Positions 1 to 64,000 of a stretch of DNA of 64,000 bases are shown in pieces. The stretch is from Sulfurimonas sp. GTDB lineage: Bacteria > Campylobacterota > Campylobacteria > Campylobacterales > Sulfurimonadaceae. Each line of letters begins with the position of its first letter. Within the stretch, counting starts at the first letter, position 1. The notes under the pieces were generated by a model, which did not search any database, was not told the DNA's origin, and saw only the letters and a list, made by a program, of their open reading frames with translations. The stretch covers positions 62,001-126,000 of the forward strand of contig NZ_JAQTOD010000004.1 in NCBI RefSeq assembly GCF_028713515.1. Direction: 5' to 3'. Both the position numbers and the translations under genes were made by a program.

Positions 1-333
1 GTTTTTACAGATAAAGCGATGCTAGAGATAATTCTTGTTAACCTCATAGAAAATGCTCTGAAATACTCGAGGGATGAGGTAAAAGTCATATTTAAAAATT
101 CTACTATTTTTGTTAAAGATAGAGGTATAGGCATAAAAGAAGAGAATCTAAGCAGAGTGACGAAGAAGTTTTATAGAGTTGATAAAAATAGCTGGGACAA
201 CTCAATGGGCATAGGTTTGGCGATGGTTTCATATATACTAAAGTCACTTAACGCTTCACTAAAGATAGAGTCAAAGTATTCCAAAGGTTCTATTTTTAGT
301 TTTAGTATAGATAGTATGATAGAGACAAAATAG
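1..333 (+). CDS. Sensor histidine kinase, C-terminal ATPase end (partial)
   Basis: The reading frame is open from the first base, so this is the last 110 or so residues of a gene that begins before the window. The ATP-binding domain of sensor kinases is clear: the N box (ENALKYS), the G1 box (DRGIGI) and the G2 box (GIGLAMV) appear in the usual order and spacing. The protein would bind ATP and phosphorylate a histidine in its missing upstream half. Its signal and partner regulator cannot be told from this piece. It converges on the HD-GYP gene, leaving about 57 bases between the stops. Confidence 0.85.
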   Translation, partial: VFTDKAMLEIILVNLIENALKYSRDEVKVIFKNSTIFVKDRGIGIKEENLSRVTKKFYRVDKNSWDNSMGIGLAMVSYILKSLNASLKIESKYSKGSIFSFSIDSMIETK

Positions 334-390
334 AGCTATCACACATCTCTTATTGGTTCAAAAAGTGTACAAGAGAGATTATCTTTAGTA

Positions 391-1899
391 TCAATGGACA
401 TCTTTAAAACTATCACGAATCAGAAGGAACTCATCTAGATGATTAAAAAATATATCAATTAAAGCAGGATCAAAATGTTTACCTCGCTCCTCTTTAAAAA
501 AAGCAAATATCTTTTCATCTTCCCATGCCTTTTTATAAATGCGGTCGCTTCCTAGGGCATCAAAAACATCTGCAAGCGCGGTGATACGACCGTATATATG
601 GATGTCGCCCTCACTGAGTCCTCTTGGATACCCACTTCCATCCCATTTTTCATGATGTTCATATGCAACTGTTGCTGCCATTAGAAGTAGAGGTCTGTTG
701 GAGTGTTTGAGCATATCATAACCAAGTGCGGCATGGGTGTCCATTATGCGACGCTCATCTTCATCAAATCGTCCTGGTTTGTTAAGTACTGCATCTGGAA
801 TGGCAACTTTTCCTATATCATGCATTGGAGAGGCTTGCTTTAACATCTCTGACTCTTCACCACTTAGTCCATAGTATAGAGCCAATAATTTAGAGTATTC
901 AGCTACGCGCTTAACATGGTTTCCTGTCTCTTTTGAACGACTCTCTCCGATTGAACCCATAGTAAAAACAACCTCTCTTTGAGTATCTTCAACCTCTTTA
1001 TTTAGAGCAGTCACTTCATTTAACGCTTTGTCTATACCTTTAATCATGGTATTAAAAGCATTGGCTAGCTGCCCAACCTCATCATCACGATGAATTTCTA
1101 CTTGTTGTGTATAGTCTTGAGTTTTGGTAATTTTTTTCGCTGTTTTTAAAAGAGTAATTACTGGAGAAATAAGATTTGTTGCGACAAAATATGCAGCTAG
1201 CGCAATAAATATTGCCCCAACAAAAAGAAGAGTAGCAAACCATTGTTCATATTTGTACAGTAGGCGATATGCAAATGATTTTTCCTCTTCTAAGACTATC
1301 GTTATATTTGGTAGTGCTGGAACTGTTTTTGAAGCACTTAGTGATTTGTCAAAGATGGTTGGACGAAGATAAGTTGTTCCGCTATTATCTCGAATATAGT
1401 AGTGTCGTTGAGGAGAGTTTAAAAAAAAAGTTTTTAAATTTTCTAGTGGATATGTAATAGACAAAGTTCCTACATTTTGTTTAGTAATAGTTGATTCAAT
1501 TGGGACGCTATAAAAAAAGTTAAGTTTTTTTATTAGATTTAGAGATGAAAAATCACTTGATGCAATAATTTTTTGATTTGTATCGGTGACATAAAACTCC
1601 CCATTCATTCTCATATCATTTTTTTTAGCCAAAAGTATTGTGCTGATTCGACGATCCAAATCTTGTGTGTATATATCATTCATAACATCAGATTTGCTCA
1701 TAAATTCAATATCTTTATAGAGTCTACTGAGGTGTTGATCTATTTTTTCAACAGTGGTGTTTAGTTGAGAGTTCAACTCTTTTGTTATTATCTTATGTTG
1801 CTCTTCCCTGTAAGAACTGCCAAGTAAAATCATAGTTAATATATACGGAGTAAGGCTAATCCCTAAAAAAAGAAAAATTGTTTTTAGTTTAAAACTCAT
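391..1899 (-). CDS. Membrane sensor with HAMP and HD-GYP domains, c-di-GMP phosphodiesterase
   Basis: The 502-residue protein has an N-terminal membrane helix, a periplasmic sensor region to about residue 215, a second membrane helix at about 219-240, a HAMP linker, and an HD-GYP domain from about 305. The HD pair lies in MHDIGKVAIPD, followed by HHEKWDGSGYP, which keeps the GYP signature. The metal-binding residues look complete, so c-di-GMP hydrolysis is expected. Its start overlaps the end of the binding-protein-like gene by 11 bases, and that gene overlaps the outer-membrane gene before it. The three are probably co-transcribed, with the upstream proteins feeding a periplasmic signal to this sensor. 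That link is inferred from gene order. Confidence 0.85.
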   Translation of the reverse strand: MSFKLKTIFLFLGISLTPYILTMILLGSSYREEQHKIITKELNSQLNTTVEKIDQHLSRLYKDIEFMSKSDVMNDIYTQDLDRRISTILLAKKNDMRMNGEFYVTDTNQKIIASSDFSSLNLIKKLNFFYSVPIESTITKQNVGTLSITYPLENLKTFFLNSPQRHYYIRDNSGTTYLRPTIFDKSLSASKTVPALPNITIVLEEEKSFAYRLLYKYEQWFATLLFVGAIFIALAAYFVATNLISPVITLLKTAKKITKTQDYTQQVEIHRDDEVGQLANAFNTMIKGIDKALNEVTALNKEVEDTQREVVFTMGSIGESRSKETGNHVKRVAEYSKLLALYYGLSGEESEMLKQASPMHDIGKVAIPDAVLNKPGRFDEDERRIMDTHAALGYDMLKHSNRPLLLMAATVAYEHHEKWDGSGYPRGLSEGDIHIYGRITALADVFDALGSDRIYKKAWEDEKIFAFFKEERGKHFDPALIDIFFNHLDEFLLIRDSFKDVH

Positions 1900-2293
1900 A
1901 TAAAATTTTCACTTTCGCATCAACCATTGATGATGGGATATAGCCTAGTGCGCCCTCTACATTTTCAACAAATGCTTTAATTGATTCAAATGATGGTTGC
2001 GTTAGCGGAGGAGATATGCCTTGATAGTGTTGTTTAATCCAGTAGTTATTTAAGTGATCTCGATCCATCCCTAAAACAGTCATCTCAAATGCCGTCCTAG
2101 CACTATCTTGTCCAACTAAATTGATTGGAATTATTTTTAGATTACCAATCGTACGGCGTTTTTGCAAAAATAGGTCTCGCAGTTGTTGCGAGGAGAGTGA
2201 CGAAATATCAATCTTTTTGGAGATAATAACGCTGTACTGGGCTCCAAGCAGGATAGCACCCATAATTATTAGTAAAAATATAGATCTCATCAA
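1889..2293 (-). CDS. Small periplasmic substrate-binding-like protein (PstS-like fold)
   Basis: The 134-residue exported protein has a hydrophobic signal segment at residues 1-18. The region around SSQQLRDLFLQKRRTI and the closing EGALGYIPSS resemble small phosphate-binding-protein-like domains. It is about half the length of a full PstS, as in the stand-alone versions seen beside porin and GGDEF/HD-GYP genes. No permease or ATPase gene is near, so a sensing role is more likely than transport. It overlaps the upstream gene by 4 bases and the downstream HD-GYP gene by 11, which suggests translational coupling. The ligand is unknown. Confidence 0.6.
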   Translation of the reverse strand: MMRSIFLLIIMGAILLGAQYSVIISKKIDISSLSSQQLRDLFLQKRRTIGNLKIIPINLVGQDSARTAFEMTVLGMDRDHLNNYWIKQHYQGISPPLTQPSFESIKAFVENVEGALGYIPSSMVDAKVKILYEF

Positions 2294-3276
2294 AACAGTA
2301 CCGAAAATGAGATAAGTGCACGATTCTCATCATTCTTTGAGTGAAATTGGTATTCTGCCTTGAGTGAAACAGGATACCATGGACGATAGCTGTAGCCAAG
2401 GGTTAGAATATTGTCTTCATATTGTGTGCGATTGTCGTTGAAATATTCGTATCGTCCTATAACTGCATGCTTTTGAGTATAACGATACATCCCCTGCATA
2501 TAGGCTGAAAAGGCATACTCATCTCGAGTGTTACTGTATCTGCTTTTTGCAACCAATCCTTCTGCGAGTATTTGCCACACCTCATTATCATATTTAAAAT
2601 TTGCTTGAATAAATTGTGAGCGCACACTACTCTTTGGAATGAAATCACCAATGCTTATACCACTACTTAGCTCATTTGAAATCTCTTTTTCCAGTGCAAA
2701 ACCAAAAAAATGTGTATTTGGAATATTTATATAGTTTTCATCTAAATCATTGTTGTTTTGGCCAAAAAGATGGTATTTGACTCCATCAACTTTAGGTATA
2801 AAGCCATTGATGTCGATTCCGGTTAAAAATCTTGGGAAAAGAAGCATACTGTACAGTGGATTTGATGTCGTGTCACGCAAAACATTGATTGGTTCGCGGT
2901 TCCAGTATCCTATGGGAGCTATCTGTTTTCCAAAACGAATATTTACCTCGTTGGATATCCATAAGTCCCCATACAACCGCTCAATATGAAAATTTTTATC
3001 ACTAGAGTGTGAGTCATCGCTTAAGTTTTTACGATAAAATCCAGCTGACTCTAATTCCACAAGATAGGAGAGCATAGGATGAAGATCACCATAGGCGATA
3101 ACAGCTATATCTTCTAAGGCAACACTGTCACTGCTCCTATTTGATTCAAATTCAGTTGAAAAATAACCACCGATATTTAACATCTCGTTAACTTTCACTC
3201 CTTGACCCATTTTGTATGGTTCAGCCTGCAAAGATAACGCAAAAATGGTAAATAAACTAAATAGTATAAACTTCAT
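2290..3276 (-). CDS. Outer-membrane beta-barrel protein, porin-like
   Basis: The 328-residue protein has a cleavable signal peptide ending near SLQAEP. The mature part is rich in alternating aromatic and polar residues and ends in SFSVLF, a terminal Phe typical of BAM-inserted barrels. Segments such as RFGKQIAPIGYWNREP resemble phosphate-selective porin and related barrel families. It is the first gene of a three-gene overlapping set with a periplasmic binding-like protein and an HD-GYP sensor. Substrate unknown. Confidence 0.65.
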   Translation of the reverse strand: MKFILFSLFTIFALSLQAEPYKMGQGVKVNEMLNIGGYFSTEFESNRSSDSVALEDIAVIAYGDLHPMLSYLVELESAGFYRKNLSDDSHSSDKNFHIERLYGDLWISNEVNIRFGKQIAPIGYWNREPINVLRDTTSNPLYSMLLFPRFLTGIDINGFIPKVDGVKYHLFGQNNNDLDENYINIPNTHFFGFALEKEISNELSSGISIGDFIPKSSVRSQFIQANFKYDNEVWQILAEGLVAKSRYSNTRDEYAFSAYMQGMYRYTQKHAVIGRYEYFNDNRTQYEDNILTLGYSYRPWYPVSLKAEYQFHSKNDENRALISFSVLF

Positions 3277-3366
3277 GATTTTAACTGCACCAACCCTAAC
3301 TAAATTTTATAAATAGTAACAAATTTACTCTTAAAGGTGCGTAATTGCTTGGTGTATGATTTTATA

Positions 3367-3711
3367 TTAAAACAAAACAACGCTTTCACACATTCCAATT
3401 TTTGCATAGTCATTTAAGTACTCAGACATCATCTCGCTGTACCCTTTATCTCTATATTTTCTATCCGTCACAAGCTCAAAAATCACCAAGTGTCTTTTAT
3501 GATATAGATTTGTCTGGATAGAAACCCCAGCATAAGTTATAAGCGCGTCTGCTTCAAATATTCCAATCATCTTATAATCCATATGTCTCATGTCATAAAT
3601 AAGATCCTCAAACTCTTTGTATGTTAGTGATGTGTGAAATTGTGAAACAACATCGTATGCTATTTGTAACTCTTTTAAGTCTAATTCTCTTATCTGCACA
3701 GTATCAACCAA
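3367..3711 (-). CDS. GNAT-family N-acetyltransferase, short C-terminus
   Basis: The 114-residue protein shows the GNAT core: an N-terminal helix region, strands around MIGIFEADALITYAGVSI, and an acetyl-CoA-binding segment DRKYRDKGYSEMM of the R/Q-x-x-G-x-G/A type. It stops soon after CESVVLF, where relatives usually continue for about 25 more residues with the last strand and helix. It may be truncated or simply short. The reading frame appears to start at TTG 3711; an in-frame GTG at 3699 is the alternative. It is divergent from mqo, with only 55 bases between. Substrate unknown. Confidence 0.6.
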   Translation of the reverse strand: MVDTVQIRELDLKELQIAYDVVSQFHTSLTYKEFEDLIYDMRHMDYKMIGIFEADALITYAGVSIQTNLYHKRHLVIFELVTDRKYRDKGYSEMMSEYLNDYAKIGMCESVVLF

Positions 3712-3766
3712 TATTAAATTTTAAAATCTTATAATAATTTCAATTAATGTCTTGTAGGAGAAACAG

Positions 3767-5263
3767 ATGGCGCTAAAGAATTTTGAAGTGATTATAGTTG
3801 GGGCTGGTGTTACTGGCACTGCTTTAGCGTATGAGTTGGCAAGATATACAGACATCAGTTCCATCGGTATTATAGAAAAGTATGAGGGTATCGCAACGCT
3901 AAACTCATGTGGAACTAGCAACTCTCAAACGATTCATGTTGGAGATATTGAGACAAACTACACACTAGAAAAAGCATCCATAACAAAACGAACTGCAAAG
4001 ATGGTTGAGAAGTATTGTCTGCAACACCATTATCAAAATGATATTATTTTCTCACATCAAAAAATGGCTTTGGGTGTTGGAAAAAAAGAGGTTGAGTTTT
4101 TGCTTCACCGTTACGAAGAGTTTTCTGAGCTTTTTCCATATCTTGAAGTCTGGGATAAAGAGAGGCTAAAAGAGCTAGAGCCTCGCGTTGTTTTTGATGA
4201 AAATGGAGATGAGAGAAGAGATGAGATTGTTGGGATTGGAACAAATGGTCAGTGGACTACTGTTGATTATCAAAAGCTTGCAAAATCGTTTGTAGAAAAT
4301 GCCAAAAAAGAGAGTGATACAGAGATTGAACTATTTTTAAACACTCAAGTTTTAACCATTGAAAAAAGTAAAAAGCGTGGTTATGTAGTTAAAACAAAAG
4401 ATGACACATTTTATGCAGACTTTGTTGTAGTAGATGCTGGAGCGCACTCACTTCTTTTGGCACATCAGATGGGTTTTGGTTTGAACTTAGGATGCTTGCC
4501 TGTTGCCGGAAGTTTTTATATGACAAATGAGAAGATGTTAAATGGTAAAGTTTATATGGTTCAGAACCCAAAACTCCCATTTGCGGCGCTCCACGGGGAT
4601 CCTGATATATTAGCAGATGGAAACACTCGTTTTGGACCAACTGCATTGTTGTTGCCAAAACTGGAGAGATATAAAAGTGGAACTTACCTAGACTTCATTA
4701 AAACGCTTAGATTTGATAAAAATATCGCAATTGCTCTTTGGAAACTATTTAAAGAGAGTGATATTCGTAGTTATATCTTTAGAAATTTCCTCTTTGAAGT
4801 CCCGATTCTTAACAAATATCTCTTTTTAAAAGATGCAAGAAAGATTGTCCCATCTTTAAAGTCAAATGAGTTTAAATACGCAAAAGGTTTTGGCGGAGTT
4901 AGGCCACAGGTGCTAAACAAAGATCAGCAAAAACTCCTTTTAGGAGAAGCTTCCATCTATACTGGTGAAGGACTTATCTTTAACATGACGCCATCCCCAG
5001 GAGCTACTTCGTGCCTTGGAAATGCAGAACGAGACCTAAGATATATAGTCAAATATTTGGGAAAAAATTTCGATGAAGAGAAGTTTAAGGATGAGCTAAC
5101 AGAGGGTGAATATTGCGCTCTCCCTGAGCCGATTGCATCTCAAAAAGCGATGGTAAATCTAATTAGAGCAGAGATTCAAAGAACTGAAGAGAAATATTTC
5201 AAAAGTGTTCATGAAGGTAAGCCAGAGAGTCATTTTTGGGATAAGCCACATAGTAAAATTTAA
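3767..5263 (+). CDS. mqo: Malate:quinone oxidoreductase-like FAD enzyme
   Basis: The 498-residue flavoprotein begins with a dinucleotide-binding fold (VIIVGAGVTGTALAYELA). It has the segment NSQTIHVGDIETNYTLEKA near residue 50, which is characteristic of the Mqo family. Length fits Mqo at about 450-500 residues. The enzyme would oxidise malate to oxaloacetate and pass electrons to the quinone pool at the inner face of the membrane, as in C. jejuni. The start at 3767 follows a clear TAGGAG site. A TATAAT-like -10 lies in the short divergent region it shares with the GNAT gene. Another FAD-dependent acid oxidase of the same superfamily is possible but less likely. Confidence 0.8.
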   Translation: MALKNFEVIIVGAGVTGTALAYELARYTDISSIGIIEKYEGIATLNSCGTSNSQTIHVGDIETNYTLEKASITKRTAKMVEKYCLQHHYQNDIIFSHQKMALGVGKKEVEFLLHRYEEFSELFPYLEVWDKERLKELEPRVVFDENGDERRDEIVGIGTNGQWTTVDYQKLAKSFVENAKKESDTEIELFLNTQVLTIEKSKKRGYVVKTKDDTFYADFVVVDAGAHSLLLAHQMGFGLNLGCLPVAGSFYMTNEKMLNGKVYMVQNPKLPFAALHGDPDILADGNTRFGPTALLLPKLERYKSGTYLDFIKTLRFDKNIAIALWKLFKESDIRSYIFRNFLFEVPILNKYLFLKDARKIVPSLKSNEFKYAKGFGGVRPQVLNKDQQKLLLGEASIYTGEGLIFNMTPSPGATSCLGNAERDLRYIVKYLGKNFDEEKFKDELTEGEYCALPEPIASQKAMVNLIRAEIQRTEEKYFKSVHEGKPESHFWDKPHSKI

Positions 5264-5274
5264 TAAATACAGTA

Positions 5275-5314
5275 GCTTACATGAAGATTAAGATTATTGA
5301 TTTCTCATGTTAGC
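5275..5314. terminator. Possible hairpin between convergent genes
   Basis: A 10-base arm at 5275-5284 pairs with 5305-5314 with one mismatch, around a 20-base loop. It lies between the mqo stop and the stop of the REC-GGDEF-EAL gene. There is no clear T-run on either side, so termination is only a guess. Confidence 0.3.
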
Positions 5315-5336
5315 AAAAGAAACTATTTAAAAACTA

Positions 5337-7037
5337 TTAGATATCCAAGATGGCAGGTTCTCCTAAATAAAACCCTTGACCATACTCGATTCCTAGAGCT
5401 TTTACAGTCTCTAAAACTTCCTTATTGCAAATAAATTCGGCAACTAGTTTGAGTCTTTTTTCTTTTGCAAAAGTTTGGATTGTTTTAACAACAATCCGAC
5501 TGTTTAAAGATTCATTTATATTTTGAATAAAAGAGCCATCAATCTTTAGTGTGCTTATTGGGAGATGCTCAATTTGACCAAAATTTGAGCACTGTATACC
5601 GAAGTCATCCACAGCGAATTCGATCCCCAAATCAGAGAGCTTTTTAATGACCTCCTTAATCCCTCTTTCACTGCCAATCGTATTATGCTCTAAAATCTCT
5701 AATGACATAAAAGATGGATTAAGTGCATATTTTTTAAGTGTTGCCTCTATAAAAGTGCTCAACCCATCCGCATTAAATTCACAATCACTAATGTTTATAC
5801 TAAAATATTTTCCTGTTTTAGAGGCCAAACGACACCCCTCTTCAAACATAAACTTAAATATATTATAAAATTGTCCACTATGCCTTGCGGCCGCAAGAAA
5901 ATGCGCAGGAGTATAGACCACCCCATTATGTTTCAGGCGCACAAGGAGCTCATACTTTTCAATGGTTTGGTTAGTAAGATTAAAAATTGGTTGCGCATAC
6001 GCAATAAGACCGTTATGTAGTAGAGCATGCTTTACGATGGGACCCCAGTGATTTGTATCATTAATCTGTTGAATAATTTTTAAATCAGCAGAATAAACCT
6101 TTATCTGGTTTCTTCCCGTATTTCGTGCCTCTTTTAGTGCTAATTCTGCTTTTTGTAAGACATCATTTTCGCTTTGATAGGCAATCCCAATCGTAGTCTC
6201 GATTGTCTTGTTGAAGCTGTTGGTTATTATCTGTAATTTTGAAATATCATCTTTTATTTTTTCTACTTTTAATAGAAGATCATCAAGAAGATCTTCGGTG
6301 GCAACCAGCGCAAAAAGATCACTATTGAGATGATATACCCTAAAATAATTGCCATACATTGAAGAGAGGAAGCCACCTAGCTCCATAAGTACAAAATCTC
6401 CTGTTTCATATCCATTTGTCTCATTGATGATACTAAAGCCAATAATATCAATTAAAATAAGCGCTTGATGTGACAATGTTGAAAAATCTTCTATCAGCTT
6501 AATACGATTCGGTAAGCGCGTTAACGAGTTTGTTGTCATTTGATTATAGGTTTCATCATACTTATGTTGTAACTCTAGAAGTTGTTCGTACTGTTTTATG
6601 GAGGTGCGTATGGTAGTGTAGAGTCGTTCAATAGTTAGCTCTGTCTTTTCCTTAAAATCATTAATGTCAAAATGTTGAATTACCTGCATTTGTGGATAGT
6701 CGTTTGCTTGACCAGTACGGACAATCAGACGAATCAATTTGTTTTTTAACTCGTTTCGTATATAGTTAACAAGATTAAGTCCTGCTTCAGATGTCTCCAT
6801 AACAACATCGATTAAAGCTAATGCGATGTCGGTGTGTTCGTTTAGAATTTCTTTAGCTTCTTTTGCGCTATATGCAGCTAATATTTCAAGTTTAAAATCA
6901 GAAAATTGCATCGCCTTGATTGCCATATTAGTAATATCATGAACAGACTGATCATCATCAACAATCAATATTTTTTGCATCTTTTTATCTACTTGATAAT
7001 CCGCTTCTTTTTTCTTAGCAAATACTATATTGGCCAT
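5337..7037 (-). CDS. Response regulator with degenerate GGDEF and EAL domains
   Basis: The 566-residue protein has a receiver domain at about 20-150 (KILIVDDD, then DIALALIDVVMETSEAG carrying the acceptor Asp). A GGDEF-like domain follows at about 175-320, and an EAL domain at about 330-560. The GGDEF active site reads LNSDLF, so cyclase activity is unlikely. The EAL domain keeps NIS, DDFG, LKID and the VAEF glutamate, and its signature reads ELL instead of EAL, so c-di-GMP hydrolysis is plausible. The gene starts 1 base after the stop of the histidine kinase, so the two very probably form a two-component pair. Confidence 0.85.
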   Translation of the reverse strand: MANIVFAKKKEADYQVDKKMQKILIVDDDQSVHDITNMAIKAMQFSDFKLEILAAYSAKEAKEILNEHTDIALALIDVVMETSEAGLNLVNYIRNELKNKLIRLIVRTGQANDYPQMQVIQHFDINDFKEKTELTIERLYTTIRTSIKQYEQLLELQHKYDETYNQMTTNSLTRLPNRIKLIEDFSTLSHQALILIDIIGFSIINETNGYETGDFVLMELGGFLSSMYGNYFRVYHLNSDLFALVATEDLLDDLLLKVEKIKDDISKLQIITNSFNKTIETTIGIAYQSENDVLQKAELALKEARNTGRNQIKVYSADLKIIQQINDTNHWGPIVKHALLHNGLIAYAQPIFNLTNQTIEKYELLVRLKHNGVVYTPAHFLAAARHSGQFYNIFKFMFEEGCRLASKTGKYFSINISDCEFNADGLSTFIEATLKKYALNPSFMSLEILEHNTIGSERGIKEVIKKLSDLGIEFAVDDFGIQCSNFGQIEHLPISTLKIDGSFIQNINESLNSRIVVKTIQTFAKEKRLKLVAEFICNKEVLETVKALGIEYGQGFYLGEPAILDI

Positions 7038-7038
7038 T

Positions 7039-8451
7039 TTACACCTTTAGTATAATTTCTTTATCGAGAATTATTGTAAGACCAAGTCCGTGAGGTAAAA
7101 CTCTAACTAGACTTAATTTGCCTTTTAGTTTCTGTGTGATGAGATTATACACTACATTAAGCCCTAAACCACTTCCACCTTCTCCGCGTTTTGTTGTAAA
7201 AAAAGGATCAAATATTTTTTTCTCAATCTCATCCGTTACTCCCACTCCATTATCTTGATAGTGGATAATTAGATAATCATTTAATTCTACTGATATTTTT
7301 ATAATATTCTCTGTATTTTGTTCAAAGCCATGTTTTATTGAGTTTAAAATTAAGTTTGAAAAAATTTGTGAAAAAATGCCAGGATAGCTCTCTAAAACAA
7401 GAGTCTCATCTATTGTGTTAACTATCTGTACTCGCTTGCTTTTGATAAGATTTTGTAAACCAAGAAAAAGATCATCAATATATTTTTTAAGATGAAACTC
7501 GCGTTTGTCCTCAAAATGTTGATCTACGGAAATATGTTTAAACGATTTTACCAGCAAAGCTGCGTTGTTTAAGCGATCATTAATAGTTTGGGTGAGCTGC
7601 TTCATCGTTGCAATATATTCATTAAGAGCCTCTTCTGTGAGCATTTCGTTTTTGTAGTTTGTCTCTAGCTTTTTTACCTCATGCGTGATTTGTGAAATTC
7701 CAGTTAAAGCAACACCAAGTGGTGTGTTAATCTCGTGTGCAACGCCAGAGACAAGAGTGCCAAGAGATGCCATCTTTTCTGATTCTATTAATTGACCTTG
7801 TGCTTGATTTAATTGTTTGAGACTTTTTTGCAACTCTTCTCTAGCTTTTTCTTCGTTACTAACAAAATAGTAATAAAGGCTAAAAATAATAGAGATTGTC
7901 AAAATAAAATTTATAACAAAAAAGAAAATTGAATATGCCTCCGAGAGACCAATGTCGAACTGTTTTGCATATGAGTCAACAAAACCGCTAAGTATTATAA
8001 GCAAAATAAAAAGTATTAACCACAATAAAGTCATCCTTTTTTTTTGCAATGTAAAGCTTCCAAATACTGCTAACACTGACCAAAGAACATTGCCTCCACT
8101 TGCAACAAAGCCTCCTAAAAAGAATTGAAATAAAAATGGAAGCAACAAAGAGATTAATATTTGGATAATTTGTGAAGCGATAAAATTTTTGCTAATAAAA
8201 AGATAAGTAAAATTAACAATAGTAATGGTTATGTATGTAAATGGAACAACTGCTGGGATATAAAGCCCATTTGCAAGACAAATGGTTCCCCACAAAAGCC
8301 CACCTGTACTCATCAATAAACCCAAATAGATAAGAAAACCATGAGCTCGCTTGAGCTCCTCACTATCGGTGTTGCGATCAGCAATAGCAAGAATAGGTTT
8401 TAAATATCCTAAAAATTGGTTCACCAGTAAATCCTTTTGTGTTTTATGCAA
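7039..8451 (-). CDS. Membrane sensor histidine kinase
   Basis: The 470-residue protein has about six hydrophobic helices in residues 35-197 with almost no periplasmic loops. A coiled segment (KSLKQLNQAQGQLIESEKMASLG) leads to the HisKA box VSGVAHEINTPLG with phospho-acceptor His239. The ATPase domain has N, G1 (DNGVGV) and G2 (GEGGSGLGLNVV) boxes. This is the hybrid-like HisKA family often written with KMASLGTL before the His box. The signal is probably sensed in or near the membrane. The gene for its likely regulator (REC-GGDEF-EAL) follows after one base. Confidence 0.87.
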   Translation of the reverse strand: MHKTQKDLLVNQFLGYLKPILAIADRNTDSEELKRAHGFLIYLGLLMSTGGLLWGTICLANGLYIPAVVPFTYITITIVNFTYLFISKNFIASQIIQILISLLLPFLFQFFLGGFVASGGNVLWSVLAVFGSFTLQKKRMTLLWLILFILLIILSGFVDSYAKQFDIGLSEAYSIFFFVINFILTISIIFSLYYYFVSNEEKAREELQKSLKQLNQAQGQLIESEKMASLGTLVSGVAHEINTPLGVALTGISQITHEVKKLETNYKNEMLTEEALNEYIATMKQLTQTINDRLNNAALLVKSFKHISVDQHFEDKREFHLKKYIDDLFLGLQNLIKSKRVQIVNTIDETLVLESYPGIFSQIFSNLILNSIKHGFEQNTENIIKISVELNDYLIIHYQDNGVGVTDEIEKKIFDPFFTTKRGEGGSGLGLNVVYNLITQKLKGKLSLVRVLPHGLGLTIILDKEIILKV

Positions 8452-8724
8452 TAAATGTTAATGATATATAATAAAAAATAAATACACACTTAGATAAGGA
8501 ATTTTCTTTAATAATATAAAAATAGTTTCTACGACCATTGGGAAAATATATATTTTTGTAGTTTGATAGAGGGTTTTTGAATTTATTTTAAGTTCGTAGA
8601 ACAAAATAGAGTCTAGTTTAAGAAAAAACTCCCAGAGAGTGTTTTCTGTAAACTATAAAAGCTGTAGCTGTTGTATATGGAGATAAATAATAACTATTTT
8701 AATGCACAAAATTAGTTAGGATTA
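8452..8724. other. 273-bp intergenic region
   Basis: This A+T-rich stretch separates the MCP gene (ending at 8725) from the kinase gene (starting at 8451). It should hold the kinase promoter. On the minus strand a weak hairpin near 8623-8645 followed by T residues could end the MCP transcript. No coding sequence was seen. Confidence 0.4.
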
Positions 8725-9843
8725 CTAATTTGTCAGATTATTTAAAGTTGCGATAATATCATCCATTTTCGTGTTAATTAAGTTTATTTCATCTGAAATA
8801 TCATTTACTTCATTAGCATTTTTATTTAAAGTATCAGAACTTTCAGATATTGACTGGATGAGGACATTTGTTGTTGCTGAAGTTTCTGCTAAGCTTTTTT
8901 GAGTTCTCTCTGCAAGTTTTCGCACTTCATCTGCAACAACAGCAAATCCTCTTCCATGTTCACCTGCGCGAGCAGCTTCTATTGCGGCATTTAGAGCTAG
9001 TAGGTTAGTTTGCTCTGCAATGTCTCCAATTGTTGCGAGGATAGTTTTCGTCTCATTTGCGTTGATTACGAGAGTTTGGAGATTTCCAACCATCTCGTTT
9101 TCTTTGTCTGAAACATGATGAATTCGCGTAACTATCTTATTTATCATTTTTTTCAGATCACTTATTGTGCTTTTGGTAAGATTTTCAATAGTCTCATTTA
9201 GTTGGTCTGCTGATTCTACAATCTTACTGTTATTCTCTTGATCTTTTCTTTCCATATCTTCAAGTGCTTGACCAAGACTATTGATGTTCGTGAGAAGTTC
9301 AGCCATTTTTGCCTCAACATCCACAATGCTTCTTGTTTTAAATTCACCAAGAGAAAATTTCTGTAGTGTAGAAATAGCATTATCAATATTTTTCTCAGAG
9401 TGATTAAGCATATTGTTAAGACTGTTTTTCAGTACATGAACATATGGGGTTCTTGAATCGGATGAGATTCGGCAACCATAGTGACCTCTTGCGACTTTAT
9501 CAGTTAAAAGAACCATTTCGCCAGCAACTTTTGTATCTTCTAATACCGATTGACTATATTTTTTAAGAAGAGCGTTTATTGTCTTAATAAAATCAACATC
9601 TGTATTTTCATTTATGTTGATTTTATTTCTTTGAAAGTCCATTAACTCTTCTAACTCATGAAATAGTTTTTCAATTTCTGGGGAATTTTTAGAGGATGTA
9701 GTTTGAAGCACTACTGCAGCTATAAGAGCGATTGTTGCGATTGAGGATTGCAAAACGGCGGAAGTTGAAAGAAAAAGTGAAGCGATTAGAATCGCAAACA
9801 GTGCTACCAGAAGTGCATTTTTTTGTGTCGGGCTAATATTCAT
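8725..9843 (-). CDS. Methyl-accepting chemotaxis protein without periplasmic domain (CetA-like)
   Basis: The 372-residue protein has two adjacent N-terminal membrane helices (residues about 10-48) with no ligand domain between them. A helical linker and the conserved signalling hairpin follow ([23 protein letters not shown] and on through VRKLAERT). It starts 11 bases after the PAS-protein gene. In C. jejuni, energy taxis uses CetA (membrane signalling protein) with the separate PAS protein CetB. The same division of labour is inferred here. The protein would relay redox state to CheA/CheW. Confidence 0.8.
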
Positions 9844-9854
9844 ATTTATCTTCT

Positions 9855-10238
9855 TTATCTTAATGTTTTATATAATTCTATTGCTTCTTGGATCTCTTTT
9901 TGAGAGGGTTTTCTTCTACATGAGAGGTAGGTTTTTTCTTTTCTTACTTCATCATATATTGGATATACGGTAGCAAAAACCCAGTAGTATCCACCATTTT
10001 TTGTTCTATTTTTAACATACCCGCTCCATATTTTATCATTTTTTACAGTTTCCCATAGGTTCTTAAATGCTGCTTTTGGCATATCTGGATGACGAACTAT
10101 GTTGTGTGGTTTACCAACCAACTCTTCGATGCTATATCCAGCAACTTCGCAAAAATCATCATTCGCAAACAAAATTGTTCCTTTAGCATCGGTTTGTGAT
10201 ACTAAAAAATCATTATTTTTTAAAATATACTCTTGCAT
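9855..10238 (-). CDS. Aer/CetB-like PAS-domain redox sensor
   Basis: The 127-residue protein is a single PAS domain. The segment [19 protein letters not shown] matches the FAD-binding PAS of Aer and CetB, and [17 protein letters not shown] is the usual following strand region. There is no signalling domain, so it must act through a partner. The partner is very probably the MCP encoded 11 bases downstream. The likely signal is electron-transport or redox state. Upstream, at about 10253-10274, a 6-bp inverted repeat (ATTCTC/GAGAAT) lies in the promoter region. Confidence 0.8.
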
Positions 10239-10403
10239 TTTCTCTCTCTTGCATTCTCGGAATTTTTAGAGAATAGTACTTGAAATATACTTAATTAAAA
10301 TATACTCAAATAAACTAGTTTTATTTAAATATTATAGTTTAGGCTCTTATGTTTGTTTAATTGCTTTTTCTATATAATCGCGAAAATAATTCTAAGAGAA
10401 AAT

Positions 10404-10874
10404 ATGAACAAACAAGATTTGTACCGCCCTAATGTGGCGATGATTATTGTGTCAAAAGAGTATCCTAAAGAGAAGAAAATATTTTTAGCGCAAAGAAATG
10501 ATTTGGTTGATATTTGGCAGTTTCCTCAAGGTGGAATTGATGAGGGAGAAGAGGTAATTGATGCTCTTTTTCGTGAGCTAGAAGAGGAGATAGGAACAAA
10601 TATGGTAGATATTATTGCTGAATTTCCCCAGTGGATATCTTATGATTTTCCACCTCGAATCGCACAGAGTATGAAACCTTTTGTTGGGCAAACACAGAGA
10701 TATTTTTTAGTAAAACTTCAAGATGGTGCTGTGATAAATATAGAGACAAAGCACCCAGAATTTATAGATTACAAGTTTGTTGAAGTTGAGGATGTTTTAA
10801 CCCTTAGTGCAAGTTTTAAAAAAGATGTTTATGAGAGCGTGATAGGTTATTTCAAAAATGAAGGACTACTTTAG
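10404..10874 (+). CDS. rppH: RNA 5'-pyrophosphohydrolase (Nudix)
   Basis: The 156-residue protein begins MNKQDLYRPNVAMII. The open frame extends 17 codons further upstream, but ATG 10404 gives the family N-terminus and follows an A+G-rich stretch. The Nudix box is complete: GGIDEGEEVIDALFRELEEE, ending in IG. The enzyme removes pyrophosphate from the 5' triphosphate of mRNA and so starts decay; RppH/NudH orthologues in this phylum have this length. The stop is directly followed by the lysC start, and the housekeeping operon continues to folP. Confidence 0.88.
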   Translation: MNKQDLYRPNVAMIIVSKEYPKEKKIFLAQRNDLVDIWQFPQGGIDEGEEVIDALFRELEEEIGTNMVDIIAEFPQWISYDFPPRIAQSMKPFVGQTQRYFLVKLQDGAVINIETKHPEFIDYKFVEVEDVLTLSASFKKDVYESVIGYFKNEGLL

Positions 10875-12086
10875 ATGTTGATAGTGCAAAAATTTGGCGG
10901 AACAAGTGTTGGTGATTTAGAGCGTATTCAAAATGTAGCAAATCGTGTTGCAGCTACAAAAAAAGCTGGAAATGATGTTGTAGTTGTTGTCTCTGCTATG
11001 AGTGGGGAGACAAATAAGCTGGTTGCGTATGCTGAGCATTTCTCGCCAAATGCATCTCGCTCTGATATGGATATGCTGCTTAGCTCAGGCGAGAGAGTAA
11101 CTGCATCTCTGCTCTCAATCGCTCTAAATGCGATGGGTCTTGAGACAGTTGCTATGAGCGGAAGAAAAGCTGGAATCATAACAGACTCGCACCACACAAA
11201 AGCAAGAATTGAGAAAATAAATCCAGAACTAATGAATAGCGCCATAAAAGAGGGCAAAATTATAGTTGTTGCAGGTTTTCAAGGTGTAAATGAAAACGGT
11301 GATGTAACTACTTTGGGTCGTGGTGGAAGCGATCTCTCTGCTGTTGCTATCGCTGGAGCAATAAATGCTGATTTGTGTGAGATATATACCGATGTTAGCG
11401 GAATTTTTACAACAGATCCTCGCATTGAGTCAAAGGCTAAAAAGCTTGATAAAATCTCTTACGATGAGATGCTGGAACTTGCTTCTTTGGGTGCAAAAGT
11501 GCTTCAAAACCGCTCGGTAGAGTTGGCTAAAAAACTAAATGTAAATCTAGTAACAAGAACAAGCTTTTCAGATGAAGAGGGAACATTAATAACTAAAGAG
11601 GAAAATATCATGGAAAAACCATTAGTAAGTGGAATAGCGTTGGATAAAAATCAGGCTCGTGTATCATTAATTGGGGTAAAAGATAGACCAGGAATCGCGT
11701 CTGACATCTTTACAAAACTATCAAATAGTAATGTAAATATAGATATGATTATTCAAAATGTTGGGCATGACGGCAAAGCAAACATAGACTTTACGGTTCC
11801 AGTTAGTGATCTCAACGATGCAAAAATGGTGGTTAGCAAATTTGTAGAAGATGCAGAAGTTGATGGTGTCTCTTATGATGAAAATATTTGTAAAGTCTCA
11901 ATTGTCGGCGTTGGCATGAAGTCGCACACAGGTGTCGCTGCTAAAGCTTTTGCAACAATGGCAGCTGAAAATATAAATATAAATATGATATCAACTTCAG
12001 AGATAAAAATCTCTATGATAATTGCTGAGAAGTATGCAGAATTAGCAGTGAGGTCACTTCACAGTACTTACGAACTAGATAAATAA
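10875..12086 (+). CDS. lysC: Aspartate kinase
   Basis: The 403-residue enzyme phosphorylates aspartate, the first step towards lysine, diaminopimelate, threonine and methionine. The kinase domain starts with VQKFGGTSVGDLERI and includes TTLGRGGSDLSAVA. Two ACT domains follow from about residue 265, where lysine or threonine feedback would act. Length is normal for the single-function class. It abuts rppH without a gap and is followed after 5 bases by hobA, the same order as in H. pylori. The product of asd, the next enzyme in the pathway, is also encoded in this window (36063-37097). Confidence 0.95.
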   Translation: MLIVQKFGGTSVGDLERIQNVANRVAATKKAGNDVVVVVSAMSGETNKLVAYAEHFSPNASRSDMDMLLSSGERVTASLLSIALNAMGLETVAMSGRKAGIITDSHHTKARIEKINPELMNSAIKEGKIIVVAGFQGVNENGDVTTLGRGGSDLSAVAIAGAINADLCEIYTDVSGIFTTDPRIESKAKKLDKISYDEMLELASLGAKVLQNRSVELAKKLNVNLVTRTSFSDEEGTLITKEENIMEKPLVSGIALDKNQARVSLIGVKDRPGIASDIFTKLSNSNVNIDMIIQNVGHDGKANIDFTVPVSDLNDAKMVVSKFVEDAEVDGVSYDENICKVSIVGVGMKSHTGVAAKAFATMAAENININMISTSEIKISMIIAEKYAELAVRSLHSTYELDK

Positions 12087-12091
12087 TCTTT

Positions 12092-12640
12092 ATGCAGAAT
12101 TTTGCCCAGTGGAGCCTTGACGCAATAAGAGAAGAGGGCGGTTGTCTGAGTTGGCTAGAAGAGCAAAGATTTGACTGGACAACAACAACTTCTCAAGCAC
12201 TTGAGCAGATTATAAATGGCAAAACAATTATTCTTGTAACAGATGAGAAAAGAAAATGGTTAGAGAGCTACATCCTTAGTTCTATAAATGGCGCAAGGCA
12301 AGATAGACCGCTTCTTCCGATAGTTAGTATTGATAGTATCTACTCACACTTTAATAGCGTTAGTAACTCCGAGATGCTCGATGTTGTTGAGGATATGATT
12401 TCTCTTTCTCACAAAGATGAGTATTTTTTCTGGTATATTGGCAAGGGTGATGATAAAAGAGCAGATATTGCCAAAAGGAAAGATAGTAGCTATTTTTGGA
12501 TTTTTGATGAAACTTATCTCAATGCGTTTAACCTAAGGTCGTATGATAAACTACTAGACATAAAACTTTTACAACTATTTGGGCTTCTAAATCTATCGCT
12601 AAACGCTGCGATGTTTGGAGAAGTTGATGTTAGTATCTGA
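12092..12640 (+). CDS. hobA: DnaA-binding initiation factor HobA
   Basis: The 182-residue protein matches HobA, which is specific to Campylobacterota. In H. pylori it binds domain I of DnaA and promotes DnaA assembly at oriC, standing in for DiaA. Recognition rests on the start MQNFAQWSLDAIREEG, on WLEEQRFDW, and above all on its place between lysC and holB. It ends 14 bases after the start codon of holB, so the two are likely translationally coupled. Confidence 0.85.
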   Translation: MQNFAQWSLDAIREEGGCLSWLEEQRFDWTTTTSQALEQIINGKTIILVTDEKRKWLESYILSSINGARQDRPLLPIVSIDSIYSHFNSVSNSEMLDVVEDMISLSHKDEYFFWYIGKGDDKRADIAKRKDSSYFWIFDETYLNAFNLRSYDKLLDIKLLQLFGLLNLSLNAAMFGEVDVSI

Positions 12641-13256
12641 GGCAAAAAGAGGTTATATCTTAGTTTCAACAGAGATAGAAAAAGAGGTTAACAAGCTAGT
12701 AGCGGAGTTAAAACCAAGCAGAGTAGTTAGTTTCATCGAAGAGGATTTTAAACTAGAGCACGCAAAAGCAGTTGTTGCTGAGTCTTACATAAGTGAATCA
12801 GAGACAAAGTATATCATAATCGCCGCCTCAACTTTTGGAAGAGAGGCTCAAAATTCACTTCTAAAAATTCTGGAAGAACCACCCAGAAACATAGAATTCA
12901 TAATCATCTCTCCCACAAAATCAAACCTTCTTCCAACCGTTCGCTCTCGTTTACCGATAGTCAATGGCGAAAAATTACACACCATAAAAGAGGTTGAGTT
13001 AAATCTTGCTAAGATTGACTATACGCAAGTTTTTAAATTTTTAAAAGCTAACGCAAGAGTAACAAAAACCGAAGCCAAAGAGTTGATTGAAGGGCTTTAT
13101 TATAGAGCTACAGTTGTTGATATGCTTATGCTCTCAACCAAACAGTTAGATAGTTTTGATAGAGCGTACAGACTTTTAGAGTTAAACTCAAGAGCCCAGA
13201 GCGTATTCGCAGAACTTATTATGGGATTTGCAGGAGATAAAAATGCAGCTTCTTAA
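12627..13256 (+). CDS. holB: DNA polymerase III delta-prime subunit
   Basis: The 209-residue protein is a short clamp-loader delta-prime subunit as found in Campylobacterota. It keeps the region FGREAQNSLLKILEEPP and the SRC-like motif as VRSRLP. There is no P-loop, as expected for delta-prime. The open frame could start at TTG 12615, but ATG 12627 is preceded by GGAG at 12617-12620 and is preferred. It overlaps hobA by 14 bases and folP by 14 bases. Confidence 0.85.
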   Translation: MLVSEAKRGYILVSTEIEKEVNKLVAELKPSRVVSFIEEDFKLEHAKAVVAESYISESETKYIIIAASTFGREAQNSLLKILEEPPRNIEFIIISPTKSNLLPTVRSRLPIVNGEKLHTIKEVELNLAKIDYTQVFKFLKANARVTKTEAKELIEGLYYRATVVDMLMLSTKQLDSFDRAYRLLELNSRAQSVFAELIMGFAGDKNAAS

Positions 13257-14397
13257 ACTCTCAAACTCAATTGATATAAAAAAATATTTAATAGATTTGA
13301 GTGTAGATAGTGGTGGTATCCAGATACTATCATCAAAGGCAAAAACTCATATCATCTATATAAAAGATTTACATGTCGGTGGTGCAAATATACTAAAGCA
13401 AGATGCGCTTAGCATTGGAGCAGATTTGGCTGTGCCTCGCGGAACTGTGGTTGCAAAAACTCCATTTGTGGATTGTATGTTGATTGTGACCACAAAACAG
13501 TTGCAAACACTTAGTAGAAAAGAGTTGGCGCAACCCTTTGGACTAAAAGATGTTGCAAAAAAACTCAAAGATATTTTAATGGCAAAAAAACCATCAAATG
13601 TTCAAATAATGGGCGTTATAAATGCAAACAGTAATAGCTTTTTTAGCGACTCAAGATTTATGGGAAATAGAGCTGTTGATACGATAGAGAAAATGATAGA
13701 AGATGGAGCAGATATTATCGACATCGGCGGAGTCTCATCTGCGCCAAACTCGCCGCTTGTTGATAAAGATGAAGAGCTAAGACGAGTTAAACCGATACTT
13801 GATGCCATAAAACAAAACGGACTTTATGAGAAAGTTAAATTTAGTATTGACAGCTATGAACCGCTTGTGGTTTCTTATGCTCTTGAGAGCGGGTTTAGAA
13901 TTGTTAACGATATCACAGGTTTAGCAAATGATGAGATCTGCAAACTTTGTGCATCTTATGACGCAACCGCTGTAATTATGCATATGCAAAATAGTCCACA
14001 AAATATGCAGGAAAATCCAAAATATGAGGATATTATAAGTGAAATATACTCATTTTTTCAAAGTAAACTAGAAAAAGCTGATGCGTTTGGGATTAAAGAT
14101 ACACTTTTGGATGTGGGCATTGGATTTGGTAAAACACTAGAGCATAATCTTGTTTTAGTAAAACATCTTGAACACTATTTAACACTTCAAAAACCGTTAC
14201 TCGTTGGTGCTTCAAGAAAATCTATGATAGATAAGATTTCATCATCTTTGCCTCAAGATAGACTAGGGGGAACCCTTGCTCTACATTTAGAAGCCATGAA
14301 AAATGGAGCTTCTATTCTTCGTGTGCATGATGTAAAAGAGCATACGCAGGCTCTCTCTGTTCAAAAAGCTCTAGACAACATAAGTATAAAAGGTTAA
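13243..14397 (+). CDS. folP: Dihydropteroate synthase
   Basis: The protein is about 384 residues. It has an N-terminal extension of roughly 120 residues typical of this phylum, then the DHPS barrel: IMGVINANSNSF, the IDIGG strand, VNDITGLAND and LLVGASRKS. It joins p-aminobenzoate to the pterin diphosphate in folate synthesis. ATG 13243 follows AGGAG by 6 bases and is chosen over the TTG at 13228. The gene starts inside the end of holB. A CBS/GGDEF gene follows after 4 bases and may be co-transcribed. Confidence 0.92.
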   Translation: MQLLKLSNSIDIKKYLIDLSVDSGGIQILSSKAKTHIIYIKDLHVGGANILKQDALSIGADLAVPRGTVVAKTPFVDCMLIVTTKQLQTLSRKELAQPFGLKDVAKKLKDILMAKKPSNVQIMGVINANSNSFFSDSRFMGNRAVDTIEKMIEDGADIIDIGGVSSAPNSPLVDKDEELRRVKPILDAIKQNGLYEKVKFSIDSYEPLVVSYALESGFRIVNDITGLANDEICKLCASYDATAVIMHMQNSPQNMQENPKYEDIISEIYSFFQSKLEKADAFGIKDTLLDVGIGFGKTLEHNLVLVKHLEHYLTLQKPLLVGASRKSMIDKISSSLPQDRLGGTLALHLEAMKNGASILRVHDVKEHTQALSVQKALDNISIKG

Positions 14398-14401
14398 TAA
14401 T

Positions 14402-15745
14402 ATGAAATTTCCAACACTTGGTGAAATTGCTACAAAAAATGTCGTCTCAATTAATATAAGAAAATCAATTGCAGAGGCAGTAGGGCTAATGTTTGAAAAC
14501 GACCATAGAAATGTAGTGGTAGTTGACGGTAGCTCTTTTCGCATATTAATAGCGTCTGATATTTTAAAAGCTAGATCTCAAAATATAAACTTAAGCGACC
14601 AATTAAATATTTTAAATTTAGAAATTATACCAACAATGACTAAAGGGAATAATGTTTTGCAGACGCTAGAGCACTTAAGTTGTAATATAGAGTATATCTG
14701 TGTTATAGATGATGATGATGGTTCTCTTTATGGGCTTGTTACACATACTGATATTATAAGCAATATTGATCCAGAGACGCTGATGGAGAGCTTCTGTTTA
14801 CATGATTTTTTAAAGCTCAGCAAAAGAGATAAGTGGATAAAAAAAGAGATGAAAACATCTCATATTCTTAACGAAATGGCTCAAAATTCTCTTGATAGTG
14901 TAATAATTATAGAAGATTTTAAGCCACTTGGTATTTTTACCACAAAAGATGTAATAAGAGTAATAAAAAACAGTAGTGATTTAGAGCTTCCCGTTAGTAG
15001 CTATATGTCATCTCCAGTTGATACAATTTTTAGAGGTAGTTCAATTAAAGAAGCGGTAGCATTTTTAAAGAACAAACATTATAAAAGAGCTGTTGTAGTT
15101 GATAAAGATGGTAATATGCATGGAGTGGTCTCGCAAAAAGAGCTTATTTCACTGGCATACTCGAAGTGGGCTAGTTTAATGAAAGAGCACCACGAGGAAC
15201 TTGATAAAATAAACTCTAAACTCTTAAGTAGAAGTAAAAAATATGAAATAATAGCCTCAACTGATCCTTTAACTGGGCTTTATAATCGTTACAAATTCTC
15301 TAAACTGTATGAGTTATCATATAGCACTATGATGGAACGAAGCAGTGCTGTGTCACTGTTGATTTTAGATATAGATAATTTCAAGAAGATTAATGATACG
15401 CATGGGCACAATACAGGGGATACTGTTCTTGTGAAATTGGCGAATTTACTACAGGGTAGTTTAAGAGATATGGATATTGTTTGTAGGTGGGGAGGTGAAG
15501 AATTTGTGCTTCTGCTTTTGGCGACAAACTTAAAAAGTTCAGTTTTATTGGCAGAAAAGTTAAGAGAAAATATTGAGAAATTAGAGATTGATACTGTTGG
15601 TAAAATAACTGCGAGTTTTGGTATTGCCGAGCTTATAGAAGGTGATGATCTAAAAAGCACAGTAGGTAGAGCAGATAAGGCACTGTATCTAGCAAAAGAG
15701 TCTGGAAGAAATTGTGTAAGAACTCAAAATGAGATTGTTAATTAG
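14402..15745 (+). CDS. CBS-domain diguanylate cyclase
   Basis: The 447-residue soluble protein has two CBS-domain pairs (about 5-130 and 140-265), a short helical linker, and a GGDEF domain (about 285-440). The active site reads RWGGEEF, so c-di-GMP synthesis is expected. LLILDIDNFKKINDTHGH carries the metal and substrate residues. The CBS pairs probably bind an adenine nucleotide and so tie c-di-GMP output to energy state; that is inference. It lies 4 bases after folP. Confidence 0.85.
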   Translation: MKFPTLGEIATKNVVSINIRKSIAEAVGLMFENDHRNVVVVDGSSFRILIASDILKARSQNINLSDQLNILNLEIIPTMTKGNNVLQTLEHLSCNIEYICVIDDDDGSLYGLVTHTDIISNIDPETLMESFCLHDFLKLSKRDKWIKKEMKTSHILNEMAQNSLDSVIIIEDFKPLGIFTTKDVIRVIKNSSDLELPVSSYMSSPVDTIFRGSSIKEAVAFLKNKHYKRAVVVDKDGNMHGVVSQKELISLAYSKWASLMKEHHEELDKINSKLLSRSKKYEIIASTDPLTGLYNRYKFSKLYELSYSTMMERSSAVSLLILDIDNFKKINDTHGHNTGDTVLVKLANLLQGSLRDMDIVCRWGGEEFVLLLLATNLKSSVLLAEKLRENIEKLEIDTVGKITASFGIAELIEGDDLKSTVGRADKALYLAKESGRNCVRTQNEIVN

Positions 15746-15825
15746 TATTGATAGAAATAGCTCTATAGTTGACTTTTTTGAAAATATTTTTTTTATGAGA
15801 AAGTAGAGAATTGGAGTTAAAAAAT

Positions 15826-15850
15826 AAGTAGAGACAGAGAGTCTCTACTT
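15826..15850 (-). terminator. Rho-independent terminator
   Basis: A perfect 10-bp stem (AAGTAGAGAC / GTCTCTACTT) with a 5-base loop is followed on the minus strand by ATTTTTT. It lies just after the stop of the Lys/Ala-rich gene and may also serve the convergent CBS-GGDEF gene. Confidence 0.75.
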
Positions 15851-15865
15851 GAGTTAAAAGTAAAA

Positions 15866-16105
15866 TTATTTAGCAGGAGGAGTTTCAGCTGCAGGAGCGG
15901 CAGCGTCAGCAGCAGTCTCAGCTTTTTTAGCCTTCTTTGCTTTTTTAGCTTTTTTAGCTTTAACCGGCTTAGCAGCTTCTGGAGCTTTAGCAGCTTCGGC
16001 TTTTTCAGTAGCAACAGCAGGTGCAGCAGCATCTTCAGCAGATAGCGTAGTTGATGTAGCTACAAACAGTGCAGCACCTAATATAATTGATGTAATTTTT
16101 GTCAT
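15866..16105 (-). CDS. Small exported Lys/Ala-rich repeat protein
   Basis: The 79-residue protein has a signal peptide (hydrophobic to about residue 20, then TLSAEDAAAP). The mature part is almost only Ala, Lys, Pro and Glu, including four tandem KKA-type units (KAKKAKKAKKAKKA). It is preceded by AAGGAG and followed by a strong terminator, so it is a real single-gene unit. Similar histone-H1-like tails bind nucleic acid or acidic polymers, but a signal peptide points to the periplasm. Function unknown. Confidence 0.65.
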   Translation of the reverse strand: MTKITSIILGAALFVATSTTLSAEDAAAPAVATEKAEAAKAPEAAKPVKAKKAKKAKKAKKAETAADAAAPAAETPPAK

Positions 16106-16302
16106 TTAGACTCCTTTTTGTTTTAAATCAGAAGAAGTATATCACAAAAAAATAAAAATACGCAAGAAAAAAACTATTAAAAAAATAAGAAATTATTATC
16201 TGAAAAAAAATATATTTTTTGAAGAAAATAGAGGCTCGATTCCAACCATTTAAGGTATATTTTTTATTTTCAGTATATTTAGCTAAGAGTAAACCACTTG
16301 TA

Positions 16303-16332
16303 GAGTGGCTCTATGCAATCACAGAACCACTC
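16303..16332 (-). terminator. Hairpin after dnaK
   Basis: A 10-bp stem with one G-U pair (16303-16312 with 16323-16332) and a 10-base loop lies just past the dnaK stop. No T-run follows directly, so it may be a processing or stability hairpin instead of an intrinsic terminator. Confidence 0.45.
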
Positions 16333-16338
16333 CAAAGC

Positions 16339-18219
16339 TTACTCTATTTCAGCGTCAATAACATCATCATCTTTTTTCTTTTTAGTATCAGCTTCACCAG
16401 CTGGAGCACCTTCATTTTTGTACATCTGTTCAGCCATTTTATGACTTACTTCTGTTAATGTTTTTACTTTAGCTTCAATTTGTTCTTTTGTAGCATTTGT
16501 GTCTTTTAGCGTATCTTTAAGATCAGCTATTGCAGCTTCAATTTTTGCTTTTTCGCCTGCTTCAACTTTGTCTCCATTCTCTGAAAGAGATTTTTCAGTT
16601 TGAGCTATTAGTGCATCTGCTTGATTTTTAAGGTCCACTAACTCTCTTCTTGTTTTATCTTCAGCTTTATGAGCTTCTGCGTCTTGAACCATTCTATTAA
16701 TCTCATCTTCACTAAGTCCTGAACTTCCACTTATTGTGATTGACTGAGATTTACCTGTGCCTTTATCTGTTGAACTAACAGTAAGTATTCCGTTTGCATC
16801 GATGTCAAAAGTAACTTCGATTTGAGGAACACCTCTTGGTGCTGCTGGAATATCTCCTAATTCAAACAATCCTAAAGATTTATTATCTTTTGCAAACTCT
16901 CTCTCACCTTGAACAACTGAAATGCTAACTGCAGGTTGGTTGTTTTCTGCTGTTGAGAAGATTTGAGATTTCTTAACAGGTATTGTTGTCCCTTTTTCAA
17001 TAATTTTAGTAGCAACACCGCCTAAAGTCTCAATTCCAAGTGAAAGTGGAGTAACATCTAAAAGAAGAACATCTTTAACATCTCCTCTTAAAACTCCACC
17101 TTGAATAGCCGCGCCAGCCGCTACAACTTCGTCTGGGTTAACACTTTTGTTTAGAGTTTTTCCACCAAAGTAATCGGAAACCATTTTTTGAGCCAATGGA
17201 ACACGGATAGAACCACCAACCATTATAATCTCTTTGATGCTGTTGTTCTCTAAGCCAGACTCTTTCATGGCAGTTTTGATGTGATCAATTGTCTCTTTAA
17301 TAAGTGATTCAATCATACCTTCAAATTTAGCGCGAGTAAGTTTGATAACCAAGTGTTGTGGTCCAGCTTCTGTCATAGTGATAAATGGTAGGTTAATCTC
17401 AGTTTCAGTTGCGCTTGAAAGTTCTTTTTTAGCATTTTCAGCAGCATCTTTTAATCTTTGAAGTGCCATTTTGTCATTTTTAAGCTCTATTCCATGAGTA
17501 GATTTAAATTCTGAATTTAAAAAATCAACAATTTTATTATCAAAGTCATCACCGCCTAAAAATGCATTACCATCAGTTGATAGAACCTCAAAAGTTCCGT
17601 CGCTAATTTCTAATACAGTAACATCGAATGTTCCTCCACCTAGGTCATAAACAAGTACATTCTCTTCTGCCTTGCTCTCTAATCCATATGCAAGAGCTGA
17701 AGCTGTTGGCTCATTGATTATGCGAAGAACATTTAATCCAGCAATTGTTCCGGCATCTTTTGTTGCTTTTCTTTGTGCATCATTAAAGTATGCAGGAACC
17801 GTAATAACTGCATCAGTTACAGTTGAGCCAAGATAAGCTTCCGCATCTTCTTTTAGTTTTGAAAGAATTTTTGCTGAAATCTCTTGTGGAGTGTAGATTT
17901 TACCAGCTACATCAACCGCCGCCATTCCATCTTTATTTACGATATTGTATGTTACTTTGTCGTGAGCCGCTTTTGCATTCTCTTCGCTCATCATAAGACC
18001 CATAATTCTCTTGATTGAAGAGATTGTTTTATTTGGGTTTGTGATTGCTTGACGCTTTGCAGGATCTCCTACTAAAACATCACCTTTATCTGTAAACGCA
18101 ACTACCGAAGGAGTAGTATTTTTACCCTCTTTATTTGGGATGATTTTTGCCTCACCGCCTTCATAAACTGCAACACATGAATTTGTTGTTCCTAAATCTA
18201 TACCGATAACTTTTGACAT
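16339..18219 (-). CDS. dnaK: Hsp70 chaperone DnaK
   Basis: The 626-residue protein is a full-length Hsp70. It has the N-terminal ATPase ([17 protein letters not shown]), the phosphate-binding loop [15 protein letters not shown], the linker [18 protein letters not shown], the substrate-binding domain and an acidic tail ending [10 protein letters not shown]. It folds and refolds proteins with GrpE and DnaJ. It follows grpE by 52 bases in the same direction and shares its promoter. No dnaJ lies next to it. Confidence 0.97.
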
Positions 18220-18271
18220 ATTATTTTCCTTAATTTAATTTAATTTTGTATACTATTTGTTGTAGATAGCT

Positions 18272-18835
18272 CTAATTAGCTACGACTACCATTGCTTCTC
18301 TTAGTGGTCGCTCTTTATATTTGTAACCAGTTTGAAAAGTTTTTATTATCTGTCCACTTGCAATTTCATCGTGATCGACGCTTTGAATTGCATTGTGGAT
18401 ATTTGGATCAAAAGGCTCGTCATGCGAAACCATCTTTACTCCATGTTTCTCCAGAGATGTTGTCAACTGTTTAAGAGTTAGCTCAATCCCCTCTTTTAGT
18501 TTTTCTAGATGCTCACTTGCATCTGCTACATTCGCAGTAGATAATACAGCCATCTGAAGTGCATCCATAACAGGAATCATATCTTTAGCAAATTTCTCAT
18601 TTGCGTACTCAACGGCTGTATACTTTTCTCGTTCTAGCCTCTTTTTGATATTATCAAAATCAGCATGAACTCTCGCATACTTATCTTTTAGAGTTGTTAA
18701 CTCCTCTTGTAGTAAATCTAGCTCATTACCAACGGCCATTGCATCGGCTTCAGCTTCTTCGTTGCTAACTTCTACACTCTGCTCATCATTTTCATGAGTT
18801 TTGTTTCGTAATTCTTCATCAGTTTGTTTTGACAT
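18272..18835 (-). CDS. grpE: Nucleotide exchange factor GrpE
   Basis: GrpE of about 187 residues. It has an acidic N-terminus, a long coiled-coil helix (DLLQEELTTLKDKYARVHADFDN) and the conserved C-terminal beta domain (KHGVKMV, FDPNIHNAI, VVVAN). It releases ADP from DnaK. The open frame runs to GTG 18850, but the AGGAG element lies directly against that codon, so ATG 18835 (MSKQTDEEL) is preferred although its spacing is long. hrcA, often the gene before grpE, is absent; feoB precedes it instead. Confidence 0.92.
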   Translation of the reverse strand: MSKQTDEELRNKTHENDEQSVEVSNEEAEADAMAVGNELDLLQEELTTLKDKYARVHADFDNIKKRLEREKYTAVEYANEKFAKDMIPVMDALQMAVLSTANVADASEHLEKLKEGIELTLKQLTTSLEKHGVKMVSHDEPFDPNIHNAIQSVDHDEIASGQIIKTFQTGYKYKERPLREAMVVVAN

Positions 18836-18875
18836 AATAGTTGAATTCACTCCTTTATTCTAAATCTACGGCACT

Positions 18876-18904
18876 ATTATACATATTGAGTGTAACAATG
18901 TCAA
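18876..18904 (-). promoter_or_regulatory. Consensus sigma-70 promoter of grpE-dnaK
   Basis: On the minus strand, TTGACA (18899-18904) is separated by exactly 17 bases from TATAAT (18876-18881). Both hexamers are perfect. No CIRCE element (TTAGCACTC-N9-GAGTGCTAA) overlaps it. Confidence 0.8.
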
Positions 18905-18923
18905 GTATATGTTTAGTTATTTC

Positions 18924-18951
18924 GATAAAGATAGTTGAGTCTATCTTTATC
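18924..18951. terminator. Perfect 11-bp inverted repeat between feoB and grpE
   Basis: GATAAAGATAG (18924-18934) pairs exactly with CTATCTTTATC (18941-18951) around a 6-base loop. It lies after the feoB stop and just upstream of the grpE promoter. It lacks a T-run. It could be a terminator for feoB, an operator, or both. Confidence 0.45.
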
Positions 18952-18984
18952 AATGTTGTTAAATAAGAGTATATTAAAGTTGCT

Positions 18985-21087
18985 TTAGTATCCAAGCAGT
19001 AGTAGTGAATGATAAGCGATAAAGGCAAGTGTCCATGCTGTTATAAATGTAAATAGTACCAAATAAACAGTGTATTTTTTTCCGCCTGCTTCTTTTGTAA
19101 ATACTGCTGTAGCAGCAATACAAGGCAAATAAACCATAACAAATACTATAAAAGCTATAGCGGAAGCAAATGGAATTTCTCTTGATATGATGTTCTTTAG
19201 GGCATCATCTTCCTCTTTTATTTCACTTCCTATTGAGTAGAGTACTCCCAAAGTAGAAACAATGACTTCTTTTGCTGCTAATCCGCTTAGTGTAGCTACA
19301 CTCATTCTCCAGTCAAAACCAAGAGGTTTAAAAATAGGCTCAATTGCTTTGCCAGCAAAACCTAAATATGTATTTTCCATAAGTTTTTTTTTCATCTCAT
19401 TTGAAATAATATTTTTATCTGCCTCTAGCGCAGTTTCTATTTTATTTGTATAGGCATCTTCTATTTGAATATTTTTTGGATATGAGCTAATAAACCATAT
19501 AAATATAGAAGCCATAAAAATAAATGTTCCAGCTTTTTTAAGATACATTATAGATTTCGAGTAGATAGTAAACCAAATAAGTTTTACGCTAGGAAGCCTG
19601 TATTTTGGCATCTCCATAACGAATGGTTCATCATCTCCGCGAAATACTGTCAATCTAAGCACTTTAGCGGCAATAAGGCCTAAGAATGCACCGCTCACAT
19701 AAATAGCAAAAAGTACATTTCCGGCAGACTCGGGTGTAAAAAATGCTCCAGCGAAAAGTACATAAACTGGGAGTCTGGCTCCGCAACTCATAAACCCTAT
19801 TATAAACATAGTAAGAAGTCTATCTCTCTCACTTTTTAGAGTTCGTGCAGCCATATAAGCAGGAATAGAGCAACCAAAACCAGTCACAAGTGGAATAAAA
19901 CTTTTGCCATGAAGACCAAATTTATGAAAAAAACCATCGAGTACAAATGCCACTCTTGCCATATAGCCGGTAGTTTCCAAAAGAGCGATACCTAAAAATA
20001 AAATCATGATATTCGGCAGAAATAGTAAAACCGTACCAACTCCGGCTATTATTCCATCAACTATAAGAGATTTTGCAGGTTTGTTTGTTATGAATTCTCC
20101 GGCTGTATCGCCCAAAAATTTAAAAAATGCTTCTATGTAATCCATAGGAACTTGACCAAGCGTAAAGGTAAGTTGAAACAATCCCCACATTAAAAATAGA
20201 AAAATAGGAATTCCTAGATATTTGTTTATCATTATTGAATCAATCTTTTGCGTAACAGAGGTTATATTTTTTTTATTATTTTTGATTACCTCAAGGCAAG
20301 CACCACGAGCAAAAGCATCTCTCTCGTCAGCAAATATTTCATTAGAATCTCTGTTTTTAAACTGAATATGTAGTTTCTCAAGGGTATTGTTTAAAAGTGG
20401 TAGCAACTCAGCGTAAATAGGTTCCTCATGAATCATCTTATAAATTGTTCTATCTTGTTTCAGCAACCCTATTGCCACGCTTCTGTTTGAGTGGTTTGTA
20501 AGTTTAAAATTTCTACTTTTCATAAATGAGACAAGCTCTTCTACTCTATCTTCTATTGCGTCACTGTAATAAAATTTAGGAGCTTTTTTTGGCTCTTTTA
20601 CTGTATGAATAATCATATCAACCATAACATCAAGGTTTGTCTTTTTCAAAGATGAGGTCTTGATACAATCAACTCCCAGCAGTTCGCTAAGCTCTTTTTC
20701 ATCAATAAAGACACCCTCTTTTATGGCTTCATCATCCATATTTAGAGCTACAACCATTCTTTTATCGAGTTCTAAAAGCTCACTTGTTAAAGATAAGTTT
20801 CGCTCCAAATTAGTAGAGTCTAGGACATTTAAAATTATGTCATACTCGCCTTCTATCAAAAACTCTTTTGTAACTTTCTCATCTTTGGCAAAGTCATCCA
20901 AAGAGTATGAACCAGGAAGATCTATAATATCTATTTTATATCCGTCTCTCAAAAGAGTAGCTTCTGCTTTCTCAACCGTAACGCCAGCAAAATTTCCCAC
21001 CTTTAGATTGGCTCCACTTATAGAATTTAGCAGATGACTCTTGCCAACATTTGGTTGCCCAACAAGGGCGACAACTATTTTTTTCAC
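18985..21087 (-). CDS. feoB: Ferrous iron transport protein B
   Basis: The 700-residue inner-membrane Fe(II) transporter has an N-terminal G domain: G1 GQPNVGKS, G3 DLPGSYSL, and G4 NMDD. A helical GDI region follows, then the membrane domain with two gate repeats; GFGCSIPAY and SCGARLPVY carry the conserved Cys residues. It overlaps feoA by 4 bases. A porin-like gene lies upstream of feoA in the same operon. Regulation by iron is supported by a Fur-box-like site before the porin gene. Confidence 0.96.
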   Translation of the reverse strand: MKKIVVALVGQPNVGKSHLLNSISGANLKVGNFAGVTVEKAEATLLRDGYKIDIIDLPGSYSLDDFAKDEKVTKEFLIEGEYDIILNVLDSTNLERNLSLTSELLELDKRMVVALNMDDEAIKEGVFIDEKELSELLGVDCIKTSSLKKTNLDVMVDMIIHTVKEPKKAPKFYYSDAIEDRVEELVSFMKSRNFKLTNHSNRSVAIGLLKQDRTIYKMIHEEPIYAELLPLLNNTLEKLHIQFKNRDSNEIFADERDAFARGACLEVIKNNKKNITSVTQKIDSIMINKYLGIPIFLFLMWGLFQLTFTLGQVPMDYIEAFFKFLGDTAGEFITNKPAKSLIVDGIIAGVGTVLLFLPNIMILFLGIALLETTGYMARVAFVLDGFFHKFGLHGKSFIPLVTGFGCSIPAYMAARTLKSERDRLLTMFIIGFMSCGARLPVYVLFAGAFFTPESAGNVLFAIYVSGAFLGLIAAKVLRLTVFRGDDEPFVMEMPKYRLPSVKLIWFTIYSKSIMYLKKAGTFIFMASIFIWFISSYPKNIQIEDAYTNKIETALEADKNIISNEMKKKLMENTYLGFAGKAIEPIFKPLGFDWRMSVATLSGLAAKEVIVSTLGVLYSIGSEIKEEDDALKNIISREIPFASAIAFIVFVMVYLPCIAATAVFTKEAGGKKYTVYLVLFTFITAWTLAFIAYHSLLLLGY

Positions 21088-21311
21088 TTTATCTCCTCAA
21101 CTTCTATCTGCTTGGCTTCTGAAGCTCTAAGAGCTACTTCTGCAGAACCGATTGATATTTTTATATTTTGTTTTCCAAGACTCTCTTCTAAAACTATTGC
21201 CTTTATATGTTTAGTTATCCCTAGAGCTCTTAGTCTTTTTTTAAGAATAGCATCTGCGTTTATCTCTTTAATTAGAACCTTCTTATCTGTTTGTACCTCT
21301 GATAGTAGCAT
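21084..21311 (-). CDS. feoA: Ferrous iron transport protein A
   Basis: The 75-residue SH3-like FeoA protein contains LRALGITKHIKAIVLEESLG and IKISIGSAEVALRASEAKQIEV, both typical. It is cytoplasmic and binds FeoB to support its transport activity. It starts 16 bases after the porin-like gene and overlaps feoB by 4 bases. Confidence 0.88.
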   Translation of the reverse strand: MLLSEVQTDKKVLIKEINADAILKKRLRALGITKHIKAIVLEESLGKQNIKISIGSAEVALRASEAKQIEVEEIK

Positions 21312-21327
21312 CTCTGTCTCCTATTGC

Positions 21328-22623
21328 TTAAAAATTATATTTGATGAAAATTCTTGCTCTGTTGTTTGTATTGCTTTGCTCGTCTTCTATTTTTGAGAGC
21401 ATCATTTCTATGTTTGCCTGTTTATTTAAGATATAGCTTGCACGAAAATCTGTCTCTTTTTTTGTTGTATCATCTACTCCTCGATAAAAATTAGCATGTG
21501 CTATGGCAATATTTGTTCCTTTAAAACCTACTTTTTCTAAATCAAACTCAACCCCAATTTTATAGGCGCTAACATCTCCTGCGCAGTTTGCAGTTTCTAC
21601 ATCCATAGATGTAAAGAGCGAATCTTTAGCCCCGCCAAAAAAATCTGCAGTTCCTCCATCATTTAAGCTTTCCTTATTTTTACCAGATTTGTTGTAAGCT
21701 AAGAACCACTTTAGTCCTATAGTTTCTGATTCAAGTTCTATAGCTGCACCATATATATCGCAGTCAACCTTTGCAGCATAGTCTATTTTGCTGTAGTTAT
21801 CTAATTTACCAATTGATTTTTCACTCATATATTGAGCCATTAAATTTATAGACATAGCATCTGATTTGTATGCTTTTATTGAGCCTTTCGTATAGTATGT
21901 ATCAAGCATTTTAGTTTGTCTATAAAACCATCCATCCAATGTGAAATTTTCACTTTCATAAGCTGCACCAATTATGAATAGTCTAGAGTTAATGGCTGAT
22001 GGATTGTCAGCAAAAAAATTCCCAAATGTTTCCGTGTTGTTAATAACCTCTCCGAGTTTGACAAATTTTGAGTGATCTGAGCTATTTTCCCATCCAGCCA
22101 TCCGTGATACAATCCCTGTTGTTAGCTTTAATTCTTTAGATGGTAGGTAATTTACTAGAGCAGCAGTAAAGAGATTTGGTATCATTCTTATGTCATCAGA
22201 GTTTATAAGCGGTAGATCAAGCTCCATTTGACCTAGTTTAATCTCCATATCATTGCTTGCATATTTTACAAACATTTCACCGAGCATTGAGTAGCCATCA
22301 CCATTTGGATTGTAATAATCATGGTCTTTTGAGCTTCTGTTTAAAATTGGATATACCATATAAAATGAAGTTTTTAGGTTTATTGCATACAGTGGGGTCG
22401 TTTCAAATGAAATTTTGCCACCAACTAGCAAATCTTCTGTGCCATTTCCTGCTTCATTGTGAGAGTTTGTTTGATAAAGTACTCTGGCTTGTCCTTTCAT
22501 TTCTCCTAATTTAAGTATTTCACTAAATTTTTTTGCTTCTGATGTGGGTTTTTCTAATATATCTTCTCCGGTCGCAAAAAGTGAAGTAACTGCAACAAAT
22601 AATAATATGGCTAATTTTTTCAT
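21328..22623 (-). CDS. Outer-membrane porin co-transcribed with feoAB
   Basis: The mature barrel comes from a 431-residue precursor starting MKKLAILLFVAVTSLFATG, a clear signal peptide. The protein ends RARIFIKYNF with a terminal Phe, and short beta-strand-like segments repeat throughout, as in OprD/major-outer-membrane porins of this phylum. ATG 22623 follows AGGAAACAAC; the frame reaches 22662 but lacks a ribosome site there. The feoA start is 16 bases away, and the promoter is overlapped by iron-box-like sequence. A role in letting iron across the outer membrane is inferred from this linkage only. Confidence 0.75.
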   Translation of the reverse strand: MKKLAILLFVAVTSLFATGEDILEKPTSEAKKFSEILKLGEMKGQARVLYQTNSHNEAGNGTEDLLVGGKISFETTPLYAINLKTSFYMVYPILNRSSKDHDYYNPNGDGYSMLGEMFVKYASNDMEIKLGQMELDLPLINSDDIRMIPNLFTAALVNYLPSKELKLTTGIVSRMAGWENSSDHSKFVKLGEVINNTETFGNFFADNPSAINSRLFIIGAAYESENFTLDGWFYRQTKMLDTYYTKGSIKAYKSDAMSINLMAQYMSEKSIGKLDNYSKIDYAAKVDCDIYGAAIELESETIGLKWFLAYNKSGKNKESLNDGGTADFFGGAKDSLFTSMDVETANCAGDVSAYKIGVEFDLEKVGFKGTNIAIAHANFYRGVDDTTKKETDFRASYILNKQANIEMMLSKIEDEQSNTNNRARIFIKYNF

Positions 22624-22662
22624 GTTGTTTCCTATATATCTAATTTTGAAAATCACTATCAA

Positions 22663-22712
22663 ATAATATAGAAATATTATCTATTTGTCAATGGTTTTGA
22701 TAATTATTTTCA
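22663..22712 (-). promoter_or_regulatory. Promoter with Fur-box-like site for porin-feoA-feoB
   Basis: On the minus strand TTGACA (22686-22691), 17 bases, then TATTAT (22663-22668). Six bases upstream of the -35, 22698-22712 reads TGATAATTATTTTCA on the + strand, 14 of 15 matches to the 7-1-7 Fur core TGATAATnATTATCA. A further 7-bp inverted repeat (ATAATAT/ATATTAT, 22663-22680) overlaps the -10. Iron-dependent repression by Fur is the likely meaning. Confidence 0.65.
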
Positions 22713-22781
22713 ATATTAAGTTTTAGTGATAATTTATTCGCCTAGGCAAGGAAAGAAGAAGGGCGATATAAAGAGTATTTT

Positions 22782-23360
22782 CTAGGATATTTGGCTTGCA
22801 TCAGCGAGCGCGATGCAGAAGAGAACTGTATTGTTATTTTTCTCGGCAATTTCAATGGCTTGAGTGAAAGTTAAGCCTGTTGTAATGATGTCGTCTACCA
22901 AAATAAGATCTTGATTTTTAAGATTTTTTAGTTCAAAATTTCTGGGATTTAGAAGTCTAAACTCTCTGCTTTTGCCCGAGTATGAGACGCTGTTTTTAGC
23001 TCTAAGTCTGTTAAATTGTGGCTTTATAAATTTAGAGCAAAGCGCTTTGTTTAAAATAGCTGTGTGAGAATAACCACTTTTTATGCCATCATCTATTGCT
23101 ATGGATACAACTTTGTTCTCAAACTTGAACTCAGATGCAAATTTTTTTAGAGAGTTTTTGGCGAGAATGGAGTAGATGTAGTAGCCGATATCTGTATGTT
23201 TTGTATGAAGCAGCTCTTTTAATTCGCTATATTTGTAAAAAGAGATAACTTCTATTTTGTTGAGAATTTTTCGTTTGTAGATTGATGGAGCAAGAAAGGA
23301 TATTTGGCAATTTTTACAGATGTGTTCAAACGATAAGTTCTCACACAGCATACATTTCAC
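22782..23360 (-). CDS. ComF-family phosphoribosyltransferase-like protein
   Basis: The 192-residue protein has an N-terminal zinc-type Cys cluster (CMLCENLSFEHICKNC) and a C-terminal PRPP-binding loop (DLILVDDIITTGLTFTQA). This is the layout of ComF, which takes part in DNA uptake in competent bacteria and may act at the single-strand DNA stage. In H. pylori the homologue is needed for transformation. It lies 14 bases after lepA in the same direction and is probably read through from it. Confidence 0.8.
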   Translation of the reverse strand: MKCMLCENLSFEHICKNCQISFLAPSIYKRKILNKIEVISFYKYSELKELLHTKHTDIGYYIYSILAKNSLKKFASEFKFENKVVSIAIDDGIKSGYSHTAILNKALCSKFIKPQFNRLRAKNSVSYSGKSREFRLLNPRNFELKNLKNQDLILVDDIITTGLTFTQAIEIAEKNNNTVLFCIALADASQIS

Positions 23361-23374
23361 AAAAAATCTCTTCT

Positions 23375-25165
23375 CTAATCCATCTTTAAAATAGACATAA
23401 ATGCCTCTTGAGGGAGATTTACTTTGCCTATAGACTTCATTCTTTTTTTACCAGCTTTTTGCTTGTCTAAGAGTTTTCTTTTACGAGTAATATCCCCACC
23501 ATAGCACTTAGCAGTAACATTTTTGCCCATACTTTTTACAGTTTCTCTTGCAATAACTTTGTTACCCAAAGATGCTTGAATGGCTACCTCAAAAAGTTGT
23601 CTTGGAACCAGCTCTTTCATATTTTTAACCAAAATCCGTCCGCGATAATCAGCTGAAGTTCTAGGAACTATAACGCTTAGTGCATCAACGACTTCGCCAG
23701 CAACTCTAACATCAAGTTTAACCAAATCACCCTCTACAAATCCAATTGGCTCGTAGTCAAAACTAGCATATCCTTTAGAGATTGACTTTAACTTATCATA
23801 AAAATCAACCACGATTTCATTCATTGGCAGAGAATACTCAAGCATAACTCTCTGCTCATTTAGGTAGGTCATCTTATCTTGCGCGCCTCTTTTGGCTACT
23901 AAAAGATTTATAACATTTCCGAGATATTCAGCTGGAGTTATAATCGTAGCTTTTACATAAGGCTCTTCAATTCTTGCAATATAGTTTACCGCAGGAAGCT
24001 CCGATGGATTTTGAACTTCAACCATCTCACTACTTGTAAGAAATACATGATAAACAACAGATGGAGCAGTAGCGATTAAGTCAAGTGCAAACTCTCTCTC
24101 CAATCTCTCAACAATTACCTCCATGTGAAGCATCCCTAAGAATCCTACACGAAATCCAAACCCAAGCGCGATAGATGTTTCAGGCTCATAGCTAAGAGAG
24201 CTATCATTTAGTTTTAGTTTATCAAGCGCATCACGAAGCTCTTCAAACCTATCTGTGTCAATCGGATAGAGTCCTGCAAACACAAAAGGTTTTGCAGGCT
24301 CATATTTTAAAGCTGGCTCTTTTGTTGGATTTTTAGCATCTGTTATTGTGTCGCCAACATTTACAACCCTAACATCTTTAAGCCCAAGCACAACTATTCC
24401 GATTTCCCCAGTTTTTATAGAGTTAGTTTTTTGTCTTTTGAGTGGATGAGGATACATCAAATCAAGAACAGGATGCTCTTCATTGTTGCTCATAAGTTTT
24501 ACAATTTGACCCTTCTTTATCTCTCCATCAAAAACACGCACAAGTGCTACAGTTCCAAGATAGGAGTCAAACCAACTATCATAGATAATTGCTTTTGTAG
24601 TAGCATTTTCATCTCCAACTGGTGCTGGGATACGGTCAACTATTGCGTCGATAAGTTCACGAATCCCAACACCTGTTTTTGCAGAGACTAAAATCGCATC
24701 AGTTGCGTCTATGCCGATACTTGTTTCTATCTCTTGTGCTACTTTATCAGGGTCAGCCGCTGGAAGGTCTATCTTGTTTATGACGGGAATCAACTCTAAG
24801 TTGTTGTCCATCGCCAAATAGACATTTGCGATAGTTTGTGCCTCAACACCTTGCGCTGCATCCACAATAAGAAGCGCACCATCACTTGAAGCAAGCGATT
24901 TGCTAACTTCATACGAAAAATCAACATGACCAGGAGTATCGATAAGATTTAGGATGTAATGCTCGCCATCTTTTACATAATCAAGCCTAACGCTTTGAGC
25001 TTTTATGGTGATACCACGCTCTTTTTCTATATCCATGGTGTCCATCATCTGTTTTGTGAGTTCTCTATCACTTACGGCGCCACACTCTTGGATAATGCGA
25101 TCCGCTAAAGTGCTTTTACCATGGTCTATGTGCGCAATGATGGAGAAATTTCTAATATTTTTCAA
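23375..25165 (-). CDS. lepA: Elongation factor 4 (LepA)
   Basis: The 596-residue translational GTPase contains [14 protein letters not shown] (G1), [12 protein letters not shown] (G3) and [10 protein letters not shown] (G4). It keeps the LepA-specific C-terminal domain ending [15 protein letters not shown]. It binds the ribosome and affects translocation or initiation under stress. Length is normal. It lies 11 bases after prs and 14 before the comF-like gene, giving a prs-lepA-comF run. Confidence 0.96.
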
Positions 25166-25176
25166 TAATTTTCCCT

Positions 25177-26103
25177 TTATGAAAAAAGTGAGTTAACACT
25201 CTCATTGTGGTAAACCCTGCGAATTACCTCGGCAAAAAGAGGAGCAACCGATAAAACTACAATCTTGTCATGTGGCTTTGTAACTAGTGTGTTTGTGATG
25301 ATAAGCTCATCAAGTTCGCCATTTTCTAGGTTTTCAAAAGCTTTACCGCTTAAAACTCCATGAGTAGCACATGCCATAACAGAATTTGCTCCCTTGTTTT
25401 TAAGCGCTGTTGCCGCTTTCACCATGGTTCCAGCAGTATCAACCATATCATCAATCATGATTACATCTTTACCTTCAACATCACCGATAATATTCATAAC
25501 TTCACTCTCATTGGCTTTTTCACGGCGTTTATCAACGATTACCATATCAAGTCCCATTCTTTGTGCGAAGTATCTAGCTCTTGCAACACCACCGATATCA
25601 GGAGATGCAATGATAGGATTTTTAAGATTTTTACTTTTTATGTAAGTTTCGAATGTGATAGAACCATAAAGATTATCAACAGGGATGTTAAAAAATCCTT
25701 GGATTTGTCCAGCATGAAGGTCGATTGTTACAACTCTGTTTATCCCAGCAGCTTCATACATATCGGCCACAAGTCTAGCAGTGATAGGAACTCGAGGAGC
25801 GGCTTTTCGGTCTTGTCGTGCGTATCCAAAATATGGAACAACTGCCGTGATAGTAGAAGCGGATGAGCGACGAAGAGCATCTGTCATGATTAGAAGTTCC
25901 ATCAAATTATCGTTAGATGGAATTCCAGTTGATTGGACAATAAAAACATCGCGACCACGGACACTCTCGGCAATTTGAACAGAGATTTCGCCATCACTAA
26001 ATTTTTTTATATCAGCATTTGCTAATGGTACATCTAATAGTTGACAAATCTCTTTTGCAAACTCTCTACTAGCAGAACCAGCAAAAATTTTATAACCACG
26101 CAT
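25177..26103 (-). CDS. prs: Ribose-phosphate pyrophosphokinase
   Basis: The 308-residue PRPP synthetase shows [19 protein letters not shown], the ATP loop, [32 protein letters not shown] and the PRPP loop [14 protein letters not shown]. It makes PRPP from ribose 5-phosphate and ATP for purines, pyrimidines, His, Trp and NAD. It is the last chromosomal gene before the left end of the integrated element; its own promoter must lie in the 250 bases between. Confidence 0.97.
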
Positions 26104-26359
26104 GGGATTCCTTCTTGGAAAAAATTAATTTGCAATTATATATAAAGAGTGCTGAGGGGTTGTTAAAACTAACTTTAGCTTAGCGCATTGCCAACATAAA
26201 TGTCTATAAGTAAATACATAATCACAATAAGTATATGCAAATAGAGTTAGAAAGATTGATAAGTCAATTAGATTGTTTTAAAAAAGTGTGTATTAAAAAA
26301 AGTAATACTAGAAAAATATTTTAGCTACCATAGAAATTTAAGACTCTGAAATGGCGTGT

Positions 26360-26397
26360 TTTAGGGGTTATAAATGTGGTGGCTCCGAATACTGGAG
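26360..26397. repeat. attL, left 38-bp attachment repeat
   Basis: These 38 bases are identical to 33389-33426. The last 17 (26381-26397) duplicate the 3' end of tRNA-Asn including the encoded CCA. Flanking bases differ at both ends. Confidence 0.85.
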
Positions 26398-26512
26398 CTA
26401 ACTTTATAAACTAAACGATACCATCAAATACCGTATTTACGGAGTTTTCAAAATATATAATTTTTTTAAAAATGGATTTGGTGCTAATAAAATGCACCGA
26501 GATGGCACCGAG
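26394..26512. repeat. 119-bp repeat, left copy
   Basis: It is about 92% identical, without gaps, to 28552-28670; most differences are transitions. It contains a 6-1-6 perfect palindrome (26426-26438) and two GCACCGAG boxes 11 bases apart (26494-26512). It starts with the last 4 bases of the attachment core. Confidence 0.8.
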
Positions 26513-26515
26513 AAT

Positions 26516-26725
26516 CTAAACTGCTAATTTTTTAGAAATCTCAATGTCTTGTTTTAGTAATGAGTTTATAATGCCATTTAGAGAGAAATCTTTATCTACA
26601 TTTTTCAACTTTTGCATAAAAAAAGTTTTAACATCATCATCTAAATATATTGGTATATCCAGTTCATTTAAAGGTCTATAAAACTTGCCTTGTTCTGCAT
26701 TTGTAAAATCATACTCTTTCTTCAT
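26516..26725 (-). CDS. brnA: BrnA-family antitoxin
   Basis: The 69-residue protein ends in a ribbon-helix-helix-like segment (IPIYLDDDVKTFFMQKL through FSLNGIINSLLKQDIE), as in BrnA antitoxins. The start is ATG 26725, since AAGG lies 8 bases upstream; the GTG at 26734 has its ribosome site too close. It overlaps the end of brnT by 4 bases, the usual toxin-first order of brnTA. BrnA would bind and block BrnT and repress the operon. Confidence 0.8.
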   Translation of the reverse strand: MKKEYDFTNAEQGKFYRPLNELDIPIYLDDDVKTFFMQKLKNVDKDFSLNGIINSLLKQDIEISKKLAV

Positions 26726-27015
26726 AATGGACACCTTTCGTTATAAATTTTTTGCTCTTTTTTTGTAGCATTTCTAGCAGATATAATTCTTACTATTTCA
26801 ATACCGTCTTTATCTCTAAATGTATGAACTACTACCAAAATAACTTCATTTAAAGATTTACCTAGCAATACCCATCTATCTTCATCTTCTGAATGCTCTT
26901 CATCATAAAGACTTAGAGAATATATATCACCAAATACATAAGCAGCTTGTTCAAAAGACACTTTATGTTTTTTTATATTTGACTTCTCTTTTTTAGTATC
27001 CCATTCAAATTTCAT
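26722..27015 (-). CDS. brnT: BrnT-family ribonuclease toxin
   Basis: The 97-residue toxin starts MKFEWDTKKEKSNIKKHKVSFEQA, the conserved BrnT start (F-x-W-D-x-x-K-x-x-x-N-x-x-K-H). It continues with the strand pair RWVLLGKSLNEVILVVVHTFR and RIISARNATKKEQKIY. In Brucella, BrnT is a RelE-fold RNase that cuts RNA and stops growth. Full length and all hallmarks are kept, so it is probably active. As cargo of the element it could keep the element in the cell. Confidence 0.87.
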   Translation of the reverse strand: MKFEWDTKKEKSNIKKHKVSFEQAAYVFGDIYSLSLYDEEHSEDEDRWVLLGKSLNEVILVVVHTFRDKDGIEIVRIISARNATKKEQKIYNERCPL

Positions 27016-27020
27016 GATGT

Positions 27021-27037
27021 TATTTTAGCGTAAAATA
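27021..27037. promoter_or_regulatory. Candidate BrnA operator
   Basis: TATTTTAGCGTAAAATA is a perfect 7-3-7 palindrome five bases before the brnT start codon. BrnA autorepresses brnTA in known systems, and this is the only tight palindrome in the brnT leader. Confidence 0.45.
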
Positions 27038-27224
27038 GTATCAATTTGTGCTTGTAATTAATAAGTCAAAATAAAGCTTATACTATTTGAGTTTTATTTA
27101 TGTCCTTGCATTAATTTGCTACCACTTGTATGGTATGACAGTAAATTAATACATTGCATATCCTTAAATAATAACTATAAGTGCTATAATTTACGAATTA
27201 TATTAAAAATAAATAGGAATAATT

Positions 27225-28472
27225 ATGCAAAAAATCAATCCTTTTACACCGAATAATCCAGTCAGTGCAGGGATGTTTGCAGGTCGTCTTTCTGAAATCA
27301 TAGCATTAGAAAAAGGATTGTTTCAAACAAAAAATGGCTTCCCTAACAATTATCTGATTACTGGAGAACGCGGCATAGGAAAATCATCATTAATGATTTA
27401 TCTAAAGTATATTTCATGTGGCGATATTGAAAGTTTAGAACATGGAAAATTTAATTTTATTACAGTGAATACTGTTTTATCGGAAAAATCTGATTTAGGA
27501 ATATTCATTAGGTTAATAGAAAAAAAAATAATGAGAGAAATCGGTAAGCTTGAAAAAGTTAGAAAGTTTCTAGCTGATACTTGGTCATTTGTTCAAAGAA
27601 TAAAGATAATGGATTCTGGTATCAGTGAATCTCAGAGAGAACAAGAAATAGATATATTAATAGACGACTTTGCATATTCTCTTGCAGAAACTTGCAACAG
27701 AATAACTAAACCTGAAAAAGATGAAGAAAAGAGAGATGGAATTATATTTATCATTGATGAAGCAGATAATGCCTCTGAATCGCTTCGCATTGGATATTTT
27801 TTTAAAACAGTTACTGAATTATTGCAACAAAATGGTTGCAACAACATTATGTTCATAGTTGTAGGTCTTCCAGAAGTAGTTGAAAAATTATCAAGTTCAC
27901 ATGAATCATCCGTTAGAATATTTACCTCATTAAAAATTAATGAATTAAATATGATAGATAGAGAATATGTTATCAACAAAGGTATTGAAGAAGGCAATAA
28001 AATCAATGATGAAAAAACTTCAATAACGAAAGAGGCTATAAGTCATATATCAAAACTTTCAGAAGGATATCCACACTTTATACAACAATTTGCGTTCTCT
28101 GCCTTTGACTATAATAGTGATGGTGAAATTAATGACGAAGATGTATTAGAAGCTGCTATTAGAGAAGGCGGAGCAATAGATGCAATAGGAAATAAATACT
28201 ATGCCAATTCTTTCCATGATAAAATAAAATCAGATGAATATCGTCAAGTTTTAAGTATTATGGCAGAAGAAATGAATTCTTGGATTAAAAAAGCTGAAAT
28301 AAGAAAAAAATTTATTGGGGATGATTCAACTTTATCTAATGCTCTTCAAGCATTGACTAGTCGTAAAATAATATTAAGAAATTCATCAAGGATGGGTGAA
28401 TATAGGTTACAGCAAAGAGGATTCGCATTGTGGATTAAACTTTTTGGGAATAGAGCTAAAACTATAATTTAA
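27225..28472 (+). CDS. Stand-alone AAA ATPase with C-terminal winged-helix-like region
   Basis: The 415-residue protein resembles the Orc1/Cdc6-like AAA ATPases found in many mobile elements. It has PFTPNNPVSAGMFAGR at the start, Walker A GERGIGKSS (47-55), Walker B IIFIIDEAD (173-181) and sensor-1-like MFIVVGLPE. The C-terminal 100 residues look like a winged helix (SWIKKAEIRKKFIGDDSTLSNALQALTSRKIIL). A TATAAT box at 27185-27190 can drive it. It stands alone, with no nuclease or other partner beside it. It may act in defence, element regulation or replication; the sequence does not decide. Confidence 0.75.
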   Translation: MQKINPFTPNNPVSAGMFAGRLSEIIALEKGLFQTKNGFPNNYLITGERGIGKSSLMIYLKYISCGDIESLEHGKFNFITVNTVLSEKSDLGIFIRLIEKKIMREIGKLEKVRKFLADTWSFVQRIKIMDSGISESQREQEIDILIDDFAYSLAETCNRITKPEKDEEKRDGIIFIIDEADNASESLRIGYFFKTVTELLQQNGCNNIMFIVVGLPEVVEKLSSSHESSVRIFTSLKINELNMIDREYVINKGIEEGNKINDEKTSITKEAISHISKLSEGYPHFIQQFAFSAFDYNSDGEINDEDVLEAAIREGGAIDAIGNKYYANSFHDKIKSDEYRQVLSIMAEEMNSWIKKAEIRKKFIGDDSTLSNALQALTSRKIILRNSSRMGEYRLQQRGFALWIKLFGNRAKTII

Positions 28473-28671
28473 TGTTTATGGTATAATATAGCACTAAAAC
28501 ATTAGAATATTTATGAATAATACCGATAAATTAGGTGTAGTCCTTAAATTATGGAGCTAGCTTTATAGACTAAATAATACCATCAAATACCGTATTTACG
28601 GGGTTTTCAAAATATATAATTTTTTTTAAAATGGATTTGGTGCTAATTAAATGTACCGAGATGGCACTGAA
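28473..28671. other. Junction region with promoter and interrupted start of a gene
   Basis: After the ATPase stop there is a TATAAT (28482-28487) and a 15-codon frame at 28513-28560 (MNNTDKLGVVLKLWS). It enters the 119-bp repeat at codon 14 and stops at codon 16. The rest of the region is the middle copy of that repeat. Confidence 0.5.
28552..28670. repeat. 119-bp repeat, middle copy
   Basis: It is about 92% identical to 26394-26512 with no gaps. The same 6-1-6 palindrome is at 28585-28597; the two CACCGAG-type boxes are slightly decayed. It lies inside the element, between the ATPase gene and the frameshifted gene. Confidence 0.8.
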
Positions 28672-29522
28672 TTAAACCTTATTGTTAAATCTCTTTTTTA
28701 TTTCTTCCAACCGCTTAGTCATAGTTTCATCTAGAGAAGTATGTTCATTTAGATGGTTATCTTCTTCGGCTTTTTTGCACTTAATTACATCCGTATTTTT
28801 AAAATACTTTCTGAAAAAATTCATTAGTAAAATATTATTCTCCCATAATATCTGAGAATTGTTGTTGTGCTTTGGTTGAACTTCAATAGAAGAATGACAA
28901 TTCTTGCCATTTGATACACTTAAGCAACTTTCCTTTTGTAATAGGAGTTCCGCGAATTTCCAGTATTTATATGGTACTGCGAAGGCGCTAAACCTTTCCC
29001 CTTGCTTACGTAGATGCTCGCACATTGTTTCGTCGTTTGTACACGCACATTCAATATTGATGATTGACAATTTTGGCTCGTTTTGCCTAAGTATGAAACA
29101 TTCTGGAGCGTATGTTCCCTCAAGCTTTGAAAAGAATTTATCGTGTAAAAGTCTTCCGAAGTACATTGTTTTGCCTCTGTTTTCAAAAAATTATGTTGAC
29201 GTAGCATAAATTCTTTTAGTTCTTCTAATTTGATTGGACCTAAATTTTTTATACTATTTCCATTATCAATATATGCATCAATATAATTCTCTGAATCGAT
29301 TAATAAACCCACGGTTAAATTTTTTTTAAAGATAATTCTTAAGCTTATACTGCCATCATTTAGTGGGTATGCTTCAATATCTAAATACATATAAGTAGGT
29401 AATTCTTCTGCAATAGCTAAGGCAATTATAATGGAATCACAGTTGATTTTTTTACCTTCACCGAAATTCCACCCATCTTCTAATGTAGTCAAAGATAATA
29501 TATGACTCTTTATATTTTTCAT
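28672..29522 (-). pseudogene. Frameshifted or phase-variable gene of about 283 codons
   Basis: Two overlapping frames make one gene. The first (from 29522, MKNIKSHILSLTTLEDGWNF) looks protein-like only to about residue 115. The second (open to 28672) looks protein-like from about MYFGRLLHDKFF on. They join without loss if one base is added to the six-A run at 29185-29190 (T on the coding strand), giving RQHNFFENRGKTMYFGR. The N-terminal region has the GWNFGEGKK and YPLNDGSISLRI pattern seen in proteins encoded next to DUF3467-like genes. The start overlaps the upstream gene by 4 bases. It could be a broken gene, a slippage switch or a sequencing error. Confidence 0.65.
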
Positions 29523-29812
29523 TTTTCATTTTCTCTTAGTAAACTATCTTCCATCTTTTTCTTAAATTCAGGAATGGAGTTTACAGTACCAGTCCTATCC
29601 TCTATATCATTGATTAAGTCGGTTAAAAAAATGGATAATGTTTTAAGTGTACCAAATGACATATTCAGTAAAGCTACTGTTTCAGAATTTCGTCTAAGAT
29701 GAATGGAAGCATCTGAATTAGAAAAACCAACCTCAAAACCATTAAAGTATATTTCACCCTTATAATCTTCACTTTGTTTTACTTCTCGCGTTTCTTCGAT
29801 TATTTCGCTCAT
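29519..29812 (-). CDS. DUF3467-like protein
   Basis: The 97-residue acidic protein has the core FNGFEVGFSNSDASIHL, followed by VALLNMSFGTLKTL and a C-terminal helix. It resembles DUF3467-type small proteins, which often travel with a larger partner like the downstream frameshifted gene. Its stop overlaps the partner start by 4 bases. Function unknown; the family assignment is by eye. Confidence 0.55.
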   Translation of the reverse strand: MSEIIEETREVKQSEDYKGEIYFNGFEVGFSNSDASIHLRRNSETVALLNMSFGTLKTLSIFLTDLINDIEDRTGTVNSIPEFKKKMEDSLLRENEK

Positions 29813-29937
29813 CTAATCAAATTCCAATTCTTTTATATTTGCAAGATGTTATCATAAAAATACAAATAATATGGTAAATCTATATATATTAATAATATAT
29901 CTTAAATCAAATATATCAAAAACAATGCTAATATGTA

Positions 29938-29966
29938 TTGACATTGAATATCTTATGCGATATTAT
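29938..29966 (+). promoter_or_regulatory. Consensus promoter of the replication operon
   Basis: TTGACA (29938-29943), 17 bases, TATTAT (29961-29966). The -10 lies inside the left arm of the palindrome at 29961-29998, so repressor binding there would block RNA polymerase. Confidence 0.75.
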
Positions 29967-29998
29967 TTTAAATATCTAAATAGATATTTAAAATAATA
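29961..29998. promoter_or_regulatory. 38-bp perfect palindrome, likely operator
   Basis: Two exact 18-base arms (29961-29978 and 29981-29998) flank a 2-base centre. It begins at the -10 box and ends 10 bases before the start codon of the ribbon-helix-helix gene. Autorepression by that protein is the simplest reading. In RNA it would form a long hairpin in the 5' leader. Confidence 0.75.
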
Positions 29999-30008
29999 GG
30001 GGTCCAAA

Positions 30009-30350
30009 ATGGATAAGAACAAAATCATAAAGTCAGTAAAAAGACAAGAAGAAGAAAAGGTAGCTGTTAGTTTAAAACTTCCTGCAAGTTTAAAAGAACA
30101 ATTGCAAAAGCTAGGCGAGGAAGAGTCAATTTCAATGAACTCTTTAATTGTAGCAACTTTACATTCATTAATAGATGATGATTGTGGAAAAGAGCTTAGA
30201 AAAGCAAAAGATTTATTATTGGAATTGCATGAATACATAGCTCATGATATAGACGATATTGAACAATATGGAATTGTTCCAGATAATATTGTGTTGTATA
30301 CAAAACTGCTAAGTCAAAAAAAACAAATAGAAGAATTAAGAGGAGAGTAA
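30009..30350 (+). CDS. Ribbon-helix-helix DNA-binding regulator
   Basis: The 113-residue protein has an Arc/CopG-like ribbon-helix-helix at about residues 18-57: VAVSLKLPASLKEQLQKLG, then a second helix after SISMNS. A helical C-terminal half follows and ends EELRGE. AGGGG before the ATG gives the ribosome site. It sits directly behind the 38-bp palindrome, its probable operator, and is first in an operon with the OB-like and replication genes (2-base gap to the next start). It probably limits copy number or keeps the element quiet. Confidence 0.75.
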   Translation: MDKNKIIKSVKRQEEEKVAVSLKLPASLKEQLQKLGEEESISMNSLIVATLHSLIDDDCGKELRKAKDLLLELHEYIAHDIDDIEQYGIVPDNIVLYTKLLSQKKQIEELRGE

Positions 30351-30351
30351 A

Positions 30352-30636
30352 ATGAACGCAGAAATAACAGCAATCCATAAAAATGTGATTGTTAAAGAAA
30401 AAAAAGATAAAGCAACTGGTGAAGTGGTAAAAGAACTTTTAGTTCAAGTTGAGCAAAAGATAGATTTGCCAGACGGTCAGTTTAAATTTGAAAGCTATGA
30501 TATCCCAGTTGATATCTCTTTACAAAAAAACTACGCAGATAAAAAAGCTGGTGACATAATCAAAGTACCATGTAATATATATGCTAAAGCAGTTAATGCT
30601 GATTATGCAATATTGGGTATTGGCAAAGCGAAGTAG
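30352..30636 (+). CDS. Small protein, possible single-stranded-DNA-binding (OB-like)
   Basis: The 94-residue protein is mostly predicted beta strand with alternating charged and hydrophobic residues (VKELLVQVEQKIDLP, FKFESYDIPVDIS, GDIIKVPCNIYAKA). Its size and place just before a rolling-circle replication gene fit the small ssDNA-binding proteins of filamentous phages (M13 gene V is 87 residues). No sequence motif proves this. It starts 1 base after the regulator stop. If not ssDNA-binding, it is an unassigned element protein. Confidence 0.4.
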   Translation: MNAEITAIHKNVIVKEKKDKATGEVVKELLVQVEQKIDLPDGQFKFESYDIPVDISLQKNYADKKAGDIIKVPCNIYAKAVNADYAILGIGKAK

Positions 30637-30703
30637 TTATTTAAAAATAAGCATCAGAGAAACTCATCTTGGCGGAGAGCTTCCCTGACTGTAAATCCCA
30701 CGC

Positions 30704-30727
30704 AAGGAGATACAAATGAATTGTATC
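30704..30727 (+). promoter_or_regulatory. Ribosome site and start codon of rep within a hairpin
   Basis: AAGGAG (30704-30709) leads to GATACAA (30709-30715), which pairs exactly with TTGTATC (30721-30727). The ATG start codon is in the 5-base loop. The stem would compete with ribosome binding and could limit Rep synthesis. Confidence 0.45.
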
Positions 30728-31834
30728 AAAAACACACATAAAAATAGTAGTGTCGTAGGTGGAAGAGTTGTTGTAGAGGCTTCGCGCTTCGCGGAGAAAG
30801 ACAACTCTTTTGCCGTAGGCACCTTGACTAATTATAAAGAAGTTGTGGACATTGACTTAACGGACTCAATAAATGAGATGCATAGAAAAATCCATTACGG
30901 CTTATCTAAAGTTGATTTAGACAACATAACAACCAAGCTAAAAAACCAAAAGAGCTTTTTAGACTTTAGTTTTATATATGACAGAATTAACCATACTAGA
31001 ATCCCACTATCTGACATTGTCATATCAGCCAACCACTCGCCACACAGATACTATTCTGAAATTCAAAACAGAGTAAACACTCTGCAAAAGATAGCAGAAC
31101 AGAGAGGCTTAAAACCACTCTTCATGACATTAACTCTACCGAGTGAGTATCACAGCTTTAAAACAACTAAAAAAGGTAACTTGGTACCTAATCCAAAATT
31201 CAACAACACAACTCCAAAGGAGTCAGTAAAAGCACTCACAAAAATGTTTGCAAGACTTCGACAAGATAGAGCATTGAAAGATGGATTACATAAAGACAAC
31301 CGTATATATTTTAGAGTAAACGAGCCTCACAAAGACGGAACACCACATACGCATATTTTGATGTTCGTTCCATCTGGTAGGGTTGAGGGAGTTAAAAAAG
31401 CATTTAAAAGACTGTTTGATGAGAGAGGTAATGACATTCAAGATGATATAAAAAACTCTACATCGTACATCATGAAATATATCAATAAAACGCTCCCGCT
31501 CTCTAAAAAAGAGAAGTTGAGCGAAAAAGAGAAATATCTAAATGCTTGGTACTCTAAAAACAGAGTAGTAAGATTTAACAGCTCTAAGACATTAGCACCG
31601 CTTAGTATTTATAGATTACTTCATAATAGATTTTCCATGTTTGCCCTTACAAGACTCATAAATGAAAACCATTTTAAAATCTATGTAACTCTTGACACCA
31701 ACAAAGTAATAGAGATAACAGATGAGTGGGGTGATACGGTTTATGCTCGTAATGACAGCTTCAATGTGCATCTAATGGGAAATAATTTTAATTATTTGCG
31801 AACAAACGATAGTGCGATAGGGCGTATAGCATGA
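30716..31834 (+). CDS. Phage_GPA-type HUH replication endonuclease
   Basis: The 372-residue protein carries the motifs of P2 gpA-like rolling-circle initiators: FMTLTLPSEYH (136-146), then RVNEPHKDGTPHTHILMF (200-217). In that motif H211 and H213 make the metal-binding HUH-type pair. SYIMKYINK has two tyrosines, Y251 and Y255, spaced as in the tandem-tyrosine (YxxxY) class. It would nick one strand and stay bound to the 5' end to start replication. An excellent AAGGAG precedes ATG 30716. The first 40 residues, over a G+C-rich repeat, look poorly protein-like and may overlie the nick site. Confidence 0.8.
   Translation: MNCIKNTHKNSSVVGGRVVVEASRFAEKDNSFAVGTLTNYKEVVDIDLTDSINEMHRKIHYGLSKVDLDNITTKLKNQKSFLDFSFIYDRINHTRIPLSDIVISANHSPHRYYSEIQNRVNTLQKIAEQRGLKPLFMTLTLPSEYHSFKTTKKGNLVPNPKFNNTTPKESVKALTKMFARLRQDRALKDGLHKDNRIYFRVNEPHKDGTPHTHILMFVPSGRVEGVKKAFKRLFDERGNDIQDDIKNSTSYIMKYINKTLPLSKKEKLSEKEKYLNAWYSKNRVVRFNSSKTLAPLSIYRLLHNRFSMFALTRLINENHFKIYVTLDTNKVIEITDEWGDTVYARNDSFNVHLMGNNFNYLRTNDSAIGRIA
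30763..30809. repeat. Inverted repeat with G+C-rich core inside rep, candidate nick region
   Basis: AAGAGTTGT (30763-30771) pairs exactly with ACAACTCTT (30801-30809). The loop holds two overlapping copies of GCTTCGCG (30779-30786, 30786-30793), much richer in G+C than the rest. A related CTTGGCGGAGAG box lies at 30669-30680. HUH initiators of the gpA type often nick within their own gene, so this is a candidate replication origin. Confidence 0.4.
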
Positions 31835-32152
31835 ATATTTCACTTGAACACTTGGAACTTATCCCAAAACTCTTAAATGAGATAAAGTCGCTAAAACTTA
31901 CTCAAGCTATGGGTAGTGAAAAAAGATGGTTAAACTCAAAAGAACTTAGCGACTATATAGGCTACTCGATAGATTCAATTAATAAGATGGTTAAAGAGGA
32001 TGTTTTTATAGACGGTGTACTACTATCAACCCTCAAAAAAACTCTTATTTGATAAAAATCAGATTGATAACTGGATAATTGGTATTAAAGATGATAGCCA
32101 AAAAAATAGAGTCAATCTGGCAGTTGAGAAGATACTAGAGGGTATTAAGTAG
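31831..32152 (+). pseudogene. Excisionase-like HTH gene, frameshifted
   Basis: The frame from ATG 31831 shows KRWLNSKELSDYIGYSIDSI, a helix-turn-helix of the AlpA/Xis (HTH_17) type. It then turns to VLLSTLKKTLI and stops at 32052. One frame over, YYQPSKKLLFDKNQIDNWI continues the same domain exactly as relatives do, to a stop at 32152. Restoring two bases (AC or CA) in the GTACTAC run at 32016-32022 gives GVHYYQPSKKLLF. So the ancestral product was about 107 residues and the present gene is broken. It overlaps the end of rep by 4 bases. Confidence 0.75.
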
Positions 32153-32248
32153 CTCTCTTTATAAACAAGTAACTACTAATACCCTATAATAAAAACTTGA
32201 AAACTTCGTATATGGTATTTGTGGTTACTGATAAGAGGTAATTAACAG

Positions 32249-33379
32249 ATGAAAATATATATAAAAAAGGTCAAAGACTCAAATGATGAGATAAAAGAGT
32301 GGATATGGATACGCTTTACCCATCAAGGTAAAAACTATCGTAAAACTCTTGGACTCCTAAACACCAAAGCTAATATGAAATTAGCTAAAAATGAGATTAT
32401 GCCTACAATGCAGTTAAAGCTGTATAGTGGCGAGTTATTTGAAAAAATAGTTCCAACGATTGATGAGTATTCTAAAAAGTCGTTTGAAATACATAGTGTC
32501 AGTAGAAAAAAGACAACGCAAGATGATTACAGAATATCTTATGATAAGCATATTAAACCTTACTTGGGAGAGAGAAAGATAGACTCTCTAAAGCCTAGTG
32601 ATATATCTCTTTGGCAAAACAAAGTTTTAAATAGTGTAAGTGCGAGTCGTATGAAAGTAGTAAGAGCAGTGCTGAGTACAATTTTAAATGATGCATTAAG
32701 AGATGAGATAATAGAGCGAAATCCGCTTGTGCTTGTAAGAACACCAAAGATTACTAAGCCTACAATCTCTCCATTTAGTTTAAGTGAAATCTTTAGTATC
32801 CTTAATAATGCAGAGGAGCAGTTTAAAAACTTTTTTGCACTTGCATTTTTTACTGGTATGAGAAGCGGAGAGATGATAGGTCTTAAATGGGAAAATGTAG
32901 ATTTTTTCAGAAAAGAGATTTATGTAAAACAAGCTTTGAAAATGGGGCAGGTTACTACTCCAAAGACTGTAAACAGTGTCCGCTATGTTGATATTGTAGA
33001 TACATTACTTCCATATTTGCAAATGCAGTTTAGATTGACGGGGCATCATAAGAGCTATGTTTTTTTAAATGATGATAATGAGCATTTCTATGACATTAAA
33101 AGAATTAGAACTACTCATTGGAAAAGGGTACTAAAGAAGTGTAATTTCGAGTATCGTCCAATTTATCATACCAGACATACATTTGCAACATTGATGCTAG
33201 AAAATGGCGAAGATATATTATGGGTATCAAATATGTTAGGTCATACAGATTCAACAATGACACTTAGCAGATATGCAAAGTATATAAAACGGGATGAGAA
33301 GAAAAGAGCTACATTTTTAGAAAATAGAAGTGTACTTAATAGCACCGAAACGACACCGAGTATTCAAAATATTGGTTGA
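32249..33379 (+). CDS. Tyrosine recombinase (integrase)
   Basis: The 376-residue phage-type integrase has an N-terminal arm-binding domain, a SAM-like core-binding domain (about 70-165) and a catalytic domain. Likely active residues are R205 (TGMRSGEM), R309 and H310 (YHTRHTFAT; the first His of the usual HxxR box is Tyr306), H332 (LGHTD) and Tyr342 (SRYAKY). It lies 9 bases from the right attachment repeat and points towards tRNA-Asn, which it very probably uses as target. All key residues are present, so it may still be active. Confidence 0.92.
   Translation: MKIYIKKVKDSNDEIKEWIWIRFTHQGKNYRKTLGLLNTKANMKLAKNEIMPTMQLKLYSGELFEKIVPTIDEYSKKSFEIHSVSRKKTTQDDYRISYDKHIKPYLGERKIDSLKPSDISLWQNKVLNSVSASRMKVVRAVLSTILNDALRDEIIERNPLVLVRTPKITKPTISPFSLSEIFSILNNAEEQFKNFFALAFFTGMRSGEMIGLKWENVDFFRKEIYVKQALKMGQVTTPKTVNSVRYVDIVDTLLPYLQMQFRLTGHHKSYVFLNDDNEHFYDIKRIRTTHWKRVLKKCNFEYRPIYHTRHTFATLMLENGEDILWVSNMLGHTDSTMTLSRYAKYIKRDEKKRATFLENRSVLNSTETTPSIQNIG
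33342..33360. repeat. Paired CACCGA boxes near attR
   Basis: GCACCGAA (33342-33349) and ACACCGAG (33353-33360) are 11 bases apart, the same spacing as GCACCGAG/GCACCGAG beside attL. They overlap the integrase C-terminal codons. They may be arm-type binding sites of the integrase. Confidence 0.4.
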
Positions 33380-33388
33380 AAGTGGCTA

Positions 33389-33426
33389 TTTTAGGGGTTA
33401 TAAATGTGGTGGCTCCGAATACTGGA
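33389..33426. repeat. attR, right 38-bp attachment repeat
   Basis: Identical to 26360-26397. It spans the last 17 bases of tRNA-Asn (33410-33426) and 21 bases beyond its CCA end. Confidence 0.85.
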
Positions 33427-33484
33427 TTCGAACCAGTGGCCAAGTGATTAACAGTCACCTACTCTACCGCTGAGCTAATTCGGA
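33410..33484 (-). tRNA. tRNA-Asn (anticodon GTT)
   Basis: Read on the minus strand it starts TCCGAATTAGCTCAG and ends with the encoded CCA. The 7-bp acceptor stem is TCCGAAT/ATTCGGA, the T arm contains GGTTCGAATCC, and the anticodon loop CTGTTAA (33448-33454) gives anticodon GTT. The gene is intact despite serving as the integration site, because the element restores its 3' end. Confidence 0.95.
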
Positions 33485-33502
33485 ATGTTTGATAAGGTCG
33501 AA

Positions 33503-33531
33503 ATTATACTTTGAGAGTTGTAAAAAGTCAA
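33503..33531 (-). promoter_or_regulatory. Promoter of tRNA-Asn
   Basis: Minus strand TTGACT (33526-33531), 17 bases, TATAAT (33503-33508), about 19 bases before the tRNA 5' end. Confidence 0.75.
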
Positions 33532-33541
33532 GAAATTAGGG

Positions 33542-34474
33542 TTATTTTATACGTTTTCTTACTTCGTTTGTGTGGAGAATCAAAAATTCTAAATTTCCAA
33601 CCATTTTTTTTACTATTTTAGAGCTTTTCATTAGCTCACTTAGTCGTTTTTTACTATCTTCATCAAAGAGCAGATTTATGTCTTCTGTTGTGAGTGGTCT
33701 TTTGTCTAGTGTGTTTAATATCTCTTCGTCACTATAGCTTGAGTTATTTGGTTCCGCGTGTACTCTTGAAGCTATGTGTATTGGCAGAGAGGCATCAAAA
33801 AGCAAAGAAGCGGAGTATAGCTCTTTGTAGCTCAAACCGCTTACTGGATACGCTGGCGGTCTGTCTATTGTGCTTAAATCTATTCTTGTTACTTTTAATT
33901 GCAAAAGTAAGTTGCTTAACTTTTTTATCTCATCTTCTGTGTCATTTATGCCATGGACAAAAAGTATCTCTATAAAGAGTTTTCCACTGAAGACTTTGCT
34001 AAAATCTATCACTTTTTTAATGATTTCTTCTATTTTTATATCTTTATGTGGTCTATCAATTTTTCTAAATATATCTTCACTTATTGCATCTAGCGAGAGT
34101 TTTACTTGATCTAGCTTTAGAAGTGAGTTAAATACTTTCTTGTCTGTTAGTGTGGAGCTGTTTGTAAGGATAAGTGTTTGTGTTTTACCTTTTACCTTGT
34201 TTATCTCATTGACTAATTCGTCTAGATGCGGATAGAGCGTTGGTTCGCCATTTGCAGTTATAGTTATGACATCTATCTTTTCATTCAGATGATTTTTCAG
34301 TTGATTTACGATGGTAGAAACTTCAATGGTTTTTATTTGAGTATCTGTGGTTGCACTCGGTGAGAGTTCGCAATAAAGACAGTCAAAGTTACACTGTTTT
34401 AGAGCAGGGGAGAGGTCTATGCCCAAAGAAGAACCAAATCTTCTTGAGTTTATAGGACCAAATATAGTGTTCAT
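33542..34474 (-). CDS. Radical SAM protein
   Basis: The 310-residue protein starts MNTIFGPINSRRFGSSLGIDLSP and has the Cys cluster CNFDCLYC (CxxxCxxC) for a 4Fe-4S cluster that cleaves SAM. ANGEPTLYP follows the cluster as in the COG0731-type Fe-S oxidoreductases. The product is unknown; such proteins have been compared to tRNA-modifying TYW1-like enzymes. It starts directly after the hemE stop and is probably co-transcribed with it. Confidence 0.8.
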   Translation of the reverse strand: MNTIFGPINSRRFGSSLGIDLSPALKQCNFDCLYCELSPSATTDTQIKTIEVSTIVNQLKNHLNEKIDVITITANGEPTLYPHLDELVNEINKVKGKTQTLILTNSSTLTDKKVFNSLLKLDQVKLSLDAISEDIFRKIDRPHKDIKIEEIIKKVIDFSKVFSGKLFIEILFVHGINDTEDEIKKLSNLLLQLKVTRIDLSTIDRPPAYPVSGLSYKELYSASLLFDASLPIHIASRVHAEPNNSSYSDEEILNTLDKRPLTTEDINLLFDEDSKKRLSELMKSSKIVKKMVGNLEFLILHTNEVRKRIK

Positions 34475-35515
34475 CTATTTTTTACTAACTCTGTGGCACT
34501 CGCTGATAAAGTGTTTTGCATTTTCTACTGGAACATCTGGAAGGATTCCATGTCCTAAGTTAAATATATGTCTTTTTCCACCCATTGTTTTTTGCAGTGA
34601 TTCTACGCAAAAAGTTGTTGCTTCTTTGCTGTACAATCTACATGGTTCCATGTTTCCTTGAAGAACATATTTGTCTCCAAGTTGCTCTTTTGCGTAAGCC
34701 ATAGGGGTTGACCAATCAACACCAAATACATCAAATTTTCCATAAACGCTAGGCAAAAATGCAGGGATACCTTTTGGGAACATGATTACAGGAATATGTG
34801 GATATTTTGCTTTTAGATACTCTGCGATTTCAACCATATATTTCCAAGAAAACTCATCATATTTTGATGGCTCAATTGCTGCTGCCCAACTATCAAAAAT
34901 TTGAACAACATCTATACCAGCTTCTATCTGTTTTTCCATATAAAACTTTACAACTTCTGTAACTTTTTTAAGTATTTTATGAAGAAGTTCTGGATTTGAG
35001 TACATCATTTTTTTACAAATATTGTAAGTTTTTGTACCTTCTCCCTCAATCATATAGGTTGCAAGTGTCCAAGGTGCACCAGTAAAGCCAATTAGTGCTT
35101 TATCGTCGCCTCTCTCATCAAGCTGTTTACGAAGAATTTTGATGGTTTCATAAACATAAGTTAGTTTGCTTGCGGCTTCTTCACCACCCAAAAGAGCATC
35201 TAAATCATCTTGATTTTTTATCGGTTTTTCAAAAACCGGACCTTCTCCAGTAAGAAAATCAAGTTTCATACCCATCTCATTCGGAACAACTAAAATATCA
35301 CTAAAAAGTATAGCTGCATCTACTCCAACTATATCCAATGGCTGAATACTAACTTCTGCTGCTAATTTTGGGTTGTGACAAAGATTTAAAAAATTACCAG
35401 CCTGCTTTCTTACTTCCATATACTCAGGAAGGTATCTTCCAGCTTGTCTCATCATCCAAACAGGAGTATACGGCGTCTCTTTGCCAAAACATGCATCTAC
35501 AAATATTTTACTCAT
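34475..35515 (-). CDS. hemE: Uroporphyrinogen decarboxylase
   Basis: The 346-residue enzyme removes four carboxyl groups from uroporphyrinogen III to give coproporphyrinogen III in haem synthesis. Family signatures are [16 protein letters not shown] (substrate-binding Arg residues), [13 protein letters not shown] and the closing [12 protein letters not shown]. Full length. It abuts the radical SAM gene. Confidence 0.95.
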
Positions 35516-35542
35516 TTTAATCCTTGATTTATATTTTAATAA

Positions 35543-36070
35543 TTAGTGTGCTTTTCCGACTTTGCTTAAAAAGTAAAGGCCGATTGAAATTGCAGCAATA
35601 GAGAGTGCTAGATAAAATAGATCTAGCGCACCATTGTAAGTAGTATGACCAACTTTTTGAAAAAATCCAACAACTAAAACCATAACTATAACTTTAGAGA
35701 TTTTATCTTTAAGTTGATCTAGTGAGTGTATGGCTAAAAGTTGATTCTCATTTCCATGCTCATCTTTTGCAACATCTATCTCTGATATAAAGAGCTCATA
35801 AAGACCAAAAGAGAAGATGATTAGTACAACGCCGATAAGATAAAGATCAACTGCTCCGATGATTCCACCTATAATATTTTCATGAAATGCTTCTGGATGC
35901 TCGTGTGAAATATAGCTAGTTATAACATGTTTAGCAGTCTCGTAAACATCAAAACTTGCAACTACAAACAGAGATACTGCCCCAACAAGACCAAATATAA
36001 CTGCCAAAACAATTATAAACCTAGAACTCCAGAGTGATCTCTCAAATAAATCCTCAATAATTTTAGCCAT
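35543..36070 (-). CDS. YqhA/UPF0114-family inner-membrane protein
   Basis: The 175-residue protein has four likely membrane helices (about 14-35, 58-85, 108-125, 150-170). The YqhA-type features are FERSLWSSRFIIVLAVIFGL and a central DLYLIGVVLIIFSFGLYELF. The frame reaches 36127, but ATG 36070 (MAKIIEDLFERSLW) with GGAG upstream gives the family start. It overlaps the asd stop by 8 bases. Function unknown. Confidence 0.78.
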   Translation of the reverse strand: MAKIIEDLFERSLWSSRFIIVLAVIFGLVGAVSLFVVASFDVYETAKHVITSYISHEHPEAFHENIIGGIIGAVDLYLIGVVLIIFSFGLYELFISEIDVAKDEHGNENQLLAIHSLDQLKDKISKVIVMVLVVGFFQKVGHTTYNGALDLFYLALSIAAISIGLYFLSKVGKAH

Positions 36071-37097
36071 TTTTTTGCATCTCCACCCATTTTTGTGCAA
36101 TGCGAACAGCGTTGGTTGCGGCTCCAACTCTTAGATTATCGGCCACAACAAACATATGAAGCATATTTTTTCTAAAGTTATCGTTTCTGATTCTTCCAAC
36201 AAATGTTTCGTTCTTATCCATGCAGATATAGGGCATCGGATAGATTGATTCTGATGGCTCATCTAGGATTATAATATTTGGAGCTTTTCTTAGAAGTTCT
36301 CTTGCTTTGTCTGCATCTACATCGCAACCAAATGTAAGAGTAAGTGCCTCTGCATGACCACGAAGAGTCGGTACACGGACACAAGTTGCACTTAGTTCTA
36401 TCTCTTTGTGCATAATCTTTGTAGTCTCATTTACCATTTTCATCTCCTCTTTTGTGTATCCATTTTCAATAAATTTATCTATTTGAGGAATAACATTTAG
36501 AACAATTCGATGAGGAAAAGCTTTTGGAATAGAATCATCTAACTTGAACGCAAAAAAGTCTTGCATCTGAGTAACTAACTCTTCCATTGCTGATTTTCCA
36601 GCACCAGAAGTTGCTTGGTATGTGCTTACATCAACCCTTTTTAGATTATAAGCGTCATCAAGTGGCTTTAGAGCTTGAACCATTTGGATTGTTGAGCAGT
36701 TAGGATTTGCAATGATGCCTGTTTGCTCCCAGAGTGCTATGTCTTCTGGATTTACCTCTGGAACTACAAGAGGAGTATTTTTATCCATTCTAAAATGAGA
36801 AGTGTTATCAATTACTACAGTACCAGCTTTGACAGCCGAAGGTGCAAATTCTGCACTCACACTTCCTCCGGCACTAAATAGAGCTATATCTACCTTTTCC
36901 TCTTCAAAGACAGTGTGTGTAAGCTCTTTGATAGCTATGTCGCCACCACCAAATTCTACTGTTTTGCCAATGCTTCTAACACTTGCAAGAGGAATAAGTT
37001 TGTTAATAGGAAAATTAAGTTCCTCTAAAAGAAGCAGTATCTCTTCACCAACTGCCCCATTTGCTCCAACTACTGCTACATTATACTTTTTTGACAT
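36063..37097 (-). CDS. asd: Aspartate-semialdehyde dehydrogenase
   Basis: The 344-residue enzyme starts with the NADP fold (VAVVGANGAVGEEIL) and has the active-site Cys in IANPNCSTIQM. It reduces aspartyl phosphate, the LysC product, to the semialdehyde used for lysine/DAP, threonine and methionine. It lies 13 bases after flgR, as in C. jejuni (flgR-asd). Confidence 0.96.
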   Translation of the reverse strand: MSKKYNVAVVGANGAVGEEILLLLEELNFPINKLIPLASVRSIGKTVEFGGGDIAIKELTHTVFEEEKVDIALFSAGGSVSAEFAPSAVKAGTVVIDNTSHFRMDKNTPLVVPEVNPEDIALWEQTGIIANPNCSTIQMVQALKPLDDAYNLKRVDVSTYQATSGAGKSAMEELVTQMQDFFAFKLDDSIPKAFPHRIVLNVIPQIDKFIENGYTKEEMKMVNETTKIMHKEIELSATCVRVPTLRGHAEALTLTFGCDVDADKARELLRKAPNIIILDEPSESIYPMPYICMDKNETFVGRIRNDNFRKNMLHMFVVADNLRVGAATNAVRIAQKWVEMQKNG

Positions 37098-37110
37098 ACT
37101 GGTTCCTTAT

Positions 37111-38262
37111 TTATATTAATCCACGAGATTCTAAAAAAAGCTCTTCAGGTTTTATTTCATCTGTCTCACTTAAAATGCAAGCTCTCTCTACGACAGAGAT
37201 AAGCTCTCTTATATTTCCAGGCCATCCATAGGATATAAGCCTCTCTTGTGCTTTGATAGAGAATTTTTTTAGATTAAAGTTATATTTTTGACAATTTTGT
37301 TCTAGTATTTTATCTGCTATTTGTAAAATTTCATCTTTTCTATATCTCAGAGCTGGAATTTCTAGGGGAATTGTGTTAAGGCGATAGTATAAATCTTCTC
37401 TAAATTCGCCATTTTTTATTTTTTCCATTAGATTTGCATTTGTTGCTGATACTACTCTGATATCTATTTTTATACCCTTGGACGAGCCAAGTCTTCTTAT
37501 CTCTTTTTCTTGAAGAGCGCGAAGAAGTTTAGCTTGAACACCATATGGCATCTCACCAATCTCATCTAGAAAAAGTGTTCCACCATTCGCAAGTTCGAAT
37601 TGCCCAGCTTTAGCTTCGCTAGCATCAGTAAAGGCACCTTTTTCAAATCCAAAAAGCTCACTCTCTATTAGATTTTCAGGAATAGCTGCCATATTTATAG
37701 CAATAAATGGTTTTTTAGATCGTTGAGAATTGTTGTGAATATATAAAGCAAACAACTCTTTTCCAACCCCACTCTCGCCTAAAAGCAATATAGAAGCATC
37801 GGTTTTAGAAGCTTTATTGGCAATTTTAAGTGCTGATTCCAAAGCTAAAGATGTTCCTAAAAAAGAGCCATTATCCTCTTCTTTTATTTTTATATTTGTT
37901 GATTTCATTACTTTTTGGACTCTATCTTCTCGCCTTATTGCCATAAGGAGAGTGTCTACATCAAATGGTTTGAGTAAAAAATCTTTTACTCCAAGATGTA
38001 TCGATTCTATTGCTCTTTGGAGAGTTGCATTTCCAGTCATAATAATAACTTCAAATCTACCATTTAGTGTTTTTATAAACTCTATACCATCCATTCCTGG
38101 CATATTTATATCTGTAATAATCAAGTTGAAACTCTCATCAATGCCTTTTAGTGCATCTTTTGCATTTTTAAATGTTTTAATTTCAAACTCTTTGTAGTCG
38201 CTCATTGCGATTTCAAGAGATTTTCTCATGTTAATATCATCTTCAACTATTGCAATTTTCAC
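37111..38262 (-). CDS. flgR: Sigma-54 activator of flagellar genes, without DNA-binding domain
   Basis: The 383-residue NtrC-family protein has a receiver domain (1-120, IVEDD and TDINMPGMDG) and an AAA+ domain: Walker A GESGVGKE, GAFTDA for sigma-54 contact, Walker B FLDEIGEM, and GWPGNIREL. It ends at LFLESRGLI with no Fis-type helix-turn-helix. H. pylori FlgR is likewise without one and acts from solution on sigma-54 promoters of middle flagellar genes. The neighbourhood gyrA-flgP-flgQ-flgR-asd supports the name. The kinase FlgS is not in the window. Confidence 0.9.
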   Translation of the reverse strand: MKIAIVEDDINMRKSLEIAMSDYKEFEIKTFKNAKDALKGIDESFNLIITDINMPGMDGIEFIKTLNGRFEVIIMTGNATLQRAIESIHLGVKDFLLKPFDVDTLLMAIRREDRVQKVMKSTNIKIKEEDNGSFLGTSLALESALKIANKASKTDASILLLGESGVGKELFALYIHNNSQRSKKPFIAINMAAIPENLIESELFGFEKGAFTDASEAKAGQFELANGGTLFLDEIGEMPYGVQAKLLRALQEKEIRRLGSSKGIKIDIRVVSATNANLMEKIKNGEFREDLYYRLNTIPLEIPALRYRKDEILQIADKILEQNCQKYNFNLKKFSIKAQERLISYGWPGNIRELISVVERACILSETDEIKPEELFLESRGLI

Positions 38263-38684
38263 TAATTCACACCCTCTTTTAAAGGGGCGATTTTAACAAA
38301 ACTATCATTAAAATCGACTTCGAAACAAGTTGTTTTTAGTGTTAGTGTTGTTATTGAGCTATTTTGAAGGTTGGTGGTCGTCCCTTCATGTTTAACATGT
38401 AAACCTAGTTTGTGGATATAATCAATAAACTCTTCTGAGTTTTGAGATATAATTTTTTTAAGATTGTTATCGGTTGTGTTTTGTAGAAATAACTCTTTTT
38501 GTGAAACTCCACTGCACTTTTTCATAGCACGAGAAATTTCTAATGTTTCGTTATAAAGAACTGCATTTTTGACTGTGTATTGATATGAGATGAGGAATTC
38601 ACTCGCACTGAGGCTGAGTGAACTAAGAAAAACTATTGAGAGAAGTCTGAGTAAGAGATTACAATTTCCATTTCTACTTCGCAC
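38262..38684 (-). CDS. flgQ: Flagellar motility protein FlgQ-like
   Basis: The 140-residue protein has a hydrophobic export signal (LLLRLLSIVFLSSLSLSASEF). The rest shows no known domain. Position between flgP and flgR in the order gyrA-flgP-flgQ-flgR-asd matches C. jejuni, where FlgQ is needed for motility and FlgP stability. The start appears to be GTG 38684, preceded by AGAGGG, overlapping flgP by 52 bases. The stop overlaps the flgR start by one base. Confidence 0.7.
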   Translation of the reverse strand: MRSRNGNCNLLLRLLSIVFLSSLSLSASEFLISYQYTVKNAVLYNETLEISRAMKKCSGVSQKELFLQNTTDNNLKKIISQNSEEFIDYIHKLGLHVKHEGTTTNLQNSSITTLTLKTTCFEVDFNDSFVKIAPLKEGVN

Positions 38685-39250
38685 AATCCCTCTTTAAATG
38701 TTGTTTCAACAATATTTGCATTTTTAACCATTGCTTCAACGCCCGTACGGATTGTTGATCTCTGCATCATCATATTTTTAATTAAATCATGACCTTCAAC
38801 ACGAACGCCTTTGATTTTTTCGGCAAGACCTCTATAGGCATCGGCAATCGCAGCTCTTTTTGCTAAAGCATAAGCTTGAGCTGGTGAGACTGTGTTCATT
38901 GGGGCAACACCTTGACCAACCACAGATATGTAAACTTTCTTACTTTTTGCCAAAAAAGCTTCTTCGCTATCCTTGGATTGAGCTTTTTCTAAAGCATTTC
39001 TTTCGATAATGCTATTTGCCTTTTCTAGTTCTGCTGTTGTTTTGCTCACGATAGCTTTAGACTCTTTTGTTTCATTTCTGATAACAGAAGTTTCAGCTTT
39101 TGCATTTAATGCTTCAATGCGAGCAGCTGAAGCCTCTGTTCTGGCAACTGAAGCTTCAATTTTCGCTTTTGAAGCTTCTTCATTTACAGTATCGGCCCCA
39201 AAAAGAGAAGAGACGCTCAAAAGAGCAACAAAAAACATAGATAATTTCAT
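38633..39250 (-). CDS. flgP: Flagellar basal-disk protein FlgP-like (LPP20 family)
   Basis: The 205-residue exported protein has a signal peptide (MKLSMFFVALLSVSSLFGAD). An Ala/Glu/Lys-rich helical region with seven-residue periodicity follows (residues about 25-90: ASVARTEASAARIEALNAK), then the LPP20 domain (YISVVGQGVAPMNT, AYALAKRAAIADAYRGLAEKI, EVEMEIVISY). C. jejuni FlgP is a lipoprotein of about 170 residues forming the basal disk. Here no lipobox Cys follows the signal, and the helical region is extra. The order gyrA-flgP-flgQ-flgR supports the name. Confidence 0.75.
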   Translation of the reverse strand: MKLSMFFVALLSVSSLFGADTVNEEASKAKIEASVARTEASAARIEALNAKAETSVIRNETKESKAIVSKTTAELEKANSIIERNALEKAQSKDSEEAFLAKSKKVYISVVGQGVAPMNTVSPAQAYALAKRAAIADAYRGLAEKIKGVRVEGHDLIKNMMMQRSTIRTGVEAMVKNANIVETTFKEGLCEVEMEIVISYSDFSQ

Positions 39251-39294
39251 AGTTTAATCCTTAACATGATTTATATTTTTAGTCTAAGCAACTA

Positions 39295-41787
39295 CTATTC
39301 CAACTCATCAAAATCGAGAGTGGCACCGTTCTCTTCATCTTCATCATCATCTTCAACAGGTTGCTTTGGACAGCGAGAAACACTTGCAACATCATCACCT
39401 TTTACTATATATACGCCACTTGTGTTTCTGCTAGATTTTGAGATAGTTTGCATATCTACTCGTATCATTTTTCCAGCTTTTGTCAGTGCCATCAAATCCA
39501 TTGTTTCATCTACCATCAGACATCCAACGACATGTTTACCTGTTTTTGCACTCATTTTCATTGCAATAACACCAGAACCACCACGATTTGTTAAGCGATA
39601 CTCCCCAGCGTCAGTTCGTTTGCCAATACCTTTTTCACTAACAACTAAAATCTCTTGCTCATCATTAACGATGATGTTTGCATCAACAACTTCATCTGAA
39701 TCAAGTTTAAATTTGATACCTCTAACGCCTCTTGTATTTCTACCTTGATCGCGAGTTTTTTCTATATCAAACTTTATACATTGAGCAAGTTTTGTCATGA
39801 TAAATAGATATTTTATATCTTTGTCTGCAATTTTTGCTGTAATGATAGAGTCATCATCATCAAGACTAATCGCTCTAACACCATTGCTTCTTATGTTTGA
39901 GAATTCGCTTAGATTTGTTCGTTTTACAACACCTTTTTTAGTAAAGAAGACTAATGATTTATCTTCGCTAAAGTCTGTTGTAGGATTGATTGACTGTATC
40001 TGCTCATCTGCTACTAAATTTAGTAAGTTTACAACCGCTTTTCCTTTTGCAATTCTGCTTCCCTCAGGTATGCGGTAAACTTTTAACCAGTGAAGTTGCC
40101 CACGATCAGTTACAAAAAGAAGAGTGTCGTGGGTGTTACAAGTGAAGAATCTCTCAATAAAATCATCCTCATAAGTAGTAACAGCAATCTTGCCTTTTCC
40201 ACCTCTTTTTTGTTTCTCATACTGAACAAGTGGAACTCTTTTTATATAACCTCTGTGAGTTATAGTTACAACCATTGGCTCATTTGGAATCAAATCTTCT
40301 ACATCAATATCATCATAATCATCTTCAATATCCGTTCTTCTGGCATCGGTATAAGTTGCTAAAATTTCATTAAACTCATCATCGATGATGCCATGTAAAA
40401 TCTCTTCACTCTTTAGGATTGACTCTAAATACTCAATAAGTGCTATAAGTTCAAGAAGTTCGTTTTCAATCTTCTCGCGTTCTAAACCTGTCAGTCTTCC
40501 AAGGCGCATATCAACGATACTTTGCGCTTGAATTGGTGAGAAATCAAACTCACTTATAAGGTTTTCTCTAGCGTCATCTATGTTTTTGCTTGATTTTATA
40601 ACTCTAATAATTTCATCAATAATATCAAGAGCTTTTTTTAATCCCTCTAAAATATGAGCTCTTGCTTTTGCTTTTTCAAGATCAAAAATAGTACGACGAA
40701 TAATGATAGTTTTACGGTGATTTATGAAGTGTTTTAAGATATCAATAATGCCAAAAATTCTAGGTTCTTGATTTAAAATCGAGAGCATTATGATGCCAAA
40801 AGTTGTCTGCATGTTTGTTTGTTTGTAGAGATTGTTTAGAACAATCTCACTCATTGCATCTCGCTTAAGCTCGATTACAACGCGGATTCCATCACGGTCA
40901 GACTCATCACGAATCTCTGAGATTCCCTCTATCATCTTATCTTTTGTAAGATTGGCTATTGTTTCTATCAATCTAGCTTTATTAACTTGATAAGGAAGTT
41001 CGTCAATAACGATTACATCTTTGTTGGCTTTCTTCTCAATATGAATTTTTGCTCGAACTTTTATACGACCACGACCACTCTCATAAGCATCCATAATCCC
41101 CTTTTTACCAAAGATTGTTCCACCTGTTGGAAAGTCGGGCGCTTTTATGTGTTCCATTATCTCAATTAAAGAGATATCTGGATTTGCCAAAAGTGCCTTT
41201 AATCCATTTATAATCTCTATAGGGTTATGCGGAGGAATATTTGTTGCCATACCAACAGCAATACCGCTTGAGCCGTTGATAAGAAGATTCGGAACACGAG
41301 TTGGCATTACTTCTGGTTCTTTTGTTGTGCCATCATAGTTGTCTGTCATATTTACTGTGTTTTTGTCTAAATCTTTTAGAAGTTCACCAGCATATTTTGT
41401 CATTCTTGCTTCAGTATAACGCATAGCAGCGGCACTATCTCCATCAACCGAACCAAAGTTTCCTTGACCATCAACAAGTGGCATTCTCATGGAGAAAAGT
41501 TGAGCCATACGAACCAAAGCATCATAAACAGAGTTGTCGCCGTGAGGATGGTACTGACCGATAACATCACCAACAATACGAGCTGATTTTTTAAATTTTG
41601 CTCCAGCTGAGAGGTTCAGTTTATCCATAGCGTAAAGGATTCTTCTATGCACCGGCTTTAGTCCATCTCTAACATCTGGTAGAGCGCGACCTACTATTAC
41701 ACTCATGGAGTAATCAAGGTAGCTGTTTTGAAGAGTCTCTTCAATGTTTATAGTTTTAATATCGTCTTGGTTTAGCAAATTGCTCAT
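39295..41787 (-). CDS. gyrA: DNA gyrase subunit A
   Basis: GyrA of 830 residues, from ATG 41787 ([19 protein letters not shown]), preceded by AGGTG; a GTG 3 codons upstream is less likely. The breakage-reunion domain has the active Tyr in [11 protein letters not shown], and the C-terminal wrapping domain has the GyrA box QKRGGKG. The tail is acidic ([10 protein letters not shown]). In the quinolone region the sequence is [12 protein letters not shown]: Asn85 where E. coli has Ser83, with the later Asp kept. flgP follows after 44 bases. Confidence 0.97.
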
Positions 41788-41895
41788 ATATAACACCTAA
41801 TTTTAGAAATAAAAAATTGACTTATGGTAGCTTTTTATCCCTTAAGAAATCACTAAAGCTCTTTAAATATCTTAAATCCATCACAACGGCTATAT

Positions 41896-41948
41896 TGATT
41901 AAAAAATAATCAGTTTTTTGATTAATGATATTTTAATAAATGTATAAT
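41896..41948 (+). promoter_or_regulatory. amt1 promoter with 17-bp palindrome
   Basis: TGATTAAAAAATAATCA (41896-41912; arms TGATTA/TAATCA) lies 30 bases before TATAAT (41943-41948). The -35 region has no consensus. The identical 17-mer with identical spacing precedes the second amt gene. Confidence 0.7.
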
Positions 41949-41975
41949 TTTGCAGATAGACAATAGGGAGAGAAA

Positions 41976-43232
41976 ATGAAAATAGTGCTTTTTGTGTTAC
42001 TGATGTTGCCTTCGATAATATTTGCGGATGATACACTAAACAGTGGCAATACTGCTTGGATGATGATTTCCACTGCACTTGTTATGTTGATGACGCCTGC
42101 TGGACTTGCTCTTTTTTATGGAGGACTCACTCGTTCTAAAAATGTACTAAATACAATCAGTATGAGTTTGGGTGCGTATGCTGTTGGAACACTTGTTTGG
42201 GTTTTGGTTGGTTACTCAGTTGCTTTTGGAGACGGTGATCTGCTTGGAAGTGGAAAGGTTCTGCTTAGTGGAATAGCTCCAAGCACATTAAGCGGAACTA
42301 TCCCAGAGCTGCTCTTTGTGGCATTTCAAGGAACTTTTGCAGCAATCGCTGTTGCAATTGCAAGTGGGTCTATGATTGAGAGAGTTAAATTTTCTACATT
42401 TATAATATTTGTTGCATTGTGGATAGTTGTTGTTTATGCACCAATAGCACACTGGGCTTGGGGTAACCTCAAAGGAACTCTGAATTTTAGTGAGATGGAT
42501 TTTGCTGGTGGAACTGTTGTTCACTTAAATGCAGGTGTTGCTGGATTTGTTGTTGCGATGATACTTGGTCGCAGAAGAGATTATGGAAAAGTAGCTATCA
42601 AGCCTTTCTCGCCAGTTTTAGTCTCTTTGGGCGCTGCGCTTTTATGGTTTGGATGGTTTGGATTTAATGCGGGATCGGCTCTTGCTGCTGATGGTATCGC
42701 GTCTTCTGCTTTTTTAGTTACAAATGTAGCGGCCGCTCTTGGTGTGATTGGCTGGATAGCGGTTGAGTCGCTAGTTTATAAAAAAGCAACTCTTGTTGGT
42801 GGTGCTTCTGGTGCTGTGGCTGGTTTGGTTGCAATAACTCCAGCTGCTGGAAGCGCTGGAGTTGAGGGCGCTATTATTATAGGTCTTATCGGTGGTATTT
42901 TAGGATTTCTTGGTGTCGCAAAGCTCAAAAATATGTTTAAAGTCGATGACTCTTTAGACGCATTTTGGATACATGGCTTAGTTGGTATCTGGGGCTCAAT
43001 CGCAACTGCAATCTTTATAGCCGACTATGCAATGGCTAAAGATTACAATATGCTATCTCAGTTGTTAAATCAGGTTAAAGCTATCGGCTTAACGGTTGTT
43101 TACAGTGCTGTAGCGACTGCAGTGGTTTACTTTATAGCAGCAGCTATAACTGGCGGTGGTAGAGTTGATGATGAGAGTGAGAGCAGGGGTCTTGATGAGA
43201 CTGTTCATGGAGAAAAGGCAATAAATCTATAG
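41976..43232 (+). CDS. amtB: Ammonium transporter (Amt1)
   Basis: The 418-residue protein has a signal peptide (MKIVLFVLLMLPSIIFADD) and about 11 membrane helices, as for AmtB. The first twin His is in GGTVVHLNAGVAGF and the second in FWIHGLVGIWG, both present. FYGGLTRSKNVLNT and GFNAGSALAAD are family signatures. A P-II gene follows, and AmtB channels are commonly blocked by that partner when ammonium is high. Confidence 0.94.
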   Translation: MKIVLFVLLMLPSIIFADDTLNSGNTAWMMISTALVMLMTPAGLALFYGGLTRSKNVLNTISMSLGAYAVGTLVWVLVGYSVAFGDGDLLGSGKVLLSGIAPSTLSGTIPELLFVAFQGTFAAIAVAIASGSMIERVKFSTFIIFVALWIVVVYAPIAHWAWGNLKGTLNFSEMDFAGGTVVHLNAGVAGFVVAMILGRRRDYGKVAIKPFSPVLVSLGAALLWFGWFGFNAGSALAADGIASSAFLVTNVAAALGVIGWIAVESLVYKKATLVGGASGAVAGLVAITPAAGSAGVEGAIIIGLIGGILGFLGVAKLKNMFKVDDSLDAFWIHGLVGIWGSIATAIFIADYAMAKDYNMLSQLLNQVKAIGLTVVYSAVATAVVYFIAAAITGGGRVDDESESRGLDETVHGEKAINL

Positions 43233-43238
43233 ACTTAG

Positions 43239-43637
<399 letters not shown>

Positions 43638-43728
43638 TTAAAATCTATGAAAAATAAACTGTATAACACATAGTATTAAACCCACTTTTAAGGTGGGTGG
43701 GCTTAAATTCATCTAATTGCATAAGAAC

Positions 43729-43781
43729 TGATTAAAAAATAATCACTTAAAAAATATCATATATCTTTTATAGGGTATAAT
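43729..43781 (+). promoter_or_regulatory. amt2 promoter with the same 17-bp palindrome
   Basis: TGATTAAAAAATAATCA at 43729-43745, then 30 bases, then TATAAT at 43776-43781. The -35 region is not consensus. Upstream, 43681-43697 has a short GC hairpin (CCCAC/GTGGG) after the P-II gene that may end that transcript. Confidence 0.7.
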
Positions 43782-43810
43782 TTTTTTATTTAATTATTGA
43801 GGACAATCAG

Positions 43811-44989
43811 ATGTTAGAAGTAGATTTCAAATACATAATAGATACTTTTTTTATGCTCTTTTCGATGGTGCTGATAATTTTTATGGTTCCAGGTTTTGCA
43901 ATGCTCGAAGCTGGTTTGGTTCGCACAAAAAATGTCTCCGCTGTTCTTACGATAAATGTCATGATATATTCCGTTGCCTCTTTAGCTTTTTTACTTATCG
44001 GTTATAAAATTGCATTTGGTGGCTGGGAGAGCTCAAAAGAGAGTATTTGGGCGCTTTATATGTTTCAAATGGCATTTGTTGGTAAAACTGTAAATATCAT
44101 GAGCGGTGGTGTAAGCGAGCGAGTTCGCATTATTCCTTTGGCGATATTTACGGTTGTAATGGGTGCTGTCATTTACCCGTTTGTAGTAAATATTAGTTGG
44201 GGTACCGATATGATTGCAGGTACAATAATGGATATCAAGATGTATGATTTAGCTGGCTCAACTGTTATCCATTCAACTGGTGGATGGGCACTTTTAGCAG
44301 CCATTATAATTATTGGCCCAAGAAAGGGTCGTTATACAAATGATGGAAAAATAAGAGTAATTCCTGCTTCAAACATCCCTTTGGTTGTTTTAGGTGCGTT
44401 ACTTCTTTGGATAGGATGGTTTGGATTTAACGGCGGAAGCGTTGGCTCGATTTCTAGCATAGAGAGTGCAAATACTGTTGCAAAAACAATTATGAACACA
44501 AATACGGCAGGTTTGGCAGGCGCTATTGTTGCTGGAATAATTATGTATATTAGATACAAACTCCTTGATATTACAATGATTTTAAATGGTGCTTTGGGTG
44601 GTTTAGTTGCAATTACTGCAGGGCCTGACTTGTATGATATGTACACTCCTATCTTGATTGGATTGATTGGTGGAGCTTTAGTCGTTTTTGCTGTCCCTGT
44701 TTTTGATAAATTTAAGTTAGACGACCCAGTTGGAGCACTCTCTGTACATCTAGTAAATGGTATTTGGGGAACTTTAGCGGTCGGAATTTTTGTTGATAAA
44801 ATCTCTTTTATGGATCAATTAAAAGGTGTTGCTGTTGTTGCTGTTTTTGCATTTAGCTCTTCGTTTATTGTGCTTTATGTTATCAATAAATTAGTTAAAT
44901 TTAGAGCAACAGACGATTGCCAAGTTGAAGGTATGGATGTAAACGAGTGTGGCGTAGAAGCGTATCCAGAGTTTAAAAGAGCTATATAG
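43811..44989 (+). CDS. Second ammonium transporter (Amt2)
   Basis: The 392-residue protein lacks a signal peptide but otherwise has the Amt fold. Both pore His residues are kept (GSTVIHSTGGWALLA and LSVHLVNGIWGTL), with LEAGLVRTKNVSAVL and WFGFNGGSVGS. It is distinct from Amt1 in sequence and ends in a longer polar tail (DDCQVEGMDVNECG). Two Amt proteins with one P-II suggest different affinities or conditions. Confidence 0.92.
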   Translation: MLEVDFKYIIDTFFMLFSMVLIIFMVPGFAMLEAGLVRTKNVSAVLTINVMIYSVASLAFLLIGYKIAFGGWESSKESIWALYMFQMAFVGKTVNIMSGGVSERVRIIPLAIFTVVMGAVIYPFVVNISWGTDMIAGTIMDIKMYDLAGSTVIHSTGGWALLAAIIIIGPRKGRYTNDGKIRVIPASNIPLVVLGALLLWIGWFGFNGGSVGSISSIESANTVAKTIMNTNTAGLAGAIVAGIIMYIRYKLLDITMILNGALGGLVAITAGPDLYDMYTPILIGLIGGALVVFAVPVFDKFKLDDPVGALSVHLVNGIWGTLAVGIFVDKISFMDQLKGVAVVAVFAFSSSFIVLYVINKLVKFRATDDCQVEGMDVNECGVEAYPEFKRAI

Positions 44990-44999
44990 GCTCTTTTGA

Positions 45000-45125
45000 C
45001 TACTTATCTATATTTTTTAAAGATTCGCTAGAGGCATTGTTTGCCCGCTCATAAGAACCATCATTTTTCACAGCGCAACCAGAGAAGAGAACTAAAGCAG
45101 CAAGAAAAGTTAAAAATTTGCACAT
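45000..45125 (-). CDS. Small lipoprotein of 41 residues
   Basis: Read from ATG 45125 on the minus strand: MCKFLTFLAALVLFSGCAVK, then a polar tail ending SESLKNIDK. The signal and the lipobox LFSGC are clear, giving a mature lipoprotein of about 25 residues. AAAGG lies 7 bases before the ATG. It is similar in design to entericidin-like small lipoproteins, but no family is claimed. It is convergent with amt2. Confidence 0.65.
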   Translation of the reverse strand: MCKFLTFLAALVLFSGCAVKNDGSYERANNASSESLKNIDK

Positions 45126-45167
45126 ATTAAAACCTTTAAATAAAATATTCTGCAAGTATATACTAAG

Positions 45168-46409
45168 TTAACTCAATTTTCCAGCTAAGTAGCCGCTAGA
45201 GAATGACCACTGCAGATTATATCCACCACATGGTCCATCAATATCCATAATTTCTCCACAAAAGTACAATCCATTTACAAGCTTGCTTTGCATAGTTTTT
45301 GGGTCTATTTGGCCTAAATCAACTCCACCACGAGTTATCATAGCCATCTTAAAGCCATCATGCCCAACCACAGTAAGTGGAGTCCATGCTAAAGTTTTTA
45401 TCAGCTTATCTTTTGATGCACCACTTATTTTGTTAATGGAGTCTTGTGGATTTATACCGCTAAGAAGGCATAGCTCTATTGAGAGTGCCTCTGGAAGCAA
45501 TGTTTTTAGCAGCTCTGTTATATTTAGATTGGGAGTTTTTTGCATAATATTTTTTAGGTGTTTTAGTATCTTATCCTCATTCATCCCTTTTGTGAGATTT
45601 AAAAGCAGTGGAACCTCGCCATATACCTGTAAAAGTGGTGTGACTTCTCTTGCAAAATCAAGCACAACAGGACCTCTTATGCCGCTGTTTGTAAAAATCA
45701 GATCACCTTTTGCATGAACTTTTTTATGCTTTTGTAAATCAACTCTTAGTTCAACTTTTGCTATCGTGTCCGCCTTACAGTTTTTTACCCACTGCTCTTT
45801 TGTTTGCAGAGGCATCATAGCTGGATAGAGTTCGGTTATTTTATGCCCAAGAGTCGATGCAAGAGCGTATCCGTCTCCCTCGGCTCCAAGAGTCGGATAA
45901 CCAAGCCCTCCAGTTGCTATAATGATATTTTTTGCATAAAACAGCGCAGTTTTGGTTTTTACGCCAGATACTGCACCATCTTCAACTAAGATTTGCTCAA
46001 CTTTTTGCGAGCACATGAGCACAACTCCAACTTCGCTCATTTTGTTTTTCAGTGCCTCAATAATCGTTACTGAACTATGAGATGTGGGAAAAACTCTATA
46101 ACCATCAGGAGCGTGCGTTTCAACGCCAATAGAGTTAAAAAAGTTGATTAAATCATTGTGGTCAAAAGCCTCAATCGCATCTCGCATAAATCTAGCATTT
46201 TTATCAAATCTAGATATAAATTCTTCGTTGGACAGGGTGTTTGTGAGGTTGCAACGACCACCGCCAGTAGCTTTTAGTTTTGATGCAATTTGAGGAAGTT
46301 TTTCTAAAAGTAAAACACGATTGCCATTTTCTGCTGAGATTATCGCAGATATTATTCCTGCAGCACCAGAGCCAATTACAATAACATCATAGGTATTTTT
46401 TTTGTTCAT
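45168..46409 (-). CDS. FAD-dependent oxidoreductase of the BaiN/YhiN (HI0933) family
   Basis: The protein of about 413 residues starts MNKKNTYDVIVIGSGAAGII; the open frame runs on through two tRNA genes and that extension is not real. The FAD fold and KATGGGRCNLTN (family signature) are followed by IIATGGLGYP, and the C-terminal FAD part is FCGEIMDIDGPCGGYNLQW. Members of this family are flavoproteins of poorly known role. Single gene, downstream of the tRNA pair. Confidence 0.87.
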   Translation of the reverse strand: MNKKNTYDVIVIGSGAAGIISAIISAENGNRVLLLEKLPQIASKLKATGGGRCNLTNTLSNEEFISRFDKNARFMRDAIEAFDHNDLINFFNSIGVETHAPDGYRVFPTSHSSVTIIEALKNKMSEVGVVLMCSQKVEQILVEDGAVSGVKTKTALFYAKNIIIATGGLGYPTLGAEGDGYALASTLGHKITELYPAMMPLQTKEQWVKNCKADTIAKVELRVDLQKHKKVHAKGDLIFTNSGIRGPVVLDFAREVTPLLQVYGEVPLLLNLTKGMNEDKILKHLKNIMQKTPNLNITELLKTLLPEALSIELCLLSGINPQDSINKISGASKDKLIKTLAWTPLTVVGHDGFKMAMITRGGVDLGQIDPKTMQSKLVNGLYFCGEIMDIDGPCGGYNLQWSFSSGYLAGKLS

Positions 46410-46446
46410 AAGGTTTCTATTATTGTTTGATTTTTGTTTGATGAAG

Positions 46447-46521
46447 TGGTGACCCCGAGGAGAATCGAACTCCTGTAACATGGATGAAAACCATGGATCC
46501 TTACCGCTAGACGACGGGGCC
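46447..46521 (-). tRNA. tRNA-Glu (anticodon TTC)
   Basis: Minus strand GGCCCCGTCGTCTAG to an encoded CCA. The acceptor GGCCCCG/CGGGGTC has one G-T pair, the T arm has GTTCGATTC, and the anticodon loop in CATGGTTTTCATCCATG gives TTC. Confidence 0.93.
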
Positions 46522-46537
46522 ACTAAATTGTTTTGAA

Positions 46538-46613
46538 TGGTGTCCTGTGATGGATTCGAACCATCGGCATCCTCATTAAAAGTGAGATGCTCTACCAGCT
46601 GAGCTAACAAGAC
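46538..46613 (-). tRNA. tRNA-Lys (anticodon TTT)
   Basis: Minus strand GTCTTGTTAGCTCAGCTGG to an encoded CCA. The acceptor is GTCTTGT/ACAGGAC, the T arm has GGTTCGAATCC, and the anticodon loop CTTTTAA gives TTT. It is 16 bases upstream of tRNA-Glu in the same transcript. Confidence 0.94.
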
Positions 46614-46640
46614 GACTGCTCTATTTGTTAAGAGAGTGGA

Positions 46641-46669
46641 ATTATAGGCAAATAGATTCTCAAAGTCAA
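46641..46669 (-). promoter_or_regulatory. Promoter of tRNA-Lys/tRNA-Glu
   Basis: Minus strand TTGACT (46664-46669), 17 bases, TATAAT (46641-46646), about 28 bases before tRNA-Lys. Confidence 0.75.
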
Positions 46670-46732
46670 GAAAAATAGAGGATATTGATAAATATTATAA
46701 TAATTTGCTATTTTTTTGTTAAAATGTAGACT

Positions 46733-47677
46733 ATGAATTATATAAACTTTGAATTTTCATATCTTCTTTTTCTATTTTTCCCAGCAGTGTACTGTCTATA
46801 TAAATGTAAAGAGCACATAAAACCAAAAATATTTGTCCATCTTCATTTCATGTCTGCAAAAAAAAGTTTTAAAAATCTTGAGTGGATAATAAAAATCATA
46901 ACTTTAGCGTTACTTCTGTTTGCGTTATCTTCACCAGTTATCATAGATAAGAAAAATCCACTAAACAGAGATGGCAAAGATATTATCTTGGCGATAGATG
47001 CGAGTGGTTCTATGAATGCTTCTGGCTTTATGAAAAAAGATGATGTTTTTGATTTTGAGAGCAAAGATGTCAACAAAGAGCGACTTAGTAGGTTTGAGAT
47101 AACAAAATTAATAGCAACTAATTTTATAAAAAAGAGAACAGGCGATAATGTCGGTGTGGTTGTTTATGGCGATTTTGCTTTTATAGCTTCTCCGATTACA
47201 TATGAAAAAGAGATAGTGTCCGATATGCTTGGATATTTAGGCGAGGGCGTGGCTGGGCAAAATACGGCGATTGGCGATGCAATCCACATGAGTATAAGGG
47301 CGTTTAGATACTCAAAGGCAAAAACTAAAATAATCATTTTACTTACCGACGGAGAGCACAACAGTGGAGAGATGTCACCAAGAGACGCAACTGCTCTGGC
47401 AAAAAAAGAGGGTATAAAAATATATACAATCGGTATAGGAAACAAAGGCGAGGCAGATGAAGCGCTACTTAAAGAGATTGCAAAAGAGAGTGGTGGAGAG
47501 TTCTTTAGTGCAACTTCTGCTGGGGAGTTGCAAAAAGTTTATAGTAAAATTGATGAGCTTGAATCTTCCAAAATAAAAAATAGAGACTATGCTCTAAAGG
47601 ATTATTACTATTGGATTTTGTTGTTGGTTGCATTTGCACTTTTGCTGTTTTTACTCTCAAGAGAGGTTAGAAGATGA
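46733..47677 (+). CDS. batA: VWA-domain membrane protein, BatA-like (set 1)
   Basis: The 314-residue protein has two N-terminal membrane helices (about 8-22 and 55-72), a von Willebrand A domain and a C-terminal helix (YYYWILLLVAFALLLFLL). The metal site (MIDAS) is intact: DASGSM (DxSxS) and LLTDGEHNSG. BatA-like proteins form membrane complexes with BatB and BatD, tied to MoxR AAA ATPases and envelope stress or surface assembly. Its stop overlaps the next start by 4 bases. No moxR gene is in this set; one lies in set 2. Confidence 0.82.
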   Translation: MNYINFEFSYLLFLFFPAVYCLYKCKEHIKPKIFVHLHFMSAKKSFKNLEWIIKIITLALLLFALSSPVIIDKKNPLNRDGKDIILAIDASGSMNASGFMKKDDVFDFESKDVNKERLSRFEITKLIATNFIKKRTGDNVGVVVYGDFAFIASPITYEKEIVSDMLGYLGEGVAGQNTAIGDAIHMSIRAFRYSKAKTKIIILLTDGEHNSGEMSPRDATALAKKEGIKIYTIGIGNKGEADEALLKEIAKESGGEFFSATSAGELQKVYSKIDELESSKIKNRDYALKDYYYWILLLVAFALLLFLLSREVRR

Positions 47678-49095
47678 GTTTTTTACATCCAGAATCTTTT
47701 TGGCTTCTTCTGTTCGTTTTAGCGCTGCTGGTTAAAAAAGATTTCAAAACTCTAAATGTTACTACTTATGGATATATATTTAGTGCTTTTTTTATTGTGT
47801 TAGCACTTAGTAGGCCGGTGGTGGTGCAAGAGCCAATAAAAAGCAAAGAGATACTAAGTGATGTTGTTGTTGGTGTGGATCTCTCTTTTTCAATGAGGTG
47901 CGCTGACTTAAAGCCAAACAGACTCACTTTTGCTAAAGAGTCACTTGAAAAACTCGTTTATCTTGAGCCAAAAACAAGATTTGGGGTTCTTGGCTTTACA
48001 ACAAATGCTATAGTTTTATCGCCTTTAACGGAGGATAGAGAGCTTTTGTTGCATCTCTTTGGTGGACTTGATGAGAATAATATCATCACGAGAGGTAGCA
48101 GCGTGATGCCTGCGTTAAAATTGGCTCGAAAAATGTCAAACTCAAAAAAAGTTAGTGTGGTTTTACTAACCGATGGAGCAGATGAATCTAACTACGATGC
48201 AGAGGCAAGATACGCGAAAGAAAATTCGCTTGTTGTAAATGTCTTTATGTTGGCGACAAGTTTAGGAGAAGCCATAAAACTTGAAAATGATGAGTTTTTA
48301 AAAGATGGAAATGGCGATATTGTCGTAAGTAGTGAAAATAGCGCTATAAAAATAATCTCGGATGTCACAGGCGGAGTTTATACGAAAGATTTTGAGACAA
48401 TAGTCGATGCACTGAATTCTCAAAAGCAAAAAGATGCGCAGGCACAAACAATGGTAGTAAAAAATTTAGAACTTTTTTACTACGCTGTTTTTTTAGCGAT
48501 TGTTATATTTTTAGTGAGCGTAACTACTCTAAAAAAATATCTTTTGACTTTTTTACTGTTTTTTGGAATAACTCTGAGTGCAGATCAGAATTTTATTCAA
48601 GCGAACAACGCATCAAAAGAGTACAAAAGTGGTCATTATGAAGAGGCTCTTAAGAGTTATGAGAAGATAAAATCTAGTAATCCAGAGCTTAAGTCGGTGG
48701 TTTATTACAACATCGGAAACTCTTTGGTGAGACTAAAAGAGTATGAAAAAGCAAGAGAAGCATATCTAAAATCACTTACTCTTTGCTACTCAAAAGAGGC
48801 AGATGAGAATTTAGAGTTTATAAGAAATGTTGCACAAGAGAAGAAATTAAACGAGAAACAAAAAGAGAGTAAAGCAAAATCTTCGTTGGCAAAAAAAGAG
48901 CAGAGCCAAAAAGATCAAAAAGAGGGTGGTGGCTCAAATATGCGAGTGAGTGCAGCATCTAGCGGTGGTGGGAGTGATGGGAAAGAGAGTAAATCCGAGA
49001 GTCAGATTAGCCTTGATGGTGGTAAGGCAAAACTTAGCTCAAAACAGTATGAACTTATAAACAAAAGGGGTGTCGATGAAAAAAAGCCTTGGTAG
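47674..49095 (+). CDS. batB: VWA and TPR protein, BatB/BatC-like fusion (set 1)
   Basis: The 473-residue protein has an N-terminal membrane part, a VWA domain with intact MIDAS (DLSFSM and LLTDGADESN), and a membrane helix near 265-300. TPR-like repeats follow (YEEALKSYEKIKSSNPELK, YNIGNSLVRLKEYEKAREAY), then a Lys/Ser/Gly-rich tail. It joins what are separate BatB and BatC proteins elsewhere. It overlaps batA by 4 bases and the batD-like gene by 20. Confidence 0.8.
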   Translation: MSFLHPESFWLLLFVLALLVKKDFKTLNVTTYGYIFSAFFIVLALSRPVVVQEPIKSKEILSDVVVGVDLSFSMRCADLKPNRLTFAKESLEKLVYLEPKTRFGVLGFTTNAIVLSPLTEDRELLLHLFGGLDENNIITRGSSVMPALKLARKMSNSKKVSVVLLTDGADESNYDAEARYAKENSLVVNVFMLATSLGEAIKLENDEFLKDGNGDIVVSSENSAIKIISDVTGGVYTKDFETIVDALNSQKQKDAQAQTMVVKNLELFYYAVFLAIVIFLVSVTTLKKYLLTFLLFFGITLSADQNFIQANNASKEYKSGHYEEALKSYEKIKSSNPELKSVVYYNIGNSLVRLKEYEKAREAYLKSLTLCYSKEADENLEFIRNVAQEKKLNEKQKESKAKSSLAKKEQSQKDQKEGGGSNMRVSAASSGGGSDGKESKSESQISLDGGKAKLSSKQYELINKRGVDEKKPW

Positions 49096-50191
49096 ATTTT
49101 TTTTAGTTATTTTTTTCGTTTTAAATATAAATATTTTTGCTTCAACTTATGAGTGGAGCGCAGTTGCTAACAAAAAAAGTGCGTTTGTAAATGAAGCTAT
49201 CCATCTTGAGTATATTTGTAAGTTTAGTGACAGAGGTGAACTCTACTTTATTAGCTTTAACCCAATAACTGAAAATAAGGATTACTCTATAAAACTACTA
49301 AGTGAAACAGAGAGAATCGTTGATGGAAAAAGAGTAAACAGCTATGAGTTTGTAGCTTTTGTAAAAAAAGCAAAAAAGATAGATTTTAAGTTTGATGCAA
49401 TGATGAAATTAACAACTAGAAAGTCAATCGAGAATACTGTCATAGGTCGTGATAATATGAAAAAAGAGTATTTTACATTTGAAAATATAAAGCAAAAAAC
49501 ATTGACAGTGGATGTTCTAGATGCTAAAAGTGACCTTGTTGGTAATTTTACTCTTGAGACAAAATATAACCAAAACATAGTTAAAGCACACGAGCCTTTT
49601 CATTTTGATTTAAACATAAATGGTGTTGGTAATTTTCAAGATTTCAAGCCAATAGTGTTAAAAATGGATAATATTAAAATTGTATCTGAAAAACCAGATG
49701 TGAAGACTATTTTGACAAAAGATGGCTATAGCGGGGTGTATATACAGAAATTTGTTTTTATTGGGGATAAAGATTTTATAATCCCAGCGATAAATATAGA
49801 CTATTTTGAATTAAGTAGTAGAAGTGTTAAGAAATTAGAAGCAAAGCAAGTGGAAGTTAAAGTTGGCGGCGGCTATAAAAAAAGTGAATTGTTAGATTTA
49901 AACGAGGTAAGTGTTTTAAAGTTTAAAAAAGAGTCTCTCTACTTTCTGCTCTCGTTTGTTGCTGGATTTTTAGTTTCAAAAATAAAGATTGAAAGAAAAA
50001 ACAAGATTTTAACTATTAGTGAGAAGTTAAAAAAAGATATAGCAGCCGCAAAAACAGTTGATGAGATAATGTTTATTTTGGCACTGCAAAACAAAAAAGA
50101 GTTTAGTGAAGTAGTAAGAAGCATAGAGAATAGCGATATTGTTTCCTTAAAAAAAATTAAAAAAAACTTGTTTCAATTAATACCGCATTAA
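49076..50191 (+). CDS. batD: BatD-like exported protein (set 1)
   Basis: The 371-residue protein has a signal peptide (LGRFFLVIFFVLNINIFAS) and beta-rich BatD-type domains, including FHFDLNINGVGNFQDFKP, the typical oxygen-tolerance-protein segment. A membrane helix near 284-302 leads to a cytosolic helical tail. ATG 49076 with AAAGGGG upstream is preferred over GTG 49070. It would work with the two VWA proteins encoded before it. About 370 residues is shorter than the second BatD copy. Confidence 0.75.
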   Translation: MKKSLGRFFLVIFFVLNINIFASTYEWSAVANKKSAFVNEAIHLEYICKFSDRGELYFISFNPITENKDYSIKLLSETERIVDGKRVNSYEFVAFVKKAKKIDFKFDAMMKLTTRKSIENTVIGRDNMKKEYFTFENIKQKTLTVDVLDAKSDLVGNFTLETKYNQNIVKAHEPFHFDLNINGVGNFQDFKPIVLKMDNIKIVSEKPDVKTILTKDGYSGVYIQKFVFIGDKDFIIPAINIDYFELSSRSVKKLEAKQVEVKVGGGYKKSELLDLNEVSVLKFKKESLYFLLSFVAGFLVSKIKIERKNKILTISEKLKKDIAAAKTVDEIMFILALQNKKEFSEVVRSIENSDIVSLKKIKKNLFQLIPH

Positions 50192-50238
50192 ATATAATTA
50201 AACTAAAATCTATTTACTCTAATAGAAAAAGGTTATAG

Positions 50239-51180
50239 ATGAAAAAAGTGATTTTAATTGTGATAAGTTCTGCAATTGCTCTGTTTTTTAGTGCTTGTGG
50301 TGCTAAAGAGATGATAGTGATTCCTTCATATACAGCTCCAAATGAATCAGCAAAGCTAAGTAAGATAGAGACGAAAAATGAAGTTTTTAGTAAAAAAGGT
50401 GCTTATTTGGCGCTGTGGCTAAATCCTAAGGTTGATGGGGAAAAGAAGACAAACCCAGCGCTAGAAAAAATGCTTATAAACAGTGTTAAAGCCTCACTTA
50501 CTCAAACAAATTTTATAGCAATTGATCCTCTTGGTGGGGATGAGGGAGTTGCTCTGAATATGAGTGTTTTGAATTATGATTACAAAAAAACTAAAACTAC
50601 AATGGATATGTATTTGGAGGTCTCTTTTACGCTAACAAGAGGGACAGATGAATTTTTAGTAAAAACATACAATGAGAAAAAAAGTCGTTTTGTTAATACA
50701 GACGAGAGATTTCCAACTGAAAACGAGCTTGCATCTGAGGCTGTGTCAAAAGTTGTAAAGTTCTTTATCTCTGATATATCACCACTTAAAACGCACCAGC
50801 TTCGTGAGTTCAAATCGCTTCCTAGTGAGCTTGTAGCAGTTGCAGAAAATGCAAAGCGCAAAAACTATAAAGGTGCTATACAGCTTATGAATAGATACAA
50901 AGGTAGTAAAGATATGAGCTTCTACTACAATTTAGCGGTTCTTTACGAGGCAGAAGCAAGTACGACAGAGAATCTAAAACTACTAAGAAATGCTGATATA
51001 AACTATGAAAAAGCAATAGAGTTGGGTGGTAAAAGTGATTCAGTAGTGATTAGTGCAAAGGCAAGATTTGACAATTTTTATGACTTGCTAAGTAAGACTA
51101 AAAAACAAGATGAGGCAAATCAAGCACTAAAAGATGACAGAAGTGCAATGCTTGGAAGTTCAGACAAGGAGTATGAGTAA
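50239..51180 (+). CDS. Envelope lipoprotein with TPR-like C-terminus
   Basis: The 313-residue protein has a lipoprotein signal with lipobox FFSACG (Cys at about residue 20). The N-terminal half (KMLINSVKASLTQTNFIAID, LNMSVLNYDYKKT) looks like the CsgG/LpoB class of periplasmic fold. The C-terminal part has a TPR-like pair (YKGAIQLMNRYKGSKDM, YYNLAVLYEAEAS, INYEKAIELGG). No function is known. It is first of three exported proteins between the two Bat sets. Confidence 0.65.
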   Translation: MKKVILIVISSAIALFFSACGAKEMIVIPSYTAPNESAKLSKIETKNEVFSKKGAYLALWLNPKVDGEKKTNPALEKMLINSVKASLTQTNFIAIDPLGGDEGVALNMSVLNYDYKKTKTTMDMYLEVSFTLTRGTDEFLVKTYNEKKSRFVNTDERFPTENELASEAVSKVVKFFISDISPLKTHQLREFKSLPSELVAVAENAKRKNYKGAIQLMNRYKGSKDMSFYYNLAVLYEAEASTTENLKLLRNADINYEKAIELGGKSDSVVISAKARFDNFYDLLSKTKKQDEANQALKDDRSAMLGSSDKEYE

Positions 51181-51230
51181 GTAATTCATAATTTTAGAAT
51201 TTGTAAAACATAATAAAAAAAAGGGATAAG

Positions 51231-52721
51231 ATGAAAAATGTTAAAAGTTTAGTATTTAGTGGCTTTGTTGCAGTTACGGCAACTTTTGTTATGAGTGGAT
51301 GTTCTGCTCTTCAAGAGACTTTTGCTTCTCAAATGGAAGTTCCAACGGTTGAGGTTCAGTCAAACCGCGCTGCTATTGGTATGACAATAGTTAGAGAAAA
51401 TAATGTAATGGCATTTAAGATGCCTATCTCTTCTGGTGCGAAGTGGCCAGCAGCTATCTCAGCTGAAATGACCCCAGAGCAAAAAAAGAAGCTTGAAAAG
51501 ATACTAGAAGATAATCCATATTTTGCAACAGTTCACTACACAAAGTTGATTCAGAGAAAGATGTTAGGCTCTGGGGCTCTTGTGAAAATGGCTGGAGACC
51601 TTGGAAATGTCGCCGCAAGCGCGTTAGATCAAACTATATCACCACTGACATATAGAGCTGCAAATAAGTTAAGTGTTCTCTATGGAGATGATAAAAAAAA
51701 TTGGCCAGATTTGCTTAGTTTTGATGGATCTCTTAAGAACTTTCTAGATTTTAAAGATGGATATAAACTAAAAACTGACTCTTTAAAGGGTGATGTATAT
51801 AAAACAATTGGAGAGGCTGTCTCTTCACTTGCTCCTGTAAATATGCAAAAAAATCTAATCTCTTCAAATAGTGAACTTTTGGATGCATATAGCAAGGTTG
51901 CATCAGTAAAATCTCAAAAAGGTGAGTTGGAAACAAAGCTTCAGACCGACAGTGCTAAAGCTCAAGATAAAGTAAAAAATCCAAGCTATGTTCCATTTAC
52001 TGAGGCACAAAAAGAAGGTATAAACAAAGAGATGGCTGTTATTGATCAGCAGATAAAAGAGGCAGAATCATTCGCTGATGAAAAAGAGAAAATCTACTTT
52101 TCACTTTTAGATCAAGCAGTTATCGCACTTGAGAGCGACATAAATGTTGATGATATGAATTATGTAAACCTTGCAAGGAATGTAAATATAGTGTCAAATG
52201 AGATTAAAGATAGCGCAATAGATGCTTATGCTGCTTTTGGATTAGCAACAACAAATATTTTAGCAAACAACAGTATCTTAAATTTTCCAAAAGAGTTAGC
52301 ATCATTAGCTGTTGCAAAAGCAAATGTGCCACTCAATATGCAAGATAAGTATAACGACAGGGTAGCAAAGCTTGTCCAAAATGCTATCCATCTTTTGCCA
52401 AATATCTTGATAGGAACTTACTATGCGAACAAACAGTCAACTTTAGCTGGAAAGTATGAGAGTTTTACAAAGATTATAATTACTGCATATGATAAGAAAA
52501 AAGAGCAAGAAAAAGCTGCGGATAAAGATGCAAAAGCACTAGAGCAAAAAGAGGTAAAGCCAGAAACTGGTGGTGATGTCAAGACGGATGCTGAGGTAAA
52601 ACCAGCAGAACAGATTCAAGTTGAGCCTGCTGTTGAGGAGAAAGTTGAACTGAAACCATCAGTAAAAGCTGAAGTAAAAACAAGTACTAAGAAAAGTAAG
52701 AAAAGTAAAAAAGTAATTTAA
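51231..52721 (+). CDS. Large envelope lipoprotein, unknown
   Basis: The 496-residue protein has a lipoprotein signal with lipobox FVMSGC (Cys at about residue 24). The middle is helical with a coiled-coil-like stretch (about 220-290). The tail from about 420 is Lys/Glu/Pro-rich and ends KKSKKSKKVI, probably a flexible, positively charged end for peptidoglycan or nucleic acid contact. No family recognised. It sits between a lipoprotein and an LPP20-like gene in the same direction. Confidence 0.6.
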   Translation: MKNVKSLVFSGFVAVTATFVMSGCSALQETFASQMEVPTVEVQSNRAAIGMTIVRENNVMAFKMPISSGAKWPAAISAEMTPEQKKKLEKILEDNPYFATVHYTKLIQRKMLGSGALVKMAGDLGNVAASALDQTISPLTYRAANKLSVLYGDDKKNWPDLLSFDGSLKNFLDFKDGYKLKTDSLKGDVYKTIGEAVSSLAPVNMQKNLISSNSELLDAYSKVASVKSQKGELETKLQTDSAKAQDKVKNPSYVPFTEAQKEGINKEMAVIDQQIKEAESFADEKEKIYFSLLDQAVIALESDINVDDMNYVNLARNVNIVSNEIKDSAIDAYAAFGLATTNILANNSILNFPKELASLAVAKANVPLNMQDKYNDRVAKLVQNAIHLLPNILIGTYYANKQSTLAGKYESFTKIIITAYDKKKEQEKAADKDAKALEQKEVKPETGGDVKTDAEVKPAEQIQVEPAVEEKVELKPSVKAEVKTSTKKSKKSKKVI

Positions 52722-52739
52722 TTTAAGGAATTTATACAG

Positions 52740-53732
52740 ATGAAAAAACTATTTATCTCTTTACTACTGGTGCTCTTTGGTGTATCGGCAATAGCTTCAC
52801 AAAACTCTAATGCCTCGATGTTATGGCTAAACTCACCGCCTTCAGATACTTCTGAATATTTTTATGCGGTTGGATATGGAGAGACAATCAGTGATGCAAA
52901 GAGTGATGCGCTTGCAACGATTAGTGCAAAAATATCAGTTAGTGTTGCATCAAGTTTTAGCTCATCTGTGAGTGCGTCAAGACAAAATGGCGATGAAGAT
53001 GTGCTTAGTGAGAGCAAGAATGAAGTGGTTAGCCAAAGTAAAAACATAGAGTACACTGATGTAAAAGTTCAAGAGAGCTTTGATGATGGGAAACGGTGGG
53101 CTGTTTTGATTGAAGTTGACAGAGTGATACTTACTAAATCTTATGAGAGAAGACTAAGTGGTGTGGATGCAAAGATAAAAGCAGAGTGGGATGTTTTTAC
53201 TCAAAGTACATCTCTAGAGAAGCTAAAACTCTCTTCAACAATCAACAAGTACCTAAAAGAGACAGATACTTACTTTGCTCTTTTGCATGCACTTAGCAGT
53301 CAGTATGATGATAGCAAATACACAGCTCGTTATTTAAACTACACAAAAGAGATGAGAAAAGCAAAAAGTGAACTTACTTTTAAGATAAAGTCAGATGCCG
53401 CTTCAGGGCAGCTAGCCTCTTTAGTTCGTTCTGAGTTAAGCAAAGAAAATGCCACTTTTAGCGACAAAAACTACAATGTGCTTATAGATATCACAACGAA
53501 AGCAAGAGAGCAGAAGTATGCATCTGCCAACAAAGAGTTTGCTAATCTTACATTTGCCCTAAGAGACACTACTGTCTCGCTTATGGATAGAAGCGGAAAA
53601 GTAATCTCTACAACGGTTTATAAAACAAAAGAGAGTTCTCCATCTGGCTTTAATGATGCAATCGCTAAGACTGCAAAGTATGAGGCTAAAATCAAACAAA
53701 ATGGGATAATGGCGTTTATTACCGGCAATTAA
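52740..53732 (+). CDS. LPP20-family exported protein
   Basis: The 330-residue protein has a signal peptide (MKKLFISLLLVLFGVSAIAS) without a lipobox Cys. An LPP20-like domain follows: YFYAVGYGETISDAKSDALATISAKISV, with KVQESFDDGKRWAVLIEVDR after it. The C-terminal half has a second beta/alpha region (KNYNVLIDITTKAREQKYA). It is the second LPP20-type protein in the window; the other is FlgP-like. It is probably periplasmic or outer-membrane associated. Confidence 0.72.
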   Translation: MKKLFISLLLVLFGVSAIASQNSNASMLWLNSPPSDTSEYFYAVGYGETISDAKSDALATISAKISVSVASSFSSSVSASRQNGDEDVLSESKNEVVSQSKNIEYTDVKVQESFDDGKRWAVLIEVDRVILTKSYERRLSGVDAKIKAEWDVFTQSTSLEKLKLSSTINKYLKETDTYFALLHALSSQYDDSKYTARYLNYTKEMRKAKSELTFKIKSDAASGQLASLVRSELSKENATFSDKNYNVLIDITTKAREQKYASANKEFANLTFALRDTTVSLMDRSGKVISTTVYKTKESSPSGFNDAIAKTAKYEAKIKQNGIMAFITGN

Positions 53733-53778
53733 CCACATTTTGCTACAATCTCTCAATTTATATTTCGAGGTTGGATAG

Positions 53779-54726
53779 ATGCTTTCAAAGATAGAGTTAA
53801 TAAAAAAAGAGGTTAGTAAGGTAGTTGTAGGTCAAGAGAGGATGATAGATTCTCTCTTGATAGCACTTTTGTGCGAGGGGCATATTCTTATAGAGGGTGT
53901 TCCTGGACTTGCAAAAACAACAACTGTAAATGCACTTGCTCAAAGCCTTGGACTTAACTTTAAGAGAGTCCAATTTACCCCAGACTTGCTTCCTTCAGAT
54001 ATTTTAGGAGCTGAGATTTACGATCCACAAAGCAACAGCTTTAAAATCAAAAAAGGTCCCATCTTTACAAACTTACTCTTAGCGGATGAGATTAACCGTG
54101 CTCCCGCTAAAGTCCAATCAGCACTTCTTGAAGTCATGCAAGAAAAGCAAGTAACACTTGGTGATACCTCATTTAAACTAGAACCCCCATTTTTTGTTAT
54201 GGCAACTCAAAATCCAGTGGAGCAAGAGGGTGTTTACCAGCTCCCAGAGGCTCAACTTGATAGATTTATGCTAAAACTCGTCGTTGATTACAACACAAAA
54301 GATGAGGAGCTTGAGATTGCTAGAAGAATCTCGAGCGGTAATTTTGAGAAAATCCAAAGTGTTATAACTCATGATGATTTAAACGATCTAAAAAAGAGTA
54401 TAAAAGAGATACATATTGACCCAGAGGTTGAGAAATATATGATTGAGATTGTGAGTGCTACGAGAAATCCTAGTAAATATGGGCTTGATGAAATTAAAGA
54501 TTATATCCAGTTTGGGGCTTCTCCTCGCGTCAGTATCGATATGTTTAAAGCTGTAAAAGCTATGGCATTTATGCGAGGAAAGAGTTTTGTAACACCTGTT
54601 GATGTGGCTTATATTGCAAAAGAGCTTATGAGACACCGCATAGTTTTAAGTTACGAAGCAGAAGCTGAGGGCGTCACAACTGATGAGATAATTCAAAAAG
54701 TGTTAGAAACTGTAGCAATACCGTAA
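53779..54726 (+). CDS. moxR: MoxR-family AAA ATPase
   Basis: The 315-residue ATPase has Walker A GVPGLAKTT, the MoxR signature QFTPDLLPSDILGAEIY, Walker B LLLADEINRAPAKVQSALLE and sensor residues in MATQNPVEQEG. MoxR proteins act as chaperones with VWA proteins. Here it is followed by DUF58, a DUF4381-like gene, two VWA genes and a batD-like gene. It may also serve the first Bat set, which has no MoxR of its own. Confidence 0.93.
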   Translation: MLSKIELIKKEVSKVVVGQERMIDSLLIALLCEGHILIEGVPGLAKTTTVNALAQSLGLNFKRVQFTPDLLPSDILGAEIYDPQSNSFKIKKGPIFTNLLLADEINRAPAKVQSALLEVMQEKQVTLGDTSFKLEPPFFVMATQNPVEQEGVYQLPEAQLDRFMLKLVVDYNTKDEELEIARRISSGNFEKIQSVITHDDLNDLKKSIKEIHIDPEVEKYMIEIVSATRNPSKYGLDEIKDYIQFGASPRVSIDMFKAVKAMAFMRGKSFVTPVDVAYIAKELMRHRIVLSYEAEAEGVTTDEIIQKVLETVAIP

Positions 54727-54741
54727 TCTTGGGTATAGAAG

Positions 54742-55572
54742 ATGAGTAAACTACAAAAAATCTTAGTTCGTGCAAGGCGTCAAGTCTTTAGTGAAATGGT
54801 TGGAAATAATCCATCTATTTTTCAAGGCGAAGGGTATGACTTTATCGAGCTTAGAGAGTATATGCCTGGAGATGATATTCGTAAGATTGATTGGAATATC
54901 ACCGCAAAGATGCAAAAACCATTTATTAAAATCTTTCGTGAAGAGAGAGAGTTGAATGTTGTGATTGTCTCTATTTTAAACGGAAGCGTTCATTTTGGTT
55001 CAAAAAAGTTTAAGCAGGAGCTAATTGCTGAGATTGTCGCACTTCTTAGCTACTCAACTCTTAAAAATGGTGATTTGTTAAGCTCATATATATTTACAGA
55101 CAAGATTATTTCTCACTCAAAACCAACTAAAAAAATTCATCAAGTTCAAAAAAATGTTGAGGATATTCTAAGCTTTGATGCACTAAATAAAAAAGTTGAT
55201 TTCAAACTGATTGCAGACACGCTTTTTAGAAGATTAAAAAGAAAATCTTTGATTTTGGTAGTGGGAGATTATTTTGAGATTCCTGACTTTAGAATTTTGG
55301 CAAAAAAGCATGAGGTGATCTCTGTAATCGTTAGGGATAAACTAGAAGAAAACCCACCACAAATGGGCTTTGCTTCACTTGTAGATCCTGAGAGTGGGGC
55401 GGTTTTAGAGGGTGACTTTAATGCCTCAAGTGTAAGAGCTTACAGTAAAAAAGTTACAGAGCATGACCATAATCTTTTTGAGAAATTACGAGTAGATCAA
55501 GTTAGATTTACAAAGATTTATACAGACTCTATGCCAAGCATAGGGCTTCGCAGACTTTTTGAGGGTAGATAA
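54742..55572 (+). CDS. DUF58-family protein
   Basis: The 276-residue protein has the DUF58 core: FQGEGYDFIELREYMPGDD, then DIRKIDWNITAKMQKPFIKIF. The C-terminal half is VWA-like. DUF58 proteins are regularly encoded right after moxR and bridge the ATPase to the VWA proteins. It directly abuts the next gene. Confidence 0.9.
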   Translation: MSKLQKILVRARRQVFSEMVGNNPSIFQGEGYDFIELREYMPGDDIRKIDWNITAKMQKPFIKIFREERELNVVIVSILNGSVHFGSKKFKQELIAEIVALLSYSTLKNGDLLSSYIFTDKIISHSKPTKKIHQVQKNVEDILSFDALNKKVDFKLIADTLFRRLKRKSLILVVGDYFEIPDFRILAKKHEVISVIVRDKLEENPPQMGFASLVDPESGAVLEGDFNASSVRAYSKKVTEHDHNLFEKLRVDQVRFTKIYTDSMPSIGLRRLFEGR

Positions 55573-55980
55573 ATGGCACTAGAAAATAGTTATGATGTAC
55601 CACTTCATGATATTAAGCAGATAGTTGAGATTGAGGATTATTCGCTTTATTATTTTATTGGTGCCGTCACAATTTCTGCTCTTTTAATCGCTCTGGCTGT
55701 TTTCTTGCTCTATAAATGGAATAAGAAAAAGAGTAAATTCAACATAAGAAAAGAGCATGAAAAACTGCTAAACTTAGTTGACTTAAATGATACAAAAAAT
55801 GCCGCTTATGCCATCACGCTCTATGGATTAACATTTAAAAATGATAGCCCAAGACATAAAGAGATGTATGAAAATTTACTCAGCAGACTTGAGGGCTATA
55901 AATACAAAAAAAGTGTTGATGAATTTGATAGTGAAACCATTGGTTATATAGAGCTTTTTAAGGGCATGATTGATGCTTGA
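55573..55980 (+). CDS. DUF4381-like small membrane protein
   Basis: The 135-residue protein has one membrane helix (YFIGAVTISALLIALAVFLL, about 28-47) and a cytosolic helical domain (NAAYAITLYGLTFKND). The place between DUF58 and the VWA genes and the layout (short N-terminus, one helix, helical domain) fit DUF4381 of Bat/MoxR operons. It overlaps the next gene start by 8 bases. Confidence 0.65.
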   Translation: MALENSYDVPLHDIKQIVEIEDYSLYYFIGAVTISALLIALAVFLLYKWNKKKSKFNIRKEHEKLLNLVDLNDTKNAAYAITLYGLTFKNDSPRHKEMYENLLSRLEGYKYKKSVDEFDSETIGYIELFKGMIDA

Positions 55981-56902
55981 TGGAATCTATTTTGAGTTCC
56001 CAAAATTAATCTTCATAATCTTTCTTTTTATATTATGTGAAAGATTCTGTAAGATGCGACTCTCGTCCATCTATTTTCCACACACGGCACAATTTTTAAA
56101 AAAAAGCCTATCATCTTCAAAACTAATGTTGTTTCTAAAATGGTTCGGTATTGTTATGCTCATTTTTACGCTAATGTCACCGGTAAAAGAGGAGCCATAT
56201 ACACTTGAGCCAAAAGATGGACACGAGATAGCTCTGATTTTAGATACTTCAGAATCTATGAGCGCCATGGGTTTTGACATAGCAAATATTGAATTTACGC
56301 GGTTTGATGTTGTGAAGGAGATAGTGAGTGATTTTATAAAAGAGAGAAAAAATGACAATATCGGACTCGTGGTTTTTGGAGAGTTCTCTTTTATCGCCTC
56401 CCCGCTAACTTATGATGAAAATATTTTAAACAAGATAGTTTCTCAGCTCTATATTGGCATAGCGGGAAAATATACTGCGTTAAATACAGCCATTGCCCAA
56501 GGGGTCGACCTCTTGAAGATGGGAAAATCAAAAAGCAAAGTCGCCATTTTGCTGACAGATGGATATAGCACAGAGGGAATCGATAAAATCCCACTAGATA
56601 TCTCAATAGAGATGGCAAAAAAAGAGAGAGTTAAAATATACCCAATAGGGATTGGTGCGCCAAATGAGTATAACGCAGAGGTTTTAAAAAGAGTTGCTAA
56701 AGAGAGTGGAGGTGTCGCTTTTGGAGCAACAAACGCAGGGGAGCTAAGAGAGATATATAAAAAAATTGACGAGATTGAGAAATCAAAAATAAAAAATAGA
56801 GAATCTAAATACCTAACTTATTACTACCAATTACCTCTATTTTTATCATTTATCTCTTTGATGCTCTACATCTTTCTTAGAAACAAAAGAGGTTACGCAT
56901 GA
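55973..56902 (+). CDS. batA: VWA-domain membrane protein, BatA-like (set 2)
   Basis: The 309-residue protein has two N-terminal helices, a VWA domain with intact MIDAS (DTSESM and LLTDGYSTEG), and a C-terminal helix (YYYQLPLFLSFISLMLYIFL). It resembles the set 1 BatA over its whole length, including the closing EKSKIKNRE segment. ATG 55973 is preferred. It overlaps the next gene by 4 bases. Confidence 0.82.
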   Translation: MLDGIYFEFPKLIFIIFLFILCERFCKMRLSSIYFPHTAQFLKKSLSSSKLMLFLKWFGIVMLIFTLMSPVKEEPYTLEPKDGHEIALILDTSESMSAMGFDIANIEFTRFDVVKEIVSDFIKERKNDNIGLVVFGEFSFIASPLTYDENILNKIVSQLYIGIAGKYTALNTAIAQGVDLLKMGKSKSKVAILLTDGYSTEGIDKIPLDISIEMAKKERVKIYPIGIGAPNEYNAEVLKRVAKESGGVAFGATNAGELREIYKKIDEIEKSKIKNRESKYLTYYYQLPLFLSFISLMLYIFLRNKRGYA

Positions 56903-58686
56903 GCTTTTTGTACCCTGAGTTTTTATACTATATGCTTCCGGCACTTCTTCTTATGTTTGGACTCCTGCTTACTCAAAAAGAGTCACAGGAACACTTCTTT
57001 AGTAGAGATGTGATTGAGAAGCTAAGAGTTAGTTCAAACACGCTGACGCTAAAGGCTAGGAATGCGCTTTTTTTGATAATGGGCTTTTTTATGATTTTGG
57101 CATTAGCAAGACCCATTATAAGCGATGGTTTAGTTGATTTAAAAGCTAAAAGTAGCGATATTGTGGTCGCAATTGATATATCAGAAGATATGCTTGGAAG
57201 TGATGTTTATCCAAGCCGTCTAGAGTTAGCAAAACAAAAAGTGTTAACGATGCTAGGTTATGCCTCAGGAGAGCAGGTTGGTGTAATGGTGTTTGCAAAA
57301 AATGTCTATCTTGTCTCGCCTCTTAGCTCCGACATAAACGCTGTCTCTTTTTTACTAAAAGAGCTAGATACGACTTCAATAACGGAGCAGGGAACTGACT
57401 TCTTCTCTTTAATCGATGTTGTTGCAAAAGCTAAAAAAAGTGATGAGAAGAGAACGCTTTTTATCTTAAGTAGTGGTGGAGATAAAAAGGATTTCTCAAA
57501 AGAGATAGAGTTGGCTGAGAAAAATATGATAACTATTTTTGTTCTTGGTGTGGGCACCCAAAAAGGAACGCCGATTAAGCTTAAAGATGGGGCTTTGCTA
57601 AGGAGTGCGGGTGGGATGGTTATCTCAAAACTAAATGAAAATATCTCAGATTTGGCAACAAAAACAGGTGGAACATATATAAAATCAACAACGCCACCTG
57701 GTGATGTAAGGGCAATGTTAAGCGAGATAAAAAGAGTAACAAAAGCAAGAGAGCTAAAGAGCCAAAAGGTTCAAAAAAACATTGAGTTATTTTATATTCC
57801 AGTAGGCATTGCTCTTTTTTTACTGCTTGTGGCAACTAGCTCAATCAGAAGAAAAGAGGTAGCTGTTGCCCATATCTTGATGCTATCTCTACTTTTATCA
57901 TCAACACCAGATCTGAATGCAGGGGTGCTTGATTTTTTAGATATAGGTAGAGCAAAGAGTGCCTATGAGCAAAAAGATTATAAAAATTCCGCAAAGCTTT
58001 ATGAAAAATATGCCAAATTAAATCAAAATAGCGAGGCGTTTTACAATAGCGCAAATGGTTACTACAAGCAAAAAAGATACAAAGAGGCGATAGAAAACTA
58101 TAAAAAAGCTTCGTTTGATTCGAAAACCAAGAGGGCTGATAATCTATCAAATCTAGGAAACGCTTATGTAAAAAGTGGAGCTCTAGAGATGTCGGTGCAC
58201 GCTTATGAAGAGTCTCTTAAAAACAAAGAGGACAAAAATACCAGAGAGAACTTAGAGGCAGTAGAAAAACTTATCAAAAAGCAAAAAAATAGCTCTAATG
58301 ATAAAAAAAGTAGTGAGAAAAATAGTGATTCAAAAAATAATAAAAACAGTGACAAAAAAAATAGCGATGATAAAAACAGTGATTTAAAAAATAGTAAAAA
58401 AGCAGATAAAAATAGTCTATCAAACAAAGATAATAAGCCAGAAGAAAAGGGTAGCAGCGGCAATGATTTAAAAAAGAGCAAGAACAACAATGATGATGTC
58501 AAAACACAAAGTAAAAAGCAAGAAGAGTTAGAAAAAAAGCAAAATAGTGTAAAAGAAGAAGATAAAACTTCTTCAACTAAATCGAACCAAAAATCAAAAA
58601 TGATGAGTAATGATGAGCAAGAGAAGTGGATGCAAGAGGTAAACACAAGAAAAGGAAGTTATCTTTATAAGCTAAACGAGAACTAA
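56899..58686 (+). CDS. batB: VWA-like and TPR protein, BatB/BatC-like (set 2), MIDAS lost
   Basis: The 595-residue protein has N-terminal helices and a VWA-like domain, but the metal site is altered: DISEDM for DxSxS, and FILSSGGDKKD where LLTDG is expected. A helix near 295-315 is followed by TPR-like repeats (YEQKDYKNSAKLYEKYAK, YKQKRYKEAIENYKKAS). A long Lys/Asn/Ser/Asp-rich region runs from about 455 to 570, and a short C-terminal motif (DEQEKWMQEV) follows. It probably keeps a structural role and not metal binding. Confidence 0.8.
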   Translation: MSFLYPEFLYYMLPALLLMFGLLLTQKESQEHFFSRDVIEKLRVSSNTLTLKARNALFLIMGFFMILALARPIISDGLVDLKAKSSDIVVAIDISEDMLGSDVYPSRLELAKQKVLTMLGYASGEQVGVMVFAKNVYLVSPLSSDINAVSFLLKELDTTSITEQGTDFFSLIDVVAKAKKSDEKRTLFILSSGGDKKDFSKEIELAEKNMITIFVLGVGTQKGTPIKLKDGALLRSAGGMVISKLNENISDLATKTGGTYIKSTTPPGDVRAMLSEIKRVTKARELKSQKVQKNIELFYIPVGIALFLLLVATSSIRRKEVAVAHILMLSLLLSSTPDLNAGVLDFLDIGRAKSAYEQKDYKNSAKLYEKYAKLNQNSEAFYNSANGYYKQKRYKEAIENYKKASFDSKTKRADNLSNLGNAYVKSGALEMSVHAYEESLKNKEDKNTRENLEAVEKLIKKQKNSSNDKKSSEKNSDSKNNKNSDKKNSDDKNSDLKNSKKADKNSLSNKDNKPEEKGSSGNDLKKSKNNNDDVKTQSKKQEELEKKQNSVKEEDKTSSTKSNQKSKMMSNDEQEKWMQEVNTRKGSYLYKLNEN

Positions 58687-58782
58687 AAAAGATGAGATAG
58701 ATTTAGGCTTTATCTATGGAGAGATAAGGTTTTTAAGGTGATGTTAGTTTATAAATTTAAGATAGTATTTTACAGATAATCA

Positions 58783-60216
58783 ATGCGGGAGAACTATTTG
58801 AGACATATTTTAAAGTTGATTTTTTTACTTGTTTTCACTTCAGGCATCATAAGCGCATCAGTAGTTGCAAAACTAGATAAAAGTAGTGTAGAACTTGGAG
58901 AAATGGCTTCTTACTCTCTTGAGATTTCAGGGGAAAATATTCAACGACCAGACATAAAAACGCTGTGTGGTTCAAGTATAGTTTCAAGTTCATCACAAAC
59001 AAATATACGCGGCGTAAACGGTAAATTTAAAAAAAGTTATACACTGAGTTATGGCTTTGCGCCACAAAAAAGCTGCACGATTGAGCCAGTTGAAGTAGAG
59101 ATTAATGGCAGAGTTGAGCGAAGTAATAGTGTTGCGGTAAAAGTAGGCGCAGTCACAAGAACCGATAACCATGACTTTACCCTGACGCTTAGTAGTGACA
59201 AAAAAGAGCTCTTTGTTGGAGAGACGCTTGAGCTAACGCTAACTTTAAAACAAAAACTAAACTCTCAAGCTATAGATAGCCAGTTTGTTCCACCAGAGTT
59301 AAAAGGATTTTGGGTAAAAAATGAACCAAAGCCACTAAAAAGTCAAGATGGAAACTATGAAATAACCAAACTTGTATATAAATTAGCGCCACAAAGAGAG
59401 GGAAAATTAACCATATCAAAAGCACAAATCAAGGTTGCCACAAAAGCAAATTCAGACGATGACTTTGGGTTTTTTGTGCAGGCTCTTAAGTGGAAAACAT
59501 ATCTCTCAAATGAGTTGGAGTTAAGCGTAAAACCACTACCAAGTAATGTGAGCTTAATAGGTAATTTTACTATAAAAGCCACTCCAAACAAAAAAGAAAT
59601 GAATGCAGGTGAAGCTGTAAGTGTAAATGTGGAAGTCGTAGGAACTGGAAATTTAGAGGACATCAAGAGTTTTAAACCAACTATTGATGAAGTCAATATT
59701 TTTGATGAAAAAATAGCCATAGAGGGTGCGAAACTGACTCAAAATTTAACTTTTGTAGCCGATAAAGATTTTACAGTTCCAGCTTTTGTTCTAAAATATT
59801 TTGATACAAAAACAAAAAGTGTTAAAACCATCTCATCTGGCGAAATTCATATAAAAGTAAATGGTGCCAAGCCTAAAGAGGAGCTTGTTATAAAAAAAGC
59901 TTTAGATAAAGAGAATTTCATAAAGAGTGATATAGCTGTTGGACATGACAACACGACTCTTTTTATAGCCTTTTTTATTGGTTTGATTTTAGGTATTTTA
60001 CTTATGTGGGTTAAGTTGCCAAAAATATTTAAGAGAGAGAAAAAGAGTTTTATTGATGAGCCAAAACAACTTTTAGTTAAGTTGCTTCCATATAAAGATA
60101 GTGATGAAGTTAGAGAGATTATGGATATTTTAGAGAATAATATTTATTCAAATGAGAAACAAAACATTGATAAAAAAAGAGTAAAAGAGATTTTAAAAAG
60201 ATACAAAATAGAGTAA
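58783..60216 (+). CDS. batD: BatD-like exported protein (set 2)
   Basis: The 477-residue protein has a signal peptide (LRHILKLIFLLVFTSGIISAS) and BatD-type beta domains (SYSLEISGENIQRPDIKTL, GEAVSVNVEVVGTGNLEDIK). A membrane helix near 395-415 leads to a cytosolic helical tail. The frame starts at ATG 58783, but TTG 58798 has GGGAG six bases before it and is a good alternative that also gives a normal signal peptide. It ends the second Bat set. Confidence 0.78.
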   Translation: MRENYLRHILKLIFLLVFTSGIISASVVAKLDKSSVELGEMASYSLEISGENIQRPDIKTLCGSSIVSSSSQTNIRGVNGKFKKSYTLSYGFAPQKSCTIEPVEVEINGRVERSNSVAVKVGAVTRTDNHDFTLTLSSDKKELFVGETLELTLTLKQKLNSQAIDSQFVPPELKGFWVKNEPKPLKSQDGNYEITKLVYKLAPQREGKLTISKAQIKVATKANSDDDFGFFVQALKWKTYLSNELELSVKPLPSNVSLIGNFTIKATPNKKEMNAGEAVSVNVEVVGTGNLEDIKSFKPTIDEVNIFDEKIAIEGAKLTQNLTFVADKDFTVPAFVLKYFDTKTKSVKTISSGEIHIKVNGAKPKEELVIKKALDKENFIKSDIAVGHDNTTLFIAFFIGLILGILLMWVKLPKIFKREKKSFIDEPKQLLVKLLPYKDSDEVREIMDILENNIYSNEKQNIDKKRVKEILKRYKIE

Positions 60217-60400
60217 ATACATTTTTGTATCGTGAGGCAGTTGTCAATCCAGTAAAAACTTTTTTTTAAGCGTAGAACAACCCATCAGTGGTAAAAGTAG
60301 AGTTAATTTTTAGAAAAATACTACGCCTTAATGCTGATATTAAAAATAAAGTCTCTGCAAGGCAGATATCAATCTTTCTTAATATTTACCACTCGTAAAA

Positions 60401-61429
60401 TCAATATGCCAATGGGGCAGCTTCGGCAGCAGGAACAGTAACTTCAGAATCATTATATGCTGGCGCTGCAGGTTCTGGAGTAGGTATAGCGACATTATAA
60501 TCTATTTCTGGAGTAGCTTCTGGAGTAGGCACCGTATCTCCACCAGCAGTTTGTGCGGCTGTATATGAAGAGTACACATCCGACACAGCATCAAAATTTG
60601 TTTCACTCTCAACAGTTTTGTTTATTCCCCAGCCAATGAGCAGAGCAATAGCTATGGCAAATCCAATAATTCCAATTAAAAGTTTTTTATCAGTAGCATC
60701 ATATTCATCGGTTTCAGCGCTTGCAGATCTTGTGTTTTTTTCAATACGCAGTAAAACTAAAATCATTACAAACAGAGCAAAGATGACAATACCAGATCCA
60801 ACCGCTTGATACCCAACCGTTTTATTAGCTTGAGCAGAAAGATTTTTTTGCTTAGCTAAAACTTGTTCATGATTATGTTTGCTTTTAAATAGTGAGAAAT
60901 AGACATCAATGCTATCAAGAAACTTATCTTTAGGGAATGATTTTGAAAGTTCCCTTAGTCTTGTTAAAACTATTAGTTCTGTATCATAATCATAATCAGT
61001 AATATTGCTCAAAATTATCTCAGTTAATTGCTCAACTTGTTGCTTGTAATTTGGAGTATCAAGCCTTATATCTCTTGATGCAAGTCCATCTTTGGCAATT
61101 GATTTTGCAATTGATTTAAGTTTGGCTGTTTTAGGGTCCACATAAGGAACTTCAATAGGACTGCTTACTTCGTTCGTAGCTGTAGTGGCACTAGTTTGTA
61201 TAACAGGCTTCAGTACGCTCTCTATCTCTTCTTTTTTAACTTGCACATTTTTTGGCTTTGCTTCTATTGAGCCACTGATTGATGCATAAAGACCCGCAAT
61301 GGTTGCAATTAATGCCATAAAGGCGACAAAAAAAGTGATTGTACGAACTATGCGAAAGAAAAATTTCTTCTCAATCCTCTCTAATAATGTCACATGACGC
61401 TCCGTATTTAAATTTGTAACATCATACAT
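60401..61429 (-). CDS. Membrane protein of unknown function
   Basis: The 342-residue protein has membrane helices near 30-52, 205-225 and 250-270. Between the first two lies a periplasmic or cytosolic helical domain (about 55-200: KLKSIAKSIAKDGLASRDIR, TELIVLTRLRELSKSFPKD). The last 70 residues are Pro/Ala/Thr-rich. No family recognised. It is a single gene, convergent with batD (set 2) and divergent from nothing close. The 184 bases after it hold an inverted repeat-like pair but no clear terminator. Confidence 0.6.
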   Translation of the reverse strand: MYDVTNLNTERHVTLLERIEKKFFFRIVRTITFFVAFMALIATIAGLYASISGSIEAKPKNVQVKKEEIESVLKPVIQTSATTATNEVSSPIEVPYVDPKTAKLKSIAKSIAKDGLASRDIRLDTPNYKQQVEQLTEIILSNITDYDYDTELIVLTRLRELSKSFPKDKFLDSIDVYFSLFKSKHNHEQVLAKQKNLSAQANKTVGYQAVGSGIVIFALFVMILVLLRIEKNTRSASAETDEYDATDKKLLIGIIGFAIAIALLIGWGINKTVESETNFDAVSDVYSSYTAAQTAGGDTVPTPEATPEIDYNVAIPTPEPAAPAYNDSEVTVPAAEAAPLAY

Positions 61430-61618
61430 TTATATTACACAGAAAGGGTTAAAGTTTAAAATATTAAGTGAGAGAGTTATTTGTAATTGTTTGTTGCTTT
61501 AATATCACTATTAATAACCAAAGGATGTTCTTGGGAATCTGAATCAAATCATTGATTGTTAGCTAAATGAGCGCATTTTGGAATAAAAATAATAAGGTAA
61601 CTTACCTAATAGATTATT

Positions 61619-62449
61619 TTAATCTAAAATATCATGAAGTCTATTTCCGCCCTCTAAGTTTTTATGCAGGCTCTCCCAATTATCTTCTTCTATGTTTTTT
61701 TTCAAAAGAGTTAGTTCAGCTTCAAAAAGCTCAATCGCTTCAAGCAGGTTTGATTTGTTTTGTCTAAAAATATCTTCCCACATATTTGCAGAACTTTTTG
61801 CAAGACGACTCATAGAGCGAAATCCACCAGCTGCAAGAGCCAATATGTCGGTTTTGTTCTCCTGATTCATAACTGTATTTGCGAGAGAGTATGAGATGGC
61901 GTGAGGCATATGAGATATAAAAGCAGCATGACGATCATGTTTATCTGCTCTCATAAAGTGTTTTCTCATCCCCAGCTCTTTAAATATTTTTTTGGCAACA
62001 GCTGCTTGTGATTTTCCACTATCTTCTAGGTCACATAACACAACAACTTTATCATAATAAAGCCCTTCTATCGCAGCATATGGGCCAAAGTTCTCAGTTC
62101 CAGTCATGGGATGTGCTGCTACGAAATTTTTTCTTATAAGCGGTGGCACAGAGGCAATTATCTTCTCTTTTGTGCTGCCTAAATCTATGATGGTTGTATC
62201 CTCTGAGACACTTGTTAGGTTTTTTAGTGCCTCAACAACACCATCAACTGGAACGGCGAGAAAAATTACATCATACTCTTTGATTTCACTAAATTCTACT
62301 ATTTTATCAACTAAGCCGAGCTTGATTGCATCTTCTTGATGTGTCTTGTTGTGATCATTTCCAACAATATTTTTAATAAAATCTAATTTTTTTAGACTAA
62401 GGGCAAGTGACCCACCCATTAGTCCAAGCCCAACTATTGCGATATTCAT
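61619..62449 (-). CDS. tyrA: Prephenate dehydrogenase
   Basis: The 276-residue enzyme has the NAD fold (IVGLGLMGGSLALSLKK), IIDLGSTKEKI, HPMTGTENFGP and SHMPHAISYSLANTV. It oxidises prephenate to hydroxyphenylpyruvate for tyrosine. It is divergent from bamA, as at Cj0129c-Cj0130 in C. jejuni. Length is normal for the monofunctional enzyme without an ACT domain. Confidence 0.92.
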   Translation of the reverse strand: MNIAIVGLGLMGGSLALSLKKLDFIKNIVGNDHNKTHQEDAIKLGLVDKIVEFSEIKEYDVIFLAVPVDGVVEALKNLTSVSEDTTIIDLGSTKEKIIASVPPLIRKNFVAAHPMTGTENFGPYAAIEGLYYDKVVVLCDLEDSGKSQAAVAKKIFKELGMRKHFMRADKHDRHAAFISHMPHAISYSLANTVMNQENKTDILALAAGGFRSMSRLAKSSANMWEDIFRQNKSNLLEAIELFEAELTLLKKNIEEDNWESLHKNLEGGNRLHDILD

Positions 62450-62549
62450 ATCTGTTCTCTACTTTAATTTTTAAAATTAGAGTGATTTTACTATAGATTA
62501 ACCCCATAAAAGGTAAAATTATCACTTATTTTACACTTATGGAAAACTA

Positions 62550-64000
62550 ATGAGATTTTTTTTAGCAATGCTCTTCACACTACTAACAACAAGCGCTTTT
62601 TCACACACAATTAAATCTATAAAATATGATGGCATGGTGAATATGTCAGAGTCAGTCGCACTAAGAATGCTAAAGTTTGATGTCAATGATAATATCAGCG
62701 ATGAGATGATAGATGCGTCCATAAGAGCATACTATGCCCAAGGTTACTTTGATGACATTTGGGTAGAGCTCAAAGATGAGCAGCTGATATATCACTTTAA
62801 AGAGAAGCTCCATATCTCAAAGATAGAGTTAAAAGGATGGAAAGAGAGTGATACTGAAGTTAAAGATAGTGTAATCCAGATAAAGGTCGGTGCTTTATAT
62901 GATGAGAAGAAGCTAGAAGCTGCAAAAAAAAGGATAATAGACGCTATCAACCAAGAGGGTAAAATAGATAGCGTTGTTGAGATACAAAAAGAATTTCTCG
63001 ATAATGGAAGCATTAAGGTTACTTTTGTTGTAAATGAAGGCAGAGAGATAGTGATAGAGAGTTTAAAATTTAGTGGATTATCTGGGCTTAAAAGTAGCGC
63101 GTTTAATGATGTTGTTGCAAATAAAGAGCATCAATTTATGGGTTGGCTCTGGGGACGAAATGATGGGAAAATGAAAGTTGCTGATTTGGCATATGATCAT
63201 CTTAGGATTCGTGATATTTATATGCAGCATGGTTATTTGGATATAGATGTAAAGGAGCCTTTTGTAAATGTTAACTTTGATAGTTATCTAGCTGATATGA
63301 GTTATCAGTTAGAAGAGGGTGATGTGTATACTATAAGTGCAATCACGATTGAGCAGGAAAAACATGTTATTGATGATGCGATTATAAGAGAAGAGATAAA
63401 AATGATGGTTGGCAAACCATTTAATGTTCAGACATTTAGAGAAGATTCACAGAGGATAAAAACTCTTATTGCAGATCTTAGTTACGCATTTGTTCAGGTT
63501 GTTCCGGATCTTAAAAAGAACAAAGAGAAGCAGACGGTAGAAGTAGTTGTAAAAATTATGCCAGGAAACAAAGTAAAAATAAGAGATGTTATAATCTCTG
63601 GAAACAACAGAACACTTGATAGAATCATCAGAAGAGAGCTTTTTCTAGGGCCTGGAGATATGTATTCGTTAACTGACTTAACAGATTCAAGAAGCGCTCT
63701 TGGACGACTTGGTTTTTTTGATGGGAATACCATTGAAGAAAAAAGAGTTGACAATGAGTCTATGGATCTAATCGTTAAGGTTAAAGAAGCTCCAACGGGA
63801 AATATACAGATTGGCGGTGGATATGGAAGTTATGGTGGACTCTTAGTTAGTCTTGCTGTGAATGATAGAAATGTTTGGGGTTCAGGGATAAATGTAGGAG
63901 TTAAGGCTGAGAAATCAAGTAAAACTAAAAGTTACTCATTTGATATCTCAAATCCAAGATTAAATGATACTGACTTTAGTGGTAACTTCTCTATTTTCAC
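62550..64000 (+). CDS. bamA: Outer-membrane assembly factor BamA (5' part)
   Basis: The gene starts at ATG 62550 (MRFFLAMLFTLLTTSAFSHT, a signal peptide) and runs off the end of the window with 483 codons shown. POTRA domains are visible: IKSIKYDGMVNMSESVALRM, then ISKIELKGWKESD, REIVIESLKFSGLSG, YTISAITIEQEKH and VKIRDVIISGNNRTLD. NIQIGGGYGSYGGLLVSL begins the barrel. Five POTRA-like units point to BamA and not TamA. It inserts barrel proteins such as the porins in this window. Confidence 0.9.
   Translation, partial: MRFFLAMLFTLLTTSAFSHTIKSIKYDGMVNMSESVALRMLKFDVNDNISDEMIDASIRAYYAQGYFDDIWVELKDEQLIYHFKEKLHISKIELKGWKESDTEVKDSVIQIKVGALYDEKKLEAAKKRIIDAINQEGKIDSVVEIQKEFLDNGSIKVTFVVNEGREIVIESLKFSGLSGLKSSAFNDVVANKEHQFMGWLWGRNDGKMKVADLAYDHLRIRDIYMQHGYLDIDVKEPFVNVNFDSYLADMSYQLEEGDVYTISAITIEQEKHVIDDAIIREEIKMMVGKPFNVQTFREDSQRIKTLIADLSYAFVQVVPDLKKNKEKQTVEVVVKIMPGNKVKIRDVIISGNNRTLDRIIRRELFLGPGDMYSLTDLTDSRSALGRLGFFDGNTIEEKRVDNESMDLIVKVKEAPTGNIQIGGGYGSYGGLLVSLAVNDRNVWGSGINVGVKAEKSSKTKSYSFDISNPRLNDTDFSGNFSIF

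Follow-up and report, generated by a model that had tools for sequence, protein, structure and literature searches.

Free Fe(II) is usually considered to cross the outer membrane through general porins. In Acidithiobacillus ferrooxidans and A. thiooxidans, the feoPABC genes place a putative porin, FeoP, directly before feoABC and behind a Fur box, and entry of Fe(II) into the periplasm was proposed as its role (Osorio et al., 2008, PMC2631029; PMC2621215). In Geobacter sulfurreducens, a Fur box precedes a single operon of porin, feoA, feoA and feoB2 genes, for which a role in iron uptake was proposed from comparative genomics (Rodionov et al., 2004, PMC545781). The Geobacter porin belongs to the OprB family (PF04966) and is described as absent in other delta-proteobacteria (PMC545781). 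Among outer-membrane proteins with a known part in ferrous uptake, FupA/FupB of Francisella mediates high-affinity Fe(II) transport and forms pores in bilayers (PMC7432831), and OmpC of E. coli works with Feo (PMC7315122). The locus described here lies in a 64,000-nucleotide stretch of DNA from Sulfurimonas sp., the window, and has an arrangement of the FeoP type, with a porin gene immediately preceding feoA in the same orientation and a Fur-like box before the porin gene.

The minus strand of the window carries the porin gene, feoA and feoB in that order. The porin gene extends from an ATG at 22623 to a stop codon ending at 21328 and encodes an OprD-type porin of 431 amino acids with a C-terminal Phe. 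The list of open reading frames starts this gene at a TTG at 22662, but the ATG, which stands behind an AGGA ribosome-binding-like site (22630..22633), better suits the signal peptide, as judged by eye. The earlier note on this DNA had put the porin stop 16 bases from feoA, and this spacing is exact, given that the ATG of feoA is at 21311. Within the 16-nt gap an AGGAG ribosome-binding-like site can be read (21318..21322), and feoA (21311-21084, 75 amino acids) is followed by feoB (21087-18985, 700 amino acids, GTG start), which overlaps it by 4 nt. Both products are ordinary Feo proteins according to their profile matches, FeoA with PF04023 at 49.2 bits and FeoB with TIGR00437 at 625.9 bits, above the equivalog cut-off of 315.65. 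A search of the minus strand between the porin gene and feoA revealed no terminator-like site, and the 16-nt gap holds no Fur-like box. With no box in this gap, expression of feoAB in the window must come from the porin promoter or from transcripts that start further upstream and read through, and we infer a single porin-feoA-feoB transcript.

The promoter that had been proposed for all three genes, TTGACA-N17-TATTAT, is present at 22691..22663, with its -35 hexamer at 22686..22691 and its -10 hexamer at 22663..22668 on the minus strand, separated by 17 nt. It agrees with the consensus at 11 of 12 bases and is the best promoter-like site in 20000-26500, a region in which the scan returned 16 sites vs 23.6 in shuffles, and thus no excess. 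The 14-of-15 match to the Fur core reported just upstream is likewise found, as a palindromic box at 22698..22712, 6 nt upstream of the -35 hexamer, with the core TGATAATTATTTTCA differing from TGATAATNATTATCA by one mismatch. The palindrome noted on the -10 hexamer is also real, being the inverted repeat ATAATAT-TTCT-ATATTAT (22663..22680), read by eye. In addition, a second Fur-like box absent from the earlier note, TGATAGTGATTTTCA at 22647..22661, lies just downstream of the -10 hexamer, with two mismatches to the strict core and one to the degenerate palindrome TGAWAATNATTWTCA; the promoter thus has Fur-like boxes on both sides.

Across the whole window, Fur-like sites with up to three mismatches number 17 against 12.3 expected, showing no enrichment. 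An exact TGAWAATNATTWTCA, a palindrome that was picked after the window had been seen, did not arise in any of 2000 shuffled versions of the 158-nt intergenic stretch, and the upstream box is its sole exact occurrence in the 2.0-Mb genome, which carries one FUR-family gene. Two of the 11 places in the genome within one mismatch of TGAWAATNATTWTCA lie in the porin promoter, the remaining ones being mostly within reading frames, as judged by eye. Because 13 such places are found for a backward control pattern, the genome-wide count by itself does not exceed chance.

Conservation of the pairing was assessed in 61 feoB loci from 60 genomes, comprising the window and 60 other stretches, by reading the DNA upstream. 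At 23 of the 61 loci, distributed over 8 families, the gene immediately upstream of feoA is a porin open reading frame; three of these linked porins are broken in frame (L063, L081 and L089). At the other 38 loci, among them L045 with only a C-terminal porin-like fragment, no porin gene was found upstream; at least three stretches (L066, L076 and L078) are too short on that side for full judgement. When 73 OprD-type porins were placed in a tree, a single set (34 rows, support 96) brought together every one of the 20 linked rows with 14 unlinked ones; in a careful tree of 63 rows, which omits 10 long or partial rows of the 73, a branch at 93/97 separates a 32-row clade from the rest. Some clade members scored as unlinked are found at the ends of contigs; in G007 about 30 nt of contig remain beyond the porin gene, and the contig with feoA begins at that gene. 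Mapped on the Feo tree, linkage requires 17 changes vs a shuffled mean of 21.1, indicating frequent change. The usual feoAB of the genus has no porin, and this holds also for the second feoAB of the window's genome, on contig C2, upstream of whose feoA no Fur-like site under four mismatches was found. The nearest FeoB relatives had been expected to share the same porin, which was ruled out: among 31 named loci a porin stands beside feo genes only in L144, L161 and L166, and these porins are MOMP-like (PF02521), not OprD.

The pairing was examined further in fresh genomes by running the alignment model on 121 genomes of the phylum, which listed 62 places, and taking 20 of these, none from the earlier 60 genomes. 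With the cut for clade matches (E <=1e-74, n=13) set by eye before the neighbours were viewed, 7 of the 13 lie directly upstream of feoA, with gaps of 1-13 nt; a Fur-like box accompanies 10 of the 13. The lower-scoring OprD matches gave 0/6 before feoA and 0/6 with a Fur-like box; the partial match L235, which has neither, is outside both counts.

Fur-like boxes with up to two mismatches are similarly concentrated in the clade. They precede 15 of the 22 assessable linked porins, a number that includes the L045 fragment, scored as a miss, vs 2 of 39 other OprD porins (Fisher p 2e-7). Unlinked clade members carry the box in 6 of 13 cases, also above the 2/39 of the other OprD porins (Fisher p 0.002). 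Furthermore, eight linked loci (L047, L049, L055, L056, L062, L069, L075 and L097) have an additional box in a longer porin-feoA gap, and one transcript is therefore not universal. The genome-wide counts, in which sites within one mismatch do not exceed the control, would suit an arrangement in which porin and feoAB are merely adjacent, with boxes that act on the porin gene only or that are AT-rich sequence resembling Fur sites by accident. Such chance proximity is very improbable, given that the pairing recurs among the feoB loci and again in fresh genomes, the boxes are specific to the clade, the gap is only 16 nt and feoA and feoB overlap. The proposal that the porin heads the feoA-feoB operon behind a Fur-box-like promoter has good support from the sequence and from the relatives. 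On the same grounds, control of porin-feoAB by Fur appears well supported, and we infer that Fur binds at these putative sites.

The window porin matches PF03573 (OprD) at 39 bits, above the curated cut-off of 25, and OprD is the sole family listed, with no match to OprB (PF04966) at E values up to 1. Among NCBIfam models, none matched the porin or FeoA. A sequence search of the PDB with the porin gave weak OprD-family matches only (best E 0.004), and a fold search was therefore used in its place. The AlphaFold2 model, built from a 35-row alignment, predicts an 18-strand barrel (pLDDT 82.5, pTM 0.82). Foldseek ranks Occ/OprD porins first for this model, and VIA-align gives Z scores of up to 35.6 against them (358 residues, 2.6 A). 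The molecule names of these fold neighbours mark them as porins for carboxylates and amino acids. Known Occ/OprD porins have a basic ladder, and carboxylates or basic amino acids pass through them. The genome of the window holds five OprD matches in all, together with three TonB plug genes.

The clade as a whole departs from this in charge. Twenty genomes hold porins of both kinds, and in all 20 the clade porin exceeds the genome's other OprD porins in acidity (Wilcoxon p 2e-6, uncorrected for kinship); the median net charge per 100 amino acids is -7.1 for the clade vs -2.2 for other OprD porins, both figures referring to the whole protein rather than the pore lumen. The clade signature DTPLADSDDIRM is predicted by the model to lie between strands 5 and 6 of the barrel, which we take to be the place of constriction loop L3. 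The window porin itself is only mildly acidic, at -2.4 to -2.8 per 100 amino acids. It falls inside the range of the other OprD-type porins of its genome (-0.9 to -3.6), is no more acidic than two of them, and is without the clade residues D141, D346 and E396. One fresh clade match, L226, is not acidic (+1.2). The weak acidity of the window porin and the carboxylate and amino-acid porins among its fold neighbours would agree with a porin that is co-regulated with feoAB and whose substrate is not free Fe(II) but an iron chelate or else an organic acid that is released when iron is limiting. This is unlikely, as the acidity of the clade is a bad fit for anionic substrates and FeoB takes free Fe(II).

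Gene partners of the clade other than feoA point to metals as well. CbiM stands beside four clade members (L023, L121, L124 and L223) and beside no non-clade locus among the 72 loci searched, a ferritin gene lies downstream of two of the 13 fresh clade matches (L229 and L233, 106 nt), and a TonB receptor adjoins L121. These neighbours are what would be expected of a general divalent-metal porin (Fe2+, Co2+/Ni2+) belonging to an acidic OprD clade and merely controlled by Fur, with iron as one of several substrates. This alternative is possible, though feoA is by far the commonest partner (23/61 feoB loci and 7/13 fresh clade matches) and Fur-like boxes stand before most linked members, both of which speak for iron. 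The dedicated outer-membrane route for ferrous iron suggested by the earlier note is accordingly upheld in part: comparison ties the porin family to Fe(II) uptake, but the mild acidity of the window porin, together with the clade members beside ferritin, CbiM and TonB receptor genes, suggests that "ferrous only" may be too narrow.

A different partner characterizes the sister group of the clade. Among sister OprD porins with enough downstream sequence, 16 of 38 lie directly before DUF485-ActP, vs 0 of 12 clade members, so that OprD-type porins of this order do stand first in operons with an inner-membrane transporter to match. The ActP pairing suggests a general rule by which porin substrates could be assigned from operon partners.

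The history of the window's copy was approached with a Feo tree, built by a quick method from 231 columns that cover FeoA and the initial portion of FeoB. It places the FeoAB of the window together with that of Sulfurospirillaceae (99) and the C2 copy with the genus, whose type of feoAB adjoins pssA in many loci. In the same tree G055 and S. diekertiae are at near-zero distance, and because these two sit together the order also includes Sulfurospirillum. The window porin forms a long branch (1.8), with 21-28% identity to all other rows but one of alignment A1; its nearest kin is that of G052, at 52% identity. The FeoAB of G052 falls in yet another clade, apart from the window FeoAB, and the pairing of porin and FeoAB therefore seems to have been rebuilt. 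In G010 and G019, comF lies next to grpE and no feo genes intervene, and the unit of the window seems to have been assembled and then inserted between these two genes. As a whole, the copy in the window resembles a second Feo system, separately assembled and inserted, that the genome carries in addition to the usual feoAB of the genus. Such assembly and insertion would be a second sign that porin and FeoAB have been selected together. Base composition gives no sign of recent foreign origin for the porin-feoAB unit (G+C 0.337 for the porin gene and 0.347 for feoB, against 0.348 for the window).

Considering the gene order, the spacing, the promoter with its boxes, the predicted barrel fold and the pairing kept in relatives, all of which are read from sequence, it is likely that the locus encodes a Fur-repressed, dedicated OprD-type outer-membrane channel for Fe(II), made together with FeoA and FeoB. 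One Fur-repressed transcript would give rise to the channel and both Feo proteins, and when iron is scarce Fur would leave both boxes flanking the promoter. The porin would then be inserted in the outer membrane and would let Fe(II) enter the periplasm, from which FeoB, aided by FeoA, would pump it inward. Passage of Fe(II) through the window pore, or a preference of the pore for it, would be expected from these associations. More broadly, the Campylobacterales may possess a distinct acidic OprD-type branch specialised for transition-metal cations, chiefly Fe(II), that is controlled by metal starvation and repeatedly linked with FeoAB, in some cases with ferritin or CbiM neighbourhoods, beside a sister branch joined to the acetate symporter ActP; the case for this wider reading is evenly balanced. 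If it is true, the choice of porin is matched to the inner-membrane transporter, operon by operon. A Fur-controlled porin that shares the feoAB operon, belonging to a clade in which this partner is retained from family to family, is a direct candidate for outer-membrane entry of Fe(II) and can be tested genetically.

In the openly accessible literature searched, no report of porin-feoAB in Campylobacterota was found, and the word "porin" is absent from the main text of two papers on Feo evolution (PMC8749426, PMC10353542). The idea of a Fur-controlled porin with feoAB is not new, having been proposed earlier in Acidithiobacillus and Geobacter, in both cases with OprB-family porins. Like the window porin, FeoP stands directly before feo genes behind a Fur or Fur-like box, and it is described as a member of the OprB family, unlike the OprD (PF03573) porin of the window. 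Its cluster also includes feoC, whereas no feoC was noticed at the window locus. The Geobacter operon likewise combines a Fur box, a porin and feoAB, and the window differs from it in having an OprD-type porin that is recurrent in one order. FupA/FupB resemble the window porin in its proposed role, the entry of Fe(II) through the outer membrane. OmpC shares with it the combination of a porin with Feo but is a general porin under EnvZ/OmpR, unlike a porin encoded in the feoAB operon. In structure, the closest relatives are the Occ/OprD porins of Pseudomonas and Acinetobacter (OccK, OccD and OccAB), which share PF03573 and the 18-strand barrel (Z 31.6-35.6 over 331-368 residues) and differ in sequence (13-17% identity), gene context and Fur boxes. 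Compared with these systems, the new elements are a porin of OprD type, its recurrence through the Campylobacterales, Fur boxes and a charge that are particular to its clade, and the pairing of a sister group with ActP.

In the window, the porin-feoAB unit (18850-22781) is flanked by comF and grpE, and these two genes are directly adjacent to each other in two related genomes, G010 and G019 (loci L198 and L203). The genome that holds the window also encodes a second feoAB at G000:C2:81650-83623 (L039/L100), adjacent to pssA, with neither a porin nor a clear Fur-like box at that locus.

Among the OprD-type porins directly upstream of feoA, the reading frame is interrupted in three genomes, G031, G033 and G052 (loci L063, L081 and L089/L010), representing either pseudogenes or sequencing errors. 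In G042, a C-terminal porin-like frame of 132 amino acids (L045:2943-3341) overlaps feoA and may be what remains of a linked porin after decay or a frameshift.

Other members of the feo clade have different neighbors. A non-heme ferritin gene lies 106 nt downstream of the porin in L229 and L233 (G080 and G082). CbiM, involved in cobalt/nickel uptake, adjoins feo-clade porins located away from feoA in L023, L121, L124 and L223, with a TonB receptor also adjacent in L121. In the sister group of OprD-type porins, a DUF485-ActP pair, ActP being an acetate symporter, is found directly downstream of the porin at 16 of 38 loci (L021, L022, L024, L025, L029, L030, L031, L105, L108, L110, L112, L117, L118, L128, L131 and L133).

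In Sulfurospirillum-type feo loci, a porin is encoded immediately 3' of feoB or in the order porin-DUF2325-feoA-feoB (L144:8114-9226, L166:1324-2436 and L161:4282-5400). Unlike the OprD-type porins, the porin family found at the Feo system in these loci is MOMP-like (PF02521).
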